From: Clostridiales bacterium
GTDB lineage: Bacteria; Actinomycetota; Coriobacteriia; Anaerosomatales; SLCP01
DNA: 58,300 nt
Direction of reading: 5' to 3'
Assembly: GCA_018333995.1 (NCBI GenBank)
Contig: JAGXSG010000009.1
Location: 1 to 58,300, forward strand
Positions within the stretch are counted from its first letter, which is position 1. Every line of letters starts with the position of its first letter. This document shows positions 1 through 58,300 of this stretch, one piece after another. The notes beneath the pieces are model-generated. The model was not told where the DNA came from and made no database searches. It worked only from the letters and a program-made list of their open reading frames with translations. The position numbers and the translations under genes were made by a program.

Positions 1-1
1 G

Positions 2-3000
2 AACCGGCTCGCGGCATGGCTGTTCCCGCCACGCATTCTACCGAGACTCGACTTCCGCGAGCCAATCACCGAAGCCCACCGGACACTTGTCGTCGTTCCC
101 GCACTGCTCTCCTCCATCGAGGTCGTAAGATCGGTGCTCGACAACCTCGAAGTCGCCTACCTGGCCAACCGCGATCCCAACATCGGCTTCGGGTTGCTCG
201 GCGATTTGAAAGCGGCCGATGGACCGCGCCACGAAACCGATAGCGGGATCATCGAGGCGGCGGAGCGCGGTCTGGCGACCCTCAACCAACGCTACCTTGT
301 CGAGCACGGGCGGGCGCCCTTCTTCCTGTTCGTTCGTGGCCGCTTGCCAAACCCCGCCGGCGATGTGTGGATGGGATGGGAGCGCAAGCGAGGGGCGCTC
401 GTTGAGCTCAACCGCGCGCTAAGAGGATCGCGCGACGTGAGCTTTACGCACCGCCTTGGTGACGAGCGTTTCTTGGAGAGCGTGACGTTCGTGCTGACGA
501 TCGACGCCGACACGCAACTCCCGCGCGACTCGGCGCGAAAGCTGGTTTCGACCATAGCCCACCCGCTGAATCGCGCCCGGTACAGCGCCGAAGACCCCCG
601 CGTCATGTCCGGCTACGGCCTCATTCAGCCGCGTGTCAGCATGTCGCTTCCCGCTTCAACGCGCTCGCTGTTTGCCTGGATCCACTCCGGGACCGCCGGC
701 ATCGACCCCTATGTGGGAGCGGTGTCCGACACGTACCAGGACGTGTTTGGCGAAGGAAGCTTCACCGGCAAAGGCATCTACGAGATCAACGTCTTCAACG
801 CGGTGCTTGAAAGGCGCATCCCGGAGAACGCGCTGCTCTCACATGACATGCTTGAAGGGTGCTTCTTGCGAGTAGGTCTTGCCTCGGACATCGAGGTTCT
901 CGATGACCACCCCGTCTCATATCGAGTGCACGCCGTCCGGCTCCACCGCTGGGTCCGGGGTGATTGGCAGACGATACCGTGGCTTATGGCCCGCGTCCCC
1001 ACTGAGAAAGGACACGAGCGCAATCCATTGTCGAGGCTCCACCGGTGGAAGATTCTTGACAACCTCCGTCGCTCTCTTGTGCCCCCCGCGCTCCTCGCGT
1101 TCATGGTGGCCGGTTGGCTTCTCCTCCCCGGTCCGGCGTGGGCATGGCCGCTGCTCACAATCCTCATCGTCTGGTTCCCCGCCTGCTTTTCCGCCCTCGG
1201 CGCGCTGCTCGAGAGAGGAGCCGCCGCACCGTTTGGCGCACGCACAACAGAGATCGGCCGCGTGTTCGCCCGGGACTCCGCGCGCGCGGGATTCGCGTTG
1301 TGCGTGCTGCCGCACCAAGCCGCCCAGATGGTCGACGCCATCGCGCGCGCGCTCTGGCGCATGATCGTCTCTCGCCGCAACCTGCTCGAGTGGGAGACGG
1401 CAGCTGACGTCGAGCGCCGTCTTGGAAACGACCTCGGCGCATCCGTGCGCAGGCTCGGGCCTGCGGCCGCGTTTGCGATTGCCATGCTCGGCGTGGCGGC
1501 CGCACCTCACGCGGCCCGGCTTGTGAGCGCGATACCTTTTGCGGCGGCGTTCGCTGCAGGCACCGTATTGGCATGGCGCGTGTCGCACGTCAGGCCCAGA
1601 CAAGTGCTCGCAATCAACCCGGAAACCCGGAGCGAACTGCGGCGGATAGCGCGCGCAACATGGCGGTTCTTCGAGACTTTTGTTGGCCGGGACGGCAACT
1701 ACCTCGCTCCCGACAACTTTCAGGAAAGTCCCAAGGGCGAGGTCGCCTACAGGACCTCCCCTACCAACATCGGCCTGCAACTCATCGCCGGCCTCACCGT
1801 GCATGACCTCGGCTATATCACCGTTGCGCGTCTCGTCGAGCGAACCGCAGACACCCTGGGTACGATGGCGGGCCTCAAACGTTTTCGCGGCCACTTCTAC
1901 AACTGGTACGACACCCGCACCCTCGAGCCGCTGCCGCCGCACTACATCTCAACAGTGGACAGCGGAAACCTCGCCGGACATCTCCTTGTGATGCGCGCGG
2001 GACTGCTCGAGGCGTCTGAAGCGCCATTCATCGGACCGCAATCAGCTCGCGGTTTCGCAGACACCGTGCAGCTCGTTTTAGATGAGATACACGTGCTCCA
2101 CGACCGTTTGGAGCCGCGCGATGCCGTGAGCGAGCTTGTAAGTCTCCTCGATGAGATTCGCCGCGACGCCCTGCTCGAAGAGGCGCCGCTAAACCTTGGC
2201 GGCTGGGCTGCCCTCATCCGGCGATGGAACGCGATGCTCGATCTCGCCGCCCCCATCCTCGCGCGCATCGACGACGTCGCGGGGCCCGAATGCGCGTGGC
2301 TCGATGCGAATGCGAATGGGCACGCCGGTGGCAAAGATTCCCCTGCCGCTGTCCCCGCCGGTTGCCTCTCCCACGCGATGGGCCTTCTCGCGGCGCACGG
2401 CCACGATCTTGCGTACGCGCTCGAACGTTACGCGCCGTGGGCACCGCTCGTCGCCGATCCGCCACCGGGCGCGCTCGAAGGCGAGCGTGCCGCGCACCTG
2501 GCGCCCCTCACTGAGCACACGCCGAGTCTCGTAGGCCTCGCGGAGGGTCTCGATGAGGTACTTGAGGCGCTCGACGAACTCTCATTGCCCTCGGAAGACG
2601 CCACAGGCAGCGAGTCAGCCGTCGAAGTGTGGGCGCGCTCCATCGCGATGGGTCTCAGGGACTCTCGGTCGGCGTGTGGGGAGCTGCTCGGCCGGTTGCG
2701 CCTCGACGCGGACATCGCCCGAGAGATGTGGGAGCACACCGACTTCGCGATGCTTTTCGACCGTCAGCGGCTCCTCTTTTCGATCGGCTACAACACCGTT
2801 GAAGGGCGCCTCGACTCCTCCTACTACGACATGCTCGCCTCGGAGTGCCGCTTAGCGAGTTTTCTCGCCATCGCCAAAGGTGACGTGCCCCAAGAGCACT
2901 GGTTCCGCCTGGGCAGACAGATCACCGGCGTCGCGGGGCACAGAGCGCTCCTCTCGTGGAGCGCGTCGATGTTCGAGTACCTGATGCCGCTCCTCATCAT

Positions 3001-6000
3001 GCGTACCTGGCCCATGACCCTCCTCGACGAGACGTATTCCGCCGTTGTCGCAAGCCAGATGGCGTACGCGCGCGAACTCGGCATCCCGTGGGGTATCTCG
3101 GAAAGCGCCTTCAACGTCAAAGACGCCGCCCTTACCTACCAGTACCAGGCGTTTGGTGTCCCGGGTCTCGGGCTGAAACGCGGCCTGTCTGAAGACATCG
3201 TCGTAGCCCCGTACGCAAGCATCCTCGCCCTTCCCATCGCTCCCGCTCACGTGGCTGACAACCTTGAGGAGCTCGACCGTGTCGGTGCCCGCGGTCGCTT
3301 TGGCTACTACGAAGCAATCGACTTCACCCCTGGCAGAGTCCCCGCAGGGGAGCGGCGCGCGATAGTGAGAGCGTACATGGCGCACCACCAAGGCATGAGT
3401 CTCGTCGCGCTGGGCAACGCCCTTACCGGTGAACGCATGCACGAACGGTTCCACGCCGATCCGATGGTGGTCGCAACAGAGCTGCTGCTCCAGGAGCGCA
3501 TCCCGCACGCGGTCGAGCTCGCGGAGGTCCACACGGCCGAAGTCGAGCGTGCGCGCCGGGTCCGGGAACTCCCGACGCCGTCGAACCGAACGTATCCCAC
3601 GGCCGAGACACCTGCTCCGGCGACACACTTCCTGTCTAACGGGCGGTACTCAGTGATGATCACCAACGGTGGTGGTGGCTACAGCCGCTGGATGGACCGT
3701 GCGGTCACCCGCTACCGCGAGGACGTCACGCGCGACTCGTGGGGCCAATTCTTCTACATACGCGATACTGAGTCCGGCGAGTCGTGGTCGGCAACGCGAA
3801 ATCCCACCCCGCGCAAGCCCGGCCGCTACCACGTGATCTTCTCCGCCGACAAGGCGGAGTTCCACCGTACCGACGGCGAGATCGAGACGTTTACTGAAGT
3901 AGCGGTCTCGCCAGAAGACGATGTCGAGATCAGACGTGTCACGCTCTCAAACCGCGGTATCCGGCGGCGCGTCCTCGACGTGACAAGCTACTTCGAAATC
4001 GCGTTGACCAGCCAGGCCGCAGACCAGGCGCACCGGGCGTTTTCCAACCTCTTCGTCGAAACCGAGGCCGTCTCCGAACCGCGCACCCTCCTGTTCTCAC
4101 GCCGCCCTCGTTCCTCCGAGGAGACCCGCGTTTGGGGCTTTCACGTGCTCGCTTGTGAGGTTGCCGAGGAGTGCGAGTGGTCATGCGAGACAAATCGCGC
4201 ACACTTCCTCGGGCGCCATCGGGGCGTCGACGCTCCGATGGCGCTCGATCCTGGGGCCGCTCTTTCAGAGACGGTCGGGGCTGTCCTCGACCCCTCATGT
4301 TCGCTGCGGCAAGAGATCACGCTTGAAGCGGGCGAAAGTGCTCGCCTCGTGTTCGTGACTGGGGTCGCACCGGATCGTGAGAGCGCTCTCAGGCTCGCCG
4401 ACCGCTACCGTGCAATGCGCGCCGCGCAACGCGCTATCGATTTGTCGTGGACCGCGTCGCAAATCGAGCTGAGGGACCTCGGCATAGGTTCAGCCGAAGC
4501 GGTCACGCTGCAGCGCCTCGCCTCTCGGCTGCTGCTCACCGACCCGTACTCCACTCTCAAGGTCACCACTCCGGTCGAGAACGGCCTGCCCCTCTCGGCG
4601 TTGTGGTCTCTAGGCATCTCGGGTGACTTCCCGATCCTACTTGTACGGGTCGCCGAGCTTGAGCACGCGCCACTCGTCCGGCAAGCCCTCCTCGCACATC
4701 AGTACTGGCGGCACAAAGGACTCGTCGCCGATCTCGTGATCTTGAACACGCGGCCTTCGTCTTACAGTGACGATCTGGACGACCGCCTGAAGCTGCTCGT
4801 GCGAACCGGGCACGCACTACAGCTGATCGACAAGCCCGGCGGCGTGTTCCTCAGACGCGCCGACCAGATGCACCCAGACGTCGCCAATTTGCTCGAAAGC
4901 GTCGCGCGGGCCGTCCTCGACGGGGATTGCGGCAGCATAGACCTGCAGCTCGACGAGCGGGCGGTCCGCCCCGCCGAGCCCCCCTTATTGGTACCGGTCC
5001 GCGAACCGGTACCGTATCCGGCACACGCGTTCACCCGGCCAGAACTGGCCTACGACAACGAATACGGCGGCTTCGACCTTGCGACCGGTGAGTACGTAAT
5101 AGTGCTTGCGGAAGGGGTCTCGGCGACACCGGCCCCCTGGATCAACGTGATGGCGTCGCCACGCTTCGGCTCGATGGTCTCTGACGCCGGAATCGGGTGC
5201 ACGTGGGCCGAGAACAGCCACGAAAACCGGATCAGCACGTGGAACAACGATCCCATCTCCGACGGCTCGGGTGAGGTCATCTACATCAGAGACGAAGAGA
5301 CCGGCGAGTACTGGAGCCCAACGCCTCTCCCGTGCGGGGGCAGTGAGCCGCACGTAATCCGGCACGGATTTGGGTACTCGCGGTTTGAGCACCACTCTCA
5401 CGATGTCGGCCACGAGCTGGATTGGTTCGTCCCCGCTGCCGACCCGGTGCGGATTGTCCGCCTCCGTCTGACCAACCGCTCGGATCGGTCCCGCGTTCTT
5501 TCTGTGACACAGTTTGTCGAGTGGGTACTCGGGTCATCACGCAGTAAAGCGCAGCACCTTGTCGTGACACGGTACGACGCGGAACACGAGATCCTGACCG
5601 CTCACAACCACTACAATCCGGACTTTCCCGGCCGCTCCTCGTTCCTCGCATGCGACCGTGACCTCATGTCGTGGACCGCGAGCCGCACCGAGTTCGTGGG
5701 GCGCAACGGTCGGCCTGCCGCGCCCGCAGCTATGAAGAGATCTCACCTCGGCGGAGTCTCGGGCCGGTTTCACGACAACTGCGGAGCGATCATGACTCGC
5801 CTCGAGCTGTCCCCCGGGGAAAGCGGCGACATCGTATTCTTGCTCGGTCAAACACCGACGCTCGATGAGGCTCGCGAACTCGTGGCGCGGTACCGGACGC
5901 CGGGCGCCGTCGAATTCTCGTATGGTGTGGCTCGAACCGAGTGGACGCGCACCCTCGGCGTGATCGAAGCAAGCACCCCTGCTCCCGAGCTCGACATACT

Positions 6001-7465
6001 CATCAACGGACGCTTGCTTTACCAGGCGCTGTCGTGCCGCTTGTGGGGGCGCACCGCAACGTACCAGTCTTCCGGCGCTTTTGGCTTCCGTGACCAGCTG
6101 CAAGATGCTCTCTGCCTGATGTACGCGCGCCCGGAATTGGTAAGGGCGCAGATCATCGAGGCGTCGAGGCGCCAGTTTGCCGAGGGTGATGTGCTCCACT
6201 GGTGGCAGCCGGTATCGGGCCGCGGCGTGCGCACCCGCATCACCGATGACCGGCACTGGATGCCATTCATCACCGCCGCCTACGTCGCCGCCACAAACGA
6301 CGTAAGTCTTCTCGACGAGCGCACACCGTTCATAGAGGCCCCCTCGCTTGACCCGGGGCGCGAAGACGCCTACGTACAACCCGTCATCTCCGAGAAGACG
6401 GCTTCGGTCTATGAACACTGCGTCGCGGCCCTTGAGACGGCATTCGCAACCGGGAAGCACGGGCTGCCGCTTATCGGCGGGGGCGATTGGAACGACGGCA
6501 TGAACCGGGTTGGGCACGAGGGCCTCGGTGAGAGCGTCTGGATGGCGTGGTTCTTGGATGTCGTGCTTCGCTCATTCGCTCCGCTGTGCGAGCTTAAAGG
6601 CGAACCTGAGCGCGCGCAGCGCTACCGCGAGTTCGCTCGCACGCTGGTGCTCGCCGCCGAGGAAGCGGGATGGGATGGCGGCTGGTACCGTCGCGCCTAC
6701 TTCGACGACGGCACGCCACTCGGCACGAAAGACGCCGAGGAGTGCCGTATCGACGCCATCGCTCAAGCGTGGGCGGTTATCTCTGGCCAGGGTGACCCGA
6801 GTCGAGCCGCGCGCGCGCTTGAGGCGGTCGAAGACAAGCTCGTCAACCGGGAAGGCGGACTGATCGCACTTCTCGCGCCCCCGTTCGACCGGATGGAGCA
6901 CGATCCCGGGTACATCAAGGGTTACGTTCCCGGAGTCCGGGAGAACGGTGGCCAGTATACGCACGCCGCTCTCTGGGTCGTGCTCGCCCACTTGCTTCGC
7001 GGCGACGGGGACGAGGCGTTCTCGCTGATCGAACTCATCAACCCGGTCAACCACGCACGCACCCGCGAGGACGCCGAGCGATACCGGGTCGAGCCTTACG
7101 CAGTTGCAGCGGACGTCTACGCAGTCGCACCTCACGTCGGTCGCGGCGGCTGGTCCTGGTACACCGGATCGGCGTCGTGGTTCTACCACATCGTGATCGC
7201 ACATCTCCTCGGACTTAAGCTTCTCTCGGAGGGAGACCGCCGCTTCTTCACCGTAGACCCGTGCATCCCTAAGAGCTGGTCCGGCTTCACGCTCACCTAC
7301 CATCACGGCGGCGCTATCTACCGCATCCGAGTAGAGAATCCTCGGGGCGTCAATCGTGGAGTGGCAAGAATTGAGCTCGACGGCGCGCCGGTGCCCTTCG
7401 ACCGCGTCGAGCTAGACGGGCGGCAAGGGGAGTTCGACGTGCGCGTCGTGCTGCTCGGCGGGTGA
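2..7465 (+). CDS. Cyclic beta-1,2-glucan synthase (NdvB/ChvB-like), 5' end missing
   Basis: The frame is open from base 2, so the gene is cut by the window edge; 2,487 codons are visible and roughly 300-400 N-terminal residues are probably missing. Family members polymerise UDP-glucose on a protein-linked primer at the inner membrane, trim the chain by phosphorolysis and cyclise it. In order one sees a GT84 glycosyltransferase core (IDADTQLPRD near 499-530; RWVRGDWQ near 948-971), two hydrophobic stretches near 1075-1210 and 1455-1580, a glycoamylase-like middle region, two GH94-associated beta-sandwich repeats (near 3610-4400 and 5040-5900), and a C-terminal GH94 catalytic domain with GGGDWNDGMN near 6477-6506, which carries the expected general acid Asp. 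No in-frame break is seen. It stands alone, read toward oriC against the prevailing direction on this arm. Family is secure; the exact glucan product is inferred. Confidence 0.9.
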   Translation, partial: NRLAAWLFPPRILPRLDFREPITEAHRTLVVVPALLSSIEVVRSVLDNLEVAYLANRDPNIGFGLLGDLKAADGPRHETDSGIIEAAERGLATLNQRYLVEHGRAPFFLFVRGRLPNPAGDVWMGWERKRGALVELNRALRGSRDVSFTHRLGDERFLESVTFVLTIDADTQLPRDSARKLVSTIAHPLNRARYSAEDPRVMSGYGLIQPRVSMSLPASTRSLFAWIHSGTAGIDPYVGAVSDTYQDVFGEGSFTGKGIYEINVFNAVLERRIPENALLSHDMLEGCFLRVGLASDIEVLDDHPVSYRVHAVRLHRWVRGDWQTIPWLMARVPTEKGHERNPLSRLHRWKILDNLRRSLVPPALLAFMVAGWLLLPGPAWAWPLLTILIVWFPACFSALGALLERGAAAPFGARTTEIGRVFARDSARAGFALCVLPHQAAQMVDAIARALWRMIVSRRNLLEWETAADVERRLGNDLGASVRRLGPAAAFAIAMLGVAAAPHAARLVSAIPFAAAFAAGTVLAWRVSHVRPRQVLAINPETRSELRRIARATWRFFETFVGRDGNYLAPDNFQESPKGEVAYRTSPTNIGLQLIAGLTVHDLGYITVARLVERTADTLGTMAGLKRFRGHFYNWYDTRTLEPLPPHYISTVDSGNLAGHLLVMRAGLLEASEAPFIGPQSARGFADTVQLVLDEIHVLHDRLEPRDAVSELVSLLDEIRRDALLEEAPLNLGGWAALIRRWNAMLDLAAPILARIDDVAGPECAWLDANANGHAGGKDSPAAVPAGCLSHAMGLLAAHGHDLAYALERYAPWAPLVADPPPGALEGERAAHLAPLTEHTPSLVGLAEGLDEVLEALDELSLPSEDATGSESAVEVWARSIAMGLRDSRSACGELLGRLRLDADIAREMWEHTDFAMLFDRQRLLFSIGYNTVEGRLDSSYYDMLASECRLASFLAIAKGDVPQEHWFRLGRQITGVAGHRALLSWSASMFEYLMPLLIMRTWPMTLLDETYSAVVASQMAYARELGIPWGISESAFNVKDAALTYQYQAFGVPGLGLKRGLSEDIVVAPYASILALPIAPAHVADNLEELDRVGARGRFGYYEAIDFTPGRVPAGERRAIVRAYMAHHQGMSLVALGNALTGERMHERFHADPMVVATELLLQERIPHAVELAEVHTAEVERARRVRELPTPSNRTYPTAETPAPATHFLSNGRYSVMITNGGGGYSRWMDRAVTRYREDVTRDSWGQFFYIRDTESGESWSATRNPTPRKPGRYHVIFSADKAEFHRTDGEIETFTEVAVSPEDDVEIRRVTLSNRGIRRRVLDVTSYFEIALTSQAADQAHRAFSNLFVETEAVSEPRTLLFSRRPRSSEETRVWGFHVLACEVAEECEWSCETNRAHFLGRHRGVDAPMALDPGAALSETVGAVLDPSCSLRQEITLEAGESARLVFVTGVAPDRESALRLADRYRAMRAAQRAIDLSWTASQIELRDLGIGSAEAVTLQRLASRLLLTDPYSTLKVTTPVENGLPLSALWSLGISGDFPILLVRVAELEHAPLVRQALLAHQYWRHKGLVADLVILNTRPSSYSDDLDDRLKLLVRTGHALQLIDKPGGVFLRRADQMHPDVANLLESVARAVLDGDCGSIDLQLDERAVRPAEPPLLVPVREPVPYPAHAFTRPELAYDNEYGGFDLATGEYVIVLAEGVSATPAPWINVMASPRFGSMVSDAGIGCTWAENSHENRISTWNNDPISDGSGEVIYIRDEETGEYWSPTPLPCGGSEPHVIRHGFGYSRFEHHSHDVGHELDWFVPAADPVRIVRLRLTNRSDRSRVLSVTQFVEWVLGSSRSKAQHLVVTRYDAEHEILTAHNHYNPDFPGRSSFLACDRDLMSWTASRTEFVGRNGRPAAPAAMKRSHLGGVSGRFHDNCGAIMTRLELSPGESGDIVFLLGQTPTLDEARELVARYRTPGAVEFSYGVARTEWTRTLGVIEASTPAPELDILINGRLLYQALSCRLWGRTATYQSSGAFGFRDQLQDALCLMYARPELVRAQIIEASRRQFAEGDVLHWWQPVSGRGVRTRITDDRHWMPFITAAYVAATNDVSLLDERTPFIEAPSLDPGREDAYVQPVISEKTASVYEHCVAALETAFATGKHGLPLIGGGDWNDGMNRVGHEGLGESVWMAWFLDVVLRSFAPLCELKGEPERAQRYREFARTLVLAAEEAGWDGGWYRRAYFDDGTPLGTKDAEECRIDAIAQAWAVISGQGDPSRAARALEAVEDKLVNREGGLIALLAPPFDRMEHDPGYIKGYVPGVRENGGQYTHAALWVVLAHLLRGDGDEAFSLIELINPVNHARTREDAERYRVEPYAVAADVYAVAPHVGRGGWSWYTGSASWFYHIVIAHLLGLKLLSEGDRRFFTVDPCIPKSWSGFTLTYHHGGAIYRIRVENPRGVNRGVARIELDGAPVPFDRVELDGRQGEFDVRVVLLGG

Positions 7466-7522
7466 CCCCGCGACGGAAGACGCCTCCCGGCCGTTCCTGA
7501 AGCCGCAGGTGCGCGAATGCAA

Positions 7523-7555
7523 ACGCCCCTCCGTCGCCAGGGAGCAGAGGGGCGT
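7523..7555 (+). terminator. Hairpin downstream of the glucan synthase gene
   Basis: A 9-bp perfect inverted repeat, ACGCCCCTC / GAGGGGCGT, with a 15-nt loop lies about 60 bases after the stop codon. There is no clear T-run, so intrinsic termination is likely but not certain. Confidence 0.45.
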
Positions 7556-7716
7556 CTGTCACAAAGGTGGTGAGCGTGATTGTACGCTATTCGAACTCGC
7601 CCTGGTAGCGCGTTTCACCGGGAGGAGTTTCGCGCCAGCAACGCGAATGCCCTGGACACGTCATGACCGAGCAGTTACCATGAAAACGGCACTATCGTGC
7701 CGGAAATGAGGTAACT

Positions 7717-8298
7717 ATGCTGTCGGCCCTGATTACATCCAAGGCCCGGTTGGCCTTGCTCACGCTCTTCCTGACCCATCCGGAGGAGCGCTTCTATCAG
7801 AAGCAGCTCATCCGTAACCTCGGGCTCTCGTCATCGCTCGTGCAGGCCGAGCTCAAGCGGCTGGAGGGCGTTGGACTTCTCATCAGCTCACGGGAGGCCA
7901 ACACCCGCTACTTCACGATCAACAAAGCCTCCCCGGTCTACCCCGAACTGAAGAGCATCGTCTTCAAGACGGTCGGGCTCGCCGAATTCTTGCACGACTC
8001 GCTCGACACGATCGGCGATGTGGAGACCGCGCTCATCTACGGGTCGGTCGCGAAGAACGTCGAGGACATGCGCTCCGATGTGGACGTGCTCGTGATCGGT
8101 GATGTCGATATGGACGCTTTGAATGAAGCGGTCGACGCAGCCGAGCGGGCAATCGGCCGCGAGATCAATACAACCGTATATGGGCGCGAGGAGTGGGCCG
8201 AGAGGGTCAAGATCGGACAGGCCTTCGTGACAGACATGCTCTCTGGTCCGAAGATCTTTCTCATAGGAGATGAAGATGAGCTTCGAAGAACTACTTAG
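7717..8298 (+). CDS. HTH-nucleotidyltransferase (MNT-type) protein, putative antitoxin and regulator
   Basis: 193 aa. Residues about 1-75 form a winged-helix domain (helix-turn-helix around QKQLIRNLGLSSSLVQAELK, then a wing). Residues about 85-190 form a minimal nucleotidyltransferase fold with the GS-x10-DVD signature (G109, S110, D121, D123), which binds nucleotide and two metals. MNT proteins paired with HEPN proteins act as antitoxins, in studied cases by AMPylating the HEPN partner. The gene overlaps the downstream HEPN gene by 23 bases, so the two are surely co-translated. The added HTH suggests it also represses its own operon; that is inference. It resembles the common 'nucleotidyltransferase domain-containing protein' annotated beside HEPN genes. 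Confidence 0.8.
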   Translation: MLSALITSKARLALLTLFLTHPEERFYQKQLIRNLGLSSSLVQAELKRLEGVGLLISSREANTRYFTINKASPVYPELKSIVFKTVGLAEFLHDSLDTIGDVETALIYGSVAKNVEDMRSDVDVLVIGDVDMDALNEAVDAAERAIGREINTTVYGREEWAERVKIGQAFVTDMLSGPKIFLIGDEDELRRTT

Positions 8299-8731
8299 GA
8301 GGCGCACGGTCGAGCGCGTGACGGTCACTTCGCGGGAGATCGCGGAACTCTTGGCGCTCTCCAAGCGCGACATCAAGGCCGCCGGGGCCATGCTCGGCAC
8401 CGATCTCGACTGGGCGTTTGCCATCGCGTACAACGGCGTCTTGCAGATGTCGATCGCTTACATGAACCATCTCGGCTACCGGCCGCGAGGCGAGGGTAAG
8501 CACTACAACACGTTCCGGTTCATGGAAGAGGCGCTGCCCGAAGATGCTCAGATGATCCGGCGGCTTCAGAAGCTGCGCCGCAAGCGGAACACGACCATCT
8601 ACGAACAATCGGGGCTGGTGAGTGACAAGGAGGCTCGAGACGTGATCTCGTTCGCTTCACGTTACTACGCTTCCATCGAGGCGAAGCTCCCGCGCGATAT
8701 CACGGGGCAGGTACCCAAGGAGGATGCGTGA
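8276..8731 (+). CDS. HEPN-domain protein, putative toxin partner of the MNT gene
   Basis: 151 aa, mostly helical. I chose the ATG at 8276 over the one at 8270 because AGGAG at 8265-8269 sits 6 bases before it and touches the earlier one. HEPN RNases carry R-x4-6-H near the C-terminal helix; here the equivalent stretch is RRKRNTTIYE with R104 and N105 in place but Tyr109 where His is expected. The protein could be an RNase variant, a non-catalytic HEPN, or one whose Tyr is the modification target of its nucleotidyltransferase partner. Overlap with the upstream gene marks the pair as a unit. Family assignment is good; toxicity is inferred. Confidence 0.72.
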   Translation: MSFEELLRRRTVERVTVTSREIAELLALSKRDIKAAGAMLGTDLDWAFAIAYNGVLQMSIAYMNHLGYRPRGEGKHYNTFRFMEEALPEDAQMIRRLQKLRRKRNTTIYEQSGLVSDKEARDVISFASRYYASIEAKLPRDITGQVPKEDA

Positions 8732-8774
8732 TGAGATGTGTTCAAGGCGATCCATGTCAGGGACCAGAAACTCG

Positions 8775-8800
8775 AAAGAGCCCAGCGTACTGAGCTCTTT
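8775..8800. terminator. Hairpin between the HEPN gene and tRNA-Ile, probably bidirectional
   Basis: AAAGAGC and GCTCTTT form a 7-bp stem around a 12-nt loop, between the convergent HEPN gene (plus) and tRNA-Ile (minus). A second small hairpin (ACCCTC/GAGGGT) lies at about 8803-8821. Read on the minus strand the stem is followed by CGAGTTTCT, a weak T-rich tail. Confidence 0.45.
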
Positions 8801-8835
8801 GAGACCCTCACGGATGAGGGTTCGAACATGTCTAG

Positions 8836-8912
8836 TGGTGGGCCCGGATGGATTCGAACCATCGACCTCACGGTTATCAGCCGTGCGCTCTAACCAACTG
8901 AGCTACGGGCCC
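8836..8912 (-). tRNA. tRNA-Ile(GAT)
   Basis: Read on the minus strand the gene begins GGGCCCGTAGCTCAG and ends in GGGCCC-A-CCA, with a 6-7 bp acceptor stem, D-arm AGCTCAGTTGGTTAGAGC, anticodon loop CTGATAA (anticodon GAT), and T-arm with GGTTCGAATCC. The CCA end is encoded (8836-8838). Total 77 nt. It is a stand-alone isoleucine tRNA with its own promoter at 8942-8971. Confidence 0.96.
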
Positions 8913-8941
8913 GCTCCGCCGGGCGGGCGAAACGCTCCCGT

Positions 8942-8971
8942 ACAATAGCCCAACGGAAGAGCAGGGGTCAA
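8942..8971 (-). promoter_or_regulatory. Sigma70-type promoter for tRNA-Ile
   Basis: On the minus strand, TTGACC (8966-8971) and TATTGT (8942-8947) are separated by 18 bases, placing the start a few bases before the tRNA 5' end at 8912. Confidence 0.5.
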
Positions 8972-9173
8972 GCAGGATGCCGCCTGGAGAGCGCATGCCG
9001 GCTCCGCTGGTCAGAGCCGCCGCGTACCCGCTTCAAGCCACCGTCTGATCCACCCCTGGCCCATCCCGTTCGTCTCCACCGGTACCTACACGCGCTATAG
9101 TGGAATCTACCTGTCAGAACGGTCGCGTCGCAGGCGACAAGGCAATACGGCCCCGGCGATAGGCGTAAGCGGC

Positions 9174-9677
9174 ATGGTACACGTTCGCATCGTCAGCTTA
9201 AGTCTCGATTCGGTGACCAAACAGCCGGTCGTCATCTTGCGCCCTGTCGATGACCACTCGGACGCGGGGCGCTTCATCCCTATCTGGATAGGCCATGCCG
9301 AGGCCACAGCGATCCTCTTTGGACTCCAGGAAATCGCCCCGCCCCGGCCTATGACTCACGATCTGCTCGCACGTATAATCGCCGAGATGGGCGCGACCCT
9401 TACCCGGGTCGACATCGTCCGCATTGAGGGCGGGACGTTTTTTGCCAACATCGTCCTTGACGGAGGCGAGGGCCAAGAGTGGGAGATTGACGCGCGGCCA
9501 AGCGACTCGATCGCGCTCGCCGTACGGACCGGCGCTCCCCTCTTTGTGTCCGAACAGGTTCTCGACGAGGCAGCCATCACCGCAGCGCCCGGCATCACGG
9601 AGGAGGCCGCCGACTCCGAAGTTGAGCGGTTTCGAGAGTTCCTCGACCACGTCGACCCAAGCGACTTCAGCTCGTAG
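9174..9677 (+). CDS. Bifunctional nuclease family protein (DUF151)
   Basis: 167 aa, usual length for the family. It has the DUF151 pattern: an N-terminal strand opening (MVHVRIVSLSLDS), FIPIWIGHAEATAILFGLQ near residues 38-56, RPMTHDLL near 60, and RPSDSIALAVRTGAPLFVSEQVL near 112-134. Plant and Thermotoga members have been linked to DNase/RNase activity; the bacterial role is poorly defined. The start follows TATAGT at 9096-9101, a possible -10 box, but no strong ribosome site is seen. It is a single-gene unit facing the efflux operon on the minus strand. Confidence 0.85.
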   Translation: MVHVRIVSLSLDSVTKQPVVILRPVDDHSDAGRFIPIWIGHAEATAILFGLQEIAPPRPMTHDLLARIIAEMGATLTRVDIVRIEGGTFFANIVLDGGEGQEWEIDARPSDSIALAVRTGAPLFVSEQVLDEAAITAAPGITEEAADSEVERFREFLDHVDPSDFSS

Positions 9678-9710
9678 GATGCGGGGAGGTGGCCGGGCTC
9701 CGACCCGTCC

Positions 9711-10901
9711 TCACTCGTACCGAAGCGCGTCGATCGGGTCGAGCCGAGACGCCTTGTACGCGGGGTACACACCAAAAAAGATCCCGACCGCCGCGGAGAA
9801 CGTGAACGCGAGCGCTACCGCCCACAAGGTGACCTCTGTTGGAACCCAGCGCGAGAGAACCGCCGCACCCGAAGCGCCAAGGGCAATGCCCACGATCCCT
9901 CCCACCACCGACAAAGACACGGCCTCGATGACAAACTGGCTCATGATGTCGTAGGTTCGCGCGCCCACCGCCTTGCGGATGCCTATCTCTCGCGTGCGCT
10001 CGCTCACGCTCACAAGCATGATGTTCATGATGCCGATACCACCTACGAGCAGCGATATCCCCGCGATGCCAGCCAACATGAATGTCAGCGTGCCGAGAAT
10101 CGCCTGAAACAACCCGAGTGTCTGATCTTGGGTGAAGACCGTGAACTCATCTCCGAATCCCGGGCGCAGGATCCGTTCAACCTGGCGTTGGACCTGGGGC
10201 ACCTCATCGGCGGACTCGGCTTTAACGACAATCGAAGAGATGTCGGTCGACCCAAAGATTCGCTGCGCGGTCGTGACTGGCATGTATATCTGGTTGTCCT
10301 GATCTCCCGTAAGCGAGCCTCCCTGCGCAACGACGTGTCCGATAACCGTGAACCGCTGCCCGTTGATCGAGACAGACCTGCCAAGGGGATCTTGATTGGG
10401 GAAGAGGGTCTCTCGGACGGTAGCTCCGATGACAACAACCCGAGAAGCCGCGGCCACCTCGCTGCGCCGATAGCCGCGGCCATCAGCGTAGTTCGCAGCG
10501 AAAACTGAATCGGAGTACTCATTTCCCGCCGCGATCATCGTCCGCATCGTGCGATTGCCCACCCGCAGCGCCGCCGGACCCTGTGCGATAGGCACGACGA
10601 TGTGGCGCACGTCGAGGCGTCGACGGACGAGATCCGCCTCGTCGAGAGTGAACTGCCGCCGAATCGAAGCGCCACCGCCAGGCCCCCCACCCTCCTCGAA
10701 GTTACCCGGGAACACAAAGATCAGGTTCGACCCCAGGCCCTCGATCGATCCTGCGATATCTTCCTGCACCCCGGTTCCGATCGCGACGAGGAGAATAACC
10801 GCCGCGACGCCGATAATGACGCCGAGCATGGTGAGCGTGCTTCGCACCTTGTTCGCGCCAAGGGCTCGCACCGCTACTCGAACGCTCTCCCAGAGATTCA
10901 C
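9711..10901 (-). CDS. MacB-like ABC transporter permease (FtsX family)
   Basis: 396 aa. Topology is MacB-like: an N-terminal membrane helix (TLTMLGVIIGVAAVILLVAIGTG, broken here by description) at about residues 20-42, a periplasmic/extracellular domain of about 220 residues (MacB_PCD), then three FtsX helices from about residue 275 to 385. It differs from E. coli MacB in that its ATPase is a separate protein. The ATG overlaps the stop of the upstream ATPase gene by 4 bases (10898-10901), showing translational coupling. With the adaptor it forms a three-gene export operon; substrate unknown (macrolide, peptide or lipid are possible). Confidence 0.88.
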   Translation of the reverse strand: MNLWESVRVAVRALGANKVRSTLTMLGVIIGVAAVILLVAIGTGVQEDIAGSIEGLGSNLIFVFPGNFEEGGGPGGGASIRRQFTLDEADLVRRRLDVRHIVVPIAQGPAALRVGNRTMRTMIAAGNEYSDSVFAANYADGRGYRRSEVAAASRVVVIGATVRETLFPNQDPLGRSVSINGQRFTVIGHVVAQGGSLTGDQDNQIYMPVTTAQRIFGSTDISSIVVKAESADEVPQVQRQVERILRPGFGDEFTVFTQDQTLGLFQAILGTLTFMLAGIAGISLLVGGIGIMNIMLVSVSERTREIGIRKAVGARTYDIMSQFVIEAVSLSVVGGIVGIALGASGAAVLSRWVPTEVTLWAVALAFTFSAAVGIFFGVYPAYKASRLDPIDALRYE

Positions 10902-11698
10902 GAGGCAGTTCTCTCGGCGAGGGCTGCTTCGCCGGCTCCGTCGACATGCGCGGTTGCGACGTGCCTTTGCTCAACCTCTTCGTCGGCGACAAGGAGTCCG
11001 TCTCGGAGACGTACGATCCTCTCAGCGTGGCGCGCCACGGTTTCGTCGTGCGTCACGAGGACCACTGTGATGCCCTGCTCGTTGAGCCCCTGAAGAATCC
11101 GCATGACCTCCACACCTGAAACCGAGTCGAGGTTGCCGGTGGGCTCGTCAGCAAGCACGATCGAGGGGTCGGTCACGAGAGCCCGGGCCACCGCTACTCG
11201 CTGCTGTTGTCCGCCGGAGAGCTGATTGGGCAGGTGGCCGATCCTATCACCGAGCCCGACCTTCTCCAGTGCGGCGCGCGCCCGAGTCACCCGTTCCGCC
11301 GCCGAAACGCCCGCATACACGAGCGGCAGCTCGACGTTGGCGAGCGCGGTCGTGCGCGCGAGTAAGTTGAACGATTGGAACACAAACCCTATCCGCCGAT
11401 TGCGCACTGCGGCAAGCTCGTTGGGGAGCATCTGGGAGACCTCTTCGCCCTCCACCATAACGGTGCCGGTCGACGGACGATCGAGGAGCCCGATGATGTG
11501 CATGAGCGTCGACTTTCCGGATCCCGAAGGCCCCATGATCGCCATCATCTGTCCCTGGCAGATCGAGAGGTCGACTCCTCGCAGCGCATGCACGTCTACT
11601 TCGCCGAGGTGATAGCGCTTGGTCACCCCTCGCGCCTCTAGCACCGTGTTGCGCTCGTCACAGTTCCTGACCTCAGCGGCTACGGACTCAGCATCCAT
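10898..11698 (-). CDS. ABC transporter ATP-binding protein (MacB/LolD type)
   Basis: 266 aa. It has Walker [10 protein letters not shown] near residue 57, the Q-loop FQSFNL, signature [15 protein letters not shown] near 162, Walker [13 protein letters not shown] near 183, and the switch His in LVTHDE. The sequence is typical of the LolD/MacB/FtsE branch. About 16 extra N-terminal residues precede the conserved domain, so a slightly later start is possible. It sits between the adaptor gene (10-base gap) and the permease gene (4-base overlap) and powers their export complex. Confidence 0.92.
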
Positions 11699-11707
11699 CA
11701 GCCCACG

Positions 11708-13231
11708 CTACCTGACACTGACGCGCATACCGTCAGTAAGCTCATCAGCGCCGCCGAGCGCGACCCGCTCGCCTGCGACGACTCCGGACATGATCTCTAC
11801 GCTCGCCTCGGTCAGGGTTCCAACTTCCACACGCCGGCGCTCAAGCCGGTCTCCATCACCGAGCACGTATACGTATGATCCCTCGGCGTCTTCAAAAAGC
11901 GCCTCGATAGGCACGGTCACCACAGCCTGGATCCGCTCGATCTCTATCGTGGCGTCGCCCTTCATGCCGAGCAAAACAGCGTCCCCGCTCCCGTTGACAC
12001 GCAGGTACACAGGGAAAACCGTCCCGCCGGTCGCGGTGAGGGTAGCTGCGGGGCGAATCTCAGACACAGTCGTCTCAAACGAACGCTCTGGTAGCGCATC
12101 GAGGCGCACCGCTGCGTCCAAACCGATATCGACAAGAGCGATGTCGACCTCATCGACCTCCGCCACAAAGCGTACTGCGTCAAGCTGGACGACGGTGAAC
12201 GGGGCCGTCTGCGGCCCCACCACCGCACCTGACGCCGCCCTGGGCACCGCGCCATCGGAGGATGGAGCCCCCAGTGCGTTAAACAGCACCGTCCCATCGA
12301 TCGGGGCCCTGAGCTCGGCCTTCGCGCGGTTCTCCTCGGCGAGCGTGAGCGCGCGGCGCGCCTGCATCACGCCTGCGCGTGCAGCCGACCGCTCCGGGGA
12401 CAGGTCAAGGTGTTCGAGTTTCTCCTGCTGCGCCTTAGCGCTCAGGTATCCGGCGTGCGCCTGCTCGACCGCAGCGTCCGCGGCGCTCTGCTGCGCCGAG
12501 AGATCGGCAGTGCGCAACGCCTGTTCTGTCGCCTGCGCGCCAAGATACGCCGCCTCGGCCTGAGCCAGGGCTACTGCCGCGGCACTCAGGCTTGTCTCCG
12601 CCGAGGGCGAGGGCGCGGCATCGTACGCCGCCTTCAGCGCATCGTAGGATTTCGACGCCTGATCATACGCGGCTTTCGCCGCGCGAGTCGCGGCGGAGGC
12701 TGCGCTGACCTCGGAGTCTCCAGGCGCCTGCCCTCTCACGGAATCGGCGGCTTCCCGGGCGGACCGGTACGCCGCCCACGCCGCATCCGTCCCCTTACGA
12801 GCGGCCGCAAGCTCAGCGGCGCCAGGTGCCCGGTCATCAACAGCGGAAAGTCCCGCCTGCGTCTGCAAGAGCGCCGCTTCGGCCTGCGCTACAGCAAGAT
12901 CGAGCGGCCCGGTGTCGAGCACCGCGATCACACTCCCGGCGCGCACCGTTTGGCCATCCGCGACACGAACTTCGGCAAGCGTCCCGGCGACGGGGGGAAA
13001 CACGTCGCCTCGCGAGCCCGACTCCACCCGGCCCGGAGCGGTCACCGTCACCGTGAGATCCTCCACCATGGCTGTGGCAACATCTACCTCGGCGGCGGGC
13101 CTATTCGCCCCCACCGTCACCGCCGCGGCCACACCTCCGACTACTACAAGCGCAGCCACTAAACCGATCACCTTCGTCTTGGGCGACACTGGCATCCCTT
13201 CGCTCTGGGTGACGCGTCCTGCGCGCGACAC
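11708..13231 (-). CDS. MacA/HlyD-like efflux adaptor protein
   Basis: 507 aa. A single N-terminal helix (KVIGLVAALVVVGGVAAAV) is followed by a biotinyl-lipoyl half-motif (GRVESGSRGDVFPPVAGTL), a long Ala-rich coiled-coil hairpin of about 230 residues, the second lipoyl half (RAPIDGTVLF), and beta-barrel and membrane-proximal domains. Such proteins couple MacB-type transporters to export; in single-membrane bacteria they act at the outer face of the membrane. The GTG at 13231 gives the longest frame; the ATG at 13195 (MPVSPKTK) is a good alternative, and neither has a convincing ribosome site. First gene of the three-gene efflux operon. Confidence 0.85.
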   Translation of the reverse strand: MSRAGRVTQSEGMPVSPKTKVIGLVAALVVVGGVAAAVTVGANRPAAEVDVATAMVEDLTVTVTAPGRVESGSRGDVFPPVAGTLAEVRVADGQTVRAGSVIAVLDTGPLDLAVAQAEAALLQTQAGLSAVDDRAPGAAELAAARKGTDAAWAAYRSAREAADSVRGQAPGDSEVSAASAATRAAKAAYDQASKSYDALKAAYDAAPSPSAETSLSAAAVALAQAEAAYLGAQATEQALRTADLSAQQSAADAAVEQAHAGYLSAKAQQEKLEHLDLSPERSAARAGVMQARRALTLAEENRAKAELRAPIDGTVLFNALGAPSSDGAVPRAASGAVVGPQTAPFTVVQLDAVRFVAEVDEVDIALVDIGLDAAVRLDALPERSFETTVSEIRPAATLTATGGTVFPVYLRVNGSGDAVLLGMKGDATIEIERIQAVVTVPIEALFEDAEGSYVYVLGDGDRLERRRVEVGTLTEASVEIMSGVVAGERVALGGADELTDGMRVSVR

Positions 13232-13338
13232 TCCAAGGTATGTACCTCATCCAACAGCAGACCCTACGCCGAAACCCGGGTGTCGCCAAACAGCAAGCGC
13301 CCCCGATCACGCTCTATCCCGGTCGCTTCTCACGCGCT

Positions 13339-14019
13339 CTAGACGCCTTCCGGCTTATCGAATCCGAGCAGCGCCGGTAGCTCACAAATCGACTCGATCG
13401 CATGATCCGGACCGGCGGCGATGAGGGTCTTGGCCGGAAACGCTCCCCACAGTGCGGCAACTGAAACCGCCCCGCCCGCCTGGGCCGCCGCGATGTCGTG
13501 AGGACTGTCACCTACGTACACGGTGTGAGCAAGCTCCACGCCGAGTAACGCCGCGGCGTGCGCGAGCGGATACGGATCGGGCTTGTGAACGCTCACGTCA
13601 TCGGCGGTGACAACCGCGCGGAAGTACCGCCGGATGCCAAACCGCTCAAGACCGCGATGCGCCATCGGAGAACCCTTCGAGGTGACCACTCCCATGGGAA
13701 CCCCTAGCTCAGCAAACCGATCAAGTACCGCGTTCGTGCCGGAGAACACCCGTGCCAGCTCATCGTGGTGAGCGGCGTTGTGCGCACGATAGACCTCGAG
13801 GAGCTCCTCGGCGTGCCCAGGCGCGATCTCTCTGAGCTGCCGGGCAAGCGGCATCCCCATATCACGCAGGAGAAACTCGTCGGGTAGCGTCTCGCCGAGC
13901 ACCACAAGCGTCGCATGCCTAAACGAAGTCAAGATGAGATCAAGCGTGTCGAGCAAGGTGCCATCAAGGTCGAAGAGAACAGCCTCCACGACCCGTGAGC
14001 CCACCTTGCCCTCCATCAC
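13339..14019 (-). CDS. HAD-superfamily phosphatase (PpaX/Gph-like)
   Basis: 226 aa. Motif I is [11 protein letters not shown] (nucleophile and acid Asp), motif II VVTSKGS, motif III KPDPYPL with its Lys, and motif [11 protein letters not shown]. The cap is the alpha-helical C1 type found in pyrophosphatase PpaX and phosphoglycolate phosphatase. The substrate cannot be told from sequence. GTG at 14019 or ATG at 14016 may be the start; both overlap the end of gyrA, so the gene is translationally coupled to gyrA. Confidence 0.82.
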
Positions 14020-16622
14020 TCCCGTTCCTCGAGATCCTCAAACTCCTCGCTGGCGAGCGCCTCGGCCTCGGCCTCCCGGTCGACGGTGCTCATCGGCCTG
14101 GGCGCGGACCCTGGTTCGCCCACACCATGTGAAGCCGCGTGCTCGTCAAGGAGCGTGCCCTGTCCTTCAGCCACCCCGCGAACCGTCCTCATCTGACCCG
14201 CCGACACTCGAGCGATCGCCCGAACCTTGTCGTTCTCCGAAACGTTCATCACTTTGACGCCCTGTGTCGAACGACCGAGTCGTGAGATATCCCGCGCGCG
14301 AACCCTAATTACCACGCCTTCCTCGGAGATCAACATCAGTTCGTGCTCGGGCTGAACGATCTTCATCCCGGCGAGCGGCCCCTTCTTCGCAGTGACCTGG
14401 ATCGTCTTAACCCCCATGCCTCCGCGCTTCTGGATCGGGTACTCGCCTGCTGGCGTACGCTTGCCGTACCCCCGCTCGGTCACGACAAAAAGCTCGCTCG
14501 TCTCCGGAGCGATTTCCATACCGAGAACCGCGTCGTCGCCCTTGATTGCCATACCCTTCACGCCGGTCGTGTCCCTGCCCATCGGGCGGGCGTCAGCCTC
14601 GTCCCACATGATCGCCTTGCCCGAGGTCGACACCATGATGACGCGCTGCCCCTGCCCCACGCGGCGGACCGAGATCAGCTCATCGCCGTCTCGCAGATTG
14701 ATGGCGATGATCCCGTCTCGGCGTGACCGGTCATACGCCGACATCGCTGTTTTCTTACACATCCCCTTCTTGGTGGCGAACAGCAGGTAGTCCTCGGCGT
14801 CAAATCCCCTGGTGTTGATGACGGCCGCGATGCGCTCGTCGGTGGCAAACGGCAGAAGGTTTACGATCGCCGTGCCTCGCGCATGCCGGGAACCGACCGG
14901 GAGTTCGTGCACCTTGAGTCGGTACACCTTGCCCGCCGAGGAGAAAAAGAGCACGTAATCGTGGGTCGAGCTGATGAAGAGATGCTCGACGAAATCGTGC
15001 TCGCGCAGATTCACGCCGGCGACCCCTTTGCCGCCGCGCTTCTGCTGACGATACGTCGCTACCGGCAGCCGTTTGACGTAGCCGGCCTTCGTAATCGTGA
15101 CCACCATGTCTTCCTCGGCGATGAGATCTTCCACGTCGAGATCGTGGGCGACTCCAGTTATCTCGGTTCGCCGGGCATCAGCGAACTTCGCCCGCACCTC
15201 CCCCATCTCGTCCTTGATGATCTGCAGCACGAGCGAAACGTCTCCGAGGACTTTTTGGTGCCAGGCGATCTTCTCTCGCAACTCGGCCAGCTCGCCGTCG
15301 ATCTTGCCCCGCTCGAGGCCGGTCAGGCGACGCAAGCGCATCTCGAGAATCGCGTCGGCTTGCGTTTCTGATAACGAAAAGCGCCCAATGAGCCGCTGCC
15401 TAGCCTCAGCGTCGTCCGCCGAGGAGCGAATAATCTTGATGACCTCGTCGATATTGTCGAGAGCGATGACGTAGCCCTCGAGGATGTGCGCCCGTTCCTC
15501 GGCTTTGCGCAGCTCAAAACGAGTCCGCCTCGTGATGACTTCTTTTTGAAACTCGATGTAGTGCGAGAGGATCTCCCGCAGCGTGAGTGTTCTAGGAACG
15601 CCATCGACGAGGGCAAGCATGTTCATCCCGAAACTCGTCTGCAGCGGTGTGTGTTTGTAGAGCTTGTTGAGCACCACCTGGGGCACACAAGCTTGCTTGA
15701 GCTCGATCACGACGCGCATCCCCTTGCGGTCGGATTCGTCTCGCAAGTCTGATATCTCGGTCAGCTTCTTCTCCCGGACAAGATCGGCGATCTTTGTCAC
15801 GAGTTTCGCTTTGTTAACGGCGTAGGGTATCTCGGTGATGATGATGCGGGTGCGCCCGGTCGAGGTCTGCTCGATGTGCGCTTTGCCTCTCACCTTGATC
15901 GACCCTCGGCCTGTCGAGTACGCGTCAAGCATGCCGTCGGTGCCCATAATGAGACCGCCGGTCGGGAAGTCCGGACCCGGCAATACCGCCATCAGCTGCT
16001 CAATAGTCGCCTCAGGGTTGTCGATGAGCAGGTTGGCAGCATCGATGACTTCACCCAAATTGTGCGGCGGAATGTTGGTCGCCATACCTACGGCAATGCC
16101 CGCGCTACCGTTTACCAGCAGATTTGGGAATCTGCTTGGAAGCACCTTGGGCTCGGAGAGCGACTCGTCGTAGTTGGGACCAAAGTCCACGGTCTCCTTG
16201 TCGAGATCACGCAGCAACTCCATCGATATCTTCTGCAGCCGCGCCTCCGTGTAACGCATCGCCGCCGCAGAGTCACCATCAACGGAGCCAAAGTTGCCGT
16301 GCCCGTCGACGAGAGGCGCGCGCATCGCGAACGTCTGCGCCATTCGTACCATCGTGTCGTAGACGGCAGCGTCCCCGTGCGGGTGGTACTTGCCGATGAC
16401 CTCACCGACCGTCCACGCCGACTTCTTGTACGCCCGCCCTGGAGTGAGGCCCGACTCGCTCATCGCGAAAAGAATTCGCCTGTGCACGGGCTTCAGGCCA
16501 TCGCGGACATCTGGCAGCGCGCGCGAAACGATGACGCTCATCGAGTACTCGAGGAAGCTGTCTCGCAGCTCTTTTTGGATCTCTATCGGCAGTACTGTGC
16601 TTTCCGCTATCTCATCCGACAC
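14016..16622 (-). CDS. gyrA: DNA gyrase subunit A
   Basis: 868 aa, normal length. The breakage-reunion domain opens with [20 protein letters not shown]; the catalytic Tyr is Y124 in AMRYTEARL; the GyrA box QKRGGKGV lies at the start of the C-terminal beta-pinwheel; the tail is acidic ([10 protein letters not shown]). In the quinolone-determining stretch [11 protein letters not shown], Ala85 stands where E. coli has Ser83, while Asp89 matches Asp87. Gyrase introduces negative supercoils with GyrB. The gene follows a small membrane-protein gene with no gap and is coupled to the HAD gene behind it. Confidence 0.98.
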
Positions 16623-17132
16623 CTAAAGCACTCCTTGATTTCGAAGACTACGGCCGCCAAGCCACACTCCGAGCGCGACGAGCCCGATGCCCATCAAGCT
16701 CACGATCCCTGAACCCATCCACCCCGCCGGTCCAGCTCTGAGCGTCGCGGCAAGTGCAACTGACGCCCACACGATGAACACAAGGCCGAGCACTACCAGA
16801 AACGCCCCTGCCATAACGCCAGCTTTCCAAGCTCCGGCAACCGTTTTCGGTTCTTCGTCCTTCAGCCGGGAGAGCATCTCTTCGATCGCGGGATCCTCCA
16901 GACGCTCAGACACCTCGCCGCTAGGCTGAGCGGCACCGCTCGTCCGCTCTGGCGTGCTGTCGCCTTCGCCTCCGGCTTGTCTTTCCTGGTCGACGTCTGC
17001 CGTCTTCCCCAGGCGCTCGGCCCGTTGTGCCCCGAGCCGCTCGAACGCCTCCTTCTCCCAAGGCGGCGGTTCGAAGGCGCGCGATTCTCGCCGCCTCGGC
17101 GGGTCGAACCGGGTGTCTTTGGGGTCGCCCAT
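16623..17132 (-). CDS. Small membrane protein of unknown function between gyrB and gyrA
   Basis: 169 aa; I recognise no family. The first 95 residues are charged and disordered-looking (RRRESRAF, EAFERLGAQRAERL, then many Gly/Glu/Ser). Two transmembrane helices follow, about residues 108-130 and 138-160, with a short loop and a basic tail. Its stop abuts the gyrA start region (1 base before it) and its ATG lies 5 bases after the gyrB stop, so it belongs to the gyrase operon. Codon use and GC match the neighbours. The frame has no better-supported overlap on the other strand. Confidence 0.7.
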   Translation of the reverse strand: MGDPKDTRFDPPRRRESRAFEPPPWEKEAFERLGAQRAERLGKTADVDQERQAGGEGDSTPERTSGAAQPSGEVSERLEDPAIEEMLSRLKDEEPKTVAGAWKAGVMAGAFLVVLGLVFIVWASVALAATLRAGPAGWMGSGIVSLMGIGLVALGVWLGGRSLRNQGVL

Positions 17133-17137
17133 TCACG

Positions 17138-19045
<1,908 letters not shown>

Positions 19046-19091
19046 TCAAGCTCCTTCTTGATCACTGCGGCCACCGTAAGACGTGGAGGAC

Positions 19092-19112
19092 ACCACCATA
19101 TCTTGTGGTGCC
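19092..19112 (-). promoter_or_regulatory. Hairpin in the gyrB leader
   Basis: CACCAC and GTGGTG pair around a short loop in the 89-base gap between dciA and gyrB. It may be a weak terminator after dciA or a leader structure of gyrB; no T-run follows on the minus strand. TAGAAT just upstream (minus strand, near 19118-19124) could be a -10 box for gyrB. Confidence 0.25.
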
Positions 19113-19134
19113 GCTCATAATTCTAACACAATTA

Positions 19135-19704
19135 CTAGGGTAACAGCCCCGTCGTTGGGTCTGTGAGTTCACCATCTGCCCCTGGGCCCTCGGTAGCGGC
19201 CCTCCGAGCCTTTTTCCATTCCATGTCACTCTTCGTAGCACTGATCGCGGCTGAGCGAAGCGTTTCGCTCTTGATTATCGCCGCAGAACCTTCAATCGCC
19301 TCGGCGTCCTCGAGATCCAAAGGCTTCCTATCGACTCGCCGAGTCGCACTGCGCCCGCCCTTCTGGCTGCGTTGTGTCGCACCCGATGCTCCGTCCCGGT
19401 CTGGCCCCCCCACAGTAAACCGCACCCGGTGCACTATGGGATCCCCAAGCGCTGAATTCAACCGTATTCTCAGTTCCTCTGAAAGCGCGCCGAGCTGCGT
19501 CGCCCAGGCGTGGGAATCCACGGAAACCGAGAGTTCTCCGTCGCGAAATGAAACCCTTCCCGTGCGAGACGCTATCTCTTCGCCCGCCACCTGTTCCCAC
19601 GCGTCCGCTATCTGGATCGCCTTTACGGCACGTCCGTAACCGAGGGGTTTCGCGATCCTTGCCAACACCTCACCGAGGCGCTCTGGCCCCCCGCCCCTAC
19701 CCAT
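19135..19704 (-). CDS. dciA: DUF721 / DciA-family replicative helicase loader
   Basis: 189 aa. The conserved DUF721 core is residues about 8-85: ERLGEVLARIAKPLGYGRA, then ADAWEQVAGEEIASRTGRV, then DSHAWATQLGALSEELRIRLN. DciA proteins load or activate the DnaB helicase at oriC in bacteria without DnaC/DnaI. The remaining 100 residues are low-complexity and charged. It overlaps recF by 8 bases and lies in the usual actinobacterial position between recF and gyrB. Family is clear; the loader role is by homology. Confidence 0.85.
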   Translation of the reverse strand: MGRGGGPERLGEVLARIAKPLGYGRAVKAIQIADAWEQVAGEEIASRTGRVSFRDGELSVSVDSHAWATQLGALSEELRIRLNSALGDPIVHRVRFTVGGPDRDGASGATQRSQKGGRSATRRVDRKPLDLEDAEAIEGSAAIIKSETLRSAAISATKSDMEWKKARRAATEGPGADGELTDPTTGLLP

Positions 19705-20818
19705 CAGAAACCACGTTCACCACGAGCGCCTCACTGATCTCGGCTCGCTCAAAGTACGACAGATTGGTCGTGGTCATAATTGTCTGAGGCCCTTCACTGA
19801 TGAAGCGTAACAACGCCGACCTGCGCCGCTCATCAAGCTCCGACATCACATCATCGAGAAGCAGTACCGGATCAACACCCGCGATCCTTCGCAAGGTTGA
19901 TACCTCCGCCATCTTCCACGCAAGGGCGACCGTCCTCTGTTGCCCCTGAGAAGAGAAGAAGCGAGCGGGCATTCCTTTGATCTCAAAGATCAGGTCATCC
20001 CTATGGGGCCCCACGAGGGTCATCCCGCGCCTCTTTTCGGCGGCGCTGTGCTTTATGAGGGCTTTTCTCATACTTTCTTTGACGTCCTCACGCTCCATCG
20101 CGGCGAACTCCTCGGCTCGCCCTCTCTCTTGAAGAAACGAGCACTCCACGTACATGGTCAGAGACTCTTCCTCGGCCAACTCGCTATATGCCGGAAACAG
20201 GCTCTCCCCCACGCGGGCAGTCAGTCTCATCCGATGCTGGAAGAACGCTGCACCCGCTTCAACAAGGTGAGCGTCCCACACGTATATCTCCTCCGGCGAA
20301 CAACCGTTTTTTAGTAATGCATTTCTGTGGCGCACCGTTCTTGCATACTCGCTCCGTAACGCTGCGTACGCTCCTGACATTTGACTCCCGAGTGTGTCGA
20401 GCGCAACCCTGCGCGCCTCGGGGTTACCTTTTGCCAACTGTAAATCGTCGGGGACAAATGTAACCGTGGGTACACGTCCCGAGATATCTGCGATCCTCTT
20501 AGAGGGTGCTCTATTGATCCGGTGTTCTCTCTTGCCTGAGCTGCTCACTTCCAATCCGAGCTCTACCGCCACACCTCCCCTGCTCCCGTCCAAATGGACA
20601 GAAGCCGCGCTTCTCCCCGCCCTGACCACATCACTCCACGTGAGTGATCGAAAAGATGTTCCGCTGGTTACCAGAGTGATCGCCTCAAGAACGTTTGTCT
20701 TCCCGGCGGCGTTGGGACCCACAAGAATCGTGAGCCCATCACTCGGCAGAATTGAAGTCGCCGCATGATTCCTGAAATCGTGCAGCTTTATCGAGTGGAT
20801 ATTTGTTCGCAGAGTCAC
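19697..20818 (-). CDS. recF: DNA replication and repair protein RecF
   Basis: 373 aa. SMC-like ATPase with Walker A GPNAAGKT near residue 34, RecF signature around FFSSQGQQRTVALAWKMAE, and Walker B DPVLLLDDVMSELDERRR. RecF with RecO and RecR loads RecA at single-strand gaps. GTG start, 4 bases after the dnaN stop; its end overlaps dciA by 8 bases, so dnaN-recF-dciA is one operon. Confidence 0.96.
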   Translation of the reverse strand: MTLRTNIHSIKLHDFRNHAATSILPSDGLTILVGPNAAGKTNVLEAITLVTSGTSFRSLTWSDVVRAGRSAASVHLDGSRGGVAVELGLEVSSSGKREHRINRAPSKRIADISGRVPTVTFVPDDLQLAKGNPEARRVALDTLGSQMSGAYAALRSEYARTVRHRNALLKNGCSPEEIYVWDAHLVEAGAAFFQHRMRLTARVGESLFPAYSELAEEESLTMYVECSFLQERGRAEEFAAMEREDVKESMRKALIKHSAAEKRRGMTLVGPHRDDLIFEIKGMPARFFSSQGQQRTVALAWKMAEVSTLRRIAGVDPVLLLDDVMSELDERRRSALLRFISEGPQTIMTTTNLSYFERAEISEALVVNVVSDG

Positions 20819-20822
20819 GCAG

Positions 20823-21929
20823 TTAACTCAAGCGCACTGGCATAAGCAAGTAGAGAAATCCGCTGTCTTGCGGGCTAGTGATAACTCCCGGCTTCAACGG
20901 ACTGACAATACTGATCGAAACGGTATCGCCTTCCGCTGAGAGAAGACCATCGATCAAAAACGAGTGATTGAATGCTATCTCGACGTCAGCTCCTCGAACT
21001 TCTGCCATAAGATCCTCTGATGCGTCTCCCACATCATGTGTTTTTGCGGAAAGGGAGAGTGTCTGATCTTCGGCTCTCACACTGAGGCGGAGAGGAGCGT
21101 TATGTTGGGCAAGAAGGGAGACCCTCTTGACCGCCGAGATCATCTCTTCTCGAGAAACGACCACTGTGGTCTCTTCATCTTTTGGTATCAGTTGGCGATA
21201 GTTTGGGAACGTCCCTTCGATCCTCCTCGTGACGAACGTTGTTTCTCTGAAGCGGATCACTATCTGATTATCGGTGACGCTGATGGACACCGAATCCTTC
21301 TCATCCATCGACCTGACAACCTCGTCGAGCGTTCTCGCGGGTACAACCACCTCTACATTTTGTGTATTTGGCTGCTCAAGAACACTCTCTTTTACCGCTA
21401 AGCGATATGAGTCGGTTGCCACGGTCTTAAGTATTGGGCCGTCTATCGCCAAAAGGATCCCAGTTAAAATAGGCCGTGTTTCGTCCCTGCTTGTCGCCTT
21501 GATCACATGATGCACAGCGTCTTTAACGCTTGTAGCCGGCAGTGAGAAAGACTCTTTTTCATCTACTTCCGGGAACCGGGGAAAGTCATCTGCTGGCAGA
21601 ACCCGTAAGGTGAATGACGACTGAAGGCAAGAAACTATAGCCACCTCTCCTTCCACTGCGATAGTAACCGCAGCTTCAGGAAGAGATCGGATGATGTCTG
21701 TCAGTAGTTTTCCTGGGAGCACCGCACTCCCGGGTCTTTCGATTCCCGCCATAGGGATAGTGTGCCGCACTGAGACTTCTAAATCCGTTGCTTGCAGCAC
21801 TACCCCTCCCGAAGAGGAGGAAGAGATAAGGAAACCTGAGAGGATAGGTAAGGTTGATCGGGAAGATACCGCACGCCCCGCAATAGCCAGAGCGTTCACT
21901 AGTTCACCTCGGGCTACCGAGAATCTCAT
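20823..21929 (-). CDS. dnaN: DNA polymerase III beta subunit (sliding clamp)
   Basis: 368 aa, standard three-domain clamp length. N-terminal MRFSVARGELVNAL, central DNA-facing loops, and the C-terminal end LYLLMPVRLS characteristic of the family. It encircles DNA and tethers polymerase III. The ATG is preceded by a 232-base gap after dnaA that holds DnaA-box-like sites. Its GC looks slightly lower than in the flanking operons, as is often seen near oriC. Confidence 0.97.
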   Translation of the reverse strand: MRFSVARGELVNALAIAGRAVSSRSTLPILSGFLISSSSSGGVVLQATDLEVSVRHTIPMAGIERPGSAVLPGKLLTDIIRSLPEAAVTIAVEGEVAIVSCLQSSFTLRVLPADDFPRFPEVDEKESFSLPATSVKDAVHHVIKATSRDETRPILTGILLAIDGPILKTVATDSYRLAVKESVLEQPNTQNVEVVVPARTLDEVVRSMDEKDSVSISVTDNQIVIRFRETTFVTRRIEGTFPNYRQLIPKDEETTVVVSREEMISAVKRVSLLAQHNAPLRLSVRAEDQTLSLSAKTHDVGDASEDLMAEVRGADVEIAFNHSFLIDGLLSAEGDTVSISIVSPLKPGVITSPQDSGFLYLLMPVRLS

Positions 21930-21974
21930 ACTGTTTCCTCTCTTAGAGTGTATTCAGTAACAGTAGTAGTAATA

Positions 21975-22151
21975 CATGTGGAAGATGTGGAAAGACCCTT
22001 CCTGGCCAGGTGGTGTGGCCTTTATCGCGGGGCACAAGATGTTGAAGATATGTTCGCCTTCCTCCACATTATCCAGAGGGTGTATCCCTTAGAGCGTAAT
22101 CCGGGATTCCCTACACCATTCGTCCCGGTCGGGCACACATCTTTATCCACA
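21975..22151. promoter_or_regulatory. DnaA-box cluster between dnaA and dnaN
   Basis: The 232-base gap holds one perfect consensus DnaA box, TTATCCACA at 22143-22151, one near match TTATCCAGA at 22069-22077, and a tandem ATGTGGAAG / ATGTGGAAAG near 21976-21990 (reverse complement like TTTCCACA). It also must contain the dnaN promoter. This is either the second half of a bipartite origin or a DnaA-controlled dnaN promoter. Confidence 0.6.
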
Positions 22152-22161
22152 AGAAGCGTCT

Positions 22162-23559
22162 CTAATTTCTCTGTCTGATCGTGTTTGTTAGCGTCTGAAT
22201 CTGATTGTAGACGTCGCGGTCTGCGTTCATCATCTTTTGAATTTTCGCCGTTGCGTGCATGACTGTCGTGTGGTCTCTCCCCCCGAATTCAGCTCCAATA
22301 CGTGGAAGAGAGAGATCCGTCATTTCCCGTGCTAAATACATCGCTATTTGGCGTGGATACACTATCGACTGCGATCTCTTATTTCCCACGAGCTCCGTTT
22401 GAGAGATCGAGTAAAACTTGCAGACCTCCCTTTGGATGGTCGAAATGGAGATAGGTCTGGCCGACCGCTCAGGAAAGATGTCCTTCAGGACACTGCGAGT
22501 AAGCTCAAGCGTCACGGTGCTGCGCGTTAGAGAGCTGAACGCAACAACTCTAATAAGCGCACCCTCAAGTTCTCTAATATTTGAGGACACGCGATCAGCG
22601 ATGAAAGAAATGACGTCATCAGGAACAACTAAGTTTTCCGTGCCGATCTTCCGTCGAAGTATAGCGATTCGCGTTTCCAAATCAGGCGGCTGGATGTCTG
22701 TGGTCAGCCCCATCTCAAAACGGCTTCTCAAGCGTTCTTCAAGTCGCTCGATATCTTTAGGTGGGCGATCGGACGACAACACTACCTGTTTTCCTGCTTG
22801 CTGAAGCGTGTTGAATGTATGAAAGAACTCTTCCTGGGTGCCTTCTTTTCCTCTAAGGAACTGAATATCGTCAACGAGCAGGACATCATTAGTCCGGTAC
22901 TGTCTCCGGAATCCCTCGATGCGCTTCTTGTCGCGATCTCCAATCGAGTTAATAAAGTCATTAGTGAACTGTTCGGTGGAGACGTACTTTACTTTCATGT
23001 GAGGGAAAGCAAGCTGCACATATCGTCCGATTGCTTGGAGTAAATGGGTCTTGCCTAATCCGACTCCCCCGTAGACAAAGAGAGGGTTATACGCCCTTCC
23101 TGGGGCCTCGGCAACCGCTAGCGCCGCAGCATGAGCAAACTGATTCGACGGACCCATAACGTAGGAATCGAAGGTGTACTTAGGATTGAACCCGCCTTCC
23201 CGAGTGACGGCGTTTGCGGGAGCTTCCTCGTCTCTTGATCTCCTCGGCGAAGACGGTATCACCGAGGGAGCTGGTGTCCGGGACTCCTCGGCAGTGGATG
23301 GAGATCCTTCGGGCACTGTGAAACGAACGGCCACGGGGCGTTCGCAGACCTGTAGTAGAGCCGAGGTCAACAAACCAGAGTAGCGGGACTCAAGCCACTC
23401 CCTCGCAAATTCGTTTTGCACAGAGACTACGAGCCCGTCATCGTCCAATTCGAGGGCGGACGTGTGTTCGAACCACGTCTTAAAAGTCGGCGTGTTTAGT
23501 TCTGATCGGACGACAGACAGAACATCATTCCAAACACCCTGCGCATTTGCGTGGTTCAT
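22162..23559 (-). CDS. dnaA: Chromosomal replication initiator protein DnaA
   Basis: 465 aa from the ATG at 23559, chosen because GGAGAG lies 5 bases before it and the product starts [17 protein letters not shown], like other DnaA domain I ends; an in-frame TTG at 23574 is less likely. Domain III has Walker [13 protein letters not shown] near residue 165 and Walker [11 protein letters not shown]; domain IV has the DNA-binding signature [11 protein letters not shown] near 432. DnaA-ATP opens oriC and also regulates its own promoter. The start lies 19 bases after the stop of the GHKL-ATPase gene, so the two are probably co-transcribed. Confidence 0.97.
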
Positions 23560-23578
23560 ATAGACTCTCCGCAACTCT

Positions 23579-24427
23579 TCATCGGGTTAGTAGGCTGTCT
23601 AGGTATTGAGAGCCGCGCTCGGTTAACACGCGCTTACCGCTCTCATCGGCTCGTATCAAACCGGACTCCTCCAGAAAGGCGAGATCACGGTAGGCCGTCG
23701 AGAGGGCAACACGTAGTTCTCGCGAAACGATCGTTGGCCCTGCTTCGCCTAGCTCCAACACAAGCGAAAGCACCTGCTTCTGTCTTGTTGAGAGGGCGGG
23801 AAGATCAACTGGGTAGTGGGGCGCGGTGTCGTGCGCTGAGTCGGGAATGGAGTCGGCTTGATGTGATGCTTGGGCGAAAGATATCGTTACTACAGTGCCG
23901 TCTCGCAGGTTGTCTTCGATCAAGAGAAACCCCCCAGACAAACCGAGCCACTCCTGAACGATGGGAAGGCCCGATCCTACACCGCGAATGATCCTCTTCA
24001 TCTCACCTGTGGCGGTTGTGAACCCAGGTAGAATGGCGCGCTTCTTGTCGGGAAGCCCAGGGCCCTGGTCAGCGAAGCGGATGGTGGAGCCCCCATCAAG
24101 GATAGATACGACTGGTTCGGCAAAGTTTGCGTGAACGAAGTTTTCTACTAGCTCCCTTATCACGGTGTAGGGAAGACGGCCCCCCGCCTCTTGTGCAAGC
24201 GAGTACACCCGCGAGGAAAGGGAGTCGATAAGCTCCCGAGCTTCGGATTCTTCTACATCCTCAGTTCGTGGGGCGGCCACGGGAGAGTCGTAGACGGCCA
24301 CTCGTGCGCAGAGTCGAGTGTGAGCGGGGTAAGCCGACACGGTGTGGGCCCTCGGGCCGATAGCTTCTAAGGTCGCGGCCCGGGTGCCCGCTTCATCTGT
24401 GGCGGCATCAGAGAAAAATGTCTTCAT
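23579..24427 (-). CDS. GHKL-ATPase / winged-helix protein upstream of dnaA
   Basis: 282 aa. Residues about 85-185 form a histidine-kinase-like ATPase: N box RELVENFVHANF (91-102), G1 DQGPGLPD (120-127), G2 GVGSGLPIV (149-157), and GTVVTISF near the end. There is no HisKA dimerisation helix or phospho-acceptor His, no sensor and no membrane segment. Residues about 212-280 are a winged helix (LSTRQKQVLSLVLELGEAG, then a recognition helix near VSRELRVALSTAYRDLAFLE, then a wing). It could be an anti-sigma-like kinase or an ATP-dependent DNA-binding regulator. The only gene between oriC and dnaA, 19 bases from dnaA. Not assigned to a named gene; function unknown. Confidence 0.75.
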   Translation of the reverse strand: MKTFFSDAATDEAGTRAATLEAIGPRAHTVSAYPAHTRLCARVAVYDSPVAAPRTEDVEESEARELIDSLSSRVYSLAQEAGGRLPYTVIRELVENFVHANFAEPVVSILDGGSTIRFADQGPGLPDKKRAILPGFTTATGEMKRIIRGVGSGLPIVQEWLGLSGGFLLIEDNLRDGTVVTISFAQASHQADSIPDSAHDTAPHYPVDLPALSTRQKQVLSLVLELGEAGPTIVSRELRVALSTAYRDLAFLEESGLIRADESGKRVLTERGSQYLDSLLTR

Positions 24428-24466
24428 TACGCCCCTCTTTCGACGGAGTGCTGACTGGGCACACCG

Positions 24467-24978
24467 TTATCAACAACCCCCACCTAAACGCCCATCTCAA
24501 CAAACACCTGCTATAGACCGTATCCGTGCTCGTTCTCGGAGTGCCTATCACTTTAAACAAGGCCCCAGCGTGCGGTTTCCTCGATGATCCACACAACTTT
24601 CCACATCTGTGGAAAAAACACTCTGCACCTAGGTACGAGAACCCTCTAGTTTCCAGCGTAGGGGCCACGAAAGGGTTTCTCTCCTTTCCCGGCTGTTGAA
24701 AAGTGGCCGGACGAGCGGAGCGGTGCTGTGGATACCCATAGCGAACGGATTCCGGCAAGCAGCAGAACTCTTGCCCGAGAAGAATTCCGGAATGAGCACC
24801 GCGGTAGGTAATCAGAAAAATACCGTACTATCAGGTGTTTTCAAGGAGCTCTTTCACGAAAGCACTCTCGTGCGAGCGGGCTTGAGTCTATCAAGGCGAA
24901 CAGCGTCCCACAACGGACAGACGGAGGATATCCACAGGTTCAACAATCGCCCCGCCTGGGTTTTCCACACTTTCCACA
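24467..24978. other. Putative replication origin (oriC) with DnaA-box variants
   Basis: The 708-base gap between the ATPase gene and rpmH holds at least eight sites one or two bases off TTATNCACA: 24467-24475 (TTATCAACA), 24585-24593 (TGATCCACA), 24597-24605 (CTTTCCACA), 24608-24616 (reverse of TTTTCCACA), 24727-24735 (reverse of GTATCCACA), 24928-24936 (ATATCCACA), 24961-24969 (TTTTCCACA) and 24970-24978 (CTTTCCACA). The pair at 24597-24616 is a near-perfect inverted repeat, and the last two are in tandem. Flanking genes diverge from it and are the canonical oriC neighbours. No perfect box occurs here; the unwinding element was not located. No protein gene is seen in the gap. Confidence 0.8.
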
Positions 24979-25062
24979 GATTTCACTTCAATTTGGCGCT
25001 CAGCGGAGCTCCCCGCCTTTCGGTCCTGGCATGAGCGGATAGTCTCGCATGTAGCGGACGGT

Positions 25063-25092
25063 TTGACACTCTTGAAACGGCACAGATATAAT
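25063..25092 (+). promoter_or_regulatory. Strong sigma70-type promoter of rpmH
   Basis: Consensus TTGACA (25063-25068) and TATAAT (25087-25092) with an 18-base spacer, 44 bases before the rpmH start. Confidence 0.85.
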
Positions 25093-25103
25093 TGCCGGGC
25101 TTT

Positions 25104-25119
25104 GCCCCGTTTCGGGGCG
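25104..25119 (+). promoter_or_regulatory. Leader hairpin of rpmH
   Basis: GCCCCG TTT CGGGGC forms a compact 6-bp GC stem, ending 8 bases before the ribosome site GGAGG (25127-25131). It would be the first structure in the transcript and may stabilise the mRNA or affect L34 translation. Confidence 0.4.
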
Positions 25120-25135
25120 TGGAATCGGAGGAATC

Positions 25136-25270
25136 GTGAAGAGGACGTACCAACCAAACAACCGCAAGCGAAGTAAGACCCATGGTTTCAGGGCGCGTAT
25201 GTCCACACGGGCCGGGCGCAGGATTCTCGCCAACCGCCGCCGCAAGGGCCGGGAGCTTCTCTCGGCCTAA
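25136..25270 (+). CDS. rpmH: Ribosomal protein L34
   Basis: 44 aa, short and basic. Translation from the GTG gives [18 protein letters not shown] and ends [11 protein letters not shown], the conserved L34 pattern. L34 belongs to the large ribosomal subunit. GGAGG sits 4 bases before the GTG. First gene of the rpmH-rnpA-yidD-yidC-jag operon. Confidence 0.97.
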
Positions 25271-25300
25271 GCAGGCTACCCGACCACCGGAGCGTGACCG

Positions 25301-25630
25301 GTGCACACGATTCGCTCGAGGCGGGAGATGGAAGCCATCTTCACCGTAGGCCACCGGGTAGGCAGTCCGCTCGCCGTTGCCCTTATACTCAAGACCCCCA
25401 CAGAACGCGGCCAGCCCGGCCGCGTTGCGTTTGTGGCGGGCAAGCGCGTGGGCGGTGCCGTTGTCCGGAACCGCTCTAAGCGTGTGTTAAGAGAGGCCGC
25501 TCGCAGGATGGGGGCACCTTGGCAGGGAGCCGACGTTGTGCTGATCGCTCGGCGTGGTACGGCTGACGCCCCTCCGGCTGCGATCGACAACGCAGTCGAG
25601 TCCCTGTTGCGGCGGGGAGGTGTTCGGTGA
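25301..25630 (+). CDS. rnpA: Ribonuclease P protein component
   Basis: 109 aa. The family signature is KRVGGAVVRNRSKRVLRE (the RNR motif) near residues 48-65, after a basic strand; VVLIARRGTAD follows. It is the protein cofactor of RNase P, which matures the 5' end of tRNA. GTG start with GGAG 8 bases upstream. Its stop codon is directly followed by the yidD ATG. Confidence 0.96.
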   Translation: MHTIRSRREMEAIFTVGHRVGSPLAVALILKTPTERGQPGRVAFVAGKRVGGAVVRNRSKRVLREAARRMGAPWQGADVVLIARRGTADAPPAAIDNAVESLLRRGGVR

Positions 25631-25852
25631 ATGGAAACACTTCCCAGGAGAGCCGCAGTGGCCCTCGTGAGGGTGTATCAGGCGGTGGTATCCCCGCTCT
25701 TTCCACAGTCGTGCCGCTTTCACCCAACCTGTTCGTCGTATGCGATAACATCTCTTGAGCGGTATGGTGTGTTGAAGGGTGCCTGGTTGGCGATCCGCAG
25801 GATTACCCGATGCCACCCGTGGAATCCCGGAGGACACGATCCCGTGCCCTAA
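25631..25852 (+). CDS. yidD: Membrane protein insertion efficiency factor YidD
   Basis: 73 aa. It has the family core [20 protein letters not shown] followed by [37 protein letters not shown] (described in parts), with the three conserved cysteines. A small, membrane-associated helper of YidC. Its ATG immediately follows the rnpA stop. Confidence 0.95.
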
Positions 25853-25873
25853 GATCTGCAGTTGACGGCGAAT

Positions 25874-25892
25874 GGAGGGCCGAAAGCCCTCC
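25874..25892 (+). promoter_or_regulatory. Intercistronic hairpin between yidD and yidC
   Basis: GGAGGGC and GCCCTCC form a 7-bp stem around CGAAA, just before the AAGGAGGT ribosome site of yidC. With no T-run it is more likely an mRNA processing or translation-control element than a terminator. Confidence 0.35.
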
Positions 25893-25915
25893 TTGAACAA
25901 GGAGGTACTCCACCC

Positions 25916-26629
25916 GTGTGGCAGGCGATCAAAGAGTCAATCTTCGCGGGGCTGCAGTACCTGCACGATGTGACGGGCGACTACGGAGTGGCTATCGTGC
26001 TGCTGACGGTAGTCGTACGTTTACTGATGGTCCCCCTCACCGTGAAGCAGACGCGCTCGATGTACGAGCTCCAGAGGATACAGCCCAAGATCAAGGAGTT
26101 ACAGAAGAAGTACAAGAACGACAAAGAGAAGCTCCAGGAAGAGACGCTCAAGTTCTACCAAGAGAATAAGATCAACCCGTTTGGCGGCTGTCTCCCCCTC
26201 CTATTGCAGATGCCAGTATTTCTTGCGCTCTACCAGGTTTTGGGGGGAACGCCTGACAATCCTGGACTTTTCCTCAAGTACGTTGCGGACTTGCCCGAGG
26301 CCCAACAAGCAGCGGTTACCAGATTCTGGATATTCCTGCCAGATCTGACCGCCACTCCCGCTGCGGTTTGGGCGGAAGCAGGACTTTTCGCCACACTCCC
26401 CTACATCGTGATAGTTGGACTGTTTGGGCTCAGCATCTGGGTTCCGACCATGCTGATGCCAGGCGAGAACCAACAAAAGCAGATCATCGGCATTATGGCT
26501 GTAATGATGCTCTACATCGGATGGATCAGTCCCGCCGGCGTACTCGTGTACTGGGTAACGTCAAGCTTGATCGGGATCGCCCAGCAGCAGCTGCAGATGA
26601 AGTTCCTCACTCAGAGAGAGGCAGCGTGA
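25916..26629 (+). CDS. yidC: Membrane protein insertase YidC
   Basis: 237 aa from the GTG at 25916, picked because a perfect AAGGAGGT (25899-25906) precedes it by 9 bases and the product then begins VWQAIKESIFAGLQYLHD, as in short Gram-positive YidC proteins. Five membrane segments are seen: about residues 4-42 (with the conserved Arg in LTVVVRLLMVP), 92-112, 156-175 and two near the end (IIGIMAVMMLYIGWISPAGV). It inserts small membrane proteins alone or with SecYEG. No large periplasmic domain and no lipobox, so it is not the E. coli type. Its stop overlaps the jag start (GTGA). Confidence 0.94.
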   Translation: MWQAIKESIFAGLQYLHDVTGDYGVAIVLLTVVVRLLMVPLTVKQTRSMYELQRIQPKIKELQKKYKNDKEKLQEETLKFYQENKINPFGGCLPLLLQMPVFLALYQVLGGTPDNPGLFLKYVADLPEAQQAAVTRFWIFLPDLTATPAAVWAEAGLFATLPYIVIVGLFGLSIWVPTMLMPGENQQKQIIGIMAVMMLYIGWISPAGVLVYWVTSSLIGIAQQQLQMKFLTQREAA

Positions 26630-27420
26630 TAGCGATGTTGCGTGAGTGTGTTGCCGAAGGGCCCACGTTCGAGGACGCTGTTGATGCGGCCCTCGAGATG
26701 CTTGGAGTCCAGCAAGACGCCGTCGAATATGAAGTGATCGAGGAGCCGTCGCGAAAGTTCCTTGGGATAGGAGCAGGTCGTGGCGTCAAGGTACGGGCCT
26801 GGCTCAAGGACGATTTTGTTCGCGAAATCGAATCCGCACGTATTGATGACGGTGCCACTTTCGAGGCGGGCGACGCGGCGCAACCAGCAACGGGAGAACG
26901 TATCACGAGCGACGCGCGACGCGCCCCCTCACAGGTTCCCGATGACTTGAGCGAAGAGGACCTTGACCGCGTTGCCGACACGGCGACAGACGCACTTGAG
27001 ACCGTGTTGTCTTCCTTCGGAATCGAAGCCGCTATCGAGGAGTATGAGGGAGACGAAGGCGAGATCATACTCGACGTGGTTGGCTCGGATCTTGCGATTC
27101 TTATCGGACGGCATGGGCACACGCTCGACAGCGTCCAAGTCCTGATCTCGGCGATCACCCACAAGAAGCTCGGGTTTAGATACCCGGTACTAGTCGATGT
27201 CGAGGGGTATCGCAACAGGCGGAAGGGTAAGCTGGAGGAGATCAGCCTGAGAGCCGCCGCGAAGGCAACGAGGCAAGGGTTTCCTGTCAAGCTGAGGCCG
27301 ATGACCGCTATGGAGAGAAGAATCGTCCACATGACTCTCCGAGACGACGCGAAGATTCGGACCTCGAGCGAGGGAGAAGATCCATTTCGCGCCGTGGTGA
27401 TACATCCCAACAAGCGCTAA
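26626..27420 (+). CDS. jag: Jag/KhpB-family RNA-binding protein
   Basis: 264 aa from the GTG at 26626, which overlaps the yidC stop and follows GAGAGG; ATG 26635 is an alternative. Jag_N domain (residues about 5-55, SRKFLGIGAGRG), an acidic linker, a type II KH domain (ILIGRHGHTLDSVQVLISAI near 168-187) and an R3H domain at the C-terminus. Jag/KhpB proteins bind RNA and affect cell elongation and division. Last gene before the terminator at 27468. Confidence 0.92.
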   Translation: MIAMLRECVAEGPTFEDAVDAALEMLGVQQDAVEYEVIEEPSRKFLGIGAGRGVKVRAWLKDDFVREIESARIDDGATFEAGDAAQPATGERITSDARRAPSQVPDDLSEEDLDRVADTATDALETVLSSFGIEAAIEEYEGDEGEIILDVVGSDLAILIGRHGHTLDSVQVLISAITHKKLGFRYPVLVDVEGYRNRRKGKLEEISLRAAAKATRQGFPVKLRPMTAMERRIVHMTLRDDAKIRTSSEGEDPFRAVVIHPNKR

Positions 27421-27467
27421 CACCACTTCCCAACAAACACCAGCACCATAGCGATTCAGACACTGTG

Positions 27468-27494
27468 ACGACGCGCCGACCGGCGCGTCGTTTA
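27468..27494 (+). terminator. Intrinsic terminator of the rpmH-jag operon
   Basis: ACGACGCGCC and GGCGCGTCGT form a perfect 10-bp stem around GACC, followed by TTACGTTATT, about 50 bases after the jag stop. Confidence 0.75.
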
Positions 27495-28028
27495 CGTTAT
27501 TGCGGGATGACAGTGCGGCGAAGCACGATGTGGCTGATGCAGTTTATAGGGCCGCGTTGAAAGAACAAACGGACGGTGTTGGGGGATTGGCTGGAAGCGC
27601 ACCAGGTCTCGATCATCCGTAGGCTCGATGAGCGGCACAATTCGAGGGGCGGTCGAGCGGGTTGGCAGCAGATGGTCATAATGAATCGTGTGACCGAGGC
27701 GGCGGCTCTATTAGTTTTGTGGCCGAGAGTACAGCGGAAAGCCCACGAAATCTGAAGTGTGACGGCGAGGGGCGCACACGGCCCGGAACCCCCACGCTTG
27801 TGCCAAAGCTCCACCAATCGGGGAGTTTCGGCGCGCATCGGCGACGCCGCTTCGTTCTTATGGCTAGGTGAACGACCAGGGCGTGGACGTTTCACCAGCC
27901 CCAACATAAGCGTTGCATCTACACGATTGAGTCAGATCGCTAGGCAGTGGTCGGGATTATCGGGATCTTTGGTTGAAGGTGTCGCCGGTTGTGCTGCCCA
28001 ACAGGATAGACCGCTGATTGCCGGGGGA
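27495..28028. other. Gap of 534 bases without a recognised gene
   Basis: Short open frames exist on both strands, but none has a ribosome site with a plausible product, and their composition looks random. No tRNA or structured RNA is evident. It must hold the promoter of the rsmG-parA-parB operon and may be a remnant of a lost gene. Confidence 0.4.
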
Positions 28029-28044
28029 TGTTTCACGTGAAACA
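28029..28044. promoter_or_regulatory. parS site 1
   Basis: TGTTTCACGTGAAACA, a perfect 16-base palindrome matching the bacterial parS consensus to which ParB binds and from which it spreads. Confidence 0.93.
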
Positions 28045-28064
28045 ATGGGCGTGAGGAACGCAGT

Positions 28065-28080
28065 AGTTTCACGTGAAACA
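28065..28080. promoter_or_regulatory. parS site 2
   Basis: AGTTTCACGTGAAACA, one base off consensus (A for T at position 1), 36 bases from site 1 and only 10 bases before rsmG. Bound ParB here would sit over the rsmG leader. Confidence 0.88.
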
Positions 28081-28090
28081 TAGGTGAGAG

Positions 28091-28804
28091 ATGAACATGA
28101 GAGATGCAATAATCGCCGCCTGTGGTCGACTTACGGTGTCAATATCCGATAAACAGGCGTATTTGCTCTCGAAGCATCTGGAAATGGTTCTAGACGGCAA
28201 TCGCAAGTTCAACCTTACAGCAATCACCGATGTCGCTGATGCGATTGTTCTGCACGTGGTTGATTCCCTGATGGTGCTTCCCGAGATATCGAGTGCTCCA
28301 GAAGGGCCCATTGCGGACATAGGAACTGGGCCGGGGTTTCCAGGGATTCCGCTTGCGGTCATGACTGGCCGACGAGTTGACCTAGTTGAGTCAATTGGCA
28401 AAAAAGCACGGTTCCTTGAAACCGTGGTCGACACACTTGAACTGTGTGACACCGTCAAGGTGATCAACGAGCGCGCCGAACAACTTGCCAGCCACACACG
28501 TGGCGCATACGGAGCGGTCACGGCCCGAGCAGTCACATCGCTTCCCGCACTGGTCGAGCTCTCTGCGCCCTTGCTAAGACTCGAGGGAATCCTTGTCTCT
28601 CTGAAAGGACGGGTTGGAGCGGATGAACTAGATTCCGGCGCGAAGGCCGCGGCGATGGTGGGTCTCACCTACTCCGGAATACGGAAATACACCCTCCTAG
28701 ATCACGATGCCGCTCGCAGTTGTGTGACATACACAAGAACAGGCAGCTCAAGCATCCAATTGCCAAGGAGGGCTGGTTTGGCACAGCGAAAGCCACTCGC
28801 GTGA
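28091..28804 (+). CDS. rsmG: 16S rRNA (guanine-N7)-methyltransferase RsmG (GidB)
   Basis: 237 aa. SAM-binding motif IADIGTGPGFPGIPLAV near residues 75-90; N-terminal FNLTAITD; ITERAEQ-like stretch INERAEQL; and GAVTARAVTSLPALVE. RsmG methylates G527 of 16S rRNA; loss gives low-level streptomycin resistance. Begins 10 bases after parS 2 and precedes parA by about 100 bases, the usual order near oriC. Confidence 0.95.
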   Translation: MNMRDAIIAACGRLTVSISDKQAYLLSKHLEMVLDGNRKFNLTAITDVADAIVLHVVDSLMVLPEISSAPEGPIADIGTGPGFPGIPLAVMTGRRVDLVESIGKKARFLETVVDTLELCDTVKVINERAEQLASHTRGAYGAVTARAVTSLPALVELSAPLLRLEGILVSLKGRVGADELDSGAKAAAMVGLTYSGIRKYTLLDHDAARSCVTYTRTGSSSIQLPRRAGLAQRKPLA

Positions 28805-28907
28805 TCCCAAGTGGACGGTTATTCGGGTTGAATGAGCGCTTCTCATGTTCGCAGCTAACACATATACTGCAAGTCATCGCTTTGCAGTGCGCGAGGGAGG
28901 GAATCAG

Positions 28908-29711
28908 GTGTCAGGCGGAACCGATACGGGCGCTACGGCCACCAAGCGCGCAAGAGTTTTTGCGATAGTCAATCAGAAGGGCGGTGTGGGCAAGAGTACT
29001 ACCGCCGTCAACCTTACCGCATGCCTGGGCGACGCCGGGAAGAAGGTTCTTCTTGTGGACCTGGATCCGCAGGGCAACGCAACGTCCGGCTATGGTCTCA
29101 ACAAGAACCAGCGGCAATCGTGCATTTATGACGCTCTTCTTGGCGGCGAACCCATGGAGGGGCTGATCGAACCCGTCGAAATCGAACGTGTGTTCGTTGT
29201 TCCGGCGACCATCCAGCTTGCAGGAGCCGAGATCGAACTTGTATCGGCGATGAGTCGTGAGGGGCGGCTCAAGAGCATCCTAGAGTCTGTTGTGTACGAC
29301 TTTGACTACATCATCATTGACTGCCCGCCGTCGCTGGGGCTGCTCACCATCAACGCCCTTACTGCGGCAAATGGTTTGATCGTCCCGATTCAGTGTGAGT
29401 ATTACGCCCTAGAGGGCCTTTCAAAGCTTCTTGATAGCGTACGGCTCGTGAAGGCACACCTGAATCCTGAACTTGAAGTCTTCGGCGTGGTGATGACCAT
29501 GTACGACGTGCGGACTCGTCTTTCACAACAGGTGGTGGACGAGGTCAGGGACTTCTTCGGGGAGAGGGTCTTCGAGTCCCTGATACCGCGGAGTGTTCGG
29601 CTGTCGGAGGCTCCAAGTTTCGGACAGCCAGTGACCCTTTACGACCCCACCGGCAAGGGGGCGGATTCCTATCGAGCACTGGCGAAGGAAGTGATCGATC
29701 GTGTCGACTAG
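28908..29711 (+). CDS. parA: Chromosome partitioning ATPase ParA (Soj)
   Basis: 267 aa from the GTG at 28908, preceded by GGGAGG with 7 bases spacing; an in-frame upstream ATG at 28845 has no ribosome site. Deviant Walker A KGGVGKST at residues 24-31, switch motif DLDPQGNATSG, and IIDCPPSLGLLTINAL. ParA binds DNA non-specifically as an ATP dimer and moves ParB-parS complexes. Overlaps parB by 11 bases. Confidence 0.96.
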   Translation: MSGGTDTGATATKRARVFAIVNQKGGVGKSTTAVNLTACLGDAGKKVLLVDLDPQGNATSGYGLNKNQRQSCIYDALLGGEPMEGLIEPVEIERVFVVPATIQLAGAEIELVSAMSREGRLKSILESVVYDFDYIIIDCPPSLGLLTINALTAANGLIVPIQCEYYALEGLSKLLDSVRLVKAHLNPELEVFGVVMTMYDVRTRLSQQVVDEVRDFFGERVFESLIPRSVRLSEAPSFGQPVTLYDPTGKGADSYRALAKEVIDRVD

Positions 29712-30582
29712 ACGAGGTCTTGGGAGAGGGTTATCGGCGCTCATCCCTAACGCGGTGCAGGCCGGATCAGGAGCCGAGGCATATGAGATTCCCATCGATC
29801 AGATCACCCCTAACCCTCGGCAGCCACGAACCGACATAGATGAAGGCGGCATCGCTGAGCTCGCGGAATCGGTACGAGCCGTCGGCGTCCTGCAACCTAT
29901 CATTGTCCGACCGCATGGCGCGGGATACCAGATTATCGCTGGTGAGAGGCGGTGGAGGGCCGCGCGCGCCGCAGGGCTGGAGCGGGTCCCCGTTCGTGTG
30001 CTCGCCACATCGGAGACCGAGTCGCTTGCGCTGGCGCTAATAGAGAACCTTCAGCGGGAGGATCTCAACCCCATCGAGGAGGCGCGCGGTTATCGAAGAT
30101 TGTTGAGCGAGCATCAGATGACCCAGGCGGAACTTGCCGAGAAGGTTTCGAAATCGCGCTCAACGATTACCAATGCACTGCGGCTCCTGGATCTTCCAGA
30201 AGAGGTGCAGGTGCTTGTCTACGAGGGCAAGCTTAGTGCGGGGCATGCGCGGGCGATTCTCACCGTGCAAGACGAGGCATCTCGAGCGCGACTCGCAGAA
30301 AAGGTTGTCGCTGAAAAACTCTCGGTGCGCGAGGTAGAGAATCTGGCGAGACTCTATCTTGTCGGCCAGACCGATCGTCCTCCACGTTCACCCGCACCGA
30401 AATCGTTCAAGATCGTGGCCCGGAAGCTGCGTAAAGTGCTTGGCACGGCGGTGCGTGTGCGGCATACAGAACGCAAAGGCAAGATCGAGATCGACTTCCA
30501 CGGCGAAGATGAGCTGGAACGGATCTACAGGATCCTCGTTGAGGGGGAAGCAGAGCGCAAGATAGGGGAGGAGGCACAGTGA
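29701..30582 (+). CDS. parB: Chromosome partitioning CTPase ParB (Spo0J)
   Basis: 293 aa. N-terminal ParA-contact peptide MSTRRGLGRGLSALIP, CTP-binding motif GERRWRA (81-87), ENLQREDLNPIEEA, a helix-turn-helix near 141-164 (TQAELAEKVSKSRSTITNAL), and a C-terminal dimerisation domain. It loads at parS and slides as a CTP clamp. GTG start inside the parA end; its own end overlaps the next gene by 4 bases. Confidence 0.96.
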   Translation: MSTRRGLGRGLSALIPNAVQAGSGAEAYEIPIDQITPNPRQPRTDIDEGGIAELAESVRAVGVLQPIIVRPHGAGYQIIAGERRWRAARAAGLERVPVRVLATSETESLALALIENLQREDLNPIEEARGYRRLLSEHQMTQAELAEKVSKSRSTITNALRLLDLPEEVQVLVYEGKLSAGHARAILTVQDEASRARLAEKVVAEKLSVREVENLARLYLVGQTDRPPRSPAPKSFKIVARKLRKVLGTAVRVRHTERKGKIEIDFHGEDELERIYRILVEGEAERKIGEEAQ

Positions 30583-30881
30583 CTCGCTACAAAGTGGAAT
30601 ATTTTGCCATAGGCGCAATTTCCGGCATGATCGTCGGAATCGTTGTAGGTCTCCTTGTGGCACCAGCCAGCGGGGATCGCACCCGCCGGAGGCTAGTTGC
30701 TGAGGCGCGAAGGGCTGCGAACGCGGCTAAGGCAGTGGCTGAGCGGGCGGAGGAGGCGGCAGAAATTCTTAGTGGCCGGGTGGAGCACTACCTCGGCCGT
30801 GATGAAGAAGCGGCGTGGCGAAAGGTCCGGGAGATCAAAGAGGGCGTTCAGCGCTACACAAGGGCGCAAACCGTTCAGTAG
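30579..30881 (+). CDS. YtxH-like membrane protein
   Basis: 100 aa. One N-terminal membrane helix (FAIGAISGMIVGIVVGLLVAP) is followed by SGDRTRRRLVAEARRAANAAKAV, the typical YtxH stretch, and a charged coiled-coil of about 50 residues. YtxH proteins are general-stress or envelope proteins of unclear function. GTG start overlaps the parB stop. Confidence 0.7.
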   Translation: MTRYKVEYFAIGAISGMIVGIVVGLLVAPASGDRTRRRLVAEARRAANAAKAVAERAEEAAEILSGRVEHYLGRDEEAAWRKVREIKEGVQRYTRAQTVQ

Positions 30882-30930
30882 TGATGTCAGACGTGCGTGA
30901 GACGATGACCCCGACAAGAGAGGGGACGTC

Positions 30931-33723
30931 GTGCCACTGACGATTGTCACCGGACGGGCGAACGCAGGGAAGACACGTATTCTTCACGAGGCCGTGGAGA
31001 GATCCTTGGATGCGGGAGACAGCCCCGTGCTACTCCTTCCCGCTCTGCCAGATGTTGAGCGGGTACAGCGCGAACTTGCCGAAAAGGGCATGAGTGGCGT
31101 ACGGATTGCCGCTTTCGATACGTGGTTTGCCGGGCAGTGGGCGGTTCATGGCGATGGGCGCCGACTTGTCAGCGAACATGAGCGTCGAGCTCTGGTCGTG
31201 CGCGCGATTGAAAGAACCGCTCTGCGGCACGTTGCCGAAAGTTCTGCATTTCTGGGCTTCGCCGCGGTGGTCACTTCTTTGGTGAGAAACGTGGGCTCTA
31301 GTGACCTTCTCCGGATGCCGAAACATGATGACCGTCTGGCAGAGATCGTTCACGTAGTTGAGTCGTACACAAGACTTCTTGAAAGCCACTGGCTTGTGGA
31401 GCAATCGGTGGCGATGAGAGGGCTCGGAACATCTCCGCCGCGGCTCGATGGTGTGGTCGCCGTGAACAGGTTCGTGACCCTATCTGAGCCGCAAGAACAC
31501 CTCATACGCGGGATTTCGTCAGTGGGGGAGGTGTACGTCTCGCTCACCTGGGAGCGAGGTCATGCGGCGACCGAGTGGATCACAGAACTCGTGGAGCGCC
31601 TGCTCAACTGCGGAGCAAGCCATACGGTGTGTCCCCCAAAGCCCGCGCGCGACGAGCTTGATCTGCTGGAGGCCGGACTATTTAGGCCTTCTGCGACGAT
31701 CACCCCAACCGGTACGGTGCGGCTGGTTCACGCCACGGGACCCGAGGAAGAGGTCGCCGCCGTGTTCGAAGAGATAGAAGGCTTTGTGCGGAGGGGCGTG
31801 CGCCCGGACCGGATCGCCGTTGCTTTCAGAGATCCGGATCGCAGAATTCACCTGCTGAGCGCCGCTGCAGCGAAGGTCGCCGCACCGGTCAGAATCGAGG
31901 CGCTTAGGCCCCTGGCGAGAATGCCGTTTGGCGCAGCGCTGATGGCGCTGCTTGATGTGGTCCGGAAAGAGACAAGGGATAGAACCCGCTTTCTTGCTTT
32001 CGCGTCGAGCCCTTACTCGGGTGTGCCGCTCGATCGTGTGGCGGCCGCCGATTTGGGTTGGCGACGGGCACGATTGTCCGGAGTCGATCTCCTGGAGTCG
32101 GCTTGCTCGCTGGGCAGCAACATTTCATCGATCGTTGCTGCCGCGCTGCGTGTCACAGGCAAAGACACGGTAAGCGACGATGGCTGGAAACAACTGGCTG
32201 GATTAATGCTCTCAGCCGCCCGAGACCGGCATCCAGTCGGCTCCGTTGAGGCCTTGCAGGACGCGGTGTGTCATGAAGGCGTCGTCGCAATGGCATCGTC
32301 GCTTGCTCAGGTGTCGGGGGGGCAGGCCAGGCTCGATGATGCGATTGAAGCGCTGCGCTCGATTCATGTGCCAGTAGTGCTCGGGCCCGAGGGTCCTGCC
32401 GTAGTCGTCACTGAGGCGCATAGGCTACAGTCGCGGCGTTACGAAGTCTTGATCGTCGCCGGGCTTTCAGCAGATGAGTTCTCCCCTGATAGGCCGAAGC
32501 GCCTTGCACGGGAGATCGCGGAAGCGCTCGGAGTGGATGATCGAGCGGCTGGCAGCGAGTCTGAGCGAGCGCTCTTCTACTCGCTGGTTACGAAGGCCGC
32601 GCGACAACTCGTGCTCGTGGACCCCACGGCCTCTCCAGGAGGCGACGGTCCCCGGCGCTCATCCTTCGTCGACGACGTGCTTGACCTCTACAGAAGCTCA
32701 CAAGAGCGAGCCGAGGGGGACGCGCCGTCGCAACCGCCACCGGGTCGCGGCGGGCCAGATGGCTTGCCTGGGCGCTCGGAATTGTCGCTGGGTGTGGATC
32801 GCTCGAGCCTTCGGAGGCGAGCCGCTCCCGGCCTGTTAGACATCCAGTGCCCCGAAGTGGGAAAGGTGGACAGTCGCGAATACACGGTGTCTGAGTTAGA
32901 GACATACCTGAAGTGCCCGTTCCGTTGGTTTGCGCAGTACGCCGCACGCTTGAGTCCGATCGACGTCTTACTCGGGCCTGCCGAGACGGGCACCCTCGCC
33001 CACGCCGCGCTCGCTGGATTCTACAGAGCGTGGACCGAGAAGCACGGACTGCAACGCGTCACGCCATCAACCGTGCACGATGCGGTGGCGCTACTAGCCG
33101 AGGTTTGGGCGGCCGCTGTAGAAAAGCAATGGGACGCTGGCGTCGCAGGACGATACATGCTGGATAGGACTCACCAGCGCGCAGCGGCTCTGATCAGGGA
33201 TGACGCTGAGGCTCTACCGGGATTCGCTCCCACCGAACACGAATACCGGTTTGGCGCGTCAGTCGGACGCCCGTTTGAAATCGACGGGTGTCACCTCAAG
33301 GGAAGTGTTGACCGCATCGACTCAGGCACGACAGGCATCGTCGTCATGGACTACAAGAGCGGAAGCGGGATACTCGGGCATGGCTCGTTCGGATCCGCAG
33401 GGCTGCTGCAACTACCGGTGTATGCCGCAGTCGCGGCTCGATACTTTGACCGCCCAATCGCGGCCATCGTGTATCGCTCGCTTAGCACGCTTCAGGTTCG
33501 TGGCGCGTGGAACTCGGCGCGAGTCGATCTGAGTGCGCGCGGCACTCGTACGGATACTGTCGATGACGAGGGGATGGAGAAGGTGATCGCGCAGGGGGAG
33601 GCGCGCCTGGCGGAGGCATGCGCGGGGATTCGCGCGGGCAAGATCGCCCCGCAGCCAGTGAAAGGCGCGTGCCGATTCTGTCCAGTCTCTCCCGTTTGCG
33701 AACAGGAGGAGCGGTTGTGGTAG
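30931..33723 (+). CDS. addB: AddB-like helicase-nuclease subunit with Fe-S cluster motif
   Basis: 930 aa, GTG start with GAGAGGGG 3-10 bases upstream. Walker A is GRANAGKT near residue 9; the helicase-like body is degenerate, as in AddB. C-terminal RecB-type nuclease has VVMDYKSG near 808 (the D-x-K of PD-(D/E)xK). Four cysteines, C662 in LKCPFRWFA and C914-x2-C917-x5-C923, match the AddB 4Fe-4S staple. With AddA it resects double-strand ends for RecA. Its last codon overlaps the addA start by a few bases. Confidence 0.87.
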   Translation: MPLTIVTGRANAGKTRILHEAVERSLDAGDSPVLLLPALPDVERVQRELAEKGMSGVRIAAFDTWFAGQWAVHGDGRRLVSEHERRALVVRAIERTALRHVAESSAFLGFAAVVTSLVRNVGSSDLLRMPKHDDRLAEIVHVVESYTRLLESHWLVEQSVAMRGLGTSPPRLDGVVAVNRFVTLSEPQEHLIRGISSVGEVYVSLTWERGHAATEWITELVERLLNCGASHTVCPPKPARDELDLLEAGLFRPSATITPTGTVRLVHATGPEEEVAAVFEEIEGFVRRGVRPDRIAVAFRDPDRRIHLLSAAAAKVAAPVRIEALRPLARMPFGAALMALLDVVRKETRDRTRFLAFASSPYSGVPLDRVAAADLGWRRARLSGVDLLESACSLGSNISSIVAAALRVTGKDTVSDDGWKQLAGLMLSAARDRHPVGSVEALQDAVCHEGVVAMASSLAQVSGGQARLDDAIEALRSIHVPVVLGPEGPAVVVTEAHRLQSRRYEVLIVAGLSADEFSPDRPKRLAREIAEALGVDDRAAGSESERALFYSLVTKAARQLVLVDPTASPGGDGPRRSSFVDDVLDLYRSSQERAEGDAPSQPPPGRGGPDGLPGRSELSLGVDRSSLRRRAAPGLLDIQCPEVGKVDSREYTVSELETYLKCPFRWFAQYAARLSPIDVLLGPAETGTLAHAALAGFYRAWTEKHGLQRVTPSTVHDAVALLAEVWAAAVEKQWDAGVAGRYMLDRTHQRAAALIRDDAEALPGFAPTEHEYRFGASVGRPFEIDGCHLKGSVDRIDSGTTGIVVMDYKSGSGILGHGSFGSAGLLQLPVYAAVAARYFDRPIAAIVYRSLSTLQVRGAWNSARVDLSARGTRTDTVDDEGMEKVIAQGEARLAEACAGIRAGKIAPQPVKGACRFCPVSPVCEQEERLW

Positions 33724-36700
33724 CGCGGTTGAACGACGATCAGCGGCGTGCGGTAGAGCATGTTGGCGGACGGTTACTCGTGACAGCCGGCGCCGGTTCA
33801 GGCAAGACCCGCACTCTAGCCGAGCGCTTTGCGCGCGCCGTCGACTCGCATGGTCCGGAGACCGGTTGCGACGTGAATCGCCTTCTCACCATCACATATA
33901 CAGAAAAAGCGGCGGGTGAGCTGGCTGAACGTGTCCGGGCCGCGTTACGAAACAGGGATCTCGGAAACGAGGCCCGGAAGGTGGACGGCGCGTGGATATC
34001 GACGATACACGCGTTTTGTGCAAAGGTGCTGCGCCGCGAAGCGCTGATTGCCGGAATCGACCCTGCATTCCGAGTGGCTGATGAGGTCGCAGTCGCCGCA
34101 CTGGGGGTCAAAACGTTTGACGAGGTTGTCAGCGCTCGACTCGATCGCGGCGATGAGGGAAGTGAACGCCTCTTTGAGGAGTACGGATACGAGGAGGTGA
34201 GAGCCGCTGCCGCCTCGCTTAGCCGAACACTTCGTGCGCGGGGAATTGGGGCCCCGCACGTGGCGCTCGAAGCCGTCCGTTCGATCGAGGACCTCGTGGC
34301 CGAAGCAGAAGCGCTGTTCGCGGAGGCGGGCGAGTGTTTCGCGGCGTACTGTGGACGGGCGACCACGCCGGCCGCTCAACAAGCGGCGTGCCACGGAGTA
34401 CTCGAAAGACTCGACCGGATGCGCACAAGCCACGGTGATGAAATCAGCCGAGCGCGTGCCGTATGGTCAGCGATCGTGGAGTTCGACGCGGCGCTTCGGC
34501 CAACAAAGGAAACTGCCGAGGCGGTCGAGCGGTTGAAGGACGGCCGTGCCGCTCTCGCGGCGCAATGCTCGGCAATTGTCGCTCATGCGGACGCTAAGGC
34601 GCTTCTCAATCTCAGCAATGAATACATGGAGCGCTTCCAGGCAGCCAAGAAGGAATTGAGCGTGCTCGACTACGAAGACCTCATCATCGAGACGGAGCGA
34701 TTGTTTGTGCGTCACCCGGACGTGCTCGAACGGTACCAAGCTTGGTTCAAGCTTGTCATGGTCGACGAGTTCCAGGACACCGATGAGCTTCAGCTCGCCC
34801 TAATCGAGCGGATCGCAGGGGCGAACCTCGCGACGGTCGGTGATGTCAAACAGTCGATCTATGCATTCCGCGGCGCGGATGTCGAGGTATATCGTAGGCA
34901 TCGGGAGTCTATGGCGAACGCCAACGCCGAGCGGGTAGTGCTGTCCGACAACTACCGGTCCCATGAGGATTTGATCCGATTCGTCAACCGCGTGTTCAGT
35001 CAGGATGAGCTGTTCGGTCCAGAAGAGGAAGGGTTGCGTGCGGCACGCACGGATCCCGCCCCAGTGCGCATCGCTAGCGGTAGCCCGCGTGTCGAGATCT
35101 GTGTCGTGGATACCCGCGATGGAGGCACTGTTCGAGAGACGTGTGCAGTCGAGGCCCGTGTAGTCGCGCAACGCTTCTCTGAGCTGCGAGATGCGGGGTT
35201 CGCTCCTTCTGAGATGGTCGTATTACTGCGAGCGTACGCAGACGCGCCCACGTTTGCCGACGCACTCGAGCAGGTCGGGTTTGTCACCAGCGTGGTCGGG
35301 GGCAACCGATTCTTCGAGCTTCGCGAAGTGGGCGCGATGCGCGCGCTTTGCAGAGTGATTGCCAACCCGCACGACGATGAAGCGCTTGCACAGTTGCTCG
35401 TGTCTGACCTTCTCGAGGGCGGAACTCGCCTTCTCGCTCGATGTGCGGCTATCGCGCACGAAAGCCAGCAGCGCCGCTCTCTTTGGGATCGCCTTAGCCG
35501 GGTGGCCAAGAGCACGGATCAGGACAGTGAGCGAGCGGCAGTGATTGTCCGAATCGTGGAGCGAGCGCGGGACGCTGCTCCCGTGACGGGGTTGGCTCAG
35601 GCGTTGGCCAGCGCCGGTGAAGGACTGGGAATCGACGCGTACCTCGACGCACTCGGAGCTCAAGGCCGCATCATTAGAGCCAACATCACCCAGTTCTACA
35701 GAAAGGCGGCCGCATTCGAGGCCGCAGGCGGAATGGGGGCCGCCGGACTTGCCGCCTCGCTCGACGCGGAACAAGCGGTCGGGGTACGACACGGCGGGGT
35801 CACGTGCGTAGGGGGAGCGGAAACGGTGACGATCATGAGCGTGCATGCCGCCAAAGGCCTGGAGTTTCCCGTGGTCGCGGTACCGACGCTCTCGAAAAAG
35901 ACGGTACGGACAGCGAGAGGGTTCTGGTTGCTTCGTGTGAAAGACGGGCTGGCCAGACTCAGCGTGCGACCGTCGATGGAACGCGTCTCAAGCCAGGACA
36001 GGAAGCTTACGACCCCACCGCTCTTCGCCGAGCTTGCCAAGACCGACGCGGTTTCCCAGCGAGAAGAAGCGATTCGTGTGTTCTATGTTGCCTGCACCAG
36101 GGCCAAAGAGGTGTTGGTGCTCACAGGCTCCGCTCCGGTCGAAGAGGGACTGGGGGGAGCTGACACGCCGCTGGCCTGGGCACTCAGTGCGTATGGCCGC
36201 TGTCTCATCGATCCTGTCCTCAGCATGGATTCGGGAAGTTCGGTCACAGTGAACGCGGAGGGCATTCCCGTACGCATCGAGAAGCGAGACGGGGCGTGCG
36301 GTGAGGAGCCGCATAACGGCGGATCACAGCCGCCCTCGGTAGTGACGGTAGCGATACCGTCGACCGTCGCCACGGTTGTTCCAGGGGCACGCGAAACGCC
36401 GCGGCTGAGCCGACCGAGACGGATCTCATACACCGATCTTGCCCTTCACCAGCGGTGCTCGCTCAGGTACTGGGCTGAGCGTGTTGCCGGTATGGGGAGA
36501 GCCGCCGCATCGAGTCCGGCGAGCGCCAGGGCGTCAGGATCAGCAATGCACGTGCTACTGCAACAAGCGTTCGTCACAGGAGAGCTTCCGGATGCTGCTC
36601 GCGTCACCGCAGTCGCCCGAGGCCTCAGGCTATCCGACAGCGAAGCACGGGCTCTCCGGGAAACGACGGAGACGTTTCTTCGCACTCGGTACGGACGTGA

Positions 36701-37187
36701 GCTTCTAGCCCGGCGGCGGCAAGCCAAAACGGAGATGCCATTCGGGGTCGTGCTGGGAGGGGAGGGGGGTCCGTTGCTGGTAGGAGCAATTGACGTGTGT
36801 TTTCTCGGTGGCGGGGGTGCTGAGCTGGTCGATTATAAGAGCGGGCGCGGGTCGTTTGAGAAGGACAGATCTAGGTCGCCGGGTGAGGCATACGAACTCC
36901 AGGCCAAGTGCTACGCGCTTGCAGCGCTGATGGGCGGAGCGGAGACAGCGACGGTGAGATTTGTGTACCCAGAGGTGCTTGGAGGCGACCGTGAACCGCG
37001 CCAGTTGCTGTATCGCTACGAGTCCCGTGACGCGAAAAGGATCGAGAGCTCGCTACTTGCGCAGTGGGAGGCGATGGCTGACAAGCCATATCGAGCTACC
37101 TCCAGGTGGTGCCCGGAACCGTGCTCCGGGTGTCCCGCGTCCGGTTCGGTGTGCGAACTCACCGATCCGCGGCTCGGCGCTGTGTGA
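33717..37187 (+). CDS. addA: AddA-like UvrD-family helicase-nuclease subunit
   Basis: 1,156 aa. The GTG at 33717 is chosen because AGGAGG (33704-33709) precedes it by 7 bases. Superfamily I helicase: Walker A TAGAGSGKTRTLAERF near 20, ITYTEKAAGELAERV, Walker B MVDEFQDTDELQ near 345, and VHAAKGLEFPVV near 708. C-terminal nuclease with LVDYKSGRG near 1038. Unlike textbook AddA it also has a cysteine set like AddB: C914 (LHQRCSLRYWAERV) and C1132, C1136, C1139, C1146 at the end. It overlaps the convergent rlmN gene by 29 bases. Confidence 0.88.
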   Translation: MVARLNDDQRRAVEHVGGRLLVTAGAGSGKTRTLAERFARAVDSHGPETGCDVNRLLTITYTEKAAGELAERVRAALRNRDLGNEARKVDGAWISTIHAFCAKVLRREALIAGIDPAFRVADEVAVAALGVKTFDEVVSARLDRGDEGSERLFEEYGYEEVRAAAASLSRTLRARGIGAPHVALEAVRSIEDLVAEAEALFAEAGECFAAYCGRATTPAAQQAACHGVLERLDRMRTSHGDEISRARAVWSAIVEFDAALRPTKETAEAVERLKDGRAALAAQCSAIVAHADAKALLNLSNEYMERFQAAKKELSVLDYEDLIIETERLFVRHPDVLERYQAWFKLVMVDEFQDTDELQLALIERIAGANLATVGDVKQSIYAFRGADVEVYRRHRESMANANAERVVLSDNYRSHEDLIRFVNRVFSQDELFGPEEEGLRAARTDPAPVRIASGSPRVEICVVDTRDGGTVRETCAVEARVVAQRFSELRDAGFAPSEMVVLLRAYADAPTFADALEQVGFVTSVVGGNRFFELREVGAMRALCRVIANPHDDEALAQLLVSDLLEGGTRLLARCAAIAHESQQRRSLWDRLSRVAKSTDQDSERAAVIVRIVERARDAAPVTGLAQALASAGEGLGIDAYLDALGAQGRIIRANITQFYRKAAAFEAAGGMGAAGLAASLDAEQAVGVRHGGVTCVGGAETVTIMSVHAAKGLEFPVVAVPTLSKKTVRTARGFWLLRVKDGLARLSVRPSMERVSSQDRKLTTPPLFAELAKTDAVSQREEAIRVFYVACTRAKEVLVLTGSAPVEEGLGGADTPLAWALSAYGRCLIDPVLSMDSGSSVTVNAEGIPVRIEKRDGACGEEPHNGGSQPPSVVTVAIPSTVATVVPGARETPRLSRPRRISYTDLALHQRCSLRYWAERVAGMGRAAASSPASARASGSAMHVLLQQAFVTGELPDAARVTAVARGLRLSDSEARALRETTETFLRTRYGRELLARRRQAKTEMPFGVVLGGEGGPLLVGAIDVCFLGGGGAELVDYKSGRGSFEKDRSRSPGEAYELQAKCYALAALMGGAETATVRFVYPEVLGGDREPRQLLYRYESRDAKRIESSLLAQWEAMADKPYRATSRWCPEPCSGCPASGSVCELTDPRLGAV

Positions 37188-38199
37188 GCTGACCGCACGC
37201 GGCCTCGATGTCGGCACCACGTTCGATCCTTACTGATGCCTCTGTGCCGCTGCGGGTAAGTGCCGAGGCGAACTCACGCGCCCGGGTCCCGGAAGGACGG
37301 GCGAGAGTGGCGACGGGTGTTGGATTTACAGGAATGATGTTGACGTGACAGTGCAGGCCCCGGCAGAAAGAGATCAGCGCGTCGAGCTCGGCGGCAGAGT
37401 CATTGACTCCGCCGATCAGGGCGTATTCGAGACTAGGACGTCGGCCAGTAATGGCTATGTAGCGCTGGAGGGCCGAGCGCAACTCCGACAGGGGCTGTTT
37501 CCGCATAGCTGGAACGAGATGGTCACGGGTCGTTTGTATGGCTGAGTGAATCGAGACAGCTAACGTGAACTGTTCCGGCTCAGCGGAAAGGCGATTGATA
37601 CCCGCGACGATGCCGCACGTGGAGACGGTGAGATGCCGCGCTCCAATACCGAGAGCGTCGGCGTCGTTCATCAGGCGCAAGCCGGCGAGCGTCGCGTCGT
37701 AGGCGGCGAACGGCTCTCCTTGTCCCATCGCGACCGCGTTCGTCACGCTTCGGCCGAGGTCCGCTCCCACAAGCATGACTTGCATCGCCATTTCGCCGGC
37801 GCCGAGGCTTCGCTTCAGTCCACTCGCGCCGGTTGCGCAAAAGGAGCACCCCATTGCGCAACCGGCTTGCGTGGAGAAACACACGGTGAGCCGTTCTTTC
37901 GTGGGCAAGCCCACGCTTTCAACGGTCACACCGTCGTAAAGCTCCCAAAGATAGCGTCTCGTGCCGTCGACAGAGGACGTCTCTCGCGCTGCAAGGCGCG
38001 GGAGCACGATCGGCATTTCGTTGGCGAGGACATTTCGCAAAGAGGAGGGCAGGTCCGTCATCCCGGCGTAGTCGTTCGCGCCGCGCTGATAGACCCATCG
38101 TAGAAGTTGGGCCGTGCGGTAGGATGGCTCGCCTAAAGCTGCGAGGACCCGCTCGATCTCGCTTCTTCCGAGCACCGTAAGTGGCGCGCGCCCGGTCAT
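37159..38199 (-). CDS. rlmN: Dual-specificity RNA methyltransferase RlmN
   Basis: 346 aa from the ATG at 38199. Radical-SAM motif CAMGCSFCATGASG near residues 110-123; MGQGEPFAAYDA; and the C-terminal AACGQL with the methyl-carrying Cys. RlmN methylates A2503 of 23S rRNA and A37 of some tRNAs. A longer frame extends into the rubrerythrin gene but has no ribosome site or homology. Forty bases separate it from the rubrerythrin gene, so the two are probably co-transcribed. Confidence 0.93.
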   Translation of the reverse strand: MTGRAPLTVLGRSEIERVLAALGEPSYRTAQLLRWVYQRGANDYAGMTDLPSSLRNVLANEMPIVLPRLAARETSSVDGTRRYLWELYDGVTVESVGLPTKERLTVCFSTQAGCAMGCSFCATGASGLKRSLGAGEMAMQVMLVGADLGRSVTNAVAMGQGEPFAAYDATLAGLRLMNDADALGIGARHLTVSTCGIVAGINRLSAEPEQFTLAVSIHSAIQTTRDHLVPAMRKQPLSELRSALQRYIAITGRRPSLEYALIGGVNDSAAELDALISFCRGLHCHVNIIPVNPTPVATLARPSGTRAREFASALTRSGTEASVRIERGADIEAACGQLTQRRAADR

Positions 38200-38239
38200 C
38201 GCGGTGGAGCCGGGGTGGGGGTCACGCACCAGTGACTGC

Positions 38240-38746
38240 TCAGGTGAGTTCCCCAAGCGCCTTCTTGTATTCGTCACGATGCGACGCCTCGTACTTGCCG
38301 ACCGAGCGGAAGAAAAACGCGATGTCGTCGAAGCCCTCCTCTTCGGCTGCCGCCGCGAACAGCGGGTACATGTCTTGACACTCGTAGTCCTCTCCGGCGG
38401 CGGCTTTCTCCAGGTTCGCCCGAGTGTCTCCAAACCCGCCCATGTAGGCGAGGTGGCCGTGAGCGTGGGCGGTCTCTTCGCGTGCGGCTCTATCGAACGC
38501 GTCAAGAACCGACTGAGGCGCTCCCTCGAGCTCCGCGATTCTCCGGAAGAGAGTGTACATCCGATTGGCTTGTGACTCACCCGAGTACGCCGAGCGGAGA
38601 TTCTCCAGAGTCTTAGTGCCCTCAAGATCGGGGAGATTCGTGTATGGGGCAAAGAGGCTTCGCGGAGCTCCGCACACTGGACAGATATCGGGGGCCGGTC
38701 CGACATGCAGATAGCCACATCCCTTGCAGCGGTTCATTTCGGTCAT
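38240..38746 (-). CDS. Rubrerythrin with N-terminal rubredoxin-like domain
   Basis: 168 aa. ATG at 38746 follows GAGGAG by 8 bases. N-terminal rubredoxin-like Zn/Fe knuckles CKGCGYLHVG and CPVCGAPRS (residues about 6-26), then a ferritin-like four-helix di-iron domain with ENLRSAYSGESQANRMY, REETAHAHGH and a C-terminal EASHRDEY. The reversed order, rubredoxin first, marks the reverse-rubrerythrin type. It detoxifies hydrogen peroxide in anaerobes. Divergent from the cytochrome gene. Confidence 0.9.
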   Translation of the reverse strand: MTEMNRCKGCGYLHVGPAPDICPVCGAPRSLFAPYTNLPDLEGTKTLENLRSAYSGESQANRMYTLFRRIAELEGAPQSVLDAFDRAAREETAHAHGHLAYMGGFGDTRANLEKAAAGEDYECQDMYPLFAAAAEEEGFDDIAFFFRSVGKYEASHRDEYKKALGELT

Positions 38747-39007
38747 GGGTGCTCCTCTCGGGCAGTGGCGCGCGGGCGGCGCAGCCGTGTTGGCAAGCGT
38801 GAGCGAATGGACGTGCATGCGGGCCTCACGTTGCTGTCATCCCCGTTTCCGATACGTTCTAAAACAGAATGATTCCTGCATGCTATTTACTATTGCCAGA
38901 AGTAGGTTGCTGGGGTAGAACGTGAGATGAATCATTTGAGCTCACGCGCGTATTTGGCAAGGCACTACTCTTGTTCGCGGAGAACGGAAAGAGCGGGAGG
39001 TGTGGCG
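38747..39007. other. Divergent intergenic region between rubrerythrin and cytochrome genes
   Basis: Carries a candidate plus-strand promoter at 38893-38921 and a small inverted repeat TTCTAAAACAGAA at about 38856-38868 that could be an operator. No gene is evident. Confidence 0.35.
38893..38921 (+). promoter_or_regulatory. Candidate promoter of the multihaem cytochrome gene
   Basis: TTGCCA (38893-38898) and TAGAAC (38916-38921), spacer 17 bases, about 90 bases before the proposed GTG start. Confidence 0.35.
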
Positions 39008-40354
39008 GTGAGGGCGTCCCGGTTCGTAGCCGCGACTCTCGTCGTCGGGGCGATTGCTCTAACGGCGGGGGTTGCTCTCGCGCTTCCGCCCGCACCAATA
39101 GAGGCGTTTGAGTCGGCGCAAGCGTGCGGGTGTCATGCGGAGTTTGTCGAGCAGTGGAGCACATCGATGCACGCGCAAGCGGTCACCGACCCTCTCTACC
39201 AGTACAAATTAAGAAAGGGCAATGAGCAGACTGGTGGGACGATAGGACCGTTTTGCGAGACGTGCCACTCACCGGCAGCGGCGATGTTCGGGGAACTCGG
39301 ACAAGATGAGTACTCACCGGTGGCGATGGAAGGTGTCACGTGTGACGTCTGCCATCAGGTCACCGGGCACACCGAGCCCATCGGCAACACGTCTCTCGTA
39401 TGGACACCGGACGGGGTCAAGAGAGGCCCGCACGACGACGCGGTCTCTCCAGCCCACGCGACCGCATACTCGGAGATCCACACGAGTGCCGAAATCTGCG
39501 GCTCGTGCCACGACGTGAGGCATCCCGGCAATGACCTCTTGCTTGAAGGTACGTACACCGAGTGGAAGAACGGTCCCTACGCTGCCGAAGGCATACTCTG
39601 CCAGGATTGCCATATGACCCCCGGACCCGGAGTAACCAAGCCTAATCCTGGCAGGTCAGCGGCGGGTGCTCCGGAACGGGAGCACATCTACATCATGACA
39701 TTCGTGGGAGGTAACGCGGGCCTCGGCGATCCGATCCTGGCCGAGGAGCGATTGCGGGCCGCTGCGGCCATCGAACTCACCGCGCCAAAGGTAACTGAGC
39801 CGGGCCAACGCGTTCCGGTAACCGTGCGCATCACGAACGTGGGCGCCGGTCACTACCTGCCTACGGGACTGACGGATGTGCGCCGGATGTGGCTAGAACT
39901 CATCGCGGTGGGGCCGGACGGACAGGCGATCGAAATAGGACGCAGGGAGTTTCACACGGTATTCCACGACGCCGAGGGAAACTCGCCGGCCGAGATATGG
40001 TTTGCCGTTGGAGTGGAAAGCGATGATCGTATCCCACCGAGAGAGTCCGTCGAGAACACGTGGGACGTGACGATGCCGGAAGGTCCACTCGAGCTGAAGG
40101 CAACTCTGTACTACCGGTCGGCGCCAGAGGAGATGGCGAAAGCGGCTGGGGTGGAGATCCCGACGACCACGATGACCGAGGCGGCGGCGACGGTCTTCAC
40201 GAGCGACACGGAGGCTGCGGTCAGTGAATCGGCACCTGGCATCGCGCGAGGCGATGACAACACCACCTTGCTAGTAACCGCGGTGCTGGCCGCCGTGGTG
40301 CTGCTCGCCGCTATCGGCGCAGGGCTCGTCTGGAAGTTTCGCAACACGTCCTGA
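39008..40354 (+). CDS. Multihaem c-type cytochrome, exported and membrane-anchored
   Basis: 448 aa. GTG at 39008 is preferred: GGGAGG lies 7 bases upstream and the product starts with a signal peptide (VRASRFVAATLVVGAIALTA). Four CxxCH haem sites are clear: C83 (CETCH), C112 (CDVCH), C164 (CGSCH), C198 (CQDCH). A fifth candidate, C40-G-C-H, has one residue too few. The first half resembles cytochrome c554-like proteins; the second half (about 230-390) is a beta-sandwich-like region with no haem sites; a C-terminal helix (LLVTAVLAAVVLLAAIGAGLVW) and basic tail anchor it. Role is extracytoplasmic electron transfer; partner unknown. Confidence 0.85.
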   Translation: MRASRFVAATLVVGAIALTAGVALALPPAPIEAFESAQACGCHAEFVEQWSTSMHAQAVTDPLYQYKLRKGNEQTGGTIGPFCETCHSPAAAMFGELGQDEYSPVAMEGVTCDVCHQVTGHTEPIGNTSLVWTPDGVKRGPHDDAVSPAHATAYSEIHTSAEICGSCHDVRHPGNDLLLEGTYTEWKNGPYAAEGILCQDCHMTPGPGVTKPNPGRSAAGAPEREHIYIMTFVGGNAGLGDPILAEERLRAAAAIELTAPKVTEPGQRVPVTVRITNVGAGHYLPTGLTDVRRMWLELIAVGPDGQAIEIGRREFHTVFHDAEGNSPAEIWFAVGVESDDRIPPRESVENTWDVTMPEGPLELKATLYYRSAPEEMAKAAGVEIPTTTMTEAAATVFTSDTEAAVSESAPGIARGDDNTTLLVTAVLAAVVLLAAIGAGLVWKFRNTS

Positions 40355-40396
40355 GCGCGCCCAGGCATGACGCGCCCAGGCACCAATTGTGAGCCG

Positions 40397-41704
40397 CTAG
40401 TCTGTTTGCGGATCTTCAGGAACGGGAACCCCCGGCGCTCCAGGCGTTGGGGTTGCCTCACGCGTTGGCATTTCGAGGTTCGCGGGTTTTACCCCGACTT
40501 CCATCTCGACATCTATCAGTTCGCCGTTGCGCCAGAGGCCCAGCACGACGACGTCACCAATGGCGTGACGGCGAACCTCGAGGATGAGGTCGTCCATGCC
40601 TCGGATCACGACTTCGTCGAGTTTGACGATCACGTCACCCGGCCCGATTCCCGCTTCCGCCGCCTTGCCGCCCTCAATCACCTCAACGACCCACGCGCCC
40701 GAAGCCGTGGGCAGGTTTTCTGCCGCGGCGAGCTCTTCGTTCACTGTCTGACCTACGACGCCGAGGAACGGGTGCTGAGCTACACCGGTTTCGATCAGTT
40801 GGTCAGCGATGCGCAGCGCGGTGTTAACCGGCACCGCGAATCCGATGCCTCCGGAAGCTCCCGTCTCCGAGAAGATCGCAGTGTTGATGCCCACAAGTTT
40901 GCCCTCACGGTCAACGAGAGCGCCCCCCGAGTTGCCAGGGTTGATTGCCGCGTCCGTCTGAATCACGTCCACAAGCGGGTAGACGCCGGGCTGGCCTCCC
41001 GCAGACGTGATGGACCGCCCAATCGCTGAGATGACTCCGGATGTCACGGTGTGGGAGAGACCAAAAGGAGAGCCGATCGCGGTTACAAGCTGGCCGACCG
41101 CTATCGTTGAGGAGTCGCCGAGAGCAACGGCGGGCAGCGAAATCGGCACGTGCACCACCGCAATATCCGTGTCGGCGTCAAGGCCGACGAGGGTGGCCGA
41201 GCGCCGCTCTCCGTCCGTGCCGCTGACATGGATGGCGTCCGCGCCATCTACCACGTGCGCGTTGGTAAGAATGTACGTGCCGCCATCGGAAGCCTCACGA
41301 AAAGCGACGCCGGAGCCGTTTCCGGCGCGTGGGGTGTCGGGATGGCCTTCGGGAAGCGAGCCGTCGCGAGCCGTGCTGACTCCTTCGACCTCGATGTTGA
41401 CGACACTCGGAAGCGCGGCGGTGGCCGCGGCAACTACCGGCTCGTCAGTCTCGGCCGGTACGACGGTGATGGTGCCCGATTTCTGTGTAGCGCCCCCCAG
41501 ATGGCCGACGATCCATGCTCCGGCAAGACCGCCAAAGCCTCCGGCAATCGCGCCTGCGAACAACGAGACCGCAAGGGCGATGGCGACGACTGCGCCCGCC
41601 GAGATGCCCTGCCGCGGTGGGCTCGTGTAGCCGACGTTGGGTGAGGACGCGTCAACGGCTGGAGGAGCCGGAGCATCGTGCGGAGTGGGAGTCTGGTCGT
41701 ACAT
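40397..41704 (-). CDS. Membrane-anchored HtrA/DegP-type serine protease
   Basis: 435 aa. A Pro-rich cytoplasmic start, one membrane helix at about 35-65, then a trypsin-like protease with the triad His150 (LTNAHVV), Asp180 (DADTDIAV) and Ser259 (INPGNSGGAL), and one PDZ domain at about 315-405. This DegS/HtrA layout degrades or senses misfolded envelope proteins. The C-terminal tail is Pro-rich (GAPGVPVPEDPQTD). Stands alone, convergent with the cytochrome gene. Confidence 0.92.
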   Translation of the reverse strand: MYDQTPTPHDAPAPPAVDASSPNVGYTSPPRQGISAGAVVAIALAVSLFAGAIAGGFGGLAGAWIVGHLGGATQKSGTITVVPAETDEPVVAAATAALPSVVNIEVEGVSTARDGSLPEGHPDTPRAGNGSGVAFREASDGGTYILTNAHVVDGADAIHVSGTDGERRSATLVGLDADTDIAVVHVPISLPAVALGDSSTIAVGQLVTAIGSPFGLSHTVTSGVISAIGRSITSAGGQPGVYPLVDVIQTDAAINPGNSGGALVDREGKLVGINTAIFSETGASGGIGFAVPVNTALRIADQLIETGVAQHPFLGVVGQTVNEELAAAENLPTASGAWVVEVIEGGKAAEAGIGPGDVIVKLDEVVIRGMDDLILEVRRHAIGDVVVLGLWRNGELIDVEMEVGVKPANLEMPTREATPTPGAPGVPVPEDPQTD

Positions 41705-41853
41705 GGTTCACCTCGGTGTCATCTAGTGCCGGATGAGTACCCGATCTGACGCATATACTATGCCGGGTTGGTGTGCGGTGCGACTCTCGGCGAGAAATTG
41801 CACCAAAGCACCACACGGCGGGGGGCGGTTGGCGAACATCGAGGCGGAGTGAG

Positions 41854-43374
41854 GTGTCGCATACGGCTAGGGAACGTGTGCTCACGTGTGATGGTCGACA
41901 GATCGATGAGAGAGTGGTGCTCGCTCTCATCGCAGCGGGCACGTTCCTCGCACCGCTCGATTCGAGCATCGTCAATATCGCGCTTCCCGCGATCGCCGGC
42001 GATCTAGGGGCGCGTCTTCCCGCAGTGGGATGGGTGGCGACCTCGTACGTGCTGACGATCGCGTCGCTTGTGCTTGCGATGGGCCGTCTTGCCGACATTC
42101 ACGGGTTACGGCGCATCTACGTGCTGGGCTTCCTCGTATTCGCAGCGGGTTCAGCGGCGTGCGCTATCGCGCCCTCGCTCGGTGTGCTCATCGCGACGCG
42201 CGTGCTGCAGGCAACGGGGGCGGCGATGATGTTTGCCGCAGGCCCGGCACTGTTGAACAGTGTCTTTCCTCGTGAGCGCAAGGGGTGGGCCATCGGTTGG
42301 ATCAGCTTGTCGGTCTCGGCGGGGTTGACCGTAGGACCCGCCCTCGGAGGCACGCTCGTCGAGCTTTTTGGGTGGCAAGGCATATTTGTGATCAACGTGC
42401 CGCTCGCGCTTGGGATTGCCGCGGTTGCGCGACGGATTCTTCCGGAGGACTGCCCCGGCTCAGAACCGTTTGACATTCCTGGCGCGGTGCTGGCGGCAGC
42501 CGCGCTCACGCTATCGTTGCTGGCGCTCTCCGAGATATCGCGCTCTGGACCGATAGCAGTGTCGACCTTGGCACTTGCTGGCGGCGCGGTGGTGTGCGGC
42601 GCGGCGTTCGTTGCGGTTGAGAAGAGGGTCGCACACCCGCTGCTCGATCTTTCGCTTTTCGAGCGATGGCCGTTATTGGCGGGTCTGCTCGCGGCGGTAC
42701 TTGGCTACGTGGCCCTCTTCTCGGTGACGTTTACTATGCCGTTCTATTTGATGAGCATTCGGGGATTGTCGCCCCAATCCGCCGGATTGCTGCTCACAGC
42801 GACTCCGCTCGCCATGGCGGTCTTCGCTCCGCTCGCCGGCCGGGCCTCGGATCGAGGCCAAGGGCACCGCTTATCGACCGTCGGCCTCGGGTTGCTCGCC
42901 GCGACACTCGGCTGCTTTACGCTGCTTGGACGAGAGACGCATCCAGCGCTCATTGCTCTCGGACTATTCTTGGTGGGAACGGGCCTGGCGATCTTCCTGT
43001 CTCCCAACACGGCGGACATTCTCCGCGCGACCCCCCGGGCTCGTGCAGGTGTCGGGTCGGCTCTGATCGGGCAGGCGCGCAACATCGGGATGGCGTTTGG
43101 GATCGGTATCACGGCCCTTGTGATCTCGCTCGGCACCGGTGACGTGGACGTGATGTCGTCGCGCGAAACGCTGTCGCCCGCCCAAGGGGAGCTTTTCGTG
43201 AGCGCGATGCGCTCCGCGTTCGCGCTGGCCGCACTGCTCTCGCTTGCGGCCGGAGCGCTTGCATGGTCGAGAGGCGCGAATCGGGCAGTGAGAGGGAGAG
43301 GGAGTATCGACGAGCTGGCGCCGCCTCGCGTAGACTCACGACCAACGACGGCGGGAAGTGGGGACCATGAGTGA
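41854..43374 (+). CDS. MFS drug exporter, DHA2/EmrB-QacA type (14 helices)
   Basis: 506 aa from the GTG at 41854 (GGAG 4 bases upstream; GTG 41878 is an alternative). Helix 1 carries LAPLDSSIVNIALPAI, the DHA2 D1 motif, then GRLADIHGLRRIYVLG (motif A) and an RVLQATGAAMM stretch (motif B) and ISLSVSAGLTVGPALGG (motif C). Fourteen hydrophobic segments are visible. A proton-driven exporter; substrate not predictable. Its end overlaps the next small gene by 8 bases. Confidence 0.9.
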   Translation: MSHTARERVLTCDGRQIDERVVLALIAAGTFLAPLDSSIVNIALPAIAGDLGARLPAVGWVATSYVLTIASLVLAMGRLADIHGLRRIYVLGFLVFAAGSAACAIAPSLGVLIATRVLQATGAAMMFAAGPALLNSVFPRERKGWAIGWISLSVSAGLTVGPALGGTLVELFGWQGIFVINVPLALGIAAVARRILPEDCPGSEPFDIPGAVLAAAALTLSLLALSEISRSGPIAVSTLALAGGAVVCGAAFVAVEKRVAHPLLDLSLFERWPLLAGLLAAVLGYVALFSVTFTMPFYLMSIRGLSPQSAGLLLTATPLAMAVFAPLAGRASDRGQGHRLSTVGLGLLAATLGCFTLLGRETHPALIALGLFLVGTGLAIFLSPNTADILRATPRARAGVGSALIGQARNIGMAFGIGITALVISLGTGDVDVMSSRETLSPAQGELFVSAMRSAFALAALLSLAAGALAWSRGANRAVRGRGSIDELAPPRVDSRPTTAGSGDHE

Positions 43375-43759
43375 CGAGTGTGTAGCGCCGCCCGAGTGCC
43401 CGCCACGAAGCCAGACTGGCGGCGTCGCATGGTGGCCGTTTTTCGCCAATCTTGCCGGGTGGGCGGGGCTTGTCGCCGCGACTGTATACCTGCTCGGTGG
43501 ACCGCAGGCGACCACCGTGCCACTGGAGAACCCCGCGTACCCCGTCTTACTCTTGGCCGCCGTCACCCTGACCGCGTTTGGGCCGCTCATGGCCCTCTTC
43601 GTGTGGCTCGTGGCGTGGAGCGCGGCTGCCCCGGAGTGCCGGAGCGGCCTGCTCACGACGGCACTCGTGCGTGGTGCGGGCGCCACTGCGGCTGGGGTGC
43701 TCGTGTGGTGGGCGGCGCTCATCATCGTTGATTCGATTCGTCTCGGAGCACTCGGATGA
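43367..43759 (+). CDS. Small membrane protein of unknown function
   Basis: 130 aa from the ATG at 43367, overlapping the end of the MFS gene. Three hydrophobic segments are visible, about residues 22-45, 58-82 and 99-124, joined by short loops; a Cys-Pro-rich start (CVAPPECPPRSQ). I recognise no family. Its overlap with the exporter gene and 25-base distance to ddl put it in one plus-strand operon. Confidence 0.6.
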   Translation: MSDECVAPPECPPRSQTGGVAWWPFFANLAGWAGLVAATVYLLGGPQATTVPLENPAYPVLLLAAVTLTAFGPLMALFVWLVAWSAAAPECRSGLLTTALVRGAGATAAGVLVWWAALIIVDSIRLGALG

Positions 43760-43784
43760 CACACGCGCGACCGGAGGAGATCAG

Positions 43785-44726
43785 GTGAACGAGAACCGCT
43801 CAGCGCTGCGTGTCGCTGTTCTCATGGGTGGGCGCTCCGCAGAGCGAGAAGTCTCGCTCAACACAGGGGCACAGGTCGCCTCGGCATTGGCCGAGAAGGG
43901 CCATGACATCGTGTGCATCGACACGCTTGAGCACTCCTTCATCACACAGATAGTGTCTGCCGAGCCAGACGTGGTATTCATCTGCCTCCACGGACGTTTT
44001 GGTGAGGATGGGACCGTACAGGGCCTGCTCGAGCTACTCGAAATCGCGTACGTGGGATCAGGTGTGCTCGCGAGCGCTCTGGCCATGGACAAAGTGATGT
44101 CCAAGCACTTCTTCAGTCATGCGGGCATCCCGACTCCCGACTACGTCCACGTGCGCGCGGGTGAGCATGTGGACGCGGCTCAGATAGCCGTGCGCGTTGG
44201 AGAGAAGAGCGTCGTGAAGCCGGCCAACGAGGGGTCAGCCCTCGGCGTCACTATTGTTCACGAGCCCGGAGAGCTTGCTGGAGCACTTGCCGAGGCGTTC
44301 CGTTACGACGATGACGTGCTTGTCGAACGGTTCATCGCCGGCGTGGAGGTGACGGTCGGCGTGATCGGCAACGAGGACCCGATCGCGCTGCCCACACTCG
44401 AGATCGTTCCAGAACATGAGTTCTACGACTACGAGTCAAAGTACGTGCCGGGCATGAGCCTGCACATCATCCCAGCCCGGATCAGCGAGAGCGCGGCGCT
44501 GGAGTGCCAGCGGCTTGCGCTCGCAGCCCACCGCGCCCTCGGCTGCCGGGGCATGTCACGCGCGGACACGATCGTGGACGGCTCCGGAGAAGTGTGGTTG
44601 CTCGAGACGAACACGATACCCGGCATGACCAAGACGTCTCTCCTTCCGGACGCGGCGCGCGCGGCGGGCATTGAGTTTCCTGAGCTCTGCGAAAGGCTCG
44701 TCCGGCTTGCGCTAGAAACCCGGTAG
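43785..44726 (+). CDS. ddl: D-alanine--D-alanine ligase
   Basis: 313 aa. The GTG at 43785 follows GGAGGAGATCAG; the product starts VNENRSALRVAVLMGGRSAERE. ATP-grasp ligase with the N-terminal HGRFGEDGTVQG, the Lys-binding SVVKPANEGSALGV, and the C-terminal TNTIPGMTKTSLLP. It makes the D-Ala-D-Ala end of peptidoglycan precursors; the omega-loop SKYVPG keeps the Tyr typical of D-Ala rather than D-Lac ligases. A longer frame runs upstream through the small membrane gene but lacks a ribosome site. Confidence 0.94.
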   Translation: MNENRSALRVAVLMGGRSAEREVSLNTGAQVASALAEKGHDIVCIDTLEHSFITQIVSAEPDVVFICLHGRFGEDGTVQGLLELLEIAYVGSGVLASALAMDKVMSKHFFSHAGIPTPDYVHVRAGEHVDAAQIAVRVGEKSVVKPANEGSALGVTIVHEPGELAGALAEAFRYDDDVLVERFIAGVEVTVGVIGNEDPIALPTLEIVPEHEFYDYESKYVPGMSLHIIPARISESAALECQRLALAAHRALGCRGMSRADTIVDGSGEVWLLETNTIPGMTKTSLLPDAARAAGIEFPELCERLVRLALETR

Positions 44727-44748
44727 CTACGCTCTACGCTGGTCGAGA

Positions 44749-46806
44749 TCAGGCGGCTGGCAGGTCGATAACGAACCGCGCCCCGCGCTCGCCATCGGGG
44801 CGGGCCTCGGCTTTCACGGTGCCCCCATGGCTTTCGATGATCGCGCGCACGATGTAGAGGCCCAATCCAATACCCGGGCGGTTTTCGCCAGCTTCTCGCA
44901 ATCGGGCGAACCGTTCGAAGATGATTTCGCGTTCGCTTTGGGGAATGCCGGGCCCGTCGTCGTGCACGGCGACGGTGATCCGATCGCCGCGCGGCTCGAC
45001 GAGGATGCGGATCGTCCCGGAGGGGGGCGTGTGCTTGATCGCGTTGCTCACAAGGTTGACGAGCGCTTGCCGGAGCCGCCGCTCCTCGCCGAGGACCACA
45101 CCTCGCCCTTCGAGGGTGACAGACAGCGTGTGCTCCGTCGTGTGCTCGAACGAGGTGACGGTTTCCTCGGCGAGATCCGAAAGCGAGACCGGCTCCAACA
45201 TGACGGGCGAGAAGAGTTCTTCGGCGCGGGTAGCGCAAAGCAAGTCCTCGAGCAAAAGCCCCATGCGCTCAGCGCTCCGTCTTGCGGCACCTGCGGCTTT
45301 GAGCCGCGACGCATCAGGAAGCGGGCGTTCGAGGAGGTCAAGGTATCCGCCGATGACGGTAAGCGGCGCACGCAGATCGTGCGTGACGAGGGATACGATT
45401 TCGTCGCGGATCGCGTCGACACGCAACCGTTCGGTCACGTCGCGGCCGGTCAGAAGTGTCGTGCGGCGAGGGTCGTCGTGCTCCACGGCCCTGAGCTCCG
45501 CCCAACGCGTGGGAATTCCGGGACCGGCAAATTTCGCGACAACGACCCGGTCGAGGGCGCGGAGGAGAAGCTCTTCTGTCGAGAGGGATTCTCCTGTTTC
45601 GGATTCGATCGTCAGGGAGTCGAGGAACGAGGAAAATGCGACCTGTGAGCGTCCGGCTGGAAGGCCAAACAGCGCCGAAGCGGCGGCGTTGACGAGCGCT
45701 ACCTGGCCGTCTCGCACAAGTATCTTCGCTTCAAAGGAGTCGTCTACCGCGAAACGCAAGGCGCTCGCCGCCTCGGTCGCCTCGGCCTGCTTTCTCGCAA
45801 GGTGGTCCAAGAGGCTCTCATAGACCTCCGCGAGTGTGCGCATCTCGGATGGGAGCCAGGGGTCGACGGCGAGGGGTGCGACCGCGTGACCCTCCAGCGC
45901 CGCGTGGCCGTGGTGCCGCACATGTCCCACGAGTGTCTCCAGCGGGCGGCGAATGAGGATAGTGAGACCCACTCCCACGAGCAGACCGGCGATCACCGCG
46001 AGGCCCGCCGCAACAAGCAGCGAGAGTGTGAGCACATCCGCGGCGCCTCGATCGGCCTCCGCGGACGCTGAGATCCAGCCGACGGATCGTTCGTCGATGC
46101 CACGAAGTTCGGCCCTGAGCCATGTGCCGTCGGGTGAGTCCGTGAAGAGCGTGATGCCGAGATGCTCTGTATCGGTGCCGGCGAGCACTGTGTCGCCCGG
46201 TTGTGTGATGTAGGTGCGAGTGAAGGTGAGCGGATGACGGGACGGGAGTCCAGCGGTATCGAGCATACGCAGGACCGCGAGCGATCCCGTGCTCGCGCTA
46301 AGTGGAGTCAGCGAGATGACGGCCACACCGTCTTCGCCGACCGCGATGAGCCCGGAGGTTGCCTTCGCGCCGAGCGCGTCCACATGAGAAGTGATAGCGG
46401 CTACCGCATAAGGGGCACCTTCGTGTGCGACTACGCGCCCGTCGGCTGTCACGAGAGCAGCGGCGTCGATCACCGTACGGTCCACGAGGGCGGCGAGCCG
46501 GATGTTGCCAAGCGACAGAGCCGCGGGATCATCAAGGTCGATGAGGTTCGGGGAGATGGCGCCGCTCACCCCGATCGTCTCTACGAGCTCAGTCTGCGCC
46601 TCCAGATCGTAGGCCAGAGCGCGGAGAGCCTGTCGAGCTTCGTGTTCGATCTGGTTCGGGCGGTCAATCGCGAACAGAAGGAGGAAGACGGACGTGCCCA
46701 CGACAACGAGTGCGACGTTGGCGAGGAGCACCGTGAGGGTGAGGCGGGATCTCAGGCTCGACGGCAAGATGCGCGCGAGAAACGGCTGTCGTACAGCCGC
46801 CGTCAC
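44749..46806 (-). CDS. Orphan membrane sensor histidine kinase
   Basis: 685 aa. N-terminal helix about 22-45, an extracytoplasmic sensor of about 200 residues, a second helix about 263-285, HAMP linker, a PAS domain (about 350-440), HisKA with the phospho-acceptor His in SLVTHDLRAPLTV near 470, and HATPase_c with N box LVNLVSNAIKHT, DDGPGIP, and GIGLGLYIV. No response-regulator gene lies nearby. Its GTG start overlaps the sdaAA stop (GTGA), so it is translated from the sdaAA message. Signal unknown. Confidence 0.9.
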   Translation of the reverse strand: MTAAVRQPFLARILPSSLRSRLTLTVLLANVALVVVGTSVFLLLFAIDRPNQIEHEARQALRALAYDLEAQTELVETIGVSGAISPNLIDLDDPAALSLGNIRLAALVDRTVIDAAALVTADGRVVAHEGAPYAVAAITSHVDALGAKATSGLIAVGEDGVAVISLTPLSASTGSLAVLRMLDTAGLPSRHPLTFTRTYITQPGDTVLAGTDTEHLGITLFTDSPDGTWLRAELRGIDERSVGWISASAEADRGAADVLTLSLLVAAGLAVIAGLLVGVGLTILIRRPLETLVGHVRHHGHAALEGHAVAPLAVDPWLPSEMRTLAEVYESLLDHLARKQAEATEAASALRFAVDDSFEAKILVRDGQVALVNAAASALFGLPAGRSQVAFSSFLDSLTIESETGESLSTEELLLRALDRVVVAKFAGPGIPTRWAELRAVEHDDPRRTTLLTGRDVTERLRVDAIRDEIVSLVTHDLRAPLTVIGGYLDLLERPLPDASRLKAAGAARRSAERMGLLLEDLLCATRAEELFSPVMLEPVSLSDLAEETVTSFEHTTEHTLSVTLEGRGVVLGEERRLRQALVNLVSNAIKHTPPSGTIRILVEPRGDRITVAVHDDGPGIPQSEREIIFERFARLREAGENRPGIGLGLYIVRAIIESHGGTVKAEARPDGERGARFVIDLPAA

Positions 46807-47669
46807 GGGACTAACGTCCGTTCCGCGGCCATCTTGCGTGCGGCAGGTGTCGCTGCAAGGCCGCCTCGGCCCGTCTCTCTCAGGTCCTCGGGAAGTGAGC
46901 GTCCTACCGCGGACGCCGCGTCGACGACCTCGTCGAAGGGGACCGGAAATGTCATGCCGGCTAGCGCCATCTCCACAGCCGCTAGCGCTACGGCCGCCCC
47001 GGTGGCGTTACGGGCCACACACGGCACTTCGACGAGTCCTCCGATCGGGTCGCAGACGAGGCCGAGAAGCCCCTGGAGCGCGAAGGACGCCGCGTGTCCT
47101 GCCGCCTCGGCTGAGCCGCCCGCCATTTCGACGGCTGCGGCTGCCGCCATCGCAGCGGCCGAGCCTATCTCGGCTTGACATCCCCCTGCCGCACCGGCGA
47201 GTGAGGCGCGCGCGGCGATGACTCCGCCTACCGCAGCTGCGGTGAGCAGCGCGTCCACGATGGCCTCGTCACTGGCGCCGATCTGCTCGGCGACGGTGAC
47301 GAGCACCCCCGGCAGCACGCCTGAAGCTCCACCGGTCGGCGCGGCGACCACGCGTCCCATAGCAGCGTTGACCTCGGCGACGGCGAGCGACGCGGAGAGC
47401 GCCCGTCCAAACTGCGGGCCAAGCAACTCGTGGCTTGAGCGCTCAAGGCGTGCGGCGTCGCCGCCGACTCGGCCTGACCGGGAGAGTGCCCGTCCGCTTC
47501 GCCCTTCGTCGATGCCCTCGCGCATCGTCTTGAGGATGTAGTTCATGCGTGCGCGGATGGCTTCGGGCGGCTCGCCTGAGTCGAGCATCTCTCGTGCGAG
47601 GGCGGCTGCCGAAAGCGAACCGTGCCCGGTCGCCGCATCAGCTAGGGCATCGAATGATTCGAACGCCAT
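46803..47669 (-). CDS. sdaAA: L-serine dehydratase, alpha subunit
   Basis: 288 aa from the ATG at 47669 (AAAGGAG about 10 bases upstream). The alpha chain carries the Fe-S cluster ligands: GCQAEIG, then LVCDPIGGLVEVPCVARN near 205-220; VAAPTGGASGVLPG near 110 and LGPQFGRAL are also typical. With the beta subunit it deaminates L-serine to pyruvate and ammonia. The beta gene is 2.5 kb away on the same strand, separated by the feo operon, instead of adjacent. Overlaps the histidine-kinase gene by 4 bases. Confidence 0.93.
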   Translation of the reverse strand: MAFESFDALADAATGHGSLSAAALAREMLDSGEPPEAIRARMNYILKTMREGIDEGRSGRALSRSGRVGGDAARLERSSHELLGPQFGRALSASLAVAEVNAAMGRVVAAPTGGASGVLPGVLVTVAEQIGASDEAIVDALLTAAAVGGVIAARASLAGAAGGCQAEIGSAAAMAAAAAVEMAGGSAEAAGHAASFALQGLLGLVCDPIGGLVEVPCVARNATGAAVALAAVEMALAGMTFPVPFDEVVDAASAVGRSLPEDLRETGRGGLAATPAARKMAAERTLVP

Positions 47670-47785
47670 GCTCGGGACTCCTTTCCACAACTACCATCGT
47701 ACTCCTCAGAGCAGAACAGCGCGACGGCGCGCGATCGGTACACGTGCCCGGACGCCTCCTCCTTTGCAGACGGGATGTGGAAGTA

Positions 47786-47815
47786 TTGACGGACACTTGA
47801 CAACCGATGTAGCAT
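47786..47815 (+). promoter_or_regulatory. Candidate feo promoter
   Basis: TTGACG (47786-47791) and TAGCAT (47810-47815) are 18 bases apart and end 16 bases before the palindromic operator candidate. Confidence 0.3.
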
Positions 47816-47830
47816 GGGCGTGCAGATAGA

Positions 47831-47849
47831 TTAGTGGACACTAAGTGTC
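47831..47849. promoter_or_regulatory. Palindromic operator candidate before feoA
   Basis: Two overlapping palindromes: TTAGTG-GA-CACTAA (47831-47844) and GACACT-A-AGTGTC (47837-47849). Placement between promoter and feoA, and the TTAG...CTAA ends, resemble DtxR/IdeR/MntR-type boxes. Confidence 0.5.
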
Positions 47850-47876
47850 TAACGTTCTAACTAGGAGGCAGCCACG

Positions 47877-48152
47877 ATGGCGTCACACGCTCACGCAACC
47901 GGCTCACACACGGGCGCAACGCTCACGCTCGACAAGCTTCGTAGAGGTGAGTCGTGCGAGGTGGTGGCCATCGGGGACGAGATGGCGCGCATCGCCGCGG
48001 TGCGTTTTGGGATGGCAGAAGGCGCGTGTATCTCGTGTATCACCCGCGTGCCTGCGGGTCCGATAGTGGTGCGCTCGGGGATGCAGGAAATCGCGATCGG
48101 ACGCAAGCTCGCCCAGCGAATCAACGTGCGGCCTTTGAGAGGGGACAATTAG
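47877..48152 (+). CDS. feoA: Ferrous iron transport protein A
   Basis: 91 aa, SH3-like FeoA fold: LTLDKLRRGESCEVVAIG, then RFGMAEGACISCITRVPAGPIVVRSG and EIAIGRKLAQRINVRPL (read in parts). The first 15 residues are His-rich (SHAHATGSH). FeoA supports FeoB function. GGAGG lies 8 bases before the ATG; only 1 base separates it from feoB. Confidence 0.92.
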   Translation: MASHAHATGSHTGATLTLDKLRRGESCEVVAIGDEMARIAAVRFGMAEGACISCITRVPAGPIVVRSGMQEIAIGRKLAQRINVRPLRGDN

Positions 48153-48153
48153 A

Positions 48154-50019
48154 ATGGCGACAGACGTCTCTACGCACCGCCACGCTCCTGCTTCCGTTGA
48201 ACAACGCAAGGGCGCGGCGGGACTCGTGCTTGCCGGTAACCCGAATGTGGGCAAGTCGGTGGTGTTCAACGCGTTCACTGGCACCTACGTTGACGTGAGC
48301 AACTTCCCGGGCACCACCGTCGAGATCACCCGGGGGCAGATGGGTGAGTACGACATCGTCGACACCCCGGGGGTTTACGGTGTGTCCTCGTTCAACGACG
48401 AAGAGCGTGTGGCGCGTGACGTAATCCTCGACGGTGACCTCGTTGTCAACGTTGTAGACGCGGTGCACCTTGAGCGCGACCTGTTTCTGACCCTGCAGTT
48501 GATCGACATGGGCAAGCGGATGGTAGTGGCGCTCAACATGGCCGATGAGGCCCGCGCCCGTGGAGTCGATGTCGATCGCGACCTGCTCGCTGACCTTCTC
48601 GGCGTGCCCGTGATCGAGACAGTCGCGGTTCGCGGCAAGGGAATTCCCGAACTGAAGGCGGCCCTTGCGGACGCTCGCTGCGGTCATGCGGATCCTGTAC
48701 TCGAAGAGCCGCTCGTGCTCATGGCTGCTCGCGTGGGTTCGCGCGCCGAGGCCCTTCTTGTACTCGAGGGCGATGAGCACATCGCCTCCCTCCACGGCAT
48801 TGAGCCTGAGGGGAAGCGTGACGAGATCTACCTGCGCCGCCGGGATCGCGTGAACGATATCGTCGGCCACGTGGTGAAACACACCACCGAAGGCGCCAGC
48901 TTCTCGACGCGCCTCTCGCACGCGATGATGCATCCGGCGACCGGGATACCGATGCTCGCTTTGCTGCTGTGGGGGATGTACAAGGTGCTTGGCGAGTGGG
49001 TGGCCGGTGGAGTCGTTGGGCTGCTCGAAGAGGAGCTCATGATCGGCCGCGTCGAGCCGGTGGTCCGCGGCGTCGTAGGCTCAGTGTTTGCCGAGGGAAG
49101 CGTGGCCAATACGCTGTTGGCCGGCGAGTTTGGCGTGCTCACAATGGCGCCAACGTACCTGATCGGCGTGATCCTTCCGCTCGTCGCCGGTTTCTACCTT
49201 TTGCTCTCGCTCCTCGAGGATACGGGCTACCTGCCGAGAATCGCCACGCTCGCGGACCGCTCTCTAACGGCAGTAGGGCTGAACGGAAGAGCGGTCATCC
49301 CGCTTATCCTAGGCCTGGGATGCGTGACCATGGGAACGCTCACGACCCGCATTCTCGGATCGAAGCGCGAGCGGATCATCACGACCGCGCTCATGGCCAT
49401 CGCGGTGCCCTGCACAGCCCAGATCGCCGTCATAGCGGCGCTCATGGCTGGAGTGGGTCCGATGTATGCCGCAGGCTACTTTGCCGCGCTGTTCGTCATC
49501 TTCGTAGGCGTGGGCACCGCGCTTGCACGCGTCACCCCCGGCGTGTCGACCGATTTGTTGATTGACATCCCGAGTCTGAGAATCCCGCGCCTCGACAATG
49601 TCGCACGCAAGACGTTCATCAAGGTCTGGCACTTCATGAAAGAGGTCACACTCTTCTTTGTCGCCGGTGCGGCACTCATCTCTACGCTCGATGTGACCGG
49701 CGCACTCGGCGCTATACAGCGCGCAGCTGTTCCGCTCACCGTCGGCTGGCTTGGACTTCCCGCAGAAGCGGCAACCGCGTTTGTGATGGGCTTTGTTCGC
49801 CGCGATTTTGGTGCGGCCGGGTTCTTCACGATGGAGCTAACCGCCGCCCAGCTGCTGGTTTCGATGGTGACCATCACGCTGTTTGTTCCGTGCGTCGCGA
49901 GCGTGATGGTGATCGCCAAAGAACGGGGCGTTCGCTACCTCGCCGGTCTGTCTGTGGCGTCGGTCGGCCTCGCGTTTCTTACCGGCGGCTTGCTTGCCCG
50001 GCTCATCGGGGTGATCTAG
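48154..50019 (+). CDS. feoB: Ferrous iron transport protein B, variant-gate subgroup
   Basis: 621 aa. N-terminal G domain: GNPNVGKS (28-35), NFPGTT (50-55), DTPG (70-73) and NMAD (128-131). A membrane part of 8-10 helices begins near residue 265. The gate motifs differ from E. coli: GLGCVTMGTLTTRIL near 385 and VPCTAQIAVI near 418 replace GFGCNVPA and CSARLPVY; the cysteines remain. It imports Fe2+ under anaerobic conditions. The gene is directly followed by a Cys-rich frame. Confidence 0.92.
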   Translation: MATDVSTHRHAPASVEQRKGAAGLVLAGNPNVGKSVVFNAFTGTYVDVSNFPGTTVEITRGQMGEYDIVDTPGVYGVSSFNDEERVARDVILDGDLVVNVVDAVHLERDLFLTLQLIDMGKRMVVALNMADEARARGVDVDRDLLADLLGVPVIETVAVRGKGIPELKAALADARCGHADPVLEEPLVLMAARVGSRAEALLVLEGDEHIASLHGIEPEGKRDEIYLRRRDRVNDIVGHVVKHTTEGASFSTRLSHAMMHPATGIPMLALLLWGMYKVLGEWVAGGVVGLLEEELMIGRVEPVVRGVVGSVFAEGSVANTLLAGEFGVLTMAPTYLIGVILPLVAGFYLLLSLLEDTGYLPRIATLADRSLTAVGLNGRAVIPLILGLGCVTMGTLTTRILGSKRERIITTALMAIAVPCTAQIAVIAALMAGVGPMYAAGYFAALFVIFVGVGTALARVTPGVSTDLLIDIPSLRIPRLDNVARKTFIKVWHFMKEVTLFFVAGAALISTLDVTGALGAIQRAAVPLTVGWLGLPAEAATAFVMGFVRRDFGAAGFFTMELTAAQLLVSMVTITLFVPCVASVMVIAKERGVRYLAGLSVASVGLAFLTGGLLARLIGVI

Positions 50020-50211
50020 GTGAGCGGCACCCCGGTCAGGTGCCCAGTCTGCGGAGCGCCCGCGGCCGGGATCCGCTGCGCGCGGTGCAATGCGCTCACT
50101 TTGACGGGGTGTTCTGGATCGTGCGCCGCGTGCGATCAGGCGCGCGGCCCATCGCAACTACACAGTCGGGACGACGCGCACGCCGGTGATCCCCGGCGCC
50201 GCCGCGATTAA
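50020..50211 (+). CDS. Small Cys-rich zinc-ribbon-like protein after feoB
   Basis: 63 aa. GTG starts on the base after the feoB stop. Residues 8-39 hold eight cysteines: CPVC, CARC, then C-x3-C-x2-C. The set fits a double zinc ribbon or metal-binding knuckle. The last 20 residues are charged and overlap the convergent sdaAB end by 54 bases, so only the first 43 residues are likely conserved. No link with FeoC families is visible; a role in iron handling is inferred from position. Confidence 0.5.
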   Translation: MSGTPVRCPVCGAPAAGIRCARCNALTLTGCSGSCAACDQARGPSQLHSRDDAHAGDPRRRRD

Positions 50212-50829
50212 GCCGAGCACCATATCGCTTGGCTGAATGTCGGTTTCGATCAGCATGAGGGCGGCGGCGCCCCGGCGCTCTCGCGACACGCGCATTCGCG
50301 CGATGTTGACACCCTCCTCGGCGAGGACGGACGTGACGGCCGCGATCTCACCAGGCTGGTCGAGGTGCGCGACGAGCAGCATGGGAAGCTCGCCGGTGAC
50401 CTCGACTTCGTAGGCGCCGATACGCGTGAGAACGACGACGCCGCCTCCAAGGGATGCGCCCTCGATGTAGACATCGGGACGGCCGGCGCCCGCGAGGTCG
50501 AAGGCGACGGAGTTTGGGTGGACCGCGCCGAGGTCGGCCTCGGCAATCTCAACTGAGAGTCCGGCGTTCTTGGCGAGGGAGTGCGCGTCTTTGATTGCGA
50601 GGTCGTCGGGAGCGAGGCCGAGCAATCCCGCGACGAGTGCCAGGTCAGTGCCGTGGCCGTGGCCTGTCGAGGCGAACGATCCGTGGAGACCGATCCGGGC
50701 GCTTTGGGGTGTTGCGCCGAAGACCGCGCGCGCCAGCAGGCCGAGCCGGACCGCACCAGCCGTGTGACTCGATGAGGGCCCCACCATGATCGGACCGACG
50801 ATGTCGAAAAGCGAGCGTTGGCGCACCAT
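50158..50829 (-). CDS. sdaAB: L-serine dehydratase, beta subunit
   Basis: 223 aa. Contains IVGPIMVGPSSSHTAGAVRLG at the start, GLHGSFASTGHGHGTD near 47, and a C-terminal ACT domain (MLLVAHLDQPGEIAAVTSVLAE from about 150), the allosteric L-serine sensor. Pairs with the alpha subunit encoded at 46803-47669. Stands alone on the minus strand. Confidence 0.93.
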   Translation of the reverse strand: MVRQRSLFDIVGPIMVGPSSSHTAGAVRLGLLARAVFGATPQSARIGLHGSFASTGHGHGTDLALVAGLLGLAPDDLAIKDAHSLAKNAGLSVEIAEADLGAVHPNSVAFDLAGAGRPDVYIEGASLGGGVVVLTRIGAYEVEVTGELPMLLVAHLDQPGEIAAVTSVLAEEGVNIARMRVSRERRGAAALMLIETDIQPSDMVLGLIAAAPGITGVRVVPTV

Positions 50830-50922
50830 TCGCTGATTGTACCCTGTGCATGAAGGGTTCGCGGCAGTATCATCGGTGCGCGCGCCAAGCGCTGTTCAGG
50901 CAAGCGACGGAAGGAACAGAAG

Positions 50923-51507
50923 ATGTCTCAGCCCGCACTCGGTCAGAAGCAGATCATGATCGCACTCGCGGCGGTGATCGTCCTGCTCGCGGTCCTCATC
51001 GGTGTGCTCGTGTGGCAGAACTCGCGCGCATCGCTCGCGGAGACCTCCGCACTTGTCCCCGCCGACCCGACCGCCGCAGTCACCGGTATGCCGTCCGGGT
51101 CTTCACCGGAAGTGTCGCCGGGAATGCCGTCGGGAATGGGTGGCCAGTCGTCGGCAGCTTCGTTCGACCCGGCGACCGCGCCGGTCGTGCCCTCAGGCAT
51201 GACGCCGAGCGATTTTGTCACCTCGTACTATGAAGCGTGCGCAGCCAAGGAGTACGAGCGCGCTTTCACGCTCCTGCCGGTTGCGACCCAGACAACGTAT
51301 GGCGATGCGACGACCTTCGCCAACACGCTTGAGGGTTACGGCATCTCAGGCTTCAGCGTTGATCCGCCGGTAGAGACCGCTGATACCTACTCAGTCATTG
51401 GATGGCAGGTTGCCCAGGGCATGTCCTTCGGGTACGAGTGGGTGTTTGTAAAGGGCGGCTCGGGCGAGTGGCTCTTGAAGTCGCGCACCATGGCGGGATC
51501 CCAGTAA
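50923..51507 (+). CDS. Membrane-anchored protein of unknown function
   Basis: 194 aa. One N-terminal helix (IMIALAAVIVLLAVLIGVLVW), a Ser/Pro/Gly/Met-rich linker (PSGSSPEVSPGMPSGMG, about 57-75), and a C-terminal compact domain of about 100 residues opening MTPSDFVTSYYEACAAKEYERAFTLLP, which looks like an NTF2-like or DUF4878-type fold. No lipobox. Ends before the hairpin at 51526. Function unknown. Confidence 0.65.
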   Translation: MSQPALGQKQIMIALAAVIVLLAVLIGVLVWQNSRASLAETSALVPADPTAAVTGMPSGSSPEVSPGMPSGMGGQSSAASFDPATAPVVPSGMTPSDFVTSYYEACAAKEYERAFTLLPVATQTTYGDATTFANTLEGYGISGFSVDPPVETADTYSVIGWQVAQGMSFGYEWVFVKGGSGEWLLKSRTMAGSQ

Positions 51508-51525
51508 CGAGAAGCGTAAGTTACC

Positions 51526-51558
51526 GCACGCCGCCCCAAACGTGTCGGGGCGGCGTGC
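51526..51558 (+). terminator. Terminator-like hairpin after the membrane-anchored gene
   Basis: GCACGCCGCCCC and GGGGCGGCGTGC form a perfect 12-bp stem around a 9-nt loop. No T-run follows. It lies just 15 bases before the DinG gene start. Confidence 0.6.
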
Positions 51559-51573
51559 TAGTCTGTAGCGGTT

Positions 51574-54471
51574 ATGAGCCTGACTCTGGCCCGCCTCCTG
51601 GTTCCCGGCACCGATGACGACGTCGCTCACGCGTACGCCGCAACATCCGCGCGCGTTGCCGAGGAGACGTTCGGGCTTGAGGAAGAGGTCGCGCTCGTCG
51701 ACATCGAGACGACCGGCTTTGACCCCGGACGCGACGCGCCGATAGAGTTCGCGGCCGCCATAATGCGCGGTCCTGAGATCGTCGCGCGCTTTCACACGAT
51801 GGTCGATCCCGGACGCGATGTGCCACTCGAGATCGTGCAACTCACCGGCATCACGCAAGAGGCCCTCATTGGAGCGCCGCCCGCTGAAAAGGCCGCGCTT
51901 GATCTTGCCGAGTTCGTGGGCGGCCGCGATGTTGTGGCGCACAACGCACCGTTCGATCGCGGCTTTCTCGAGCATCTCGCGGGGCCGTCACGTTTTCCGG
52001 GCGAGTGGATCGACACACTGCAACTCTCGCTGATCGCGTTTCCGCGACTCGCGAGCCATCGCTTGCGTGATCTTGCGGAGGCGTTTGGCGCACACACGCC
52101 TTCGCACCGTGCTCAAGACGATGTCGAGGCGCTCGCTACGGTGTGGCGCGCGTGCCTATGCGGCCTGAACGATCTCGGTCCGGCGTTGCTTGGGCGGCTC
52201 GCCGCTTTGGCTCCGGGTGCGAAGTGGCCAGCACGATCCACGCTCGCGCACCTCGCCGCCGGTGCGCCAGCGACGCGGTTCGATCTGCGCACCGCGCGAT
52301 CTGAGCGCGTCTCGGCGGAGAAAGGCGACGCGCTTTGCGACGCGAACGACATTGAGTGCGCTACCCCCGCGGTCGATCAGATCGCCGCCGAGTTCGACTC
52401 AGGGGGCATTGCGGGCCGGATGTACGCGGGTTTTGAGGCGCGCGCGGAGCAAGCCGAGATGGCGCGTGTCGTCACTAGCGCGTTTGCGAGCGGTGCGTAC
52501 GCGGCGATAGAGGCGGGCACCGGTGTGGGGAAATCGCTCGCGTACCTCGTGCCCGCGGTCCGGTTCGCGCTCATGAACGAGGTGGGCGTTGGGATAGCGA
52601 CCAAGACCAACGCGCTCATGGACCAGCTGATTTACGGGGAACTCCCCGCGCTTGCGTCAGCCCTCGGCGACCTGCCCGCCGCCGAGCTGCGCTTCGTCGC
52701 GCTCAAGGGCTACGAGCACTATCCGTGCGTCAGGAAGCTCGAGCGATTCGCGAACTCGCTTGACGATCGGGCCGCACCGGACGCTATCGGCGTTGTCGCC
52801 GCGCTTATCGCGTGGTGCGTCCAGTCGTCGTGGGGGGATGTGAGCGCGATCAATGCGCACCTGCCGCGCGAGGTGCTCGGCGAGGTGACGGCGTCGGCGG
52901 CGGAGTGCACCCGCAAGCACTGCGGCTACTTTCCTTACCGGTGCTACCTGCACGGAGTACGGCGCCGCGCCGCGTCGGCTCACATCGTCGTGACCAACCA
53001 CGCACTGCTCTTCAGGGATGCGGTAGCCTCAGGCGGGATACTCCCTCCGATTCGTTTCTGGGTGGTTGACGAGGCGCACGCCGCGGAATCGGAGGCGCGC
53101 AAACAGCTCTCGATGGTGTGCTCGCGCCTCGAACTGTCGCTGCTGTTCACCGCGCTTGGGGGCTCGCGCGGAGGATTCGCCGAGGAGATCTCGAAGCGTG
53201 CGCGCAGGGCGGGCGTGGCTGATCCTGGTGCGATCGATTCTGCCTCGGCGGAACTATCCCAGACAATCGAGGAAGCAGCCACGCTCACGGCGTCACTTTT
53301 CGAGTTCGTGCGTGACGCTGTCCCTGCCGCCGATGACGGCTACGACGTCGTCGACGTTCGCATCGACACACAAATTCGGCAGAGTCCGTCGTGGGCCGCG
53401 GCGCTGCGCGTGGGGCGTTCGCTCGCCCAACGGCTCGATGCGGCCGTGCTTGCGGGCAGACGGCTCGCGCTTGCGCTGGAGGAAGGCGGAGGGGCTACGG
53501 CCGACGCACGCGCCGATCTCGCGGGCCTGCTCACCCGCGTTGCCGACCAGCACATCGCGCTCACAACCGTCATCGATGGTGAGGCCAGCGAGTACGTGTA
53601 TCACGCGACGATAGATCGCCGTCCCGCCGCGCGCGCCGACAGACTCGCGGCATCCCGTCTCGATGTGGGCGAGGCGCTGCTAGACGACTTTTATCCGCGG
53701 ATCCGCTCGGTAGTGTTTACCTCGGCCACGATCGCCGCAGGTGACGATTTCTCGCACTTCGCGCACGCGGTGGGACTCGATCGGCTCGGTGAGGAAGAGG
53801 CGTATCGTACGGTACGGCTTGCTTCGAGTTACGACTTCGCTCGGCAGATGGGGGCGTTTGTCCCGACGGACCTCGGCGAGCCGGGCACTCCCGCCTACCA
53901 CGAGGCGCTTGAGCGGCTACTTTACAGCGTGCATGTGGCGATGGGCGGCTCGGTGCTTACGCTGTTCACCAATCGGCGTGACATGGACCGGCTGTATCGC
54001 GTGCTGGCGCCGCGCCTGGCCGAGCAGGGCCTCTCACTCCTCGTGCAGGGTCGCGGGGTCTCGACCAAGCGGTTGCGAGACGAGTTCCTCGCCGATGTTC
54101 ACGCCTCCCTTTTCGCGACCAAGTCGTTTTGGGAGGGATTCGACGCTCCTGGAGAAACGCTTCGGTGTGTGGTGGTGCCCAAGTTGCCGTTTGGGCAGGT
54201 GGGCGACCCGCTCACGCGCGAGCGTGAGGAGCGCTACGGACGCGCGGCGTGGAGCAGGTTCTACCTGCCCGCCGCGATCATAGAGCTCAAGCAGGCAGCC
54301 GGGCGGCTGATCCGCTCGGCAAGCGACACGGGATGCCTTATCATCGCTGACGGCCGGGTGCTTACGAAGTCCTACGGGCGAGAGTTTCTTGGTGCTTTGC
54401 CAGTGGCTGATGTCGAGCGGATGCCGACGGCGACGATGGTGGCTCGAGTCAGCGAGCGCTTTGGGAGGTAG
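51574..54471 (+). CDS. dinG: DnaQ-like exonuclease fused to DinG-family Fe-S helicase
   Basis: 965 aa. Residues about 38-200 are a DEDDh 3'-5' exonuclease: VDIETTGF (D43, E45), VAHNAPFDRGFL, and HRAQDDVEA. From about 290 an XPD/DinG helicase: Walker A EAGTGVGKS near 315; Fe-S cysteines (HYPC, then CTRKHC and CGYFPYRC near 385-460); WVVDEAH near 500; SATI; SFWEGFDAPG; and QAAGRLIRS. The fusion is typical of Gram-positive DinG. It unwinds and trims DNA in repair. Its end overlaps pafC by 23 bases. Confidence 0.92.
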   Translation: MSLTLARLLVPGTDDDVAHAYAATSARVAEETFGLEEEVALVDIETTGFDPGRDAPIEFAAAIMRGPEIVARFHTMVDPGRDVPLEIVQLTGITQEALIGAPPAEKAALDLAEFVGGRDVVAHNAPFDRGFLEHLAGPSRFPGEWIDTLQLSLIAFPRLASHRLRDLAEAFGAHTPSHRAQDDVEALATVWRACLCGLNDLGPALLGRLAALAPGAKWPARSTLAHLAAGAPATRFDLRTARSERVSAEKGDALCDANDIECATPAVDQIAAEFDSGGIAGRMYAGFEARAEQAEMARVVTSAFASGAYAAIEAGTGVGKSLAYLVPAVRFALMNEVGVGIATKTNALMDQLIYGELPALASALGDLPAAELRFVALKGYEHYPCVRKLERFANSLDDRAAPDAIGVVAALIAWCVQSSWGDVSAINAHLPREVLGEVTASAAECTRKHCGYFPYRCYLHGVRRRAASAHIVVTNHALLFRDAVASGGILPPIRFWVVDEAHAAESEARKQLSMVCSRLELSLLFTALGGSRGGFAEEISKRARRAGVADPGAIDSASAELSQTIEEAATLTASLFEFVRDAVPAADDGYDVVDVRIDTQIRQSPSWAAALRVGRSLAQRLDAAVLAGRRLALALEEGGGATADARADLAGLLTRVADQHIALTTVIDGEASEYVYHATIDRRPAARADRLAASRLDVGEALLDDFYPRIRSVVFTSATIAAGDDFSHFAHAVGLDRLGEEEAYRTVRLASSYDFARQMGAFVPTDLGEPGTPAYHEALERLLYSVHVAMGGSVLTLFTNRRDMDRLYRVLAPRLAEQGLSLLVQGRGVSTKRLRDEFLADVHASLFATKSFWEGFDAPGETLRCVVVPKLPFGQVGDPLTREREERYGRAAWSRFYLPAAIIELKQAAGRLIRSASDTGCLIIADGRVLTKSYGREFLGALPVADVERMPTATMVARVSERFGR

Positions 54472-55405
54472 TGGCGTCGTGTTCGCGGCGGCGTGTCTCG
54501 CGAGCGACGAGCGCAGCGACCGCCTCTCGGACCTCGAACGGCTCGATCACCGTCGCGTCGCCGAGATAAGAAGCCACCTGCCGGGCGATCCACGCGGTGC
54601 CTGCGTACGGGACCTCGACGAGCGTGCCCGGACCATCACCAGGAACCACGCGCATGCCCGGCCATTCGCGTTCCGGCGGATCGATGCCGGGGGCAAGTGC
54701 GATCGTGGCGTGCGGCAGTTTACCCGCGGGCAGGATCTGACCGTCAGGTTCGAAGTGCGGTGATTCGAAGTGCTCGCCCAGGGGGGTCGCCTCGAAAATC
54801 CGGTCGATGCGAAACGTGCGCGGAGCGCCAGCGTGGCGGCAGAACGCGTGCGCGTACCACGCGCCGCGCTCGCTTTGGAGCGCGAGGGGCTCGATGGTGC
54901 GCCTGGCAGGCGTGTCGTCAGCGCGGCCTTGGTACTCGATGCGGACGCGCTCGCGATTCGCCACCGCGGCGGCCAGGATGGTGAGAGCGCCATTGTCCGG
55001 AGCGGTTGCCGCCCGGACTGCGCGCTCTACCTCGCCTGCGTCGATGGTGGACGCCGCCGCGAGCACTCGGGTGACGAGCGGGTCGTCTTGGGTGCGCCCC
55101 GCCGTTTGTAGCGCGGCGACGAGAGCGCGCGCCTCTGCGGCGGTGAGCCGGATCGCACGGTCGAGGGCGGGCATCTGGCCGAAGACGTGCACCACCCCGT
55201 CTTCCACGTAAAGCGGTACGGCGGTGAGCGGGTCGTACGGGTCGGCCGCGCACAGTGAGAGCGTCTCGAGATCGGCCGTCAGCCCGAGCTCGCTCACGCC
55301 GAGCTGCTCGGCGAGGTCGGCGACGCGTGTCTCAAGACCCGGCTCCAGGTGGCGGATGAGAGCGAGGAGGCGCCGGGCCCGGTTTGCGTGCGAGCCGTCA
55401 CCCAT
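54449..55405 (-). CDS. pafC: PafC-like WYL-domain transcription regulator
   Basis: 318 aa from the ATG at 55405, overlapping the end of pafB by 8 bases; a longer frame upstream lacks support. N-terminal winged helix (RARRLLALIRHLEPGLE, RVADLAEQLGVSEL), a central helical part (LTAAEARALVAALQTAG), and a WYL domain near 155-230 (VRIEYQGRADD, RTIEPLALQSERGAWYAHAFCRH). PafBC activates the mycobacterial DNA-damage regulon with LexA-independent control. No proteasome genes are nearby. Confidence 0.87.
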   Translation of the reverse strand: MGDGSHANRARRLLALIRHLEPGLETRVADLAEQLGVSELGLTADLETLSLCAADPYDPLTAVPLYVEDGVVHVFGQMPALDRAIRLTAAEARALVAALQTAGRTQDDPLVTRVLAAASTIDAGEVERAVRAATAPDNGALTILAAAVANRERVRIEYQGRADDTPARRTIEPLALQSERGAWYAHAFCRHAGAPRTFRIDRIFEATPLGEHFESPHFEPDGQILPAGKLPHATIALAPGIDPPEREWPGMRVVPGDGPGTLVEVPYAGTAWIARQVASYLGDATVIEPFEVREAVAALVARETRRREHDATTSQSAR

Positions 55406-56372
55406 GTGCCTCGGCCACCTCCTCGAGTCCCGCCGAGAGCTCCTCGGCCAGAGCGGGAGGAGAGAGGATCTCGATGCCGGGGCCGTTCGCGATGGTCCAG
55501 CGCAAGAGGCGCCTCCGGTCACGCGCGGTGATCTTCCAGTGCAGCCGCGTATCGGCGCCGTCCGCGACCTCAAGCGTGCCGACGCCGAAGGTCAACGCGC
55601 GAGCGCGCCACGCCGCTGCCGAAGAGAACGCGAGCGTGGCCTCGAACGGTTCGCCGTGGCCGTACTGGAAGGGCAGTCCGATGAACGAACGGACGTCGAA
55701 TCCGTCCAGACGCTCGAAATCGGGCGACTTGGGCCGTGCGGTGTTCGGGGTCAGCTTATCGATACGAGCGACAGCAAAAACGCGCATCTCATCGGTTGCG
55801 GCGTCTCGGCCCACGACGTACCAGCGGCCCTCGCGCAAGAACAATCCGTACGGCTCGATCTCGCGGGCGCGCCGCTCGCCCGCCGAGTTCACGTACTCAA
55901 ACGCGACACGCTTTCTTGAAGATGCCGCTGCCGACAAGGTAGCCACCCGTTCACCCTGGGAGGCCGGATCCTCATCAGCTAGGCGGGAAGACGCGGGGGA
56001 GGGAGAGATGTCGAGCGCCGCGATTTTGGTGAGCGCGAAGCGAAGATCCTCGGCGAAGGGAAACCCCGGATCGCCGAGGAGCGCGGTCGCGACGGTGCGC
56101 ATGGCGACCGTCTCTTCACGTGAGAGGGTGAGGCTGGTCGCGAACGTGGACGCGGTGTCGAGGAGGTTGCGTCCATCGGGGGTCGATGTGATGACGAGAC
56201 CTGCTTCGCGAAGACTTTCCTTGTCGCGCTCGAACATCCGTTCAAAGGTGTCGTAGTCCTGGGTCTCAGGATAGCCAAGCACCTCGGATCGAACACGTTC
56301 GGTCGACACAGGTTCACGCGCCGACGCCAGGAACAGGGCAAGATTGACGAGTCGCTCTATCGCGGCAGACAC
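55398..56372 (-). CDS. pafB: PafB-like WYL-domain transcription regulator
   Basis: 324 aa. GTG start with GAGGAGG 6 bases upstream. N-terminal winged helix (ERLVNLALFLASAREPVS, then ERMFERDKESLREAG), a central region, WYL domain near 150-225 (VAFEYVNSAGERRAREIEPYGLFLREGRWYVVGRD, read in parts) and WCX domain at the C-terminus. Forms a heteromeric activator with PafC. Divergent from the integron integrase gene. Confidence 0.88.
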   Translation of the reverse strand: MSAAIERLVNLALFLASAREPVSTERVRSEVLGYPETQDYDTFERMFERDKESLREAGLVITSTPDGRNLLDTASTFATSLTLSREETVAMRTVATALLGDPGFPFAEDLRFALTKIAALDISPSPASSRLADEDPASQGERVATLSAAASSRKRVAFEYVNSAGERRAREIEPYGLFLREGRWYVVGRDAATDEMRVFAVARIDKLTPNTARPKSPDFERLDGFDVRSFIGLPFQYGHGEPFEATLAFSSAAAWRARALTFGVGTLEVADGADTRLHWKITARDRRRLLRWTIANGPGIEILSPPALAEELSAGLEEVAEAHG

Positions 56373-56688
56373 ACAAGGCCTCCTCGGCAGGGTCCTGGCG
56401 ATTGTATCGCAGCCGGACTGGAGCGGTCCCGGGGGTGGGGTGAGAGTGGGGGATATCGTGCCGACGTTTGTTCGGCAAAAGGAAACGAGGCGCGTGGGGG
56501 GCGCGCCTCGTCTATAAGAGCTGGCGGGATCCGCCCCTGAGGGGGGAGGAGAGGGCGGGTCGCCATGCCCCTAACACTCGATAAGCAACGTGTGTGCCAG
56601 TTTTCCGGTGGAATCGAGAAAGGACTGATTAAAGCTGGATCAGAATCGAGTAAGGGGTGGCGTGCATTATGAAAGGGGAGGGGAGCGC
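56373..56688. other. Divergent gap between pafB and the integron integrase
   Basis: 316 bases. Contains the minus-strand hairpin terminator at 56485-56511 and 13-base direct repeats GAATCGAGAAAGG (56611-56623) and GAATCGAGTAAGG (56643-56655), one mismatch, 32 bases apart, just before intI. No gene is evident and no attC-like pair was found. Confidence 0.4.
56485..56511 (-). terminator. Minus-strand terminator upstream of pafB
   Basis: ACGAGGCGCG and CGCGCCTCGT form a perfect 10-bp stem; on the minus strand it is followed by TTCCTTTTGCC. It would stop transcription entering pafBC from the integrase side. Confidence 0.6.
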
Positions 56689-57702
56689 ATGGGTATCAGG
56701 TCGCCTGAGGGCCGGGCTGGCGGGGGGCCGGATGGCTCGCACGGCTCGCCGCGCCTCATGGACCGCGTGAGCGCGGCGCTTCGCACGCGTCACTACAGTC
56801 CAGCTACGGAGCAAGCGTATTGCCTGTGGGTGCGCAGGTACGTGCGTTACCACAAGTTGACGCACCCCGACGAAATGGGAGAGGCCGAGATCAACGAGTT
56901 CCTCACCCATCTGGCACTCGATAGGCATGTTGCCGCGTCGACGCAGAACCAGGCGCTGTGCGCGCTACTCTTTTTGTATCGGCACGTGCTTGGGCGGGAG
57001 ATCGGCGACCTCGGCGACGTGGTGCGGGCTCGGAAATCCACGCATCTGCCGGTGGTCCTGAGCCGCGAAGAGGTCCGGGCGCTCTTCGCCTGCCTCGACG
57101 GCGAGATGCGTCTTATCGCATCTCTGATGTATGGCACGGGCGTTCGGTTGTCCGAGTGCCTGCGACTCCGTGTTCTCGACATCGACCTCAGTCGCAAAGA
57201 GATCACGGTTAGAAGCGGCAAAGGCGCCACCGACAGGGTCACGATGCTGCCTGAGGCACTCGTGAAACCGCTCAGGCAGCACCTTGTTGCAGTGCGAGCG
57301 CTGCACGCGAAGGATCTCGCTGAGGGGTGGGGTCGCGTTGCGTTGCCGGCAGCCCTCGCGAGCAAGTATCCGTACGCGGCGTGCGAATGGAAGTGGCAGT
57401 GGGTGTTTCCCCAGCAACGGCGGTGGCGCAATGAACGGACCGGCGAGGAGGGGCGCCACCACGTGCACACGACGGTGGTACAGCGTGCCGTCAGCTCTGC
57501 GGTACGCAGCGCTCGCATCGAGAAGCACGCGGGATGTCACACACTGCGGCACTCGTTCGCCACGCACCTGCTCGAGGCGGGTTACGACATCCGGACGATC
57601 CAGGAGTTGCTCGGGCACAAGAGCGTGCGCACGACGATGATCTACACACACGTGCTCAACCGCGGCGGGCGCGGGGTCCGCAGTCCGCTCGACGCGATGT
57701 GA
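56689..57702 (+). CDS. intI: Integron integrase (IntI-like tyrosine recombinase)
   Basis: 337 aa. ATG 56689 follows GGGGAGGGGAGCGC. SAM-like N-terminal domain ([20 protein letters not shown]). Catalytic set: R153 (GVRLSE), K178, H284-R287 ([13 protein letters not shown]), H310 (LLGH), Y319 (TTMIYTHV). Between them lies the IntI-specific insert ([17 protein letters not shown] near 215-231) that XerC/D lack, and the end [17 protein letters not shown] is diagnostic. IntI recombines attI and attC to capture and shuffle gene cassettes. Divergent from pafB, same direction as the downstream lipoprotein gene. Confidence 0.93.
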
Positions 57703-57780
57703 GAGCGGCATGCGGAATGGGGCCGCGGAACCTTGGAGCGGGTGGTGATGGGGTGGGGGGCGACGGGGTGACGGTTGCCG

Positions 57781-57935
57781 GGGTGTTATGCAGACGGCAG
57801 AATACGCACCGGGTCTTGCGGGCCTGGTTGGAACCAATTGGGCAGATGGGCTACTGTTTGCAGCGAGGTCGCGTAACACCCGCCTGTGGTGAGTGGGGTG
57901 CGGTTGTTTCGCAGAGTGTAGAATGGGAGTTAGGC
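57781..57935. other. Candidate attI region next to intI
   Basis: The 262 bases after intI contain a 101-base imperfect inverted repeat with ends GGGTGTTATGC (57781-57791) and GCGTAACACCC (57871-57881), ten of eleven bases pairing, and the core-like GTTAGGC at 57929-57935, which fits GTTRRRY. GTTATGC, GTTACGC (minus strand) and GTTAGGC are all integrase core-site-like. The lipoprotein gene starts 30 bases after the last one. The repeat's ends face outward (GTT...AAC), the reverse of an attC. Confidence 0.4.
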
Positions 57936-57964
57936 ACAGTTCACGGATGAGGTAGGGGGTAGTC

Positions 57965-58300
57965 TTGGCGGGGGCGTCTCGCATCGTGGTCTTCCTCCCC
58001 CTGGTGTTGACGGCGGCACTCGGTCTTGGAGCCTGCGCGATGCAGGACAAAGTGATTGAGCTGTCCCCTGGTGACACGTTCACGACACAGAGCGGATTGA
58101 CCCTGACCATCCCGCAAGGGGCATCCGCCACAGTCACAAAGCCGACGCCCGACGAGATTCAGACAGATGTTCCTTTCACGGAGTTCCTGGACCTGGAAAT
58201 CGATGATTCGCTCGCAGTGGTGCTGATGAGCTTCTCGGGTACCCAGCGCAACAAGACCGACGCAACTGTCGTTGCAACGGAGAGCGATGTCGCCGTTCTC
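57965..58300 (+). CDS. Lipoprotein of unknown function, 3' end missing
   Basis: 112 codons visible; runs off the window. TTG start with a GGGGG stretch about 8 bases upstream. Signal peptide with lipobox: RIVVFLPLVLTAALGLGAC, Cys about residue 25. The mature part begins AMQDKVIELSPGDTFTTQSG and looks like beta-rich secreted domain; not recognised. Position right after GTTAGGC suggests a first cassette gene or a stable neighbour; undecided. Confidence 0.75.
   Translation, partial: MAGASRIVVFLPLVLTAALGLGACAMQDKVIELSPGDTFTTQSGLTLTIPQGASATVTKPTPDEIQTDVPFTEFLDLEIDDSLAVVLMSFSGTQRNKTDATVVATESDVAVL

Follow-up and report, generated by a model that had tools for sequence, protein, structure and literature searches.

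A GHKL-ATPase/winged-helix gene directly preceding dnaA in Coriobacteriia: a candidate regulator of dnaA or replication initiation

The first gene of the dnaA operon in the 58.3-kb window (the whole stretch of DNA analysed here) encodes a two-domain protein, in which a GHKL ATPase domain with an intact ATP site is followed by a winged helix. This gene has descended together with dnaA, and stands with it between two origin parts, the upstream one carrying regional repeats distinct from DnaA boxes. From the lines of evidence given below, we lean, by somewhat more than an even chance, towards the proposal that the protein is an ATP-responsive, DNA-binding autoregulator of the dnaA operon and/or of initiation.

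How a bacterium ties the start of replication to its energy and growth has been asked for a long time, and few dedicated initiation regulators have been described outside Proteobacteria and Bacillota. Coriobacteriia are common gut bacteria. A gene that stands beside dnaA in nearly all of them, as well as in further deep classes of actinobacteria, is a candidate that can be tested directly. Its position at the origin, directly before dnaA, makes it a good candidate for a replication-start control protein that has gone unrecognised. As a dnaA-operon partner it appears to be undescribed: our searches of open-licence papers returned nothing on the gene or its linkage to dnaA, in agreement with an earlier note on this DNA, which knew of no characterised protein with such a job. 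The features of the locus are collected in Table 1.

Table 1. Features of the GHKL-dnaA locus (window coordinates)
Feature	Position	Strand	Basis
Probable site of unwinding between dnaA and dnaN	21964..21994	.	Trio TAGTAGTAA and tandem DnaA boxes
dnaA	22162..23559	-	ATG 23559; TIGR00362 2.7e-169; one copy in the genome
GHKL-ATPase/winged-helix gene, first of dnaA operon	23579..24427	-	ORF, 282 aa; HATPase_c, ortholog alignments, AlphaFold
Winged helix, about aa 212-282, recognition helix STAYRDL	23582..23794	-	Ortholog Pfam matches and model
GHKL ATPase domain, aa 87-184	23876..24169	-	Pfam and invariant residues
N-terminal tail: opens with MKxF[FY], then a disordered linker and two strands bearing ARVAVYDxxxAAPR (aa 41-54)	24248..24427	-	Alignment, codon variation, pLDDT
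Upstream origin half and operon leader	24428..25135	.	Six DnaA boxes, GC-skew minimum
Weaker copies of the motif gAAAacnSCWGgTnAg	24471, 24483, 24498; 24841	+; -	Motif scan
Best window copy of the motif, TTGAAAACACCTGATAGT, score 15.9	24827..24844	-	Motif scan
Conserved predicted promoter reading to the GHKL-dnaA operon	24885..24913	-	Block kept in 36 genomes of the order

The locus and its tie to dnaA

The GHKL gene has a single candidate start (ATG at 24427, with GAGGGG just before it) and is flanked by rnpA/rpmH on one side and dnaA-dnaN on the other. Its stop codon lies 19 bp from the dnaA ATG, as the earlier note had measured, and we confirmed the further claim that no other ORF with gene evidence separates dnaA from the DnaA-box cluster upstream. 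Rfam gave no match for an RNA leader upstream of the gene.

A survey of conservation at dnaA, on which the earlier note had staked its proposal, found the gene in place class-wide and beyond. It is present in 266 of 298 Coriobacteriia genomes (254 of 270 among the good ones), as one copy except in three genomes with two matches. Strong orthologs occur in most of 61 relatives, and the gene was found in 157 of 396 genomes sampled across the phylum, about 119 of these, in about 20-21 families, being outside the class. Of 83 distinct loci, 80 have the gene immediately 5' to dnaA in the same orientation; of the other three, two reach the end of the record and one (L099) had partial local hits, its ORF also preceding dnaA. 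The arrangement therefore holds wherever the sequence suffices, at 81 of 81 distinct loci. The gap between the two genes has a median of 15 bp and a minimum that is a 4-bp overlap (n=75), so that a single transcript is likely; this kept adjacency and operon-like spacing are those of a dnaA-operon gene. Furthermore, the pairwise distances of the GHKL protein and DnaA are correlated (r=0.78; 71 genomes), which is consistent with vertical inheritance of the gene in step with DnaA. Adjacency alone is no proof of a functional tie, since dnaA neighbourhoods are generally conservative.

Thirteen genomes of the class with no match were checked. Seven of them lack dnaA as well and in an eighth a contig end truncates dnaA; the majority of these absences thus reflect gaps in the assemblies. 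The real losses are five (G017, G033 and three genomes of genus g45), which have dnaA and not the GHKL gene. The existence of clean losses makes the gene dispensable in some lineages. The clean-loss lineages that keep dnaA (L112, L115 and the g45 genomes L123, L125 and L126) have retained a long upstream DnaA-box region, and offer natural comparison strains for the role of the GHKL protein.

A phage or plasmid origin of the protein was considered and rejected: it has no relatives in phage records and none in viral contigs, and its plasmid matches are only distant haloarchaeal and rhizobial kinase-like proteins.

Domain architecture of the protein

The window protein matches Pfam HATPase_c over the cut-off (E=1.1e-8), as do 49 of 49 aligned orthologs. 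It possesses the N-box Asn, G1 DxGxG and G2 GxGxG signatures of the GHKL superfamily, in the form of an N box E92..N96..H99, a G1 box DQGPGL and a G2 box GVGSGLP. Eight residues (N96, H99, D120, G122, G124, G149, G151 and G153) are invariant across the 49 orthologs and E92 is present in 48 of them; the earlier note was thus right to call the three boxes complete. In MutL, GyrB and SpoIIAB, the general base is a Glu four residues ahead of the N-box Asn. As E92 stands likewise four residues before N96, the ATP site, intact and with a Glu of the general-base type, looks active.

It had also been noted that the protein lacks a phospho-acceptor His. We found no Pfam match to HisKA in the window protein and no DHp domain with such a residue, and the AlphaFold model has one helix only (aa 63-80) ahead of the N-box helix. 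The absence of the DHp domain rules out a sensor histidine kinase.

The presence of a fused winged helix, also claimed earlier, is supported by structure prediction, by the match to the PDB entry 3lmm (see below) and by Pfam matches of orthologs. In the window protein itself this domain falls under the Pfam cut-offs; TrmB exceeds its cut-off in two orthologs (36.6 bits in L095 and 29.6 bits in L105, versus 25.6) and DeoR in a third one (21.9 bits in L094, versus 21). The AlphaFold model, built on an alignment of 49 sequences, has a mean pLDDT of 86.9, with two confident domains joined by a flexible, weakly predicted linker (about aa 190-210); pLDDT is low at the N-terminus, which is disordered over about aa 1-38. 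Its C-terminal domain displays the H-H-H-strand-strand-H order of a winged helix-turn-helix, mostly at pLDDT 94-98. The L094 ortholog modelled without an alignment reached a pLDDT of 34, and its fold was uninformative. We regard the protein as probably DNA-binding.

The inter-domain linker is extended to about 150-210 aa, of low complexity and rich in P, Q, G and Y, in the families of L093 (4827-6140) and L099 (5102-6505), which retain the winged helix. In these two families, the recognition helix is altered to TWSRxL.

Within the order, the protein opens with a conserved M-K-x-F-[F/Y] (aa 1-5; 24413-24427). As synonymous codons vary there, selection acts on the peptide. A variable tail follows, and then the conserved segment A-R-[IV]-A-V-Y-D-x3-A-A-P-R. 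Its position on a disordered tail hints that MKxF[FY] is a short motif by which a partner protein is bound.

The origin, the promoter and a repeated motif

The GC skew of the window turns at its minimum at 22-26 kb. Upstream of the GHKL gene, six DnaA boxes with at most one mismatch from TTATCCACA occur at 24467, 24585, 24608, 24727, 24928 and 24961, in the 708-bp gap that separates the gene from rpmH, and their distances from the gene start are kept in most of 36 genomes of the order. On the other side of dnaA, in the dnaA-dnaN gap, the DnaA-trio TAGTAGTAA (21964-21972) stands next to tandem DnaA boxes at 21977 and 21986, and the same layout of tandem boxes then trio recurs at many other loci. 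In the bipartite oriC of B. subtilis, the unwinding region incC with its DnaA-trios lies between dnaA and dnaN (PMC6669920); by analogy, the trio and tandem boxes are likely to be the melting site. As judged from sequence, the origin is bipartite, and both the GHKL gene and dnaA lie between its two halves. Consequently, the earlier placing of the gene between oriC and dnaA stands in part: the DnaA-box cluster is indeed upstream of the gene, but a second origin part is located in the dnaA-dnaN gap. A Bacillus-like bipartite origin occurs in Coriobacteriia and in other actinobacterial classes.

The predicted promoter, whose consensus is TTGTTG-17-TGnTAGAAT (extended -10; TTGTGG/TAGACT in the window copy), is situated about 460-485 bp 5' of the GHKL gene in nearly all 36 genomes. 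It is kept in L112, though this lineage has lost the GHKL gene. A simple consensus promoter scan of the window did not list 24885-24913.

The upstream half also carries a second motif, gAAAacnSCWGgTnAg (16-18 bp), at four near-fixed sites of alternating orientation (about -420, -234, -152 and -84; 24428-25135 and its equivalents in L004-L066). The following observations bear on it. First, when a matrix was derived from the -84 site by leave-one-out, it placed the -234 site at a median rank of 4 out of about 1390 positions, versus 166 for column-shuffled matrices. Second, an iterated motif model with the DnaA boxes masked gave 112 hits in 33 origins, versus 7.6 in shuffles. Third, among genomes outside the training set, mostly outside the order, a site scoring at least 13 occurs in 33 of the 64 origins whose recognition helix is not of the TWSR type (4.9 in shuffles) versus 2 of the 14 origins of TWSR-helix families (Fisher p=0.016), this being a single phylogenetic contrast in which the TWSR clade has shorter gaps. 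Fourth, the origin gap holds five sites scoring at least 9 versus 0.4 expected by length, in a model whose training data included this gap; sites scoring at least 12 number eight in the window, about one per 7 kb elsewhere.

We regard the motif as a candidate operator of the winged helix. We do not accept it as a proven one: the g45 genomes and L114 each keep one strong site in the absence of the GHKL gene, and the motif is therefore not strictly tied to the gene. The conserved origin map (promoter, DnaA boxes, second motif and trio) shows where the GHKL protein could be tested.

Possible roles and comparison with known systems

Regulation of dnaA or of initiation, as suggested in the earlier note, is our best reading of these data. 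We infer that the protein may bind ATP, dimerise, bind DNA at the repeats and act on dnaA or initiation. ATP binding at the GHKL domain would shift the conformation or the dimer state, and this change would alter the binding of the winged helix in the upstream half of the origin, a region that doubles as promoter and leader of the operon. The altered binding would in turn set the supply of DnaA and/or its assembly, so that initiation would be coupled to ATP, or to a partner bound on the N-terminal MKxFY tail. A more ambitious version, which we judge less likely than not, is that of a new, phylum-deep part of initiation control, where an ATP-switched GHKL/winged-helix protein binds its own non-DnaA repeats in a bipartite oriC to set DnaA assembly or supply by its ATP state.

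The main rival, which we consider unlikely, is a direct action on initiation as an orisome factor, for instance as an ATP-driven DNA clamp or a bridge linking the origin halves, or through DnaA binding by the MKxFY tail; its likeness to DnaD, DiaA, SirA and YabA would lie in role and not in sequence. The position of the gene between two origin halves, the strictly spaced DnaA-box array and the conserved short motif on the disordered tail would all suit it, as would the GHKL fold, found also in the DNA clamps MutL and GyrB, whose Glu-Asn spacing is that of E92/N96. However, a TrmB/DeoR/IclR-like winged helix is more typical of promoter binders and, unlike MutL or GyrB, the protein has no transducer domain. 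Slightly less likely still, the protein might regulate genes elsewhere (nucleotide pools, division or metabolism) and be co-expressed with dnaA only for growth-rate coupling. The dispensability of the gene in some lineages and the scattered motif copies elsewhere in the window would agree with that, whereas the higher density of the motif in the origin gap and the adjacency to dnaA held across about 20 families beyond the class argue against it.

The autoregulator proposed above can be compared with several known systems. The SpoIIAB/RsbW/RsbT proteins share with it a stand-alone GHKL domain without DHp, an N-box His and a Glu that precedes the N-box Asn by four residues, and the profile of ortholog alignment A1 weakly matches SpoIIAB (E=0.024). 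The idea of an anti-sigma or STAS kinase merely housed in the dnaA operon, the alternative offered in the earlier note, nevertheless gained nothing and is very improbable: the window protein is not matched by HATPase_c_2, the domain of that family, and fits HATPase_c better; members of that family do not carry a fused winged helix; neither a STAS nor a sigma gene turned up beside it; and genes of the RsbW/SpoIIAB type and for three STAS proteins are located elsewhere in the genome (STAS on other contigs). Sensor histidine kinases have the same HATPase_c N, G1 and G2 boxes, but the GHKL protein has neither a sensor, nor the HisKA/DHp helix pair with its phospho-acceptor His, nor an adjoining response regulator.

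With Hda, SeqA, DiaA, YabA, SirA, Soj, DnaD and MtrA, the GHKL protein has in common a possible role at dnaA/oriC; it differs from them in that no relation of sequence or fold was found and none of these initiation regulators is known to combine a GHKL domain with a winged helix. The best PDB fold match is 3lmm (273 aligned columns spanning the two domains; E 1.7e-7; TMq 0.41-0.45), DIP2311 of Corynebacterium diphtheriae, an AlbA_2/HATPase_c_4/winged-helix regulator with a GHKL-like domain joined to a winged helix; its function is not known to have been characterised. Both proteins have a GHKL-type ATPase and then a winged helix. They are only 15-16% identical, and the GHKL protein has no Pfam match to AlbA_2 (Schlafen-like), its N-terminus being a short unique disordered tail with two strands, and it has a fixed place before dnaA. 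As for the origin itself, the locus resembles oriC of B. subtilis in its DnaA-box cluster 5' of the dnaA operon and in its trio and tandem boxes between dnaA and dnaN, and differs from it by the extra gene that lies here between the upstream half and dnaA.

Follow-up and report, generated by a model that had tools for sequence, protein, structure and literature searches.

An integron with an inverted integrase layout at a chromosomal site in an actinobacterial genome

The end of the 58,300-base stretch of DNA analysed here (the window) is best explained as part of a resident chromosomal integron in which the integrase gene reads towards the cassettes, an arrangement called the inverted integrase layout. 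We assign this explanation a probability of about 95%. At the level of sequence, the analysis establishes the family of the integrase IntI, the conservation of the attachment site attI and the point at which it ends, the side and direction of the cassette array, and a first cassette whose attC site carries the matching R'' box. The window is the entire contig C9 (58,300 of 58,300 bases) of a genome of 34 contigs and 1.95 Mb. The contig ends 598 bases past the integrase gene, inside a lipoprotein gene.

The intI gene (positions 56689–57702, plus strand) encodes an integron integrase of 337 amino acids when read from its ATG; an alternative start is possible at a GTG at 56662. The product scores 458 bits against TIGR02249, for which the cut-off is 265, and no other protein of the window's genome exceeds that cut-off. 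It aligns to 2a3v (IntI4 of the PDB) over nearly its full length (residues 27–335, E 9.8e-81), and the score and alignment together identify an integron-type tyrosine integrase with the extra domain. The alignment retains the Arg, His-x-x-Arg, His and Tyr positions, which we take to be the catalytic residues. The intI reading frame is open and complete. In a related genome, contig C32 of G026 carries three partial intI-like pieces (8241–8567, 10237–10404 and 12868–13035) upstream of a full intI.

The candidate attI site is located between intI and the lipoprotein gene, with its core 226 bases downstream of the intI stop codon. In relatives, the stretch from the intI stop to the first GTTRRRY contains a TTAYRCAGACTGCA-like repeat soon after intI, and then CAGACTGTAGAATCATT followed directly by GTTAG. 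The repeat TTACACAGACTGCA is found, with at most three mismatches and within 90 bases past intI, in 17 of 32 loci. Its match in the window, the proximal attI repeat GTTATGCAGACGGCAGAAT (57785–57803, plus strand), could be aligned with that of G005 and is probably an accessory integrase-binding repeat. The counterpart of the relatives' attI core is CGCAGAGTGTAGAATGGGA followed by GTTAGGC, ending at 57935. Its left half, GTTTCGCAGAGTGTAGAATGGGA (57906–57928, plus strand), borders the junction core GTTAGGC (57929–57935, plus strand). The consensus derived from relatives, AGACTGTAGAATCATT followed by GTTAG, comprises 21 positions with a fixed GTT; the site at 57929 matches 16 of the 21 and departs from the consensus at TGGGA. 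No other site on either strand of the 58.3 kb reaches 14 matches. When the 598 bases after intI were shuffled 20,000 times, scores of at least 14, 15 and 16 appeared in 115, 26 and 1 of the shuffles, respectively. Thus, intI is adjoined by a conserved repeat and by a core that is unique in the window.

Conservation around the core was calculated from 33 of 41 loci (32 without the window), those with a score of 14 or more and with 40 bases available on either side. Positions of the core carry 1.42 bits of information on average. The mean for the 26 bases that precede it is 0.79 bits, and that for the 33 bases that follow it is 0.17 bits, where sample size alone would give about 0.10 bits. Since the information drops after GTTRRRY, conservation ends at the attI core. 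The sequence-only reading had named GTTAGGC as an attI candidate that unbroken synteny in relatives would call into question. The candidate is borne out, as relatives are conserved before the core and variable after it; pafBC and a dinG-like gene are kept upstream in G003 and G005, and conservation stops at GTTRRRY. The heptamer GTTAGGC by itself is uninformative, with two occurrences in the window versus 3.49 expected by chance, and becomes informative within its attI context.

The first gene cassette (57930–58300, plus strand) is cut by the contig end and continues on contig C34 (bases 16–303), where its attC occupies C34:217–303. Its lipoprotein gene (57965–58300, plus strand), which the sequence-only reading had already noted after GTTAGGC, starts with a TTG at 57965, 29 bases past the core. 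The window holds 112 of its 177 residues, including a lipobox, LGAC. Contig C34 is 3,785 bases long and begins with the window's last 15 bases. This 15-mer has three copies in the genome, two at the contig ends and one inside C22; as a control, its backward sequence has none. Other array-contig ends compared with the end of C9 (seven ends tested) overlap it by at most two bases, except for C34. The lipoprotein frame continues across the joint and stops three bases before a canonical attC scoring 75.8 bits. Four further attC sites in the same direction bring the total on C34 to five. The main genes of the cassettes to which these four belong encode a YdjM-like protein, a toxin-antitoxin pair of the Phd/ParE type, an ion channel, and a small protein that matches no Pfam family. 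A point against the integron explanation is that the C9–C34 joint rests on a 15-base overlap whose 15-mer recurs inside C22.

The attI core GTTAGGC is complementary at seven of seven positions to the R'' box of the lipoprotein cassette's own attC. The same boundary rule holds throughout the joined cassettes 1–5, whose opening cores are all complementary to their own R'' at 7/7 (5/5), and the R'' of the preceding attC differs from the cassette core in the four of four that have one. Complementarity between a core and its own R'' is the mark of an inserted cassette. Therefore, GTTAGGC is a real insertion junction, the last six bases of which arrived with the lipoprotein cassette; the crossover would lie between G57929 and T57930. 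The array that had been anticipated after GTTAGGC is supported through C34, but the window itself holds only its first, partial cassette.

The same evidence bears on the idea that intI is a lone relic (In0), that GTTAGGC is a heptamer present by chance, and that the lipoprotein gene is an ordinary gene of the chromosome. Such a relic would account for a heptamer no commoner than chance, for a window with zero attC sites, and for a negative promoter scan. Nevertheless, it is contradicted by the conserved attI context, by the five attC sites of C34 with their exact core/R'' match, and by an open and complete intI, and we consider it highly improbable.

The lipoprotein belongs to no Pfam or NCBIfam family, the NCBIfam search covering the part of the protein inside the window. 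Weak relatives occur in nine other genomes among the 61 searched (ten including the window's own). Of seven stretches retrieved with such relatives, two (G056 and G016) bear attC sites, and the relative in G056 (34%, E 3e-4) lies between two of them.

Two other elements near the core were considered as attC sites and rejected. The imperfect inverted repeat of 101 bases (57781–57881) pointed out in the sequence-only reading is present, with arms GGGTGTTATGC at 57781–57791 and GCGTAACACCC at 57871–57881, but it is not an attC. Its ends are arranged as GTT...AAC, where an attC would need AAC...GTT; it has no match to the attC model; and its structure is no better than chance (DNA fold z = +0.45). 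The left arm overlaps the proximal attI repeat, which is also found in relatives, and at the position of the right arm G005 has GTTACGC in direct orientation. The 65-base segment GCGTAAC...GTTAGGC (57871–57935) was flagged as a degenerate attC by the model-free finder but not by the attC model, and its ends do not pair on the bottom strand. Across the whole window, the model detected no attC; the best score, 13.8 bits (E 0.26), lies outside the inverted repeat.

The attC covariance model was built from 37 sites in hairpins downstream of the intI genes of relatives, none of them from the window's genome, and all 37 have the canonical order R''-L''-...-L'-R'. It was applied to the surroundings of 41 intact intI loci from 39 of the 41 genomes with an integrase over the cut-off; G014, which has an internal stop, and G056, which is partial, were excluded. 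Of 107 attC matches, 106 lie downstream of intI, in 113 kb of sequence, and 104 of these 106 point in the intI direction. Together with the window and C34, they support the same-direction order of intI, attI and array that had been suggested from the window alone. Downstream attC matches are missing from 17 of the 41 loci, and 15 of these have less than 800 bases to the contig end.

In the usual integron layout, the array lies upstream of a divergent intI, and an array in that position, with the downstream resemblance incidental, would make this locus like most integrons. The upstream side is, however, occupied by pafBC and dinG, which are fixed there. The sequence-only reading had recognized that an array on the other side of intI would undermine it; upstream of the 41 intI genes we found one of the 107 matches in 312 kb, at more than 10 kb from intI. 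We regard an upstream array as the least probable of the explanations, bordering on negligible. As the model had been trained on downstream sites alone, two controls for side were needed. A model-free finder run on both sides returned 48 candidates downstream, some of them overlapping or spurious, and one upstream. Applied to 80 named loci from many phyla, the attC model located the array on the upstream side, and on the strand opposite to intI, in ten, including Burkholderiales (L103), Acidovorax (L109) and Duganella (L123), and placed attC sites downstream in 14, Treponema among them. Since the model places the arrays of ordinary integrons upstream, it favours neither side.

The side of intI opposite to the array contains pafC and pafB, encoding WYL/WCX regulators (54449–56372, minus strand), in agreement with the earlier assignment of pafBC-like genes to this flank. 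The order pafB-pafC-dinG adjoining intI is common to G000, G003 and G005, and G003 and G005 carry the nearest integrases. It was not seen in the remaining 38 of the 41 loci; in G020 and G052, some pafB, pafC or dinG genes lie within 5 kb of intI. The shared neighbourhood indicates that the position of the integron on the chromosome is fixed within this small group, as in a sedentary chromosomal integron. Between pafB and intI, the minus strand carries a GC-rich element (56480–56564) with six C in a row at two places. It resembles 6C RNA (RF01066), with a score of 18.8 bits (E 2.8) for a gathering score of 47. Of the 61 genomes of the order, 49 conserve this stretch, in most cases at a distance from intI.

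Same-direction and canonical layouts were mapped onto a tree of IntI sequences. The tree has 79 rows, taken from 44 of the 80 named loci, less five with internal stops (L049, L087, L096, L113 and L123), and from the 41 relatives' rows, from which L036 was dropped as a copy of L048. Layout labels on the 43 labelled rows require two changes, whereas shuffled labels require 6.7 on average, and none of 500 shuffles was as low as two. The window's IntI groups with those of G003, G005 and G038, of which G005 is shown as inverted, and a mostly canonical clade is adjacent in this midpoint-rooted tree.

At least 43 attC matches were found in the window's genome on eight contigs other than C9, a lower bound, as scoring covered 150 of the 2001 candidates from a first look. 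These sites, including the five on C34, have the R''/L''/L'/R' structure. On C34, C5 and C25, the core matches its own R'' exactly in all 22 cassettes, four of which are non-discriminating, as the preceding R'' is identical; the match is also exact in 17 of 17 cassettes of G045. Among 31 cassettes of the window's genome, 22 (4/4 on C34) have their longest open reading frame in the direction of the attC, and nine do not. The end of L174 and L175 share a 93-base overlap in an attC region, which links C5 to C25 in reverse. The assembly was probably broken there by several near-identical cassettes, each about 245 bases long. Contig C29 (L177, 295–10253) carries an attC-like array with degenerate cores and no exact core/R'' match in nine cassettes, and is perhaps the old end of the array or a relic.

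Signals for expression of the integron were searched for in the window. A consensus scan revealed no sigma-70-like promoter for intI or the array, although the promoters of this group may differ, and neither a promoter nor a terminator between intI and the cassettes. In this genome, CGAACACATGTTCG stands in front of lexA. The best intergenic match to such a LexA box near intI, at 56461–56474, has three mismatches, a level shared by dozens of other sites in the window, and a two-mismatch site of the LexA type lies inside pafB. SOS control through LexA, known from other integrons (PMC3108266, in part), is therefore not supported for this intI. These negative results, like the off-consensus attI core, weigh against the integron explanation. 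Elsewhere in the window, CGAACGTGTGTTCG at 29183–29196 differs by one mismatch from the consensus of the boxes upstream of the genome's own lexA, and is a possible LexA site of another gene.

The lack of a recognizable promoter or LexA box, the departure of the attI core from consensus, and the degenerate C29 array (0/9) would all fit an integron that is real in its attI and array but whose IntI no longer moves cassettes. This is unlikely, though the most plausible of the rivals, because intI is open with its key residues kept, and the 22 of 22 exact core/R'' matches on C34, C5 and C25 are those expected of recent insertion.

In integrons, IntI binds double-stranded attI and the folded bottom strand of attC and cuts at G/TT, and replication resolves the product. 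By analogy, we propose that IntI made from the gene adjoining pafBC is active, and that it would recombine the folded bottom strand of the attC hairpins of circular cassettes into attI. With attI downstream of the intI stop codon, new cassettes would enter at GTTAGGC, and the array would grow in the reading direction of intI. The lipoprotein gene would then be the last-inserted cassette, followed by its attC and four cassettes on C34, with further pieces of the array on C5, C25 and other contigs. Cassettes would be both excised and integrated, and their transcription may come from intI by read-through or start at a promoter within the attI region.

In ten of the 41 loci (L039, L042, L127, L027, L128, L131, L133, L041, L022 and L043), the stretch between intI and attI holds a toxin-antitoxin module, formed by BrnT with a CopG-like antitoxin, a MazE-like protein with Fic/Doc, or YefM with YoeB. 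Two module kinds stand in tandem in L131, and different kinds occupy the same place in sister integrases. The BrnT of L043 looks frameshifted, and in L135 the stretch holds a BrnA-like antitoxin alone. Queries with these modules outside the order matched none of the named loci; the single match among 47 was L046, and L046 and L135 have identical integrases. In the integron of the window, this stretch is free of such modules. We speculate, with somewhat less than even confidence, that same-direction integrons are old residents of the order and that their intI–attI stretch serves as a docking place for toxin-antitoxin modules. As the stretch has no attC, a module could not be shuffled out of it, and loss of the platform would be lethal. 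Docked modules would guard the platform; known toxin-antitoxin cassettes stabilise arrays.

The layout is already known, and what is unexpected is a common resident system in actinobacteria. An integrase over the cut-off is present in 41 of 61 genomes of the order, which is probably Anaerosomatales (OPB41), versus 9 of 242 in a sample from the rest of the phylum. The host is unusual because a survey of complete genomes with IntegronFinder 2.0 reported zero complete integrons for the Actinobacteria and raised the question of an incompatibility between integrons and clades of this kind (PMC9024848, in part). A review, in the section available, lists Actinobacteriota among the phyla with integrons (PMC8618304). 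Within open-licence literature, covering titles and the starts of abstracts, we found no prior description of integrons in this order. The integrase-bearing genomes of the order, with their arrays, attI sites and matching boundaries, make the question of incompatibility testable. They also provide a large added set of same-direction integrons for asking how the cassettes of an array that lies downstream of intI, and on its strand, come to be expressed.

Integrons with the same direction of intI and cassettes have been documented for Treponema (excerpts of PMC3607928 and PMC4909258), and the divergent layout is given as usual in most integrons (PMC3607928, same excerpts). The chromosomal integron of Treponema denticola resembles the present one in that intI is transcribed toward attI, in the cassette direction (PMC3607928, in part), and T. 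brennaborense has a GTTAGGT core after intI (PMC3607928, in part). It differs in belonging to another phylum, and its IntI is placed elsewhere in the tree than that of the window. Typical integrases of Spirochaetota are described as being in reverse orientation (PMC9668308, in part). One paper describes the inverted integrases as forming a sub-clade of the soil/freshwater IntI clade (PMC8352920, in part), and another divides IntI into three groups, of which they make up one (PMC10500605, in part); their layout is that of the window, and the portions of these two papers available name no actinobacterial member. Exact complementarity of R and R'' was reported for 51 of 58 integron cassettes from oral metagenomes (PMC4909258, in part). 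The class 1 integron and the Vibrio cholerae superintegron share with this locus the IntI family, the R''-L''-L'-R' structure of attC, the cassette boundary rule, and an attI with accessory repeats (attI1 repeats; PMC10500605, in part). In both of them, intI diverges from the array, whereas the intI of the window reads into it.
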